Below, piece by piece: positions 1-28,749 of a stretch of DNA of 28,749 bases (positions within the stretch are counted from its first letter, which is position 1; each line of letters starts with the position of its first letter). The notes beneath the pieces were generated by a model, which searched no databases, had not been told where the DNA came from, and worked only from the letters and a program-made list of their open reading frames with translations. Source of the stretch: a virus; IMG/VR virus record IMGVR_UViG_3300040801_001873, positions 1 to 28,749 of that record, one strand, 5' to 3'. A program made the position numbers and the translations under genes.

Positions 1-1
1 A

Positions 2-1117
2 GTTTTAATAGAAAATTTCATGGAAGGTTTAAAAGATGAAATTCTAGATGAAGGCGAAAGATTAAAGTGGATATTAGAGGAAATTATATATATGGTTGAA
101 TTACAACCTAAAAATGTGTTTATTTTACTTATGTTATTAGATCCTAATGACGAATATAAATTAAATATTCACAAAGGAGATTTTTTACAATTCGATCCTG
201 TTAAAGAATTTGGTATAAAAGAATTTGATTTAGTCTGTTCTAATCCACCTTATCAAAGTAGTGATGGCGCAGGAGGAAAAGGAAGTTCGGCAGGAGCATT
301 ATATAATTCTTTTGTCGAAAGATCTATAGAAATATCCAAAAAAGTAATAATGATTACTCCTAGTAGATGGTTCATTGGAGGAAAAGGCTTAGATAAATTT
401 AGAAAGATGATGTTAGGTAGAAATGATATAAAATATATTAATCATTTTAAAGGAAATGGTAGTGATATATTCGGGAAAGGAGTTGATATAAAAGGCGGAG
501 TATCATATTTCTTAATTGATAAAGAATACGACGGAATTTTAAATCTAAACAATAAACCTATAGACAAATCTAAATTAGATATTTTATTAAACGATCCATT
601 ACATTATGATATAATAGACAAAATAAAAAAAAGACACAAAGGAAAATATTTTAATTCTATCGTACATAGCAGGAATTTTTATGGTAAAATTATAAACGGT
701 TCTAAATCTCTTCAAAATGGCAAACATTGCGTAGATGAAAAATTGGATGAAAATTATTTAAAATGTTATGTATCAAAAGCAGAAGGATTTGAAAAATGGA
801 TACATAAAGATTATATAAAAAATGATTATGATAATTATAAAATATTAACGACGAAAGGAACAAACGTAGGAAAAATGGGAAATACTTTTATATCAAAACC
901 AGGAGAAGTTTGTACTGAAACATATTTGGTTATAGACTGTTTAAATGCCGAAGATGCTAATAACAAATTAAAATATATAAATACAAATCTCTTTAAATAT
1001 TTATTTTCAATAATAAATAATACACAAAATGCCAGCAAAGAAACTTTTAGACTGATACCAATTTTAGATATAAGTGCTGACGAAGAAATATATGAATATT
1101 TTAATTTTATTTTATAG
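2..1117 (+). CDS. N6-adenine DNA methyltransferase, Eco57I/type IIG-like (5' end outside window)
   Basis: This gene probably methylates adenine in DNA using S-adenosylmethionine, most likely to protect phage DNA from host restriction. The first ATG is at 20, but the frame is open to the window edge and the SAM-binding amino-terminal part is missing, so the true start lies upstream. Seen: the catalytic motif SNPPYQ (about residue 74 from the ATG), then a GVDIKGGVSYFL stretch, an RNFYGK stretch, and a carboxyl region (ILTTKGTNVG...TETYLVI...NTQNASKETFR) typical of the target-recognition part of Eco57I-like enzymes. The carboxyl end stops soon after the 'YEYFN' stretch and looks slightly shorter than relatives I remember. 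No cognate restriction gene is in view, so it may be an orphan methylase or a fused restriction-modification enzyme whose nuclease part is upstream. The family is clear; the target site is unknown. Confidence 0.8.
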   Translation, partial: VLIENFMEGLKDEILDEGERLKWILEEIIYMVELQPKNVFILLMLLDPNDEYKLNIHKGDFLQFDPVKEFGIKEFDLVCSNPPYQSSDGAGGKGSSAGALYNSFVERSIEISKKVIMITPSRWFIGGKGLDKFRKMMLGRNDIKYINHFKGNGSDIFGKGVDIKGGVSYFLIDKEYDGILNLNNKPIDKSKLDILLNDPLHYDIIDKIKKRHKGKYFNSIVHSRNFYGKIINGSKSLQNGKHCVDEKLDENYLKCYVSKAEGFEKWIHKDYIKNDYDNYKILTTKGTNVGKMGNTFISKPGEVCTETYLVIDCLNAEDANNKLKYINTNLFKYLFSIINNTQNASKETFRLIPILDISADEEIYEYFNFIL

Positions 1118-1121
1118 AAAA

Positions 1122-1137
1122 TTATTTTTATATATAA
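1122..1137 (+). promoter_or_regulatory. Weak copy of the phage promoter motif
   Basis: The stretch ttatttttatatataa just after the methylase stop resembles the repeated motif aaatttttatatatag but lacks its leading A's and final G. It may be a degenerate promoter or chance similarity in AT-rich DNA. Confidence 0.25.
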
Positions 1138-1189
1138 GAATAAATTAACTAAAAATAAATTTCTCACATTTTTTTAAAACAAAGAGCAA

Positions 1190-1205
1190 AATATTTTATA
1201 TATAG
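1190..1205 (+). promoter_or_regulatory. Phage promoter motif, copy 1 (aatattttatatatag)
   Basis: It matches the 16-base consensus aaatttttatatatag at 14 of 16 positions and is identical to the copy at 1320. No gene follows directly. Instead a terminator lies about 75 bases downstream, so it may drive a short untranslated RNA. Confidence 0.6.
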
Positions 1206-1312
1206 AATTGTAGTTTAATTGGTGTTTCGTTTTTAATTAATCTGCGTTAATTTACATTTTTACTAATTATTTTTAGCACCTCGTTGGTTTAATGACTGAT
1301 GAGGTGTTTTTT
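1206..1312 (+). ncRNA. Candidate small non-coding RNA between a phage promoter and a terminator
   Basis: This stretch of roughly 100 bases starts just after promoter copy 1 and ends in a terminator-like hairpin and T run. It contains no ATG-started reading frame of useful length. It shows a small inverted repeat, aattaa (1235-1240) / ttaatt (1247-1252) around tctgcg, followed by the terminator hairpin at 1277-1306. The call rests on layout alone; I recognise no RNA family. Confidence 0.35.
1277..1312 (+). terminator. Rho-independent terminator
   Basis: The arms cacctc (1277-1282) and gaggtg (1301-1306) pair, and wobble pairs can extend the stem inward. The run tttttt follows at 1307-1312. 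It separates the methylase and candidate RNA from the downstream late operon. Confidence 0.65.
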
Positions 1313-1319
1313 CGTTTAC

Positions 1320-1335
1320 AATATTTTATATATAG
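1320..1335 (+). promoter_or_regulatory. Phage promoter motif, copy 2 (aatattttatatatag)
   Basis: Identical 16-mer to copy 1, placed just after the terminator and about 85 bases before the first gene of the late block. With copy 3 it would form tandem promoters for the small membrane protein and terminase genes. Confidence 0.6.
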
Positions 1336-1386
1336 TGCAAAATATAAAATATAAAAAAATGTGATAAATTGACTTTTAGGGGTATA

Positions 1387-1402
1387 AAAATTTTATATAT
1401 AA
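1387..1402 (+). promoter_or_regulatory. Phage promoter motif, copy 3 (aaaattttatatataa)
   Basis: It matches the 16-base consensus at 14 of 16 positions, is followed by AAAATAAAAT, and ends 20 bases before the ATG at 1422. This is the same geometry as the exact copies further on. Confidence 0.55.
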
Positions 1403-1421
1403 AAATAAAATCTAAGAGTAA

Positions 1422-1613
1422 ATGAAATCAAATATCGAATTAACCTTTAGTAAATTACTATCTTTCCTTATGTTATTGTCTGCTACAGCAATAACAATAA
1501 TCTTAAAAGACCCTACACCATACGCAATCACTATACCCATAGTAGGGGCAATCATTTCAAATAAACAATTTCAAGACAGAAAGAATAAAGAATGTAAAAA
1601 AATAACAAAATAA
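1422..1613 (+). CDS. Small membrane protein with two predicted helices, holin candidate
   Basis: This 63-residue protein has two hydrophobic stretches, about residues 11-28 (LLSFLMLLSATAITIIL) and 33-46 (YAITIPIVGAIIS), and a strongly basic tail (QDRKNKECKKITK). Short two-helix proteins just ahead of the terminase are common in Bacteroidota phages, and this size and topology fit a class II holin. No endolysin gene sits beside it, so the role is inferred only from shape. The start follows promoter copy 3 and an A-rich leader. The next gene begins two bases after its stop, so they are probably translated together. Confidence 0.7.
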   Translation: MKSNIELTFSKLLSFLMLLSATAITIILKDPTPYAITIPIVGAIISNKQFQDRKNKECKKITK

Positions 1614-1615
1614 AA

Positions 1616-2131
1616 ATGAAAGATTGTATTAGTAAATATGAGAATATAAGAAAGAATAAGAATGATATAACCGCTTACGAATATATTAAAAATCGTTTGT
1701 GGTTATTATATTTTTCTTTTAAAAAGGACGATTTTATTTTAAATACTCCGTCTATCGAAGTTTCGTTAGAGATCTTTGAAAAATGGTGTATTAGAAAGCC
1801 ATTTAATGAAATAACACCAGACGAAATATATAATTACTTTAAACCAAAAGACAATACTTTTGAAAAGATAGAAAAAAGAGAAATTACTGGTATAGATAAA
1901 CCACTTTCAATAGTTTCTAATGAAATAGAAAAGGTTTCAAAAGAGATACGAAACATTAACAGTAAATACGAACCGAATAAAGGTTCTATTGTGGTATATA
2001 TAAATGGCAAACCAAAACTTACAATATCAAAGCATTATATACCTTATGTAAAGAAATCGATATGGAATTACGAAAACCCTTTATATCCTGTATATGACCC
2101 AAAAAAATTAAATGATTATAGAATAAAATAA
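1616..2131 (+). CDS. Hypothetical protein, 171 aa, upstream of the terminase genes
   Basis: I do not recognise this protein. It is charged, rich in Lys, Glu, Ile and Tyr, with no signal peptide or membrane helix. The first 85 residues look helical. A segment near residues 90-120 (FEKIEKREITGIDK...IVSNEIEKVSKEI) could form a short coiled coil. The carboxyl part (GSIVVYINGKPKLTISKHYIPYV) looks like beta strands. It starts two bases after the preceding stop and is followed by another small gene after 16 bases, so it belongs to the operon leading into the terminase genes. Composition matches its neighbours, which supports a real gene. Confidence 0.75.
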   Translation: MKDCISKYENIRKNKNDITAYEYIKNRLWLLYFSFKKDDFILNTPSIEVSLEIFEKWCIRKPFNEITPDEIYNYFKPKDNTFEKIEKREITGIDKPLSIVSNEIEKVSKEIRNINSKYEPNKGSIVVYINGKPKLTISKHYIPYVKKSIWNYENPLYPVYDPKKLNDYRIK

Positions 2132-2147
2132 AAAATAACAAAATAAA

Positions 2148-2357
2148 ATGGCTACTATAAAAATAAGAGAATACGTTAATAAACATAATATCAATGTTTT
2201 AGAGTATATCGATAAAGAAAAATGGTTATACTACACTAAACTCTTTTATACTACTCAAAAAGGCGAGTACAAAGAAAGAGAGTTTTTAGGAAGCATTAAT
2301 ACAGACGACATTACAAAACAAAAATTATCAACTTATGGAAATAGTAAAAAAAGATGA
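2148..2357 (+). CDS. Hypothetical protein, 69 aa
   Basis: This is a small basic protein with no recognised domain and no membrane segment. It begins after the leader aaaataacaaaataaaATG, which is typical of this genome. Its last 23 bases overlap the start of the next gene (ATG at 2335) in another frame, suggesting translational coupling. Function unknown. Confidence 0.65.
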   Translation: MATIKIREYVNKHNINVLEYIDKEKWLYYTKLFYTTQKGEYKEREFLGSINTDDITKQKLSTYGNSKKR

Positions 2358-2829
2358 TTTACAAATACTATACCCAGAGATAGTCTATTTCATAACTAAC
2401 CCCTATACGTTAGAAAAAGTCCATAAATGGGAAGAGAATAAATTACATAAACCATTGGAGTTAAGAGGTTTCCAGAATACTTATGATGGTTCGTTATGGC
2501 AAATAATATATAAACCCTATTTTGTAGAAAGTATGAATTATGGTGGTATATTCTTATTTCAGCAATTAGACTTTATCGATGACTTATTACCAATAGATAA
2601 ACATAAAAAGTATTATAAAGGAGACTTGTTTCATAAATATGCAGCATTGTTAAATCTACCTTGCTACATATATTCAACTTATGGTAAAAAATTCAAATAC
2701 TATTTATTAGAGGACAATCTAAATGTTATAATAAGAAGTTTATACAAATATGAAAAACAAAATACTCTTACTACTGACAAAGATTGGGAAGTATTCAAAA
2801 ATCAATACGACATTAAATATGACAGATAA
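2335..2829 (+). CDS. Hypothetical protein, 164 aa, next to the small terminase
   Basis: I do not recognise this protein. It is rich in Tyr, Lys and Leu, soluble by composition, with no obvious motif. It overlaps the preceding gene by 23 bases and the small-terminase gene by 11 bases (that ATG is at 2819), so the three are read in close succession. Its place just before the packaging genes suggests a late or packaging-related role, but nothing in the sequence proves it. Confidence 0.75.
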   Translation: MEIVKKDDLQILYPEIVYFITNPYTLEKVHKWEENKLHKPLELRGFQNTYDGSLWQIIYKPYFVESMNYGGIFLFQQLDFIDDLLPIDKHKKYYKGDLFHKYAALLNLPCYIYSTYGKKFKYYLLEDNLNVIIRSLYKYEKQNTLTTDKDWEVFKNQYDIKYDR

Positions 2830-3451
2830 AGAATCTACAGATAAACCGAAAAGACGAGGAAGACCAAAAGGCTCCAAGAATAAAGTTAAGAAAGGAATGG
2901 AGAAAGTAGAAGCATTCAGTTTAGTTACTAAACATACTATTGATAAATTTTTCGACCTTTATAAAACAGGACTATACGATGTTCATACTTTGTGTTATAG
3001 GCTATCTATTGACCCTGATAAATTTGCACGTTTAATAGAAACAAGCGAAGAATTGAACAATCGTATGAAAGAGGCTATCAATGTAGCCAGAGATAAGAGT
3101 AAAGAAAAATTAGTAGATAAAGCACTAATAGCACTACACCAACAGATAGAAGGAACAGAAGTTTTGGTAGAAAGAGATTATAGAGTTAGAAACGGAAATA
3201 AAGAATTGGTTGGTATAAGAGAGAAGTTAAAAGGCACTAATTATAATGCTGTTAAGGACGTATTAGAAAGTTTTACTGATGTATTTGGTAGTAATTTAAA
3301 CCCAGAAAAGATAACACAATTGTTTATGGCTTTTAATAAATTCGCAATAAACTCATATAACTTAGACCCAGAACAAGTCAATAAAATAATAGACGTTCAA
3401 GAGGGTTTTATAAACGAAATATATCTAAACAATGGAGGAAAAAGAATATAG
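2819..3451 (+). CDS. Terminase small subunit-like DNA-binding protein
   Basis: This gene probably recognises phage DNA and hands it to the large terminase for packaging. I chose the ATG at 2819, giving 210 residues that begin MTDKESTDKPKRRGRPKGSKNK. The frame can open at 2750, but that would overlap the previous gene by 80 bases and adds an unlikely leader. Near the amino end there is an AT-hook-like stretch (RRGRPKGSKNK), which binds the minor groove of AT-rich DNA. Residues about 45-75 (LYDVHTLCYRLSIDPDKFARLI) look like a helix-turn-helix, followed by a long charged helix. The carboxyl end overlaps the large terminase gene by 20 bases. The assignment rests on this layout and on position. 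Confidence 0.65.
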   Translation: MTDKESTDKPKRRGRPKGSKNKVKKGMEKVEAFSLVTKHTIDKFFDLYKTGLYDVHTLCYRLSIDPDKFARLIETSEELNNRMKEAINVARDKSKEKLVDKALIALHQQIEGTEVLVERDYRVRNGNKELVGIREKLKGTNYNAVKDVLESFTDVFGSNLNPEKITQLFMAFNKFAINSYNLDPEQVNKIIDVQEGFINEIYLNNGGKRI

Positions 3452-5015
3452 ACATAGTTATTATAAAGAACTTATAAATGAGGATGTTAAGAAATCAAAA
3501 AAAGTTTTCAATTCTGAATGGAATAGTCAAAGAGAGTGGCTTAAAGAAGTTAGTAAGAAAAGACTATTTGAATCGGGTCAAGACGCAGAATTAAGGAAAG
3601 AAAAAGCCTTAAAAGATTATCAATATTTTGTAGAAACGTATATGCGACATAATTGTGAGAGAGACGGTAAGTTAGTGAAAATGAACTACATACACAAGAA
3701 TATGGCTCAAAGATTTACAGAAGCAAAACAAACACATAGTTGGTATGGGTTGTTCGTATGGGCAAGAGGACTAGCAAAAACAACAAATACAGCCCATATA
3801 TTATTATGGGAAATGATAAGAGGTAATTTAGATAACGTCGTGTATGTATCTAAAAGTATGAAGACGACAAGAGAAATGATTATGAATATCAGGACAGAAT
3901 TAGAAAATAATGAATTACTAATACATGATTTCGGTCCCTTTAGAGAAAGAGGAATAGAATGGTCAGAGGACACATATTACATAAAGAAATATGACACATG
4001 GTTTAACGCCTTGTCACCAGGTTTATCACCAAGGGGGACAAAGAAAGGTAGTAAGAGGATAACAGAATTAGTATTAGATGATGTTGATACTAATGAAAGG
4101 TGTTTAAATGACGACCGTATGAAGAAATTATATGAGTGGTTCAATGATGAATTAGTTCCAGCAGTATCACAGGACGGTTACAGAGTTTTGTTTATTGGTA
4201 ACAGGTTCCACGACAAGCAGCTATTAAGTTATTATGAAACTAAGCCTATCGATTACAAAGAACAAGTCAATATTTACGACGAAAACGAAATACCATCATG
4301 GCCAGAGTATTGGACAAAAGAAAGTATAGAGAGAGCAAGAGAAATGGCAGGTCCCATTTCTTTTCAAAGAGAAATGTTAAATAAACCTATAATAGAAGGC
4401 GCCGTATTCAGAAACGACTGGATACAATTCAAACATATTAATATAAGAGAAATGGAGAGAATATGTATGTATATTGACCCTGCTTGGACAAGTAATAAAA
4501 AGAGTGATTTTAAAGCGGCTGTTATATTAGGAGTTAAGGCAGGTAAATTTTATGTTTTAGACGTATTTGTAAGACGTAGTAAAATGTCAGACCTTGTTGA
4601 TTGGGTATTTGATAAATATAGAGAAATATATAGATTAGGAAAAGATTGTCCAATTTATTTTGAATCGGTCATGAACCAGAATATTTTAGCAGATGAGTTT
4701 TATAAAAGAGAGAAACAGACAAATATAAGAATACCATTCATTTTAGATAAATCCGTTAAAGGAGAGAAATATACTAGAATAGAAACATTATCTGTATATT
4801 GGGAACGCTTACTATTTTGGGTAGACGAAAAGTTAAGAGGATCAACCGATTGGAGAGAAGCAGAAAGTCAGTTATTAGCATTTAATAAAGGTTCAAAAGC
4901 AAACGACGATTTCCCTGATGCTTTACAATCAGCTTTCAGTAAAGTCAATAATAGTGGCGTACGGACAAAAGTACAGACTTATGATATGGGTTTTAATAAA
5001 TATGATAATTACTAA
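3432..5015 (+). CDS. Terminase large subunit
   Basis: This is the packaging motor: the ATPase drives DNA into the prohead and the nuclease cuts the concatemer. The 527-residue length is usual. Seen: a Walker A-like loop WARGLAKTT at residues 110-118; the stretch SPRGTKKGSKR (199-209); a Walker B LVLDDVD at 213-219; and an RNase H-like nuclease with YIDPAW (Asp349), Glu411 in YFESV, and NDDFPDAL (492-499), which supply the metal-binding acids. It starts inside the end of the small-terminase gene. It is followed by a 50-base gap holding an exact copy of the phage promoter, so the head genes downstream can be transcribed separately. Confidence 0.93.
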   Translation: MEEKEYRHSYYKELINEDVKKSKKVFNSEWNSQREWLKEVSKKRLFESGQDAELRKEKALKDYQYFVETYMRHNCERDGKLVKMNYIHKNMAQRFTEAKQTHSWYGLFVWARGLAKTTNTAHILLWEMIRGNLDNVVYVSKSMKTTREMIMNIRTELENNELLIHDFGPFRERGIEWSEDTYYIKKYDTWFNALSPGLSPRGTKKGSKRITELVLDDVDTNERCLNDDRMKKLYEWFNDELVPAVSQDGYRVLFIGNRFHDKQLLSYYETKPIDYKEQVNIYDENEIPSWPEYWTKESIERAREMAGPISFQREMLNKPIIEGAVFRNDWIQFKHINIREMERICMYIDPAWTSNKKSDFKAAVILGVKAGKFYVLDVFVRRSKMSDLVDWVFDKYREIYRLGKDCPIYFESVMNQNILADEFYKREKQTNIRIPFILDKSVKGEKYTRIETLSVYWERLLFWVDEKLRGSTDWREAESQLLAFNKGSKANDDFPDALQSAFSKVNNSGVRTKVQTYDMGFNKYDNY

Positions 5016-5027
5016 TTTCAAAGAAAG

Positions 5028-5043
5028 AAATTTTTATATATAG
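5028..5043 (+). promoter_or_regulatory. Phage promoter motif, exact copy (aaatttttatatatag)
   Basis: This exact 16-mer is also found at 9376, 19776 and 22475. It lies in the gap after the terminase and ends 22 bases before the ATG at 5066, followed by the A-rich leader taaataaaaaataat. It probably drives the gp36-like, portal and head-morphogenesis genes. Confidence 0.75.
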
Positions 5044-5065
5044 TAAATAAAAAATAATCACAATT

Positions 5066-5512
5066 ATGCTAAAGTTTTTAAAACCGAGTGATTTTCAAAT
5101 GAAAATAAAAGACAATGTGTTTGCCGATATATTGGACGCCGACGAAACAGGAGTAGGACCTGAAAACGAAAAACTACAATTAGCAGAGAGACAAGCCATT
5201 GAGATGATGGACTCTTATATCGGTAATGTATATGATATGGAGTTTATGTTATCACGAAAAGACGAAGAGAGAAACATTGTTATTATAGATATATTAACAA
5301 CTTTGGTAGTTTATTTACTATTCCAAAGAACTACAATTGATATAATACCTGAACAAAGACTTACAGATTATGAGAATAAGATACAAACAATCAAAGATTT
5401 AAGAGACGGTAAGATTAATATAAAGTCACCTAAGAAAAATATAAATTATGACAACAGGTTACAAAATTTATATTCAAATAACATAAATACAATAAACGAT
5501 TGGGACTACTAA
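5066..5512 (+). CDS. Mu gp36-like protein (DUF1320 family), head completion/neck
   Basis: This 148-residue protein fits the Mu gp36 family in size and pattern. It opens with a FLKPSDF... start like the family's 'FLTPEEL'. A central helical region carries ERNIVIIDILTTLVVYLLFQR, matching the family's conserved 'hydrophobic helix then xYHL' region. An IPEQRLTDYENKIQTIKDLRDGKINI tail closely resembles the family's 'VPEKIxDRYDRAIxWLExVxxGK'. In Mu-like phages it is a virion protein at the head-tail junction. Here it precedes the portal gene, not the usual place after the capsid gene. The start follows a phage promoter. Confidence 0.72.
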   Translation: MLKFLKPSDFQMKIKDNVFADILDADETGVGPENEKLQLAERQAIEMMDSYIGNVYDMEFMLSRKDEERNIVIIDILTTLVVYLLFQRTTIDIIPEQRLTDYENKIQTIKDLRDGKINIKSPKKNINYDNRLQNLYSNNINTINDWDY

Positions 5513-5528
5513 AATATAATAACTAAAT

Positions 5529-6752
5529 ATGAATTTATTAGGATTTAACATAAGTAAGTTAAACAGAACTACTGAAGATAACACAAAGAAAACTAAGGAG
5601 TTAAAAAACGCTATAGCCGCCGAATATCATTATAGAGTTAAAAAAACTCTAAAAGATTGGGATATGGCTATGTATCAGGCAAAACATCCTGAAAAAGGAA
5701 TGAGAGATTACTCTTATTTACAATTCATATACGACCAGATGATGGACGACGGAACCATTTCAGGAGCAATAGAAAATAGAATTAGATCATCAATACAATC
5801 ATCTTTTAATGTATATAGAGGCGACGACATAACAGACGAATATTATAGCTTCTTTAATAAACCCTGGTTTTATGATTTTTGTACTCTTTTCTTAGAGAGT
5901 AAGTATTACGGTTATTCTGTAATAGAATTAGGCGATTATATAAACGAATCAATAGACGGAGCCGAGTTGATACAGAGACATAATTGTGTCCCTGAATATT
6001 ATTATGTCAGAAAAGGTGTTATGATAGACAAAGACAAACACATATATTACAAAGATAACAAATTTATATTTAATGTAATAGATAAGTCATTAGGGCTACT
6101 AAATAAATTGGTACCTTTATGGATATATAAGAAAGAAGCAATAAAAGCATGGGCTATTTACGCTGAAAAGTTCGGAACGCCTGTTAGAATAGGTAGGACA
6201 CCTTCTAACGACGATATACAAAGGAGAGAATTGTTAGACTATTTAAAGAATTTAGGACAAAGTAGTTCAATAGTTTTGAATATGGAGGAACAGATAGAGT
6301 TTCTACAAACACAAAACTCTGACAGTTATAATGTTTATGAAAGGTTGATTAAACTTATCAATGAAGAGATAAAAAAGACAATTATAGGTTCAACTATGAC
6401 CATGGACGATGGTTCGTCTTATTCACAATCTAAGACACACGAAAACACTTTTAGATTAAGAGTAAATAGTGATATAAAAGACTTACAATTTTTCTTAAAT
6501 ATGGAACTTTTACCAAGGCTACAAGAGTTAAGTTTCTTAAAGAATGATGATATACATATAGAGTTTGATTTAGGAGAGAAATTAAGTCTAAAAGAAAGAA
6601 GCGCCTTTGATATAGAATTAATTAAAAATGGATATGAATTAGACCATCAGTACCTTATAAATACATATGATACTGAAATATCTAGTAAAAAAGAGAAACC
6701 TAACCCTTTTGAATTTAAAAAAGAGAAAAATGATGATAAAAAAGAAGAATAG
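5529..6752 (+). CDS. Portal protein (Mu gp29-like, DUF935 family)
   Basis: The portal is the dodecameric ring at one vertex through which DNA enters and leaves and to which the terminase docks. Seen: the family-typical DDGTISGAIENRIRSSIQ near residues 73-90; YYGYSVIELGDY at 127-137; and KEAIKAWAIYAEKFGTPVRIGRTPS at about 202-226, which matches the DUF935 signature (whole-protein 'WAxYxExFGxPxRIG'). The carboxyl end is Lys/Glu-rich (KKEKPNPFEFKKEKNDDKKEE). At 407 residues it is somewhat shorter than Mu gp29, as is common in Bacteroidota phages. The next gene starts four bases after the stop. Confidence 0.88.
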   Translation: MNLLGFNISKLNRTTEDNTKKTKELKNAIAAEYHYRVKKTLKDWDMAMYQAKHPEKGMRDYSYLQFIYDQMMDDGTISGAIENRIRSSIQSSFNVYRGDDITDEYYSFFNKPWFYDFCTLFLESKYYGYSVIELGDYINESIDGAELIQRHNCVPEYYYVRKGVMIDKDKHIYYKDNKFIFNVIDKSLGLLNKLVPLWIYKKEAIKAWAIYAEKFGTPVRIGRTPSNDDIQRRELLDYLKNLGQSSSIVLNMEEQIEFLQTQNSDSYNVYERLIKLINEEIKKTIIGSTMTMDDGSSYSQSKTHENTFRLRVNSDIKDLQFFLNMELLPRLQELSFLKNDDIHIEFDLGEKLSLKERSAFDIELIKNGYELDHQYLINTYDTEISSKKEKPNPFEFKKEKNDDKKEE

Positions 6753-6755
6753 AAA

Positions 6756-7442
6756 ATGACATGGACAGAATTACAACAGAATTTAGATAGAGCATATGGT
6801 TCATTTATAAACGATTATAAAACGACTGGTAGAATATCACAATCACAACTTTCTTTAATTGAGAATATACACGAGGAGTTCTTAACTGAAAGAGTTAAAA
6901 TGACTGGCTTTTCAAGACAAAGAGTTAAAAAGAATTTAGAGGAATTTACCAGTGCTAAAATGAAACGAATATTTGGTGAATTAAGTTCAATAGATGCAAC
7001 CCAATCCATAACAGATATTGAAAAGAATATGAGACATATATTCAAAAAGTATAACGATACATATCTAAAAGTTGAGACAGATATGTTAGTTAAGAACATA
7101 AGACAAGCACAATCATTAGATGAGTTATTGAATATGACTCCTAATTACTCTATTCAATGGGTTACGGTAGGAGATGAAAAAGTAAGAGACGAACATGCAG
7201 AATTAGAAGGACTTACATTACCAGCAAATGATGACTTTTGGCTTACTTATGGTATGCCTGGGACAGCACCAAATTGCCGATGTACATACAAAATAATAAG
7301 AGAAGAAAAAAATAATTCAGACCAATACTCACAAGGTATGGAGGATGTTAGACACGAAAAAGAAAAATTAGGACTTAAGAACCCATTACAAGATGGTGTG
7401 ATTTTTTCAAGGAATCATAACTATTTTAAAGCAGACAATTAA
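6756..7442 (+). CDS. Mu F-like / SPP1 gp7-like head morphogenesis protein
   Basis: This protein contains the phage MuF domain, a minor head protein bound to the portal. The signature is complete: W135-V-T-V-G-D140, R144, H147 (KVRDEHAELEG), then DDFW (159-162) and the closing CRC at 174-176 (PNCRCTY). The first 120 residues are helical and rich in Lys and Glu. The length of 228 residues indicates a stand-alone MuF domain with no toxin or other extension. It follows the portal gene by four bases, the order seen in Mu and SPP1. Confidence 0.88.
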   Translation: MTWTELQQNLDRAYGSFINDYKTTGRISQSQLSLIENIHEEFLTERVKMTGFSRQRVKKNLEEFTSAKMKRIFGELSSIDATQSITDIEKNMRHIFKKYNDTYLKVETDMLVKNIRQAQSLDELLNMTPNYSIQWVTVGDEKVRDEHAELEGLTLPANDDFWLTYGMPGTAPNCRCTYKIIREEKNNSDQYSQGMEDVRHEKEKLGLKNPLQDGVIFSRNHNYFKADN

Positions 7443-7447
7443 CAAAT

Positions 7448-7924
7448 ATGTATAAAGTGACATTTGATACAAAAGCATTAAACAAACTGACTACTAAACA
7501 AGTCATACCAGAAATGTATGATATAGGTTTAGAGATACAAAACTTTGTCAAAGAGAGATTTCTACAAGGCAATTGGCTAGATACTACACCTGAACCATGG
7601 AAACCTGTCGAGGGTAAGACAAGAACTCTGATAGAAAGTGGCAATCTATGGAATAGTATAAGAATAATGGGTATTACTAAATGGTCAGTCGAAACTGGTT
7701 CCGATTTACCTTATGCCGATATACATAATGAAGGAGGGACGATAAAAGTAACAGAGAAACAGCGTAAATACTTTTGGCGAAAATATAGCGAAACTAAGAA
7801 TCTTATGTGGAAGCATTTAGCATTAACAGATAAAATAAACATACCAAAAAGACAATTTATTGGCGAAAGTAGTGAATTAGTCAACAGAATAATGAAATTA
7901 ACAGATAAAAAAATTAAAGAATAA
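7448..7924 (+). CDS. Mu gpG-like virion morphogenesis protein (Phage_tail_S family)
   Basis: This 158-residue protein resembles the phage virion morphogenesis family that includes Mu gpG and P2 gpS (tail completion). Seen: a GNLWNSIRI stretch near residue 63, the family hallmark YADIHNEGGTI at about 89-99 ('A-x-IHNEGG'), and KRQFIGES near residue 137 ('PxRxFLG'). In P2 the relative finishes the tail end that joins the head. It follows the MuF gene as in Mu (F then G) and begins five bases after it. Confidence 0.85.
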   Translation: MYKVTFDTKALNKLTTKQVIPEMYDIGLEIQNFVKERFLQGNWLDTTPEPWKPVEGKTRTLIESGNLWNSIRIMGITKWSVETGSDLPYADIHNEGGTIKVTEKQRKYFWRKYSETKNLMWKHLALTDKINIPKRQFIGESSELVNRIMKLTDKKIKE

Positions 7925-7926
7925 AT

Positions 7927-9357
7927 ATGAGAAAATATATGTATCATTTAATCAAGTGGTTAATGAATAATAATGAATTAGGATTTAAACATTATGCCGA
8001 TTGGAATAACCAGATTTTCAATAACAGAAAAGACGAAGGTATAAGATATCCAGCAGTCTTTTTTCATATGCCTGATATACCTATTAATTATTTTCAACAA
8101 AGAGTGATGAATGGACTGATAGATTTTCAACTTTATGTGGCCACTGAAAAAGCAGCAGTCATTAGAGACGGAGACGAAACAGGAGAAAGAGGTTTAGACC
8201 ATGATATATTTGTGGAACAGGTTATAAATTCAATAGATGGTAAATGGGACGACGCACTAAAAGAACAAAGACCTGATATTGATAATGTTGATAGATACGC
8301 TGTCGGAACTATCGATATAACACATAGCCGAGTATTAGAAAGAATTAAGTCATTAAATTTAACACAATTAGAGGTAAGAGTTAGATATCTAGATATGACG
8401 CAATATGATATGAATAGCGAGGACACATTTGTAAATGATATACCAGTCACCATATCAATAGAAAGAGACGAAAAACCAGAATTAGATAAGATAAACTGGG
8501 AAAGAGAGTTTCATTATTATTCAGGAGAGTTCAACTATTCTGGATCAACAAACATACAATTGACCAATGACGAGAGAGATTATGTAATAATAGACGAAAA
8601 TGGAACACTTACTAAACTATCAGGAGATACTAATTATTTAACAGATGATACAGAAGGCAATATAAAGTTTTATACAATAGATGGCAAACTATCACAAATA
8701 ATACAAACAAGTGGCAAATTGATAGGTGATATAAACAATTTTAATAGTTTTTTAAAAAGAGTTTATATAGACGGGACAAGCGATATAATGGGCGATTTAA
8801 GTGGAATGACAATGAACCCGTATTTATTTAGAATAGAAGGAGAGAATACACTAACAGGTAATATAAAACACCTACCTACATTAGCAGAAAATATAATAAT
8901 AGGTGGTAATAACACATTATATGGCGATATAGAAGACCTAATAGAAGGTTCAAGAGGTATAAACATAAAAGGCAATAATACGATAAGAGGTGATTTAAGA
9001 AATACGAAATTGAATGTAGATTTTATTATATGGGGAGAGAATGAGATATTCGGAGATATAAGTGATTTAGAAAATAAGGTTCAAAGATTTGATATAAGAG
9101 GTAATAATAGAATAATGAATTATTCAGGAGACTTAGCATTGCGAATTGACATGATAGACTTCATATCTTTACCAGATGTTAATTTCGGTTTAAGTGAAAC
9201 AGAAGTAGATAATTTATTGATAGATATGTCAGTATTATTTACAGATTTCACACCAGGAACAATAAATATAAGTGGAAATAATGCTCCAAGAACCTCTAAT
9301 TCAGACACAGCAGTCACTATATTAGAAAGTTTAGGCTATACGGTAATAACTAATTAA
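7927..9357 (+). CDS. Head-tail joining (gp37-like) protein fused to a 22-residue repeat solenoid
   Basis: The first ~155 residues (YPAVFFHMP..., FQLYVATE..., LNLTQLEVRVRYLD) resemble the tail-completion/neck proteins found at this place in Mu-like Bacteroidota phages; this rests on position and weak similarity. After a linker come seven repeats of about 22 residues starting near 261, 283, 305, 327, 349, 370 and 392, each with the pattern G-N/E-N-x-I/L-x-G-D/N-I/L. This points to a beta-solenoid or leucine-rich-repeat-like rod. The last ~60 residues (LSETEVDNLLIDM...TINISGNNAPRTS...TAVTILESLGYTV) match a carboxyl cap that I know from other phage and BspA-like repeat proteins. The solenoid may decorate the neck or bind a surface. 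Starts two bases after the previous stop. Confidence 0.6.
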   Translation: MRKYMYHLIKWLMNNNELGFKHYADWNNQIFNNRKDEGIRYPAVFFHMPDIPINYFQQRVMNGLIDFQLYVATEKAAVIRDGDETGERGLDHDIFVEQVINSIDGKWDDALKEQRPDIDNVDRYAVGTIDITHSRVLERIKSLNLTQLEVRVRYLDMTQYDMNSEDTFVNDIPVTISIERDEKPELDKINWEREFHYYSGEFNYSGSTNIQLTNDERDYVIIDENGTLTKLSGDTNYLTDDTEGNIKFYTIDGKLSQIIQTSGKLIGDINNFNSFLKRVYIDGTSDIMGDLSGMTMNPYLFRIEGENTLTGNIKHLPTLAENIIIGGNNTLYGDIEDLIEGSRGINIKGNNTIRGDLRNTKLNVDFIIWGENEIFGDISDLENKVQRFDIRGNNRIMNYSGDLALRIDMIDFISLPDVNFGLSETEVDNLLIDMSVLFTDFTPGTINISGNNAPRTSNSDTAVTILESLGYTVITN

Positions 9358-9375
9358 ATTATTTAGGGAGGAGAG

Positions 9376-9391
9376 AAATTTTTATATATAG
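9376..9391 (+). promoter_or_regulatory. Phage promoter motif, exact copy (aaatttttatatatag)
   Basis: Exact 16-mer ending 24 bases before the protease ATG at 9415, followed by ttaataaaaaagaaataataaat. It can drive high expression of the protease-scaffold and capsid genes. Confidence 0.75.
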
Positions 9392-9414
9392 TTAATAAAA
9401 AAGAAATAATAAAT

Positions 9415-10383
9415 ATGAAATTTATTTTAAGTGACGAATCAATAAACATGAAAGGATTTAGGGTCTTGACACAAGGTATAGACTACACAGAGTTTTTAAA
9501 TAACCCTGTTATGTTATATAATCATAATAGTGATAATGTTATTGGTAGGTGGTTAGATATAGCCATAGAAGGGGATAAATTAGTAGGTGTAGCAGAATTT
9601 GACGAGGACGACACAGAGGCACTTAAAATAAAGAAAAAAATTGAAAAAAATTATATAGGGGGGACATCTATTGGATTTAGAATATTAGAGAAAAAGACGA
9701 TTGACGGAGTTTTAACCGTCACTAAATGCGAATTGTCAGAGGTGTCTATCACAGCGTTACCTGCCAACAAATCAGCAGTAAAACTTTTCTATAAAGACGA
9801 ACAAGTAGATACTGAAAATATAGAACTATCATTAAAAGAGATAGATAAAAAAGAATATAACATTATGGAAAACAAAAGTTTATTTGAAAAATTGAACGTT
9901 GAAACAGACGAACAATTAAATGTTAAGATAGACGAGATGGTGAAAGAAACAGAAACTTTGAATTCTTTACTAAACGACACAAAAGAAGAGTTAAGTAAAA
10001 AGGACACAGAGATAGAAACTTTAAGCCAGACTATCAAAGACAAAGACGAAAAGATAGCATCTTATGAGGCTGAAAAAGAGGTTGATAAGTTAAATGCTTT
10101 AATCAACAAAGGAATCGAGGACGGTAAAATAACTGATAAACAAAAAGATATGTTCGAAGGACTTTCTTATGGACAAACAGAAAAAATCTTAAATAACTTA
10201 AAGTCAGTTAAAACCGAAAAGTTAAGTGATAAGATTGATACAATAGGTTCAGAAAGAGACAATTGGACTTTATCAGACTGGGATATAAAAGACCCAGAAG
10301 GTTTAAAAGAGTTAATGAGTAACGACCCTGAAAAATTTGAGCTTCTTTATAAGAAAGACAAAGGAACGAAAAATATATACTAA
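9415..10383 (+). CDS. Prohead maturation protease fused to scaffold (S78 family)
   Basis: Residues 1-130 are an HK97-type prohead protease. His37 lies in LYNHNSD, Ser85 in IGGTSIGF, and a supporting acidic segment is KCELSEVSITALPAN (104-118). Residues about 150-235 are Lys/Glu-rich with heptad-like character (ETLNSLLNDTKEELSKKDTEIETL...), as in capsid scaffolds, and the end (DWDIKDPEGLKELMSNDPEKFELLYKK) may bind the capsid protein. The protease would remove the scaffold during maturation. An internal ATG at 9865, in front of ENKSLFEKL, could give a free scaffold of 172 residues; its upstream sequence aagaatataacatt resembles other leaders here. The major capsid gene follows. Confidence 0.85.
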   Translation: MKFILSDESINMKGFRVLTQGIDYTEFLNNPVMLYNHNSDNVIGRWLDIAIEGDKLVGVAEFDEDDTEALKIKKKIEKNYIGGTSIGFRILEKKTIDGVLTVTKCELSEVSITALPANKSAVKLFYKDEQVDTENIELSLKEIDKKEYNIMENKSLFEKLNVETDEQLNVKIDEMVKETETLNSLLNDTKEELSKKDTEIETLSQTIKDKDEKIASYEAEKEVDKLNALINKGIEDGKITDKQKDMFEGLSYGQTEKILNNLKSVKTEKLSDKIDTIGSERDNWTLSDWDIKDPEGLKELMSNDPEKFELLYKKDKGTKNIY

Positions 10384-10403
10384 TAAGTAAGAAATTACTT
10401 ATT
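10382..10403 (+). promoter_or_regulatory. Perfect hairpin with GAAA loop before the capsid gene
   Basis: The arms aataagtaa (10382-10390) and ttacttatt (10395-10403) pair perfectly around gaaa. No T run follows, so it is not a terminator. It sits 20 bases before the capsid ATG and could protect the capsid mRNA or be a processing point. Confidence 0.5.
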
Positions 10404-10423
10404 CAAAAAAGAATTAAAACAAT

Positions 10424-11356
10424 ATGAGTTTTCAAAATCAAGATGTATTCTCTGAATTATGGACAAAAGATATTCAAGAATACTTAAAAGCAGACAACAT
10501 TATCATAGCCAAAGCTTTGATAGACGACACTTACGTAAATAACTATAGAGTATATTTACCACAATCAGGAGGTGCTTCAACCGTCGTTAAAAACAGAGAC
10601 ACCACACCAGTAGCAGCTGAAACAAGAATAGATACTACTATCGATTATGTAGTTGATAATTTTACTACTACTCCAAGAAAAATTTTCTTACAAACAGAAG
10701 GTTCTTTCCCTACTTATGATAAACGAATGTCAATCGCCAGTGAGGATATGAATGTTTTGAGAGATATCGTTACTAAAGACGTGATTACTAAATGGATTAC
10801 CAATGGTGACGACAGCACTAACGTAAGAACATCTGGGTCAAGTAGAACGGCTATGGGAGCAAACCAAACAGGTAACAGAAGTAAATTGACTTTTGCTGAT
10901 GTATTAGAGGCTAAAAGAAAATTAGATGGACAGAATGTCCCTATGGCTGGACGAGTTTTACTATTAGATAGTGACTTAGCAACAGACTTAATTTCTGAAA
11001 CAGGTTCTCAATTTAACTATTCAGATACTTTGGCTAACAAAATTTCTACAGAAGGTTTCTTAGGAAAAGTAGCTGGTTTTGAGGTTTATATGAGGAGTGA
11101 AGTAGGTTACACATCAGGCGATACTGATGACACATTTAGAGAGTATGATGAAGACCATGACGATGCTGATAATAAAGTAGCAATCGCTTATCATCCATCT
11201 ATGGTTAGACGAGCATTATCTGGTGAAAAAGCATACTATGTAGCTAATCACCCATTATACTACGGAGACGTATTATCGTTTGGTGTTAATGCTGGTGGAA
11301 CATTATGTAGAAAAGATAAGAAAGGTTTCATTAGAATTATAGAGACTACTCCATAA
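10424..11356 (+). CDS. Major capsid protein
   Basis: This 310-residue protein follows the protease-scaffold gene and is the expected coat subunit with the HK97 fold. Seen: an amino end MSFQNQDVFSELWTKDIQEYLKADNI... without an obvious cleaved leader; a long central helix region (ASEDMNVLRDIVTKDVITKW); KLTFADVLEAKRKLDGQNVP, typical of the spine and axial region of these coats; and a closing PLYYGDVLSFGVNAGGTLCRKDKKGF. Codons appear more carefully chosen than in the unknown genes, with more GGT, GCT and AAC, as expected of a highly expressed gene. It is flanked by a hairpin and a strong terminator, so it has its own mRNA boundaries. Confidence 0.85.
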   Translation: MSFQNQDVFSELWTKDIQEYLKADNIIIAKALIDDTYVNNYRVYLPQSGGASTVVKNRDTTPVAAETRIDTTIDYVVDNFTTTPRKIFLQTEGSFPTYDKRMSIASEDMNVLRDIVTKDVITKWITNGDDSTNVRTSGSSRTAMGANQTGNRSKLTFADVLEAKRKLDGQNVPMAGRVLLLDSDLATDLISETGSQFNYSDTLANKISTEGFLGKVAGFEVYMRSEVGYTSGDTDDTFREYDEDHDDADNKVAIAYHPSMVRRALSGEKAYYVANHPLYYGDVLSFGVNAGGTLCRKDKKGFIRIIETTP

Positions 11357-11378
11357 GAAGTTATCAATAAATAACATT

Positions 11379-11408
11379 AAAAAGAGAGAATTTAGGTTCT
11401 CTCTTTTT
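11379..11408 (+). terminator. Strong rho-independent terminator after the capsid gene
   Basis: The 12-bp arms aaaaagagagaa (11379-11390) and ttctctcttttt (11397-11408) enclose tttagg. The right arm ends in the T run. As the stem is flanked by A's on the left, it could also work leftward. No copy of the phage promoter lies between it and the sheath gene, so tail genes depend on read-through or an unseen promoter. Confidence 0.8.
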
Positions 11409-11429
11409 ACAAAATTAAATATATAAATT

Positions 11430-12551
11430 ATGTTCGGAAAAGTAAATATAGGCATATTGAATGGTCAAATTGATAGAACCATACCTTCAGAGGACGGTAT
11501 ATCAGCCCTTTTGTCTTACAACAGCAACATAACTGATTTTTCAATCAAACGATATACTTCTATTTTTGATATAAATGATGACTGGGAAAGTACTGATTAT
11601 GATACTGAAAAGTATCAAGCAGGAGAGTTTTTTAAACAAAATCCAGGAGGTCAATTATGGTTAGCATTCGCGCCTACAGGAGCCACTTACGATTATACAG
11701 AGATATTAAAAGTAATGAGAGAAACCAATGGTGACGTTAAAAGGTTAGCAATTCTTTCAGGTTCTGATATAGGTACAATAGCGACTGATATAGCAGAGAT
11801 AAAAGCAAGACAAAACACTTTAGTAAGTGAGTTTAAACCTTACTACAATATATTGTTAGCGGTTGATATAGTAAGTTATGATATAGACCAATTAGCATCG
11901 ATAGACGATTTAAGAGACGGCACATATGACAATAGATGGCTAACGCCTGTTGTTGGAACAAACGCTGACGATGAAAATTGTATAGGTGCTTCATTAGGTA
12001 TAATTTCTAGACTATCAGTCGAGGAACACCCAGGACATGTAGGTCCTAATAATCTGACTACTAATTCAGCAGAATGGGACTCTCCTAAAATAGGAGAAAC
12101 AGACGTAGTAAATATTACCGAGGTTCTTTTAGAAGAATTACATAACAAAGGCTATTTATTCATAAGAAAATTTCCCGCTTTTGCAGGTTCTTATGTTTCA
12201 GGTTTCCCTGTAACTACTTCTTTAACAGATGATTTTAGAAAGGGTACAGACACAGCGATTATTTACAAAGCGTTTAGAGGGGTTTATTTAGATATGTTAC
12301 CTTTGGTAAATAGTAAAGTTAAACAAACAGACGGTGAAATGGACTCTGTATATAGAGATATATTCGAGGAAACTGCGAAAAGAACTCCTAATGGTATGTT
12401 AGATGCCGAAGAAATTTCAGACTTTAAAGTATTGATACCGAGAGGACAAGATGTTATAAGCACTGGAACGGTTAATATAAATATAGCGATTGTTCCTTAT
12501 GGACACGCCTCTGTTATAAACGTAACTTTAGGTTTAGCAGTAAAAGTATAA
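11430..12551 (+). CDS. Tail sheath protein (DUF2586 family)
   Basis: This is the contractile sheath subunit, which shortens to drive the tail tube through the host envelope. The 373-residue protein resembles DUF2586 proteins of Bacteroidota Mu-like phages: amino end VNIGILNGQIDRTIPSEDGISALL, a central WLTPVVGTNADDENCIGASLGIISRLSV region, then KGYLFIRKFPAFAGSYVSGFPVTT and RGVYLDMLPLVNSKV, and a compact carboxyl domain ending AIVPYGHASVINVTLGLAVKV. It is shorter than Mu gpL, as usual for this family. It comes after the capsid terminator and before the tube gene, the expected order for a myovirus. Confidence 0.82.
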   Translation: MFGKVNIGILNGQIDRTIPSEDGISALLSYNSNITDFSIKRYTSIFDINDDWESTDYDTEKYQAGEFFKQNPGGQLWLAFAPTGATYDYTEILKVMRETNGDVKRLAILSGSDIGTIATDIAEIKARQNTLVSEFKPYYNILLAVDIVSYDIDQLASIDDLRDGTYDNRWLTPVVGTNADDENCIGASLGIISRLSVEEHPGHVGPNNLTTNSAEWDSPKIGETDVVNITEVLLEELHNKGYLFIRKFPAFAGSYVSGFPVTTSLTDDFRKGTDTAIIYKAFRGVYLDMLPLVNSKVKQTDGEMDSVYRDIFEETAKRTPNGMLDAEEISDFKVLIPRGQDVISTGTVNINIAIVPYGHASVINVTLGLAVKV

Positions 12552-12559
12552 TCTAAAAA

Positions 12560-13735
12560 ATGAATTTTAATAATCATTATTCAAACAACTATAGAATAGT
12601 CCCTCATATAGATATATTGAAGGACTATTCTCTTTCTTTTATAGAAGGAGAACCAGTAAGAGCAAAGATAGACCATGATAAAAATGATATATTTAATTAT
12701 GAGAATATTGAATGTTCTTTTTATTGCGATACCACAAGGGTTCAAACCGAAACAGGATTGACAATAAATTACTTTAATCATTTTGATTTAACTAACGACG
12801 GTTTAAATGATTGGGGATTTTCTGGTATGACAATAGAGGATAACGAATTGATAAACATTTCTCCTGAAATATTCGAAATTTATAAGAATGAAGACTATTA
12901 TAAAGATATGTATGAAAAACAACATAACCTTATTTTTAATGTTACCGAATTAACAGGAAATACAGAATTAAACGTAGGGTCTGCTGCTAAAAAATACGAA
13001 GAGCCTATCAAAGGGTTCATTTCACCAGATGGGCTATATTTTGTCGACGAAAGCGGACAGACTTTTTATTATGTCGATGCCTCCAATGAAATTACAGGCG
13101 TTACAGAATTAACAGGTGTTACAGAAGGAGAACCTTTTTATATCGATGGAGAAATGGCTGGCTGGCTTTTTGAAGGTACATTTTACTTTATAAACGACGA
13201 TAATTATGTATGGTTATCAGGAGGAACAAAAGTCTATGAGGAGATAGATACAACACCTTATAAAAACACGTTAGATATGATTGATTACGAGACGGTTATA
13301 GTTAATAGTGATGATATATTATATACACCATTTTATACGAAACAATATACATGGTATTATAAAAATAGAGGAACCATAACACAAACAGGAAATACAACTA
13401 TCCATTTTGAAAATCATTTATTTAACGACGACAACGACTATGAACAAACAGGTTTAGTATTATGGACAGAAGAAACAGAACAAAATTATTTTATAAAAAT
13501 CGATAGTATTAAAGGTTATTATGGTCCCATTAGACAAGAAAGTGGTGAGGAGGAAATAAATAATTTAATATATACAGATAGAGAAAATAAGATAAACATA
13601 AATATAACAGACGATACAATATACTGGGTTCCAGGTAATTTGTTAGTCAATATAAAATTATGGAATACTAACGGTGATAATAAAGAATATAATTACAGGT
13701 TAGGAGATTTAAGAAAATCATTGCGAAAGCGATAA
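12560..13735 (+). CDS. Hypothetical structural protein between sheath and tube, 391 aa
   Basis: I do not recognise this protein. It is acidic, rich in Asn, Tyr, Thr and Gly, and looks all-beta. Three copies of a V/ITELTG motif (NVTELTGNTE, GVTELTGVTE and a near copy) lie near residues 127-190, and alternating FYYVD, FYIDG and FYFINDD strands follow. This suggests a tail decoration or adhesion-type fold. It lies between the sheath and tube genes, a slot that Mu leaves empty. The reading frame is clearly coding by composition and begins eight bases after the sheath stop. A terminator-like hairpin (12593-12631) lies inside its first 25 codons. Confidence 0.75.
   Translation: MNFNNHYSNNYRIVPHIDILKDYSLSFIEGEPVRAKIDHDKNDIFNYENIECSFYCDTTRVQTETGLTINYFNHFDLTNDGLNDWGFSGMTIEDNELINISPEIFEIYKNEDYYKDMYEKQHNLIFNVTELTGNTELNVGSAAKKYEEPIKGFISPDGLYFVDESGQTFYYVDASNEITGVTELTGVTEGEPFYIDGEMAGWLFEGTFYFINDDNYVWLSGGTKVYEEIDTTPYKNTLDMIDYETVIVNSDDILYTPFYTKQYTWYYKNRGTITQTGNTTIHFENHLFNDDNDYEQTGLVLWTEETEQNYFIKIDSIKGYYGPIRQESGEEEINNLIYTDRENKININITDDTIYWVPGNLLVNIKLWNTNGDNKEYNYRLGDLRKSLRKR
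12593..12631 (+). promoter_or_regulatory. Terminator-like hairpin inside the start of a gene, possible attenuator
   Basis: The perfect 10-bp arms agaatagtcc (12593-12602) and ggactattct (12622-12631) enclose 19 bases and are followed by ctttctttt. It lies 33 bases into the gene after the sheath. It may reduce transcription past the abundant sheath message or protect its 3' end. Confidence 0.45.
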
Positions 13736-13753
13736 AAAAATAATCATATAATT

Positions 13754-14197
13754 ATGAAAGGTTTAAGAGTAACCCCTTTAATAAATGGTGTTGAATATAG
13801 TTGGTCAAGTATAGCATTTATAGTGTTAGGCGCTCCAATTTACGGAGTAACGGCTATAAATTATGACGAAAATCAAACAATAGAAAATATACCAGGTGCT
13901 TCTACAATGCCAGTAGCCAGAGGATATGGTTCTTACGAGAATACAGCCTCTATTACACTACATTCAGGTGAAGTAGAAAATATATTGAGAGCAGCAAGAA
14001 CAAAAGGATATAGTAGAATACAAGATATTCCTATGTTTAATATAGTTGTTTCATATATGCCTACTGACGCTAACAAAGCAGTAAAACATACATTAAGAAA
14101 TGTAGAGTTTAAACAAAACCCAAGAAACGTATCTGAGGGAGATACAAGTATTGGAGTTGAGATTGAATTAGCTATTTCTCATATCGATTGGGAATAA
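13754..14197 (+). CDS. Tail tube protein
   Basis: This 147-residue protein has the size and placing of the inner tail tube subunit. It starts GLRVTPLINGVEYSWSSIAFIVLG, has a central IENIPGASTMPVARGYGSYENTASITLHSGEVENILRAA segment typical of tube proteins (the 'PxGxGYGxYxxxGSITL' pattern), and ends with strand pairs HTLRNVEFKQNPRNVSEGDTSIGVEIELAISHI. It is followed by the chaperone with a frameshift and then the tape measure, the usual gene order. The leader is A/T-rich with no Shine-Dalgarno sequence. Confidence 0.83.
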   Translation: MKGLRVTPLINGVEYSWSSIAFIVLGAPIYGVTAINYDENQTIENIPGASTMPVARGYGSYENTASITLHSGEVENILRAARTKGYSRIQDIPMFNIVVSYMPTDANKAVKHTLRNVEFKQNPRNVSEGDTSIGVEIELAISHIDWE

Positions 14198-14215
14198 AAA
14201 ATAAATAAATAAGTT

Positions 14216-14776
14216 ATGGGTAAGTTGAATAAAAATCAAATTAAACATCTAAAAGAGCAATACGGTGGTGTTTATGAGATAGAAATTGATGGTAAAAAAG
14301 GGTGGTTCAGAAAACCAGATAAATTAGAGTTTTTTATGTTTTTAGATATGTCTGAACAAGACGAACTGAAGGCTACTGAAACCGTAATGGAAACCCTATG
14401 GTTAGAGGGGGATAGAGAGATATTAGACGACGACGAATACTTTATAGGTGCGTCTGCGCAAATTGAAAAACTCTTTGTTACTTTACCAACCAAAGTTGAA
14501 AAGAAAGACAATAAGCAAATAGTAACCGTAACCAAAAATAATAAAGTATATAAAGCGATGTTTAATAAAATAACCAGAGGTATATTCTTTGAAATAACTG
14601 GTATGATGAGCCAAGGAGGTCAATTAAGTACAGCAATGGAAAAGTTATTTTATGCCTTGGTGTCTGAAACAGAGACAGATAAACCAGTATATGAAGATAC
14701 CGACATTTTCATATCGGTATTATTAAGATTAACAGACTTAATTAATATAAAACAATCTACTTTAAAAAAAAATTAA
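14216..14776 (+). CDS. Tail assembly chaperone, short form
   Basis: This 186-residue protein lies between the tube and tape measure genes, where long-tailed phages encode the chaperone that coats the tape measure during tail building. It is acidic and mostly alpha-helical by composition (KLEFFMFLDMSEQDELKATETVMETLWLEG...), and ends TLKKN at an A9 run. The size suits the gpG/Mu gp41-type chaperone. The identification rests on position and on the -1 frameshift extension listed next, which is a hallmark of these genes. Confidence 0.78.
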   Translation: MGKLNKNQIKHLKEQYGGVYEIEIDGKKGWFRKPDKLEFFMFLDMSEQDELKATETVMETLWLEGDREILDDDEYFIGASAQIEKLFVTLPTKVEKKDNKQIVTVTKNNKVYKAMFNKITRGIFFEITGMMSQGGQLSTAMEKLFYALVSETETDKPVYEDTDIFISVLLRLTDLINIKQSTLKKN

Positions 14777-14943
14777 AGGAGAAAAAGAAATTAAGTCCAT
14801 GGTCTAAAATGGAAGCGATGATATTGTATGACTTCGCTATATCACCAAAAGAATTATCAGAATTAGATGAGGACGAATTTTGCGATTTGTTTGCTAAATG
14901 GGACTGGGTTACAAGACAAAGAAATAAAAAAATAGAGAAATAA
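14216..14943 (+). CDS. Tail assembly chaperone, long form made by -1 frameshift
   Basis: At 14764-14772 the short form runs through nine A's (codons TTA AAA AAA AAT TAA), giving a perfect A AAA AAA slippery site just before its stop. Slipping back one base continues TTA AAG GAG AAA AAG AAA and stays open to the TAA at 14941-14943, giving a fusion of 242 residues. The added ~56 residues (KLSPWSKMEAMILYDFAIS..., LSELDEDEFCDLF, AKWDWVTRQRNK) are clearly protein-like and have no ATG start of their own at the beginning. The tape measure ATG follows one base after this stop. This matches the G/G-T arrangement of lambda-like phages and the E/E' of P2. Confidence 0.82.
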
Positions 14944-14944
14944 A

Positions 14945-16507
14945 ATGAGCGAAAATAGAATATCAATAATATATGAGGCTAAAGACAAAGTTTCGGGTTT
15001 TCTTAAAAAGTTTCGTTCAAGTAGTAAAAAGACTGAAAATTCGGTTGTTAGGAATAACAGACGTATAAATCAATCATTTAGACAAACTCAAACACATATA
15101 AGGGGGTTATTAGGTGCTGCCACTCGGTTAAGTATGTTATTTGGCGCTGGTTTCGGAATAAGAACTCTAATAGATGATAGAAAAGAATTCGAAAAATTAG
15201 AAGCTAATATGAGAATATTGCTAGGTTCTACTGAAAAAGCAGCAGTGGCTATGAGAGATTTACAAAAATTCACTACTGAAACTCCTTATCAGATAGCACA
15301 AGTTACTGAAAGTTGGTCAATGTTAGCACAATTTGGTATAGCACCGACCATGGATGAGTATACCGCAATGGGTGATGTCGCATCGTCTGTTGGTAAAGAT
15401 ATAGGAGCTCTTTCTAACGCTGTTATAAACGCTACCACAGGAGAATTCGAAACACTAAAGCAATTCGGTATTCAAATGAGAAAAGACGGTGATAAATTAC
15501 AAGCAAACTTTAGAGGGACAATATACGAAATAGATAACACAAGTGATGCTATTAAAGATTGGATTGTTGAAATGGGTAGAACAAAAGGAATTTCTGGTTC
15601 GATGGGAGGGCAAATGGCTACATTAGGTGGTATGTTTTCAAACCTAAGAGATAAGTTATTTGAAGTCAACACTGAAATAGCGGAGAAATTTAGACCTCAA
15701 ATAACAAGTGTAGTTAGTGTTCTTGGTGGTTTTATAACAAAAATACCAGGTATGATAGACTGGATATTAAAATATAAAAGAGAGATACAAGCATTTGGTG
15801 GTATGTTAGTTACTATATTCGCAGTAAGACGTATTACTGGGTTTTTAAAAGGTTTGAGAGACGTTAATAGTGTGTTTAGAATGTTTAATAAGACGGTGAA
15901 TGCTAATAAACTTATTGTCATTTTATGGGCATCGATACAAGCCTTGATGATATTAAGGAGATTATGGGAGGGATTTAGAGAAAGTTTCGGACATATGATA
16001 GGCTTAGATGTTTCAGAATCAAGTGCTTTAGGGACTTATACCAAGAATCAAAAAGTAATAGAATCTTTTAAACAACAACAAGAAGAATTACAGGAACAAT
16101 TTGATAAAGGGACTATATCTATTAATGAATATCAAAACGAAATGGATAGGCTTTTTAATAACCCTAAATATATTAGGAACTTAAAAAGTCAAGAAAATTT
16201 ATTAAAACAACACCCGGAATTAGCGGAAAAGTATAAAGCGCTAACATCGAAAACGACAGACGAATTGACGATAGACGACTTAATTAAACAGACTCAATCT
16301 GAAATGAAAAAAGCAGAGTCTAACATTGAACAAGAATATGGTATATCAGCAAACGTAAATAGAACAGCAAAACACATAACAATAAACATAGGCAAACAAA
16401 TTGAAACTCTTAATCTTATGCCACAAACTTTAACAGAAGGAGAGTACGATTTAGAGGAAAGGATGACGCAACTATTCAGGAGAATTATTGTTAATATGAG
16501 TACATAA
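14945..16507 (+). CDS. Tail tape measure protein
   Basis: This protein sets tail length and is ejected with the DNA. The first 60 residues are highly basic and probably coiled (VSGFLKKFRSSSKKTENSVVRNNRRINQSF). Residues 75-220 hold the conserved tape measure domain (FEKLEANMRILLGSTEKAAVAMRDL, TPYQIAQVTESWSML, YTAMGDVASSVGKDIGAL, ATTGEFETLKQFGI). Hydrophobic stretches near 265-345 (GGFITKIPGMIDWIL, FGGMLVTIFAVRRI, LIVILWASIQALMILRRLW) could insert in the host membrane. At 520 residues it is short; by the usual rule of about 0.15 nm per residue the tail would be under 80 nm long. Confidence 0.9.
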   Translation: MSENRISIIYEAKDKVSGFLKKFRSSSKKTENSVVRNNRRINQSFRQTQTHIRGLLGAATRLSMLFGAGFGIRTLIDDRKEFEKLEANMRILLGSTEKAAVAMRDLQKFTTETPYQIAQVTESWSMLAQFGIAPTMDEYTAMGDVASSVGKDIGALSNAVINATTGEFETLKQFGIQMRKDGDKLQANFRGTIYEIDNTSDAIKDWIVEMGRTKGISGSMGGQMATLGGMFSNLRDKLFEVNTEIAEKFRPQITSVVSVLGGFITKIPGMIDWILKYKREIQAFGGMLVTIFAVRRITGFLKGLRDVNSVFRMFNKTVNANKLIVILWASIQALMILRRLWEGFRESFGHMIGLDVSESSALGTYTKNQKVIESFKQQQEELQEQFDKGTISINEYQNEMDRLFNNPKYIRNLKSQENLLKQHPELAEKYKALTSKTTDELTIDDLIKQTQSEMKKAESNIEQEYGISANVNRTAKHITINIGKQIETLNLMPQTLTEGEYDLEERMTQLFRRIIVNMST

Positions 16508-16521
16508 AAAAATATAATAAA

Positions 16522-17337
16522 ATGGCTGAAAGATTTTTCATAGAAGACCCAAGACGAACGGGTGATAGGAAGTTAGATCAAACTTATGATAATATAAGAG
16601 ATAACAACGAAGATGATATAAAGATTAAAGCAAACCCTTTACAATCATTAAGTAACTTTATATCAACAGGGGCTGATAACAGGCTGTTTAATCAAGCATT
16701 TGATATTGGTAGGCAATTGGGTTTAGGTTATGACCAAATAAAGACTTTAATAAGATTTTTTTTATTACCTGAAAAACAAACAGGTGAATGGGACGAAGAA
16801 AGACGAACTAGTAAATTAGGGACAAAGATAGATAAATATACGCTAATAGAATGGGTATCAGACGACGGAGAAGAATTTGAATTATTTATGGAAATAGCAT
16901 TTGTTACTTTAGAAAATAAAAACGAATGGGTAAAAACACATATACCTGGTATGAAAGGTAGTTTCAAAGAGTGGTTATATAATGATGACACACAAATATC
17001 TATTTCAGGTTTGTTATTTGGACAACCTAAACAAACATGGAGAAATACAGGAGGGGATTTTTCTTACCAACAAACAGACTATAATATACTGCCTATTGAT
17101 GACATAGAAATTTTAAGAAACCTTAAAGAATATATAGGACCAGTTTCTATTACTAATACCACTTTAAATCAAATGGATGTATATGAAATAATAGTAACAG
17201 ACTTAACAATAGGTGAAAGTGAAACATACAAAAATGCCGTAACATTCACATTATCAGCAATTTCAGATGATAGTGAATTTGATGATAGTGTTATAGCACC
17301 AACACAAGATAAGATAACTTATTTTGGAAATCAATAA
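16522..17337 (+). CDS. Tail/baseplate protein after the tape measure (DUF6046-like)
   Basis: This 271-residue protein follows the tape measure and precedes the hub gene, the slot of Mu gp43 (gpN). The amino end is charged (FFIEDPRRTGDRKLDQTYDNIRD). The middle and end are beta-rich, with ISISGLLFGQ and LKEYIGPVSITNTTLNQMDVYEIIVTDL...AVTFTLSAISDDSEFD, reminiscent of the baseplate adaptor proteins that bind the tube end (LysM or gp53-like). I link it to DUF6046 of Bacteroidota phages from memory and by position, so the family name is tentative; a structural tail role is likely. Confidence 0.6.
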   Translation: MAERFFIEDPRRTGDRKLDQTYDNIRDNNEDDIKIKANPLQSLSNFISTGADNRLFNQAFDIGRQLGLGYDQIKTLIRFFLLPEKQTGEWDEERRTSKLGTKIDKYTLIEWVSDDGEEFELFMEIAFVTLENKNEWVKTHIPGMKGSFKEWLYNDDTQISISGLLFGQPKQTWRNTGGDFSYQQTDYNILPIDDIEILRNLKEYIGPVSITNTTLNQMDVYEIIVTDLTIGESETYKNAVTFTLSAISDDSEFDDSVIAPTQDKITYFGNQ

Positions 17338-17343
17338 TATACT

Positions 17344-18750
17344 ATGAGTACATATATAATAGAACATCATATATCTGTTTATACTGGTAAGCAAAAGTTT
17401 CAAAGACTAATGGCTTATGATAGTAATATTGTTTCAGACGTAAATGAAACAGCAGATACTTTTACTTTTAAATTACCTAAACACACCTTATTTGTTAGAC
17501 ATATAGACAGAGAAGAGGGTCAAAAAGCAGGTTCAATTTTCTCTATTAAATTAAACGATGGAACATTTTACGAGGTAGAACAGGGTTCTTTAATAAGGTG
17601 TTATATATCACACAAGAATAATACGAGAAATTCTAACTTTGAAGACCCTGAAAGACAAATGAGAGAGGGATTAGACCCTGTTATAAGATACTTTAAGATA
17701 GACAGAGTAGAATTGAGTGACCAAGGAGGAGAGATTATATGTTTAGATGAGGCATATTTTGACTTTACAAGGTTAAATAGTTTTCAAAAATCATGGAATA
17801 ATGTAAATGTGTATGAAATATTAAGGCAGATAGGCTTTGCTCAAATGAGTTCTGACCAAGCTCCTGACTTACAACAAGTTAAAAGAAATGCGGTAGCATG
17901 GGACACTAAACTTTCTATACAATTAGGAGAAAGAATGAGACCTGGAGAATTTTTGAAATTAATAGTAGATAGTTATGATAGTCTTTATGCCTATTTTTTA
18001 AACCTACCGTCCGATACCTATTCGTATTCTGCGCCTGATGGTATGTCAATAAGAAGGACTGAAAGGTCTATACTAATGATAGGGTGGAAATTTTGGGATT
18101 GGGAGCAAGTCAGATTAGACGGCAAGAATGATGATGTATTTCAAACCCCTGGAACAAATAGAGGTAATAATAGAATGTTAGACTTTTTATATACCAGACA
18201 GATACAAGTAACACCAGACGGATTAAATGTAGAAACTGGTAATAGAATACCTAAAAAGTTTTCTTATCCTTATAGACCAGGCTATTTGCCCATTATACAA
18301 AGTGATTTTACTTTTAAATCTGATAGAGAAAATACTTTAGTAAGAATAACATCTAAATTAACCAACGCCAATCAATTACCAGAAGGTGACTTTACAGAGG
18401 AACAATTAAGAGAAGGAGCTAATTTATTAAGAAAATCATCATTCCCGTTAGATATAAGAGAAAGTGACGCTGATAATATAATAACTGTTAATTATGATTT
18501 TGAAATAGAACAAGAAACATTAGACAAAATGGCAGAGCTAATATATTACAGGAATATAAATGTTCATTTTGAAGGGTCAATACAAACTATGGGGGTATTT
18601 TCAGTTAGAAAAGGGGAACTTATAGAATTAACTTACAAAGATATTGACGAAAAAGGCGATGTTGTTGAACTATATTTTTGTGAAAGAAATGATATAACCG
18701 TAGATAAAAACGGATGGAAACAAAAAATCATGCTTAATAAAGCATTTTAA
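17344..18750 (+). CDS. Tail hub protein (Mu gp44 / P2 gpD-like)
   Basis: This 468-residue protein takes the place of the baseplate hub that joins tube, spike and wedges. The amino end (IIEHHISVYTGKQKFQRLMAYDSNIVSDVNETADTFTFKLP) looks like the first tube-like barrel of hub proteins. Residues 165-260 hold a mixed domain with RPGEFLKLIVDSYDSLYAY, and the end (GVFSVRKGELIELTYKDIDEKGDVVELYFCE) is a second barrel. It is followed by the spike gene, as in Mu (gp44 then gp45). The assignment rests on order, length and fold pattern. Confidence 0.65.
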   Translation: MSTYIIEHHISVYTGKQKFQRLMAYDSNIVSDVNETADTFTFKLPKHTLFVRHIDREEGQKAGSIFSIKLNDGTFYEVEQGSLIRCYISHKNNTRNSNFEDPERQMREGLDPVIRYFKIDRVELSDQGGEIICLDEAYFDFTRLNSFQKSWNNVNVYEILRQIGFAQMSSDQAPDLQQVKRNAVAWDTKLSIQLGERMRPGEFLKLIVDSYDSLYAYFLNLPSDTYSYSAPDGMSIRRTERSILMIGWKFWDWEQVRLDGKNDDVFQTPGTNRGNNRMLDFLYTRQIQVTPDGLNVETGNRIPKKFSYPYRPGYLPIIQSDFTFKSDRENTLVRITSKLTNANQLPEGDFTEEQLREGANLLRKSSFPLDIRESDADNIITVNYDFEIEQETLDKMAELIYYRNINVHFEGSIQTMGVFSVRKGELIELTYKDIDEKGDVVELYFCERNDITVDKNGWKQKIMLNKAF

Positions 18751-18766
18751 ATATAAATAATGTGTT

Positions 18767-19294
18767 ATGAGTAAGAAACTTATAGATTATATGAGAAAAG
18801 CATTAGATAAGAATGACAGGAGTTATTCTGAAATGATGAGAGTGGTAGCAGTTTATCCTGAAAACAGGACGGTAGATTGTGTTAGATTGATACCTGATAT
18901 ACCAGAAGATGATAGGTTAGTAGAGAATGTTAAATTAAGTTCATCTAATGACGGTATATATAACTTACCAGCAATAAACTCTAATGTGGTTGTCTCGTTT
19001 GAAGAAAGGACTGCTCCATATGTTACTCTTTATTCTGCTGTATCACAGGTATATATACAAACGACTGTTCAACAAGGCGGTGGCGGAATTGACGTAGCAG
19101 ATAAAATAGACATATATAATAACGATATGGATATACTTACTATAATGGAGGGACTGGTTCAATTACTAAGGGACTTTAAAGTACAAACTGCATGGGGGCC
19201 TAGTGCCACAGCAACTCCTGATATAGTTGATAAAATAAATGAATTAGAATCAGATATAGAAAAATTGTTTATACAAACACAAGATAGAACATAA
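18767..19294 (+). CDS. Baseplate spike/assembly protein (Mu gp45 / gpV-like)
   Basis: This 175-residue protein is probably the OB-fold spike that sits under the hub and pierces the membrane. Residues about 22-95 show the pattern of that fold: MRVVAVYPENRTVDCVRLI, VENVKLSSSNDGIYNLPAINSNVVVSFEERTAPYVTLYSAV, which matches spike proteins where 'V-x-L' strands lead to a GSxVLVxF segment. A glycine run (QQGGGGIDV) follows, then a helical end. It begins 16 bases after the hub gene and is followed within five bases by an unknown gene. Confidence 0.65.
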   Translation: MSKKLIDYMRKALDKNDRSYSEMMRVVAVYPENRTVDCVRLIPDIPEDDRLVENVKLSSSNDGIYNLPAINSNVVVSFEERTAPYVTLYSAVSQVYIQTTVQQGGGGIDVADKIDIYNNDMDILTIMEGLVQLLRDFKVQTAWGPSATATPDIVDKINELESDIEKLFIQTQDRT

Positions 19295-19298
19295 AGAT

Positions 19299-19763
19299 AT
19301 GCCTTTTGATAAAATATCATTTAAGAATGAAATACTCGAATACCCTGAAAGTTTAGAAATTTTTACTGAAAACTTTGAGATAGGGTTTAATAAAATGGTT
19401 GCTACTATGATACCGACCTTACCAGCAGACACTTTATTTTGGGGTTTAGTATTAAGAAATGAATTATCAATAACTATACAGAATATAAATAACGGGACGA
19501 CGGAGATTTCAGAGTTTGTAGAATTTTTTCATACAGCATTGGAGAGTAAAGCAGCAGCAATGGCTTTAGCAATAACAAATTTAGGAACTTTTACGGCTGG
19601 TCCTCCTACTGATATTATAGACTTAAGGAGAGATGCTGAAAACGATTTTAAATTTGATAGTGTTTCTGAAGCCTATGATGATGTGATAGATTTAGTAGTA
19701 TTATGGTTACAAACAGGAACTGCTACCAATAATTCGACAGGAGTAACTATAACTTGGAATTAA
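19299..19763 (+). CDS. Hypothetical tail protein, 154 aa
   Basis: I do not recognise this protein. It is acidic and mostly helical, with an alanine-rich stretch (FHTALESKAAAMALAITNLGTF) near residues 75-97 and a Thr/Asn-rich end. No signal peptide or membrane helix is convincing. It follows the spike gene directly and is the last gene before the promoter that starts the fibre block, so a baseplate or fibre-attachment role is plausible but unproven. Confidence 0.65.
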   Translation: MPFDKISFKNEILEYPESLEIFTENFEIGFNKMVATMIPTLPADTLFWGLVLRNELSITIQNINNGTTEISEFVEFFHTALESKAAAMALAITNLGTFTAGPPTDIIDLRRDAENDFKFDSVSEAYDDVIDLVVLWLQTGTATNNSTGVTITWN

Positions 19764-19775
19764 TTTCTAAAGAGT

Positions 19776-19791
19776 AAATTTTTATATATAG
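19776..19791 (+). promoter_or_regulatory. Phage promoter motif, exact copy (aaatttttatatatag)
   Basis: Exact 16-mer ending 22 bases before the ATG of the long tail fibre at 19813, followed by aataaaacataatattttaaa. It gives the fibre block its own transcript start. Confidence 0.75.
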
Positions 19792-19812
19792 AATAAAACA
19801 TAATATTTTAAA

Positions 19813-21801
19813 ATGTCTAAACTATCAAGAACACAATTAAAGACTAAGAATAATAACTTAATTAAAGAAAATTTTAATCAAGAGATTACTGGTCCTATAC
19901 ACAATGAAATAAATGAAGACTTTATAGACAGTTTTCATACTGATGCTGATGCTTATACTAAAGCTCAAGTAGATAGTCTGATAGGCTCTACTACAATAGG
20001 GGAATTACTAGATGTAGAGTTTTTAGGTTTAGAAAATTATAACGTATTATCATATAATGCTGGCGTATGGAGTAATGAAAATATTGATGATAGATACTAC
20101 AGAAAAGACGAGGTATATAATTCTGGCGAAACTCTTACAGCAACAGAAATAGAAGATACTTTTTATAAAAAGACGGGTGGTTTAATAGACGGCACTGTTA
20201 CTATAAGTGGTAATTTAACCGTCCAAGGCACCGAAACAATAGTAAATACTGATAATTTGTATGTAAAAGACAATCTAATACTTTTGAATAGTGGCGAAAC
20301 TGGCACAGGCGTAAGCGCCGTAAGAGCCGGGGTTCAAATAGACAGAGGAACATTAGACGATTACCTTTTCATTTTTGATGAATTAAGTGGCTGGTTTAGA
20401 GTAGGACAAAGTGGTGAAACACAAGCAGTAGCAACAAGAGAAGACAGTCCAACAAACAATAGTATAATGATATGGGATGGAACTGAAAATAAATTAGTTT
20501 CAAGTGATATAACTAACATATCAACAGATTATACTTTAACTGGTAATGATACAAGTATATGGACAACAGGTGCCATTCAAGATTATGTAGGTGCAGAAAT
20601 AACATCGTTAAATATATCAAATTACTATAACAAAACAGAAAGTGATAATAGATATGTAGAGTTAGCTGGTGATACTATGACAGGTAGTTTAAGTTTAGGT
20701 TCAAGTTTATTTTTCACTGCCGGTAATCAAAGAATTCATTCAACTATAAATGGTTTAGTTATTAATTATAATCAAGGAGGTAATTTAAATTACTTTGGTG
20801 GTGGTACAGCAACTTTATTTCAATTAAATACAAGTGGACAAATGATATTAAACGGCACACAACCAGTTAATTCTATAAGTAATAATAGTGCAGATGCGGC
20901 AAATGTGAATGAATTATGGACAACAAGCGCTATTCAAGATTATGTAGGAAATGAGATAACATCTTTAAATATATCAAATTACTATAATAAAACTGAAAGC
21001 GACGATAGGTATTTATTAAAGAGTAACAATTTGAGCGATTTAACAAACACAACAACAGCAAGGAGTAATTTAGGTTTAGGTTCTATGGCGACACAAGATA
21101 GTATTTATTACTATAACAAGACAGAAACTGATAATAGGTATGTAGAGGTTGCCGGTGACACAATGACTGGTAGTTTGAATATAGATGGTAGATTAGATGT
21201 TAATAACTCTTTGTTAAGTTATATAGATTTAAATACGAGTACAAACGACGCGAGATGGCAATGTGGAGCAAATAGTAGTAGTATAGGATCAAATGATAGT
21301 AATATTGAGTTTATTGCGAGAGAAAATTTAAGCCCTTCCATTAGCGGTAACGCTGGTTATTTACAATTAAACGGTAATACAATTATAAACGGTATAGTCG
21401 AAACTTCTATATTGACGGCTTATGATGTTTATGATACTGATACAACATCAACTGGGGTTTTTTATTATGGTATTGATAGTAATTATACTAGTAGTATGGG
21501 TGGTGATGAACGCGCCTATAGGAAAATAAACTTATACGAAACAGGAGATAAAAAAATAAACATAGTATACGGTGGTTTAAATAGCGCAGGAGGAGTTTTC
21601 CCTAGTAATAAAAAAATAGAGTTTGAGATACCAATAGAAGCGCATAATACAATGAATTTAAATATATATAGTGGTTCAAATAGTATAATATGGTTATATG
21701 AAGATTTTGGAACAAGAGAGGTCGTAGATGGTGATAGATTTATTTTTTATTTTTATATACATTCTAATGAAATATACGCAAATTGGGTAAAAACACATTA
21801 A
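19813..21801 (+). CDS. Long tail fibre protein with repeated YYNKTESDNRY modules
   Basis: This 662-residue protein is a trimeric-fibre type, rich in Ser, Thr, Asn and Gly. The shaft carries repeated motifs typical of phage fibres: ADAYTKAQVDSLI near residue 55, DDRYYRKDEV near 95, and YYNKTESDNRYVELAGDTMTG near 271, repeated as YYNKTESDDRY (about 391) and YYNKTETDNRYVEVAGDTMTG (about 433). A GTVTISGNLTVQGTETI...LYVKDNLILLNSG region near 135-165 is another known fibre module. The end (IYSGSNSIIWLYEDFGTREVVDGDRFIFYFYIHS) is beta-rich and may trimerise or bind. It probably recognises the host surface. No self-cleaving chaperone motif was seen. Confidence 0.82.
   Translation: MSKLSRTQLKTKNNNLIKENFNQEITGPIHNEINEDFIDSFHTDADAYTKAQVDSLIGSTTIGELLDVEFLGLENYNVLSYNAGVWSNENIDDRYYRKDEVYNSGETLTATEIEDTFYKKTGGLIDGTVTISGNLTVQGTETIVNTDNLYVKDNLILLNSGETGTGVSAVRAGVQIDRGTLDDYLFIFDELSGWFRVGQSGETQAVATREDSPTNNSIMIWDGTENKLVSSDITNISTDYTLTGNDTSIWTTGAIQDYVGAEITSLNISNYYNKTESDNRYVELAGDTMTGSLSLGSSLFFTAGNQRIHSTINGLVINYNQGGNLNYFGGGTATLFQLNTSGQMILNGTQPVNSISNNSADAANVNELWTTSAIQDYVGNEITSLNISNYYNKTESDDRYLLKSNNLSDLTNTTTARSNLGLGSMATQDSIYYYNKTETDNRYVEVAGDTMTGSLNIDGRLDVNNSLLSYIDLNTSTNDARWQCGANSSSIGSNDSNIEFIARENLSPSISGNAGYLQLNGNTIINGIVETSILTAYDVYDTDTTSTGVFYYGIDSNYTSSMGGDERAYRKINLYETGDKKINIVYGGLNSAGGVFPSNKKIEFEIPIEAHNTMNLNIYSGSNSIIWLYEDFGTREVVDGDRFIFYFYIHSNEIYANWVKTH
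20559..21184 (+). repeat. Coding repeats in the tail fibre gene
   Basis: Units near 20559-20690 and 20917-21013 share long identical runs (for example attcaagattatgtagg and aaatatatcaaattactataa). A third partial unit lies at 21109-21184 with the same YYNKTE...TMTGSL coding. Such repeats allow the fibre shaft to lengthen or shorten by recombination. Confidence 0.7.
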
Positions 21802-21806
21802 AAAAT

Positions 21807-22457
21807 ATGAATTTTGAATACAACAATAGTAAATTAAAAGAAGACCTTCATTTATACTATAAAATGAGTGAGTTAAACCCTGTAAAAGATTATAATGGGA
21901 CAAACGATGCTAGCACAATTGTAGGTACGACACCAACTATATCGCCATATGCAATGGTTGATAAATGTTTACTTTTTAATAGCGGTAGAATAGTAGCAGA
22001 CGATGATAAGAATATAACAAATACAAATGATATAACAATAAGTGCATGGGTTAGACCTGATGTGGCTTCTTCATATAATTGTATAGCGCGAGCAGGAACA
22101 AATAATACGTATGGAGTGTTTTTTGGTAATGCTGCTGGTTCAAATTCTTTTTTTCACTTTGATTCTGGAACAAGAGGTAGTGCAGCTTCTGTTGGTTTAG
22201 GTGTCTTTCAACACGTTTCTTTTGTTTATGACCATTCAAGCACTAGCATGAAAATATATGTTAACGGAGAATTAAAATCAACAACAAGTAGGCAAATGGG
22301 TTATTTAAATCCAACTGCTTGGGTTATAGGTAGTGATGGTTCAAATCATTTTAACGGTAAGATAGATGAAATAATGATACATCATAGAGCATTAAGTGAT
22401 GACGAAATAGAAAAATTATATTTATATTATAATAGAATTAATAAAAGTTTTTATTAA
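21807..22457 (+). CDS. LamG/concanavalin A-like lectin protein, receptor-binding candidate
   Basis: The best start is the ATG at 21807 (MNFEYNNSKLKEDLHLYY), giving 216 residues; a TTG at 21783 also opens the frame but overlaps the fibre gene. The protein is a LamG-like jelly roll: LYYKMSELNPVKDYNGTNDAS opening, ITISAWVRPD, FQHVSFVYD...MKIYVNGEL, then the hallmark NGKIDEIMIHHRALSDDEIEKLY closing. These domains bind sugars. Lying right after the fibre gene and in the same transcript, it is probably a fibre tip or baseplate-attached sugar-binding protein that sets host range. Confidence 0.82.
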   Translation: MNFEYNNSKLKEDLHLYYKMSELNPVKDYNGTNDASTIVGTTPTISPYAMVDKCLLFNSGRIVADDDKNITNTNDITISAWVRPDVASSYNCIARAGTNNTYGVFFGNAAGSNSFFHFDSGTRGSAASVGLGVFQHVSFVYDHSSTSMKIYVNGELKSTTSRQMGYLNPTAWVIGSDGSNHFNGKIDEIMIHHRALSDDEIEKLYLYYNRINKSFY

Positions 22458-22474
22458 GCCATTTTTCTAAAATA

Positions 22475-22490
22475 AAATTTTTATATATAG
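22475..22490 (+). promoter_or_regulatory. Phage promoter motif, exact copy (aaatttttatatatag)
   Basis: Exact 16-mer ending 19 bases before the ATG at 22509, followed by aaataaaatcataaaatc. It starts the second baseplate block. Confidence 0.75.
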
Positions 22491-22508
22491 AAATAAAATC
22501 ATAAAATC

Positions 22509-22799
22509 ATGCCTGAAAAAGATTGGAGAGACGTAGTAAATTACTTAAAAAAAGCTGGGATTGGAGCCATTTTCGTTATAATTTTAAATATAGTAATTAC
22601 TTGGAACGTCCATAGTTACAGAATAAATAAGATAGAAGAGAGTATATGTGTTAACGATAAGGAACATAGTGAAATGAAAACCGAATATCAAGCAACAAGA
22701 GAACAACTTATTGACTTTATGCCTACAATAAATATGAGATTACATTATATTGAAAAAGACGTAAAAGATATAAAGACAAAAATATATAACGGAAAATGA
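22509..22799 (+). CDS. One-helix membrane protein with coiled-coil tail, holin or spanin candidate
   Basis: This 96-residue protein has a short charged amino end (MPEKDWRDVVNYLKKAG), one clear membrane helix at about 17-34 (GIGAIFVIILNIVITWNV) and a charged, likely coiled tail (INKIEESI..., KTEYQATREQLIDF..., IEKDVKDIKTKI). The topology fits a single-span holin or an inner-membrane spanin. It shares an ATGA stop-start overlap with the next baseplate gene, so it is co-translated with late structural genes. It could instead be a membrane-anchored tail component. No endolysin is near. Confidence 0.7.
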   Translation: MPEKDWRDVVNYLKKAGIGAIFVIILNIVITWNVHSYRINKIEESICVNDKEHSEMKTEYQATREQLIDFMPTINMRLHYIEKDVKDIKTKIYNGK

Positions 22800-23113
22800 A
22801 AGACTTTTTATTAAATGATAATTTTGAAATAGTAATATCGAACGGCGACTTAGTCTTCACTGATTATAAAGAAACTAAAGAATTATTGAATCAGTATGTA
22901 AATTTAATAGTTTCATCCAACAAAGGAGATATAAGGAGCCAGCCTCTTTTAGGACTTAATTTAACTAAAAATATTAATAGTAAATTTATACCATCGGTAT
23001 TTAAAAGGGATTTAAATTTTAATATGAAAGAAAGTGGGTTACCTAAGATTAAATATAAACATTCTTTTAATGATGATCAATTACAAATTAAAATAAATAC
23101 AAACGTAAAATGA
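22796..23113 (+). CDS. Baseplate wedge protein (Mu gp46 / gpW / T4 gp25-like)
   Basis: This 105-residue protein resembles the small wedge protein that links the tube-sheath start to the baseplate arms. It has the family's opening (NFEIVISNGDLVFTDYKETKELLNQYVNLIVSSNKGDIRSQPLLGLNL), where 'xGDLxxxxg' is followed by a helix and 'kGdxxxxPxxGxxL'. The rest (LPKIKYKHSFNDDQLQIKINT) gives the closing strands. It overlaps both neighbours by ATGA, indicating coupled translation at fixed ratio. Confidence 0.72.
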   Translation: MKDFLLNDNFEIVISNGDLVFTDYKETKELLNQYVNLIVSSNKGDIRSQPLLGLNLTKNINSKFIPSVFKRDLNFNMKESGLPKIKYKHSFNDDQLQIKINTNVK

Positions 23114-24168
23114 AAAGAATAAGAAGACAATATAATCAAAATGTTATTGATATAGTTTTACAAGAAACTGGTTCTGTTAATAGGGTAATAGATTTTTTAA
23201 ATTTAAATGAGGAACCCTATAACAATATAATTTACAGGGATAATTTAAAAACGTTTGATATAACAGATAACCTTATAGTAAATTATTACAGGAAGAGAAA
23301 TTTTTATGTTGTGACAGGAGAGGACCCTGTTTTATATGAGTTAGGGGATTATAATTTAGATTATATGGATGACTATTTTAATGAGAATGTTTCTTCTGAG
23401 CCTGAAACATCAACAACCTATTATAGTGGTGAGACATGGGAGAGTTCAGGTTTTGAAATATATGTTCCGCCTGAACCTGTAGATAATTGGACCGGTGCAG
23501 AATTGTTGAATAGTGAAATAGGTGTCGATTATAGCCTTACTCCGTCTGGAAATTATCAGTTAAGAAAAGGCGTTGGTAATCCTCCTCAGCCTTATTCTAT
23601 ATTATTTAATTTAACAAATAAATACTATTATAATGATAATTTAAATTATACAGATTTAGATGGTTTTTGGCTATTACCAGTTAATAATTTAAGTGATAAT
23701 TATTATACCGAGAATAGGCCTTTACAGTTTAGAATTACTCATCCAAGATTTGTAGAAGACTTAGATATAGACGATAGTATCATTGCTAAAAATTCAACAC
23801 ATAAGTTAGATTTAGTGTGGAATTTTTCACAGCTTGCTTATGATGGTGCAACATTAAAACCACATAAAGTTTATATTAAATTGATATATGATGACTCTAC
23901 AAACGAGATTATAGAAATAGATTATGATGGAGCCACAGACCAAGAGAAGAAAGAAATGTTTTATTACCAGGAATGGGGTAGATTAGAATTTTATAATGAG
24001 AGTGGATGGGACGAAGAAAATTGGTTAGGCTTATTAAAGAGGACAACTATGTTTATCGAAAGGAATAAAAATGTAGATATAGTAGAGATATATCCAATTT
24101 CTTTTGGTATTAATGCGACAAATACTAACTTACAAATATACGACTGCAAAATACAAAAAATAAATTAA
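23110..24168 (+). CDS. LysM-like baseplate/tail protein with beta-rich extension, 352 aa
   Basis: The first ~50 residues (RRQYNQNVIDIVLQETGSVNRVIDFLNLNE) resemble the LysM-like segment of tail proteins in Bacteroidota phages ('gQtxxDIAxQxxGSxxxxfDl'), which attaches to the tube end or cell wall. A long region follows that is rich in Tyr, Asn and acidic residues, and its last 150 residues look like a beta-sandwich (LQFRITHPRFVEDL..., HKVYIKLIYDD..., GRLEFYNESGWDEENWLGLL, NATNTNLQIYDCKI), possibly sugar binding. It overlaps the wedge gene by ATGA and precedes the J-like gene by four bases, so a structural baseplate role is likely. Confidence 0.6.
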   Translation: MKRIRRQYNQNVIDIVLQETGSVNRVIDFLNLNEEPYNNIIYRDNLKTFDITDNLIVNYYRKRNFYVVTGEDPVLYELGDYNLDYMDDYFNENVSSEPETSTTYYSGETWESSGFEIYVPPEPVDNWTGAELLNSEIGVDYSLTPSGNYQLRKGVGNPPQPYSILFNLTNKYYYNDNLNYTDLDGFWLLPVNNLSDNYYTENRPLQFRITHPRFVEDLDIDDSIIAKNSTHKLDLVWNFSQLAYDGATLKPHKVYIKLIYDDSTNEIIEIDYDGATDQEKKEMFYYQEWGRLEFYNESGWDEENWLGLLKRTTMFIERNKNVDIVEIYPISFGINATNTNLQIYDCKIQKIN

Positions 24169-24172
24169 TCAA

Positions 24173-25021
24173 ATGAGTTTTAAAAGGAGAACAACAACAG
24201 AAATATATGATGCTATTGCTCAACAACTATCTACACAATCAGAATTACAAGGATTACAGCCTAATATAGATAATAGTCAGCAATTGCTAAATGATTTAAA
24301 TACTACTATTAAAGTAGCAACGTGGCGTTTGTTTGGTTTCGCTATCGCTTTCGTCATATCGACTTTTGAAGGAAATATAGAAAGTTTTATACAACTGATA
24401 GAAAGGCGGATACAAGACACCAGGGTCGGAAACATATTCTGGCTTATCGAGATTTCTAAGTTATTTCAATTAGACGACATAATAGTAGTTAATGATGAAA
24501 CAGGAGAGGTTGGTTATGAGGTTATTGACGAAACAAAACAAATAGTAAAATATGCTAACGTCGAAGAAATTTCAGAAGGCGTTGTACTTAAAGTAAGGAA
24601 AGAAAGTGGTGCATTGTCTCTAGAAGAGACCTCTAAGTTTCAGACTTATATAAATAAAAGGAAAGCGGCCGGGTCAAGGATTTTTGTACGTAGTGTAGAT
24701 TCTGATAAATTAGATTTATATATGAATATAGTTTATAGAGCAGAAATGGCTTTAGGTGATATAAAAGACGAAGTATATGGTGTTATAAATGAATATTTAG
24801 AGGAGTTAGAATTTAATAGTAAATTCAAAGTTATTTCTCTTATTGATAGATTACAAGAATTAGATTATATAATTGACGTTCAATTTCACAAAGGTATAGG
24901 GACTCCTATCTCGGGGGTTTCGTTAGAATTTTTATATGATTATAATTCTTTTTCTGGATGGATGGAGATAGACACACCATTAGACGATACAGTGACATTT
25001 GAAAGTAAAAATACATATTAA
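24173..25021 (+). CDS. Baseplate wedge protein (Mu gp47 / P2 gpJ-like)
   Basis: This 282-residue protein resembles the baseplate J family that forms the wedge arms. Seen: a helical start with QQLSTQSELQGLQPNIDNSQQLLNDL, the segment TWRLFGFAIAFVISTFEGNIESF, GNIFWLIEISKLFQLDD, then KVRKESGALSLEETSKFQTYINKRKAAGSRIFVRSVDSDKLDLYMNIVYRA, which matches the family's 'LSxxExxxxxxYxxxxxxAGxxxxVxSxxxxxLxxxxxVY' stretch, and a carboxyl DRLQELDYIIDVQ segment. It is followed by the I-like gene, as in Mu and P2. Confidence 0.75.
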   Translation: MSFKRRTTTEIYDAIAQQLSTQSELQGLQPNIDNSQQLLNDLNTTIKVATWRLFGFAIAFVISTFEGNIESFIQLIERRIQDTRVGNIFWLIEISKLFQLDDIIVVNDETGEVGYEVIDETKQIVKYANVEEISEGVVLKVRKESGALSLEETSKFQTYINKRKAAGSRIFVRSVDSDKLDLYMNIVYRAEMALGDIKDEVYGVINEYLEELEFNSKFKVISLIDRLQELDYIIDVQFHKGIGTPISGVSLEFLYDYNSFSGWMEIDTPLDDTVTFESKNTY

Positions 25022-25024
25022 AAT

Positions 25025-25522
25025 ATGATACTACATGACATAAATTTAAATAGATTATTAGCAGAGTATCTTTCTCCTAATTTAAGAAAAGTTAAAAACC
25101 TACAATTCTTAACGTCTATGATATTTCCTTTAAGGACATTGGCGATATGGTTTAAAGAATATCAGGAGCAAAAGGTAAGAGAATCAAATATGTTTGGTTC
25201 TACTTTACAATTAGAATGGTTCTGTAATAAATTTAGTTTCGCCGGTGATGCTGTTTATATAGTAGATGGTCCTGATTTAGTAAATGATACCTATATATTC
25301 AGAGAAATCGAAGAGGAGACAACTTATATAAGGCGAGATGGCGAATTACAAGACACCATTTATATAAGGCGAGGCGAGGAGGTAACAGAAGATTATAGGT
25401 CTTTTTATGTCGCATTGAGCGAATCTGATTATGAAGATAATGAAATTAGAAATAATATAGAAAATATAATATATAAATATAAAGTGATTGGTTTCAGTCA
25501 TAAGATAGTAAAATATATTTAA
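25025..25522 (+). CDS. Baseplate protein in the gp48 / gpI position
   Basis: This 165-residue protein follows the J-like gene and precedes the fibre gene, as Mu gp48 and P2 gpI do. The first 75 residues are helical (LLAEYLSPNLRKVKNLQFLTSMIFPLRTLAIWFKEYQEQK), then LQLEWFCNKF. The rest carries two short repeats, EETTYIRRDGELQDTIYIRRGEE, and ends with a strand-rich segment. Sequence similarity to gpI is weak, so the name rests on gene order; function as a fibre-attachment part of the baseplate is inferred. Confidence 0.6.
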   Translation: MILHDINLNRLLAEYLSPNLRKVKNLQFLTSMIFPLRTLAIWFKEYQEQKVRESNMFGSTLQLEWFCNKFSFAGDAVYIVDGPDLVNDTYIFREIEEETTYIRRDGELQDTIYIRRGEEVTEDYRSFYVALSESDYEDNEIRNNIENIIYKYKVIGFSHKIVKYI

Positions 25523-25540
25523 AAATAAAATTGAGATAAT

Positions 25541-26284
25541 ATGAATAGAATAGACTTTAGTAATGAAGGTGGTTTCCCTTTAAGACCAGAAGATTTTGAA
25601 TATCTTTTAGAGGGGGATAGAGGTATATATAATACTATAAACACTACACTAGCTGGTTTTAATCAAGATATGATATTAAGCGGGTGCTCCATAAGTGGTA
25701 ATGACGTATCAGCAGGAGTAGTTTATATCAACGGAGAAATACTTAGAATTGGAGCATTTAATATTGGTGTTGACGGGACTTACTTATATAAAGTAAATAA
25801 GAATGATTCTGCTGGAATGAAGTCATTTAAAGATGGCTTAACAATAAATGTATATGAATATGATGAAGCAGAACCTACTACAACTGACACAGGGGTTGAT
25901 ATAACAGAGTTGGATACATTAATGGATGTTATAAATGGTAAGAGAAATGGTATATTTCAAGGATCAGGTAATGCTACGGCAACAAATCTATCAACAATAG
26001 AAACCATAACAGCAAATGTAACGCCGAATAGATATAAAAATATAGGTGTTTCATTTAACTTACGTGCCCAGAACGGAGGAGAGGATGTAGGCATTCAAAT
26101 AGCAATATACAAGAATGGAACACAACTACAAAGTGATGTATATGATTATGCATCAGATGAATCCGCTTCTTTTTGTCAGATTATTCCTACTTCAATTGAA
26201 CCAGGAGACGTTTTTGAGTTAAAAGCAAGGAAAACAACCACATACGGAGCTTCTTTGAGTGATATAAATATTAGTTTCTTTTAA
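25541..26284 (+). CDS. Second tail fibre / receptor-binding protein
   Basis: This 247-residue protein begins with MNRIDFSNEGGFPLRPEDFEYLLEGDRGIYNTINTTL, an amino end I recognise from fibre proteins of Bacteroidota phages ('xDFSNxGGFPLxQxTLxFMQ'). It continues with ILSGCSISGNDVSAGVVYINGEILRI, a conserved 'SGCxVxGxxVxxGxVxxNGEIL' attachment domain. The carboxyl domain (residues 130-247) looks like a beta-sandwich (VTPNRYKNIGVSFNLRAQ..., VGIQIAIYKNGTQLQSDVYDYASDESASFCQII...GDVFELKARK), similar to small head domains of receptor-binding proteins. It is the last gene of the rightward block, ending at a strong terminator. Confidence 0.78.
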   Translation: MNRIDFSNEGGFPLRPEDFEYLLEGDRGIYNTINTTLAGFNQDMILSGCSISGNDVSAGVVYINGEILRIGAFNIGVDGTYLYKVNKNDSAGMKSFKDGLTINVYEYDEAEPTTTDTGVDITELDTLMDVINGKRNGIFQGSGNATATNLSTIETITANVTPNRYKNIGVSFNLRAQNGGEDVGIQIAIYKNGTQLQSDVYDYASDESASFCQIIPTSIEPGDVFELKARKTTTYGASLSDINISFF

Positions 26285-26306
26285 TCGCTCCCTTGACCCA
26301 TAACAT

Positions 26307-26345
26307 AAAAAAGAGGTATTGAACGTAGGTTTGATACCTCTTTTT
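26307..26345. terminator. Bidirectional terminator between converging gene blocks
   Basis: The arms aaaaagaggtat (26308-26319) and atacctcttttt (26334-26345) pair over 12 bases around a 14-base loop. T runs follow on both strands (ctttttctttttt to the right; the A run at left reads as T's leftward). It ends the rightward late transcript and the leftward gene at 26351-26731. Confidence 0.85.
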
Positions 26346-26350
26346 CTTTT

Positions 26351-26731
26351 TTACCATATAAAACGCTTTTCACCATACAATTCTTTTACATTTTCTTTTA
26401 TCTTTTCTCTTATTTCTTCTATTGATTTTTCTGGTTGTTTTTCCTTTTTTGTCTTTTTTGTCTTTTTTATTTTAGGTTCAGTCTTTTGTTTAGGTTCAGT
26501 CTTTTTTTTCTTTTCTTTATCCTCGTTATATTTTCTCCTTTTATATTCTCTTTGGTATTCATTCCATTTCTCTCTATTCTTTTCTAGCCATTTATTGTGG
26601 TGGTGTTTATTATATTCTGAATAGTCTGGTTTCTTTTCTTTCCATTCATTAAATTTTTTAGTGTTGTAGTTTTCACCATTTTTCTCCTGCCATTCCAATT
26701 TCCAATTTTTTTCGTATTCATATCTTGTCAT
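26351..26731 (-). CDS. Lys/Arg/Glu-rich hypothetical protein, 126 aa
   Basis: This is a very charged, soluble protein. Its first 75 residues repeat Trp/Tyr-containing helical segments (YEKNWKLEWQEKNG, NEWKEKKPDYSEYNKHHHNKW, LEKNREKWNEYQREYKRRK). These resemble the 'NREKxNxYxREYRKRN' repeats found beside or inside phage HNH endonucleases, though no HNH motif is present. A Lys-rich linker (EKKKKTEPKQKTEPKIKKTKKTKKEKQ) precedes a short terminal helix. It probably binds nucleic acid, but this is inferred from charge only. A promoter-like motif lies just upstream. Confidence 0.7.
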   Translation of the reverse strand: MTRYEYEKNWKLEWQEKNGENYNTKKFNEWKEKKPDYSEYNKHHHNKWLEKNREKWNEYQREYKRRKYNEDKEKKKKTEPKQKTEPKIKKTKKTKKEKQPEKSIEEIREKIKENVKELYGEKRFIW

Positions 26732-26746
26732 GATAAACTTTTTTAT

Positions 26747-26763
26747 TTTTATATATTAAAAAA
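26747..26763 (-). promoter_or_regulatory. Promoter-like motif on the minus strand (ttttttaatatataaaa)
   Basis: Read leftward, this is a near-copy of the plus-strand motif at 1387 (including the following aaataaaa) and ends about 15 bases before the ATG of the leftward gene at 26731. It has one base more than the consensus. Confidence 0.4.
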
Positions 26764-26784
26764 CTTTTCAGGAGTTTTAGGTTT

Positions 26785-26800
26785 TAGTATATAAAAATGT
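26785..26800 (-). promoter_or_regulatory. Second promoter-like motif on the minus strand (acatttttatatacta)
   Basis: Read leftward it keeps the core atttttatata of the phage promoter but differs at its end. It lies about 53 bases before the ATG of the leftward gene at 26731. It may be an alternative start for that gene. Confidence 0.3.
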
Positions 26801-26840
26801 AGCATGTTGTAGACTTTGTTCAGAGTTTAAATCAACGAAA

Positions 26841-26872
26841 AGACCCTTATAACTTAATTGTTATAAGGGTCT
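26841..26872 (-). terminator. Strong leftward terminator
   Basis: A perfect 13-bp stem, agacccttataac (26841-26853) with gttataagggtct (26860-26872), encloses six bases. On the minus strand it is followed by TTTTCGTT, so it most likely ends transcription of the leftward gene cluster. On the plus strand the following bases are gttgttatt, a poorer T run. Confidence 0.75.
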
Positions 26873-26916
26873 GTTGTTATTAGGTAAATCAAGGTTTATC
26901 ATGGACACCTATAGAC

Positions 26917-27243
26917 CTAATATTTAAAGTATTTTTTTGCTAAATTTTTTGCAGATTTCCCATAATCTTTTTTCGATAATTTAACCATAGTCATATTCTC
27001 TCTATGTTGATGTTTGTTGGTGTTTAATTCAGAAAAGATTTTTTTAATAATTTTATTTTGCACTTTAGTTATTGATTCCATATCCTCAATCTTACCATTA
27101 TAATTTAGAATGTTGTCTAATGCCGCATTAAATGCTTTTGAGATTGAATATAACTCTTGATATAAGTTATATTCTTTTTTAGATACTTCTTTTACTTTAT
27201 AACCACTCATCCCGCTTACTAATACTTTTACTGAATTTTCCAT
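26917..27243 (-). CDS. Hypothetical protein, 108 aa
   Basis: I do not recognise this protein. It is basic and helical (SKKEYNLYQELYSISKAFNAALDNILNYNG, MESITKVQNKIIKKIFSELN) with a Lys-rich end (KLSKKDYGKSAKNLAKKYFKY). No membrane helix or catalytic motif is visible. It has its own host-type promoter upstream and a strong terminator 45 bases after its stop, so it can be expressed alone. Small basic proteins with a dedicated promoter in phage early regions often act on host functions, but there is no direct evidence here. Confidence 0.7.
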   Translation of the reverse strand: MENSVKVLVSGMSGYKVKEVSKKEYNLYQELYSISKAFNAALDNILNYNGKIEDMESITKVQNKIIKKIFSELNTNKHQHRENMTMVKLSKKDYGKSAKNLAKKYFKY

Positions 27244-27282
27244 TTTTTAGATTTTTTTTAAGTTTTTAATTATTTAACAATA

Positions 27283-27290
27283 CAAAGATA
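27283..27290 (-). promoter_or_regulatory. Bacteroidota-type -7 promoter element (TATCTTTG)
   Basis: Read leftward, TATCTTTG fits the Bacteroidota housekeeping -7 consensus TAnnTTTG and lies about 40 bases before the ATG at 27243. I see no clear TTTG element at -33, only T-rich DNA, so the call is moderate. Confidence 0.5.
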
Positions 27291-27313
27291 CGGAAATTTT
27301 TTAAAATAAAAAA

Positions 27314-27574
27314 TTATAATTTTATTCTTTTTAATTTTTGTCGTCTCTGTAATATAATTAATGTGCTATCTACTTTCTCCCATGCATTTTTATATTTCAT
27401 ACCTATTAAATGGTCCCATTCACAATCATTAAATTCAAACTCTCCATCCCATTCGTAGTGATATAAAGTGTCAAAGGCTATGTCCTCTATCTCTCTTATA
27501 CTCTCTATTATTTTATCAGGGTCTTCGTTTTGTCTTACCCATAACCCAAAATCGTCATCTATTATTTCGTTCAT
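27314..27574 (-). CDS. Acidic hypothetical protein, 86 aa
   Basis: I do not recognise this protein. The first 60 residues are strongly acidic and aromatic (MNEIIDDDFGLWVRQNEDPDKIIESIREIED..., YHYEWDGEFEFNDCEWDHLIG) while the last 25 are basic (LQRRQKLKRIKL). Acidic small phage proteins sometimes mimic DNA, but this charge split also suits other roles. It begins nine bases after the stop of the gene upstream, within the leftward cluster. Confidence 0.65.
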   Translation of the reverse strand: MNEIIDDDFGLWVRQNEDPDKIIESIREIEDIAFDTLYHYEWDGEFEFNDCEWDHLIGMKYKNAWEKVDSTLIILQRRQKLKRIKL

Positions 27575-27583
27575 TTTTACTTA

Positions 27584-27841
27584 TTATTTTTTTATTTGTT
27601 TAATACTTTTAATATAACTCATACAAGCATTGATTAAAATTTTGTTCTCTATGGCTAATTTATATTCCCATTTTACAAAAAATCTTTGTAGTTTAGTTAT
27701 GTCAGCCTTTCTGGCTCTTTTGGTATCCTCGTAATAAACTATCTTTTTTAGGTCTAAAATAACCTTATCTAATTCATTTGTAGGCATTTCCATTTCTGTT
27801 ATGTCCTTTTGTAATTTCGATATTCTTTCGCTTTCTTTCAT
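27584..27841 (-). CDS. Hypothetical protein, 85 aa
   Basis: I do not recognise this protein. It is helical, with a likely coiled start (MKESERISKLQKDITEMEMPTNELDKVILDLKKIV), a basic middle (DTKRARKADITKLQRFFVKWEYKL) and a more hydrophobic end. Its ATG shares the sequence ATGA with the stop of the 51-residue gene upstream, so the two are translationally coupled. Function unknown. Confidence 0.65.
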   Translation of the reverse strand: MKESERISKLQKDITEMEMPTNELDKVILDLKKIVYYEDTKRARKADITKLQRFFVKWEYKLAIENKILINACMSYIKSIKQIKK

Positions 27842-27993
27842 AATGTTTGGTAGTTTTTTCTTATTGTAATATAATTTTTATAAAAATTAATTTCATCTTT
27901 TGAATATATTGTTTCTAAATACACCTCTGGTGAGGTGTAATATAACAAAATAAACCTTGTCATATTCATTATCCATTTTGTCTCGTCTTTCAT
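27838..27993 (-). CDS. Small gene, 51 aa, with ATGA overlaps at both ends
   Basis: This short frame (MKDETKWIMNMTRFILLYY...IRKNYQTL) runs from the ATG at 27993 to the TGA at 27838-27840. Its ATG overlaps the TGA of the upstream gene as ATGA, and its own TGA overlaps the ATG of the downstream gene in the same way. It fills exactly the space between two genes with composition like theirs, which argues for a real gene. A Tyr/Ile-rich stretch (TRFILLYYTSPEVYLETIY) is hydrophobic but too short and polar for a firm membrane helix. Function unknown. Confidence 0.65.
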   Translation of the reverse strand: MKDETKWIMNMTRFILLYYTSPEVYLETIYSKDEINFYKNYITIRKNYQTL

Positions 27994-28322
27994 TTAGTAA
28001 CTCTGTTTAATTTTATTTTTCTTTTTCTTAACTTAACCCAATCTAAAAATTTATAGTAAGGTTCGTCAACAAAAGGTAACAAAGTGGCGTCTGGTGGCAT
28101 TTCTTCCTCTTTCCTTAACTTACCCATTAAATTTATATATTCCTCTCTTACGTCCATTATGTCATCAAAATATAGATCTTGGAATACTCTAAAATTAAAA
28201 TTATTGTCCTCAGTTTCCATATCGTCTATTAGATCTGCTGTATTTTTATATTTCAATTTATCTATACCTCTACCTATTATAAGTGTGTTTTTGTCATTGT
28301 TTATTTTATATATCATGTACAT
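27990..28322 (-). CDS. Hypothetical protein, 110 aa
   Basis: I do not recognise this protein. It starts MYMIYKINNDKNTLIIGRGIDKL (a second ATG two codons on is also possible), has an acidic middle (ADLIDDMETEDNNFNFRVFQDLYFDDIMDVREEY) and a basic end (WVKLRKRKIKLNRVTK). The strand-like start followed by helices suggests a small globular alpha/beta protein. Its stop overlaps the start of the 51-residue gene. It belongs to the leftward cluster. Confidence 0.7.
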   Translation of the reverse strand: MYMIYKINNDKNTLIIGRGIDKLKYKNTADLIDDMETEDNNFNFRVFQDLYFDDIMDVREEYINLMGKLRKEEEMPPDATLLPFVDEPYYKFLDWVKLRKRKIKLNRVTK

Positions 28323-28339
28323 TTTTTTAATTTTATTTT

Positions 28340-28523
28340 TTATATTATTTGCGATGTATCAAATTCTTTCCAAAAATCTTTTTTTTTTTAGATATGTAAA
28401 AAGTCTCCAGTCGATTTGGAAATTGCTCCACATAACACTTTCTAAAAATAACTTAAATTGATCACACATTAAAACTTCTTTAATTTTATTTGCTTCTTCT
28501 AAATTATCAACTTCAATTGCCAT
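28340..28523 (-). CDS. Small gene with frame broken at an A11 run
   Basis: The ATG at 28523 opens MAIEVDNLEEANKIKEVL, continuing MCDQFKLFLESVMWSNFQIDW and RLFTYLKKK. On the minus strand the reading then meets eleven A's (plus-strand T run 28379-28389). In the written frame it ends after RFLERI at the TGA 28359-28361 (54 residues). If one A is skipped or absent, it continues DFWKEFDTSQII to a TAA at 28340-28342 (60 residues), which is far more protein-like and ends 17 bases before the next start at 28322. Either a sequencing error, a frameshift mutation or +1 slippage explains this. Function unknown. Confidence 0.6.
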
Positions 28524-28533
28524 GCTAAGTTAG

Positions 28534-28629
28534 GAAGAAATCACAACAATCGAAAACCAGGGAAAGATAAACCTCACGCTAGACGGTGATTCCCTTGAAA
28601 TATTGGAAGGAGATGTAGAAATTGTCTCC
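28534..28629 (+). other. ~96-bp segment resembling part of a Bacteroidota isoleucyl-tRNA synthetase gene
   Basis: Read on the plus strand in the frame of 28534, these 32 codons give EEITTIENQGKINLTLDG, then DSLEILEGDVEIVS. This lines up without gaps, from memory, with the late part of Bacteroidota isoleucyl-tRNA synthetases just before the 'SEDIPGWLVA' stretch. The frame is bounded by TAG on the left and loses likeness on the right after TCC. Base composition is about 40% GC by my count, above the phage sequence around it. It has no start codon and is not a gene here. It may be host DNA carried in the phage, an attachment-site remnant or an assembly chimera. Confidence 0.45.
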
Positions 28630-28733
28630 TTTATCTTTTTGTCAAAATCATCCTTTAAAAAATCACCTCTGTAAAAATTTATTTTTAATTTTCTTTCTTG
28701 CATTCTATCAAAAAGGTTGTTAAATATCCACAT
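28630..28733 (-). pseudogene. Amino end of a leftward small gene, interrupted
   Basis: The ATG at 28733 opens MWIFNNLFDRMQERKLKINF, then YRGDFLKDDFDKKIKE, which is charged and phage-like. After about 35 codons the frame runs antisense into the synthetase-like segment and becomes Ser/Pro/Phe/Val-rich (STSPSNISRESPSSVRF, then IFPWFSIVVISS) until a TAA at 28530-28532. This change of character suggests that the original carboxyl end is missing. The 67-residue frame could still be translated. Function unknown. Confidence 0.45.
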
Positions 28734-28749
28734 ATTCTTAGGATTTAAC

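Follow-up and report, generated by a model that had tools for sequence, protein, structure and literature searches.

A single gene of 476 aa (ORF at 7927..9357, + strand) among the structural genes of a Mu-like phage with a contractile tail joins a domain assigned by homology to the tail-completion/terminator proteins, a predicted LRR-like solenoid and a C-terminal cap. With moderate confidence, we read the capped LRR-like module as being displayed at the neck, on the terminator of a Mu-like Bacteroidota phage, where it would act as an accessory adhesin. The repeat and cap family is uncatalogued in the libraries and papers searched, and they likewise do not contain its combination with a tail terminator.

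Genome context and probable host

The window, which is the whole 28.7-kb virus record analysed here, carries first TerL, then a Mu Gp36-like head-tail adaptor (5066..5512; PF07030, E=5e-9; phrog_195), a Mu-type portal protein (5529..6752; PF06074, E=2.6e-68), a MuF-like minor head protein (6756..7442; PF04233, E=1.3e-11), a neck/virion morphogenesis protein (Phage_tail_S, Mu gpG-like; 7448..7924; PF05069, E=1.3e-6) and the 476-aa gene. The Phage_tail_S product, the immediate upstream neighbour, also matches phrog_26 "tail completion or Neck1" (E=1e-17). Further along are the prohead protease (9415..10383; PF04586, E=3.8e-13), the major capsid protein (10424..11356; phrog_267, E=3e-23), the DUF2586 contractile tail sheath (11430..12551; PF10758, E=2e-28; phrog_907), the tube, the tape measure, the baseplate hub, a tail fibre and a LamG lectin. 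All genes for which coordinates are given so far lie on the + strand.

The left end of the contig holds an Eco57I-type methylase gene (20-1117). A 391-aa protein without a family match is encoded between the sheath and tube genes (12560-13735), and may be a second virion decoration. The stretch 19813-22457 encodes a tail-fibre-like protein of 662 aa and, after it, a LamG/concanavalin-like lectin of 224 aa (PF13385, E=1e-25); this pair is more likely to be the main receptor-binding unit than the solenoid. By portal, the closest named relatives infect Flavobacterium, Bacteroides, Porphyromonas and Winogradskyella, so that the host is probably in Bacteroidota.

The fusion-gene region is also present in two contigs of sister samples, which are not biologically independent, aligning at 99.8% and 100%. 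Because the region recurs there, the fusion gene is not an assembly accident. Single-protein scans of IMG/VR with the portal and TerL returned the two sister contigs and nothing further.

Assignment of the N-terminal domain

Residues 1-165 (7927..8421, + strand) are assigned as a Mu-like/Winoviridae tail-completion (tail terminator) protein, based on synteny, a family HMM and hhalign. In the window, the gene starts directly after the Phage_tail_S gene, an order repeated in seven of the compared loci (L009-L012, L014, L016, L061). Both Peternella_1 and a Porphyromonas phage have the syntenic gene annotated as "tail completion". Psychrobacter phage Y8A, which carries a Mu-like annotation, has a Mu Gp37-like gene following its virion-morphogenesis gene; Mu Gp37 is the tail terminator of Mu. 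Against an HMM of the nine-member syntenic family, the N-terminal domain (residues 1-200) scored 24.2 bits (E=1.1e-6), compared with 5.7 bits for the best of 1000 shuffles, and the other window proteins never came out ahead of the shuffles. Aligned by hhalign, residues 17-164 matched the terminator family at 73.6% (E=2.9e-5), against 0.07% (E=0.69) for a control protein. Gene order, family HMM and hhalign together thus point to a tail-completion/terminator protein as the fusion partner, which makes more specific the neck-type, head-tail joining protein of the initial annotation.

Terminators of Winoviridae/Mu-like Bacteroidota phages, among them Peternella_1 gp29, lotta8-1 gp031, FPSV-S1 QCW20340 and those of Porphyromonas and Bacteroides phages, share with the window protein the slot after the Phage_tail_S gene and a homologous N-terminal domain. 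The nine compared are 144-199 aa long and all lack the solenoid and cap, whereas the window protein has both. It is thus about three times the usual size, as first estimated, and its C-terminal 300 residues are extra beyond the terminator domain.

Repeats, cap and predicted fold

Seven LRR-like repeats of 21-22 residues cover exactly residues 261-400 (8707..9126, + strand), where the initial annotation had placed them, as supported by autocorrelation, a unit HMM and predicted strands. Their motifs end in TSGKLIGDI (261-269), DGTSDIMGDL (282-291), EGENTLTGNI (304-313), GGNNTLYGDI (326-335), KGNNTIRGDL (348-357), WGENEIFGDI (369-378) and RGNNRIMNYS (391-400). The pattern G-N-N-x-I-x-G-D-I was thus proposed for repeats that are real, but in its literal form (G-N-N-x-I/L-x-G-D-I/L) it is found in two units only, and both end units of the array are degenerate. 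Within the "GD" element, a conserved Gly is at residues 267, 289, 311, 333, 355 and 376, with a spacing of 22, 22, 22, 22 and 21. BLOSUM autocorrelation of residues 228-410 had its maximum at lag 22 (z=5.7; reached by 0/1000 shuffles), with lesser peaks at lag 43-44. A unit HMM trained on other proteins only, leaving the window protein out, gave the latter 25.9 bits, with 7.2 for the top of 1000 shuffles.

The C-terminal cap spans residues 392-476 (SETEVDNLLIDM...INISGNNAPRTSNSDTAVTILESLGYTVIT; 9100..9354, + strand) and is supported by a cap HMM and AlphaFold. Built from 16 other proteins, with the window protein excluded, the cap HMM scored it at 66.1 bits (E=1.5e-19; top shuffle 13.1), and the cap is indeed one seen in other repeat proteins, as had been suggested. 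Between the terminator domain and the repeats is a linker (residues 166-260; 8422..8706, + strand), modelled with low confidence in both AlphaFold models. One alignment linked it to a PKD-like region of another contig (L043), and a degenerate PKD-like domain is possible there, although the PKD-profile score of the look-alike at residues 200-255 was no better than that of shuffled sequence. A free-standing solenoid made by an internal translation start was rejected, since no SD-preceded start was found in residues 166-400.

AlphaFold was run with an alignment of IMG/VR relatives, from which the PKD rows were excluded for the second model. Strands were predicted at a 22-residue spacing, starting near residues 278, 300, 322, 344, 365 and 387. 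The coils had a pLDDT of about 60-80, a moderate model quality, and the alpha/beta cap, with two helices and two strands, had about 72-94 over most of its length. No long coiled-coil helix was predicted in the C-terminal part. The leading PDB matches in Foldseek were LRR proteins (SDS22, the CroV FNIP LRR, TLR1-TLR2, BRI1 and LRRC8C), with weak E-values (best PDB E=0.03-0.12). The models describe residues 261-476 as an LRR-like beta-solenoid closed by an alpha/beta cap, in agreement with the solenoid first proposed and with moderate model confidence.

The repeat units read [FIV]xIxGxNx[IL], with the Asn one position later than in the classic LxxLxLxxNxL segment. In Pfam, the window protein had no LRR match, and one relative of the module reached 18.6 bits against LRR_4, under the cut-off of 27. 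Because of the shifted Asn, and because no curated LRR model passes, we call the repeats LRR-like. Membership in the FNIP/FGxxFN LRRs was ruled out, as the window protein has neither an FGxxFN motif in its sequence nor a Pfam FNIP match. Neither Pfam nor PHROGs gave an Ig-type domain in the window protein, Pfam gave no CBM, and no carbohydrate-binding domain of a known kind or aromatic patch was identified in it.

Relatives of the repeats and cap

No Pfam or PHROGs family covers the C-terminal repeats and cap. Searches by tblastn against 50,697 named phage records, with the whole protein, its C-terminal part and several relatives as queries, gave chance or fn3 matches only, and a PDB sequence search gave nothing beyond chance matches. 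A degenerate DNA pattern for GNNTIxGD was found in 18 stretches of IMG/VR, two of which came from the sister contigs. The remainder mostly encode LPxxLTxLxIxGNNTIxGDI-type repeats and a common C-terminal cap, often with a PKD-like "DWGDGT" domain preceding the repeats. Three pattern matches (L018, L020, L027) were dismissed as chance motifs, and in the sole match to a genome contig (L004, Omnitrophota), the aligned stretch was a spurious frame overlying a TatC-like gene. A scan of IMG/VR with the cap profile added further contigs with the module. Together, the two scans yielded about 20 contigs, besides those of this virus, that have both the repeats and the cap; the nearest relative (L042/L032) matched at 34% over residues 251-476.

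By the unit HMM, the number of recognised repeat units varies from about 2 to 15 per protein among these relatives. In the Dit position of L051 (4990-6330), a 446-aa protein carries the module; its gene comes right after the tape measure, with that of a large structural protein on the other side. Directly after a TMP_3 tape measure, a 1016-aa protein ends with a PKD-like domain, ~3 repeats and the cap (L043, 3286-6336). In L054, the module terminates a fibre-type protein of 756 aa, with a terminase-like gene nearby, and in L047 (3010-6333), a 1107-aa protein combines Fib_succ_major and fn3 domains with ~15 recognised solenoid units and is flanked by virion structural genes. The module is near the portal gene in L055 and L042. 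In L044, it is carried by a 231-aa protein whose gene has a protease-capsid fusion gene on one side and a weak match to a tape measure on the other; the fusion gene (182-2188) encodes head protease and major capsid protein as one chain of 668 aa. Two of the stretches, L049 and L056, belong to one 44-kb contig (IMGVR_UViG_3300025000_000182), with the module near both ends, both times on the reversed strand. Long, stalk-like PTPTxTPT low-complexity stems are ahead of the solenoid in L022, L019, L021, L023 and L026. A second tail terminator bearing the module was not among the contigs found. Given that unrelated phages have it in other structural places, the module looks like a reusable add-on among virion genes.

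Proposed function

Adhesion to the host surface or the surrounding matrix is the most likely use of the module, judging from the company that it keeps elsewhere, namely a fibre, a gene following the tape measure and other virion genes. Being optional, variable in length and borne by different virion chains, the module resembles the accessory adhesion modules of lactococcal 936 phages. LRR-type coils rise by about 0.5 nm each. Seven coils would thus measure ~3-4 nm (about 3.5 nm at this rise), and ~4-5 nm with the cap, compared with a 30-nm fibre; the "rods" and "whiskers" proposed initially are therefore overstated, and stubby arms are expected instead. At the neck, tail terminators assemble as hexamers (PMC12886913), so that six solenoids per virion would be expected. 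In the proposed mechanism, the terminator would form its hexameric ring, and six stubby arms of about 4-5 nm would project from the neck. By binding reversibly to glycans of the host surface, or to the matrix around it, the arms would be accessory adhesins that increase encounter or adsorption, with another protein as the main receptor-binding protein.

The main rival explanation gives the solenoid a structural role: as a clamp or spacer, it would pack on the top of the sheath or on the stopper ring and stabilise the joint, without an external ligand. Contractile-phage terminators can bear extra domains, as in phage 812, where the terminator forms a six-armed clamp that includes a beta-sandwich domain and separate decoration proteins reinforce the neck (PMC12886913). 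However, the module is also found in proteins of fibre type and in genes that follow the tape measure, where clamping of the neck is impossible, its copy number is variable, and the nine syntenic terminators manage without it. We consider a clamp unlikely.

Somewhat less likely still is a host-derived surface-protein domain, acquired through recombination and now tolerated without a strong function. Such an origin would fit the apparent secretion signal preceding the module in L044 and L045, a weak match, lying outside the repeats, to a plasmid sequence annotated as a BspA-family LRR surface protein, and a fusion gene known from one virus only. Against it, the frame is intact, the cap is strongly conserved, and the repeated presence of the module in virion gene blocks suggests selection. 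It is very improbable that the C-terminal part is an assembly-stage extension, chaperone-like or inhibitory and removed before maturation: the prohead protease gene does come next, but the module is also part of proteins encoded among tail genes, where processing by a head protease is not expected.

Beyond the accessory adhesin on this one terminator, the relatives allow a wider and more tentative reading, which we regard as a fair way from established. The module could be an uncatalogued and widespread adhesin cassette, LRR-like and capped, that shifts between virion genes (those for the tail terminator, the Dit-position protein, fibres and others) and varies in repeat number, and that has here turned a neck ring into a six-armed adhesion collar. 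If so, its service to Bacteroidota phages would be like that of Ig-like and CBM modules to other phages. Should the arms bind glycans, repeat number would be a testable dial for specificity or avidity. The repeat and cap profiles offer a handle for finding the family, and a simple DNA pattern already retrieves many contigs.

Comparison with known systems

The terminator, the LRR-like fold and the grafted accessory module each already have precedent. Domains for accessory adhesion at the neck or tail of phages are known mainly with CBM or Ig-like folds, in phages of Gram-positives and enterobacteria; the module would bring a different fold to the same architectural role, in Bacteroidota-type phages. 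Ig-like domains on phage virion proteins are optional and C-terminal, and weak accessory adhesion has been suggested for them. The window module is similarly an optional C-terminal domain on a structural protein, but it is a repeat solenoid instead of a beta-sandwich, and it needs no frameshift. Fibritin (wac) whiskers of T4-like phages also project from the neck; they are a separate trimeric coiled coil, whereas the solenoid is short and within the terminator chain.

The FNIP/FGxxFN LRRs of Cafeteria roenbergensis virus (PMC9525666; 7zal) are likewise viral LRRs of 22 residues with a shifted conserved Asn, and they gave a weak Foldseek match. The window module differs from them in lacking FGxxFN, in its cap and in its phage virion context. 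Lactococcal 936 phages have CBMs on the neck passage structure, the major tail protein and the evolved Dit, with binding assays (PMC6669499). These have CBM folds, their binding was determined with fusion assays, and the neck ones are on long coiled-coil fibres (PMC6669499), whereas the window module, a putative adhesin, is an LRR-like solenoid without a fibre. In both cases, an accessory domain is grafted on conserved neck or tail proteins, with a parallel placement at the neck and in the Dit position.
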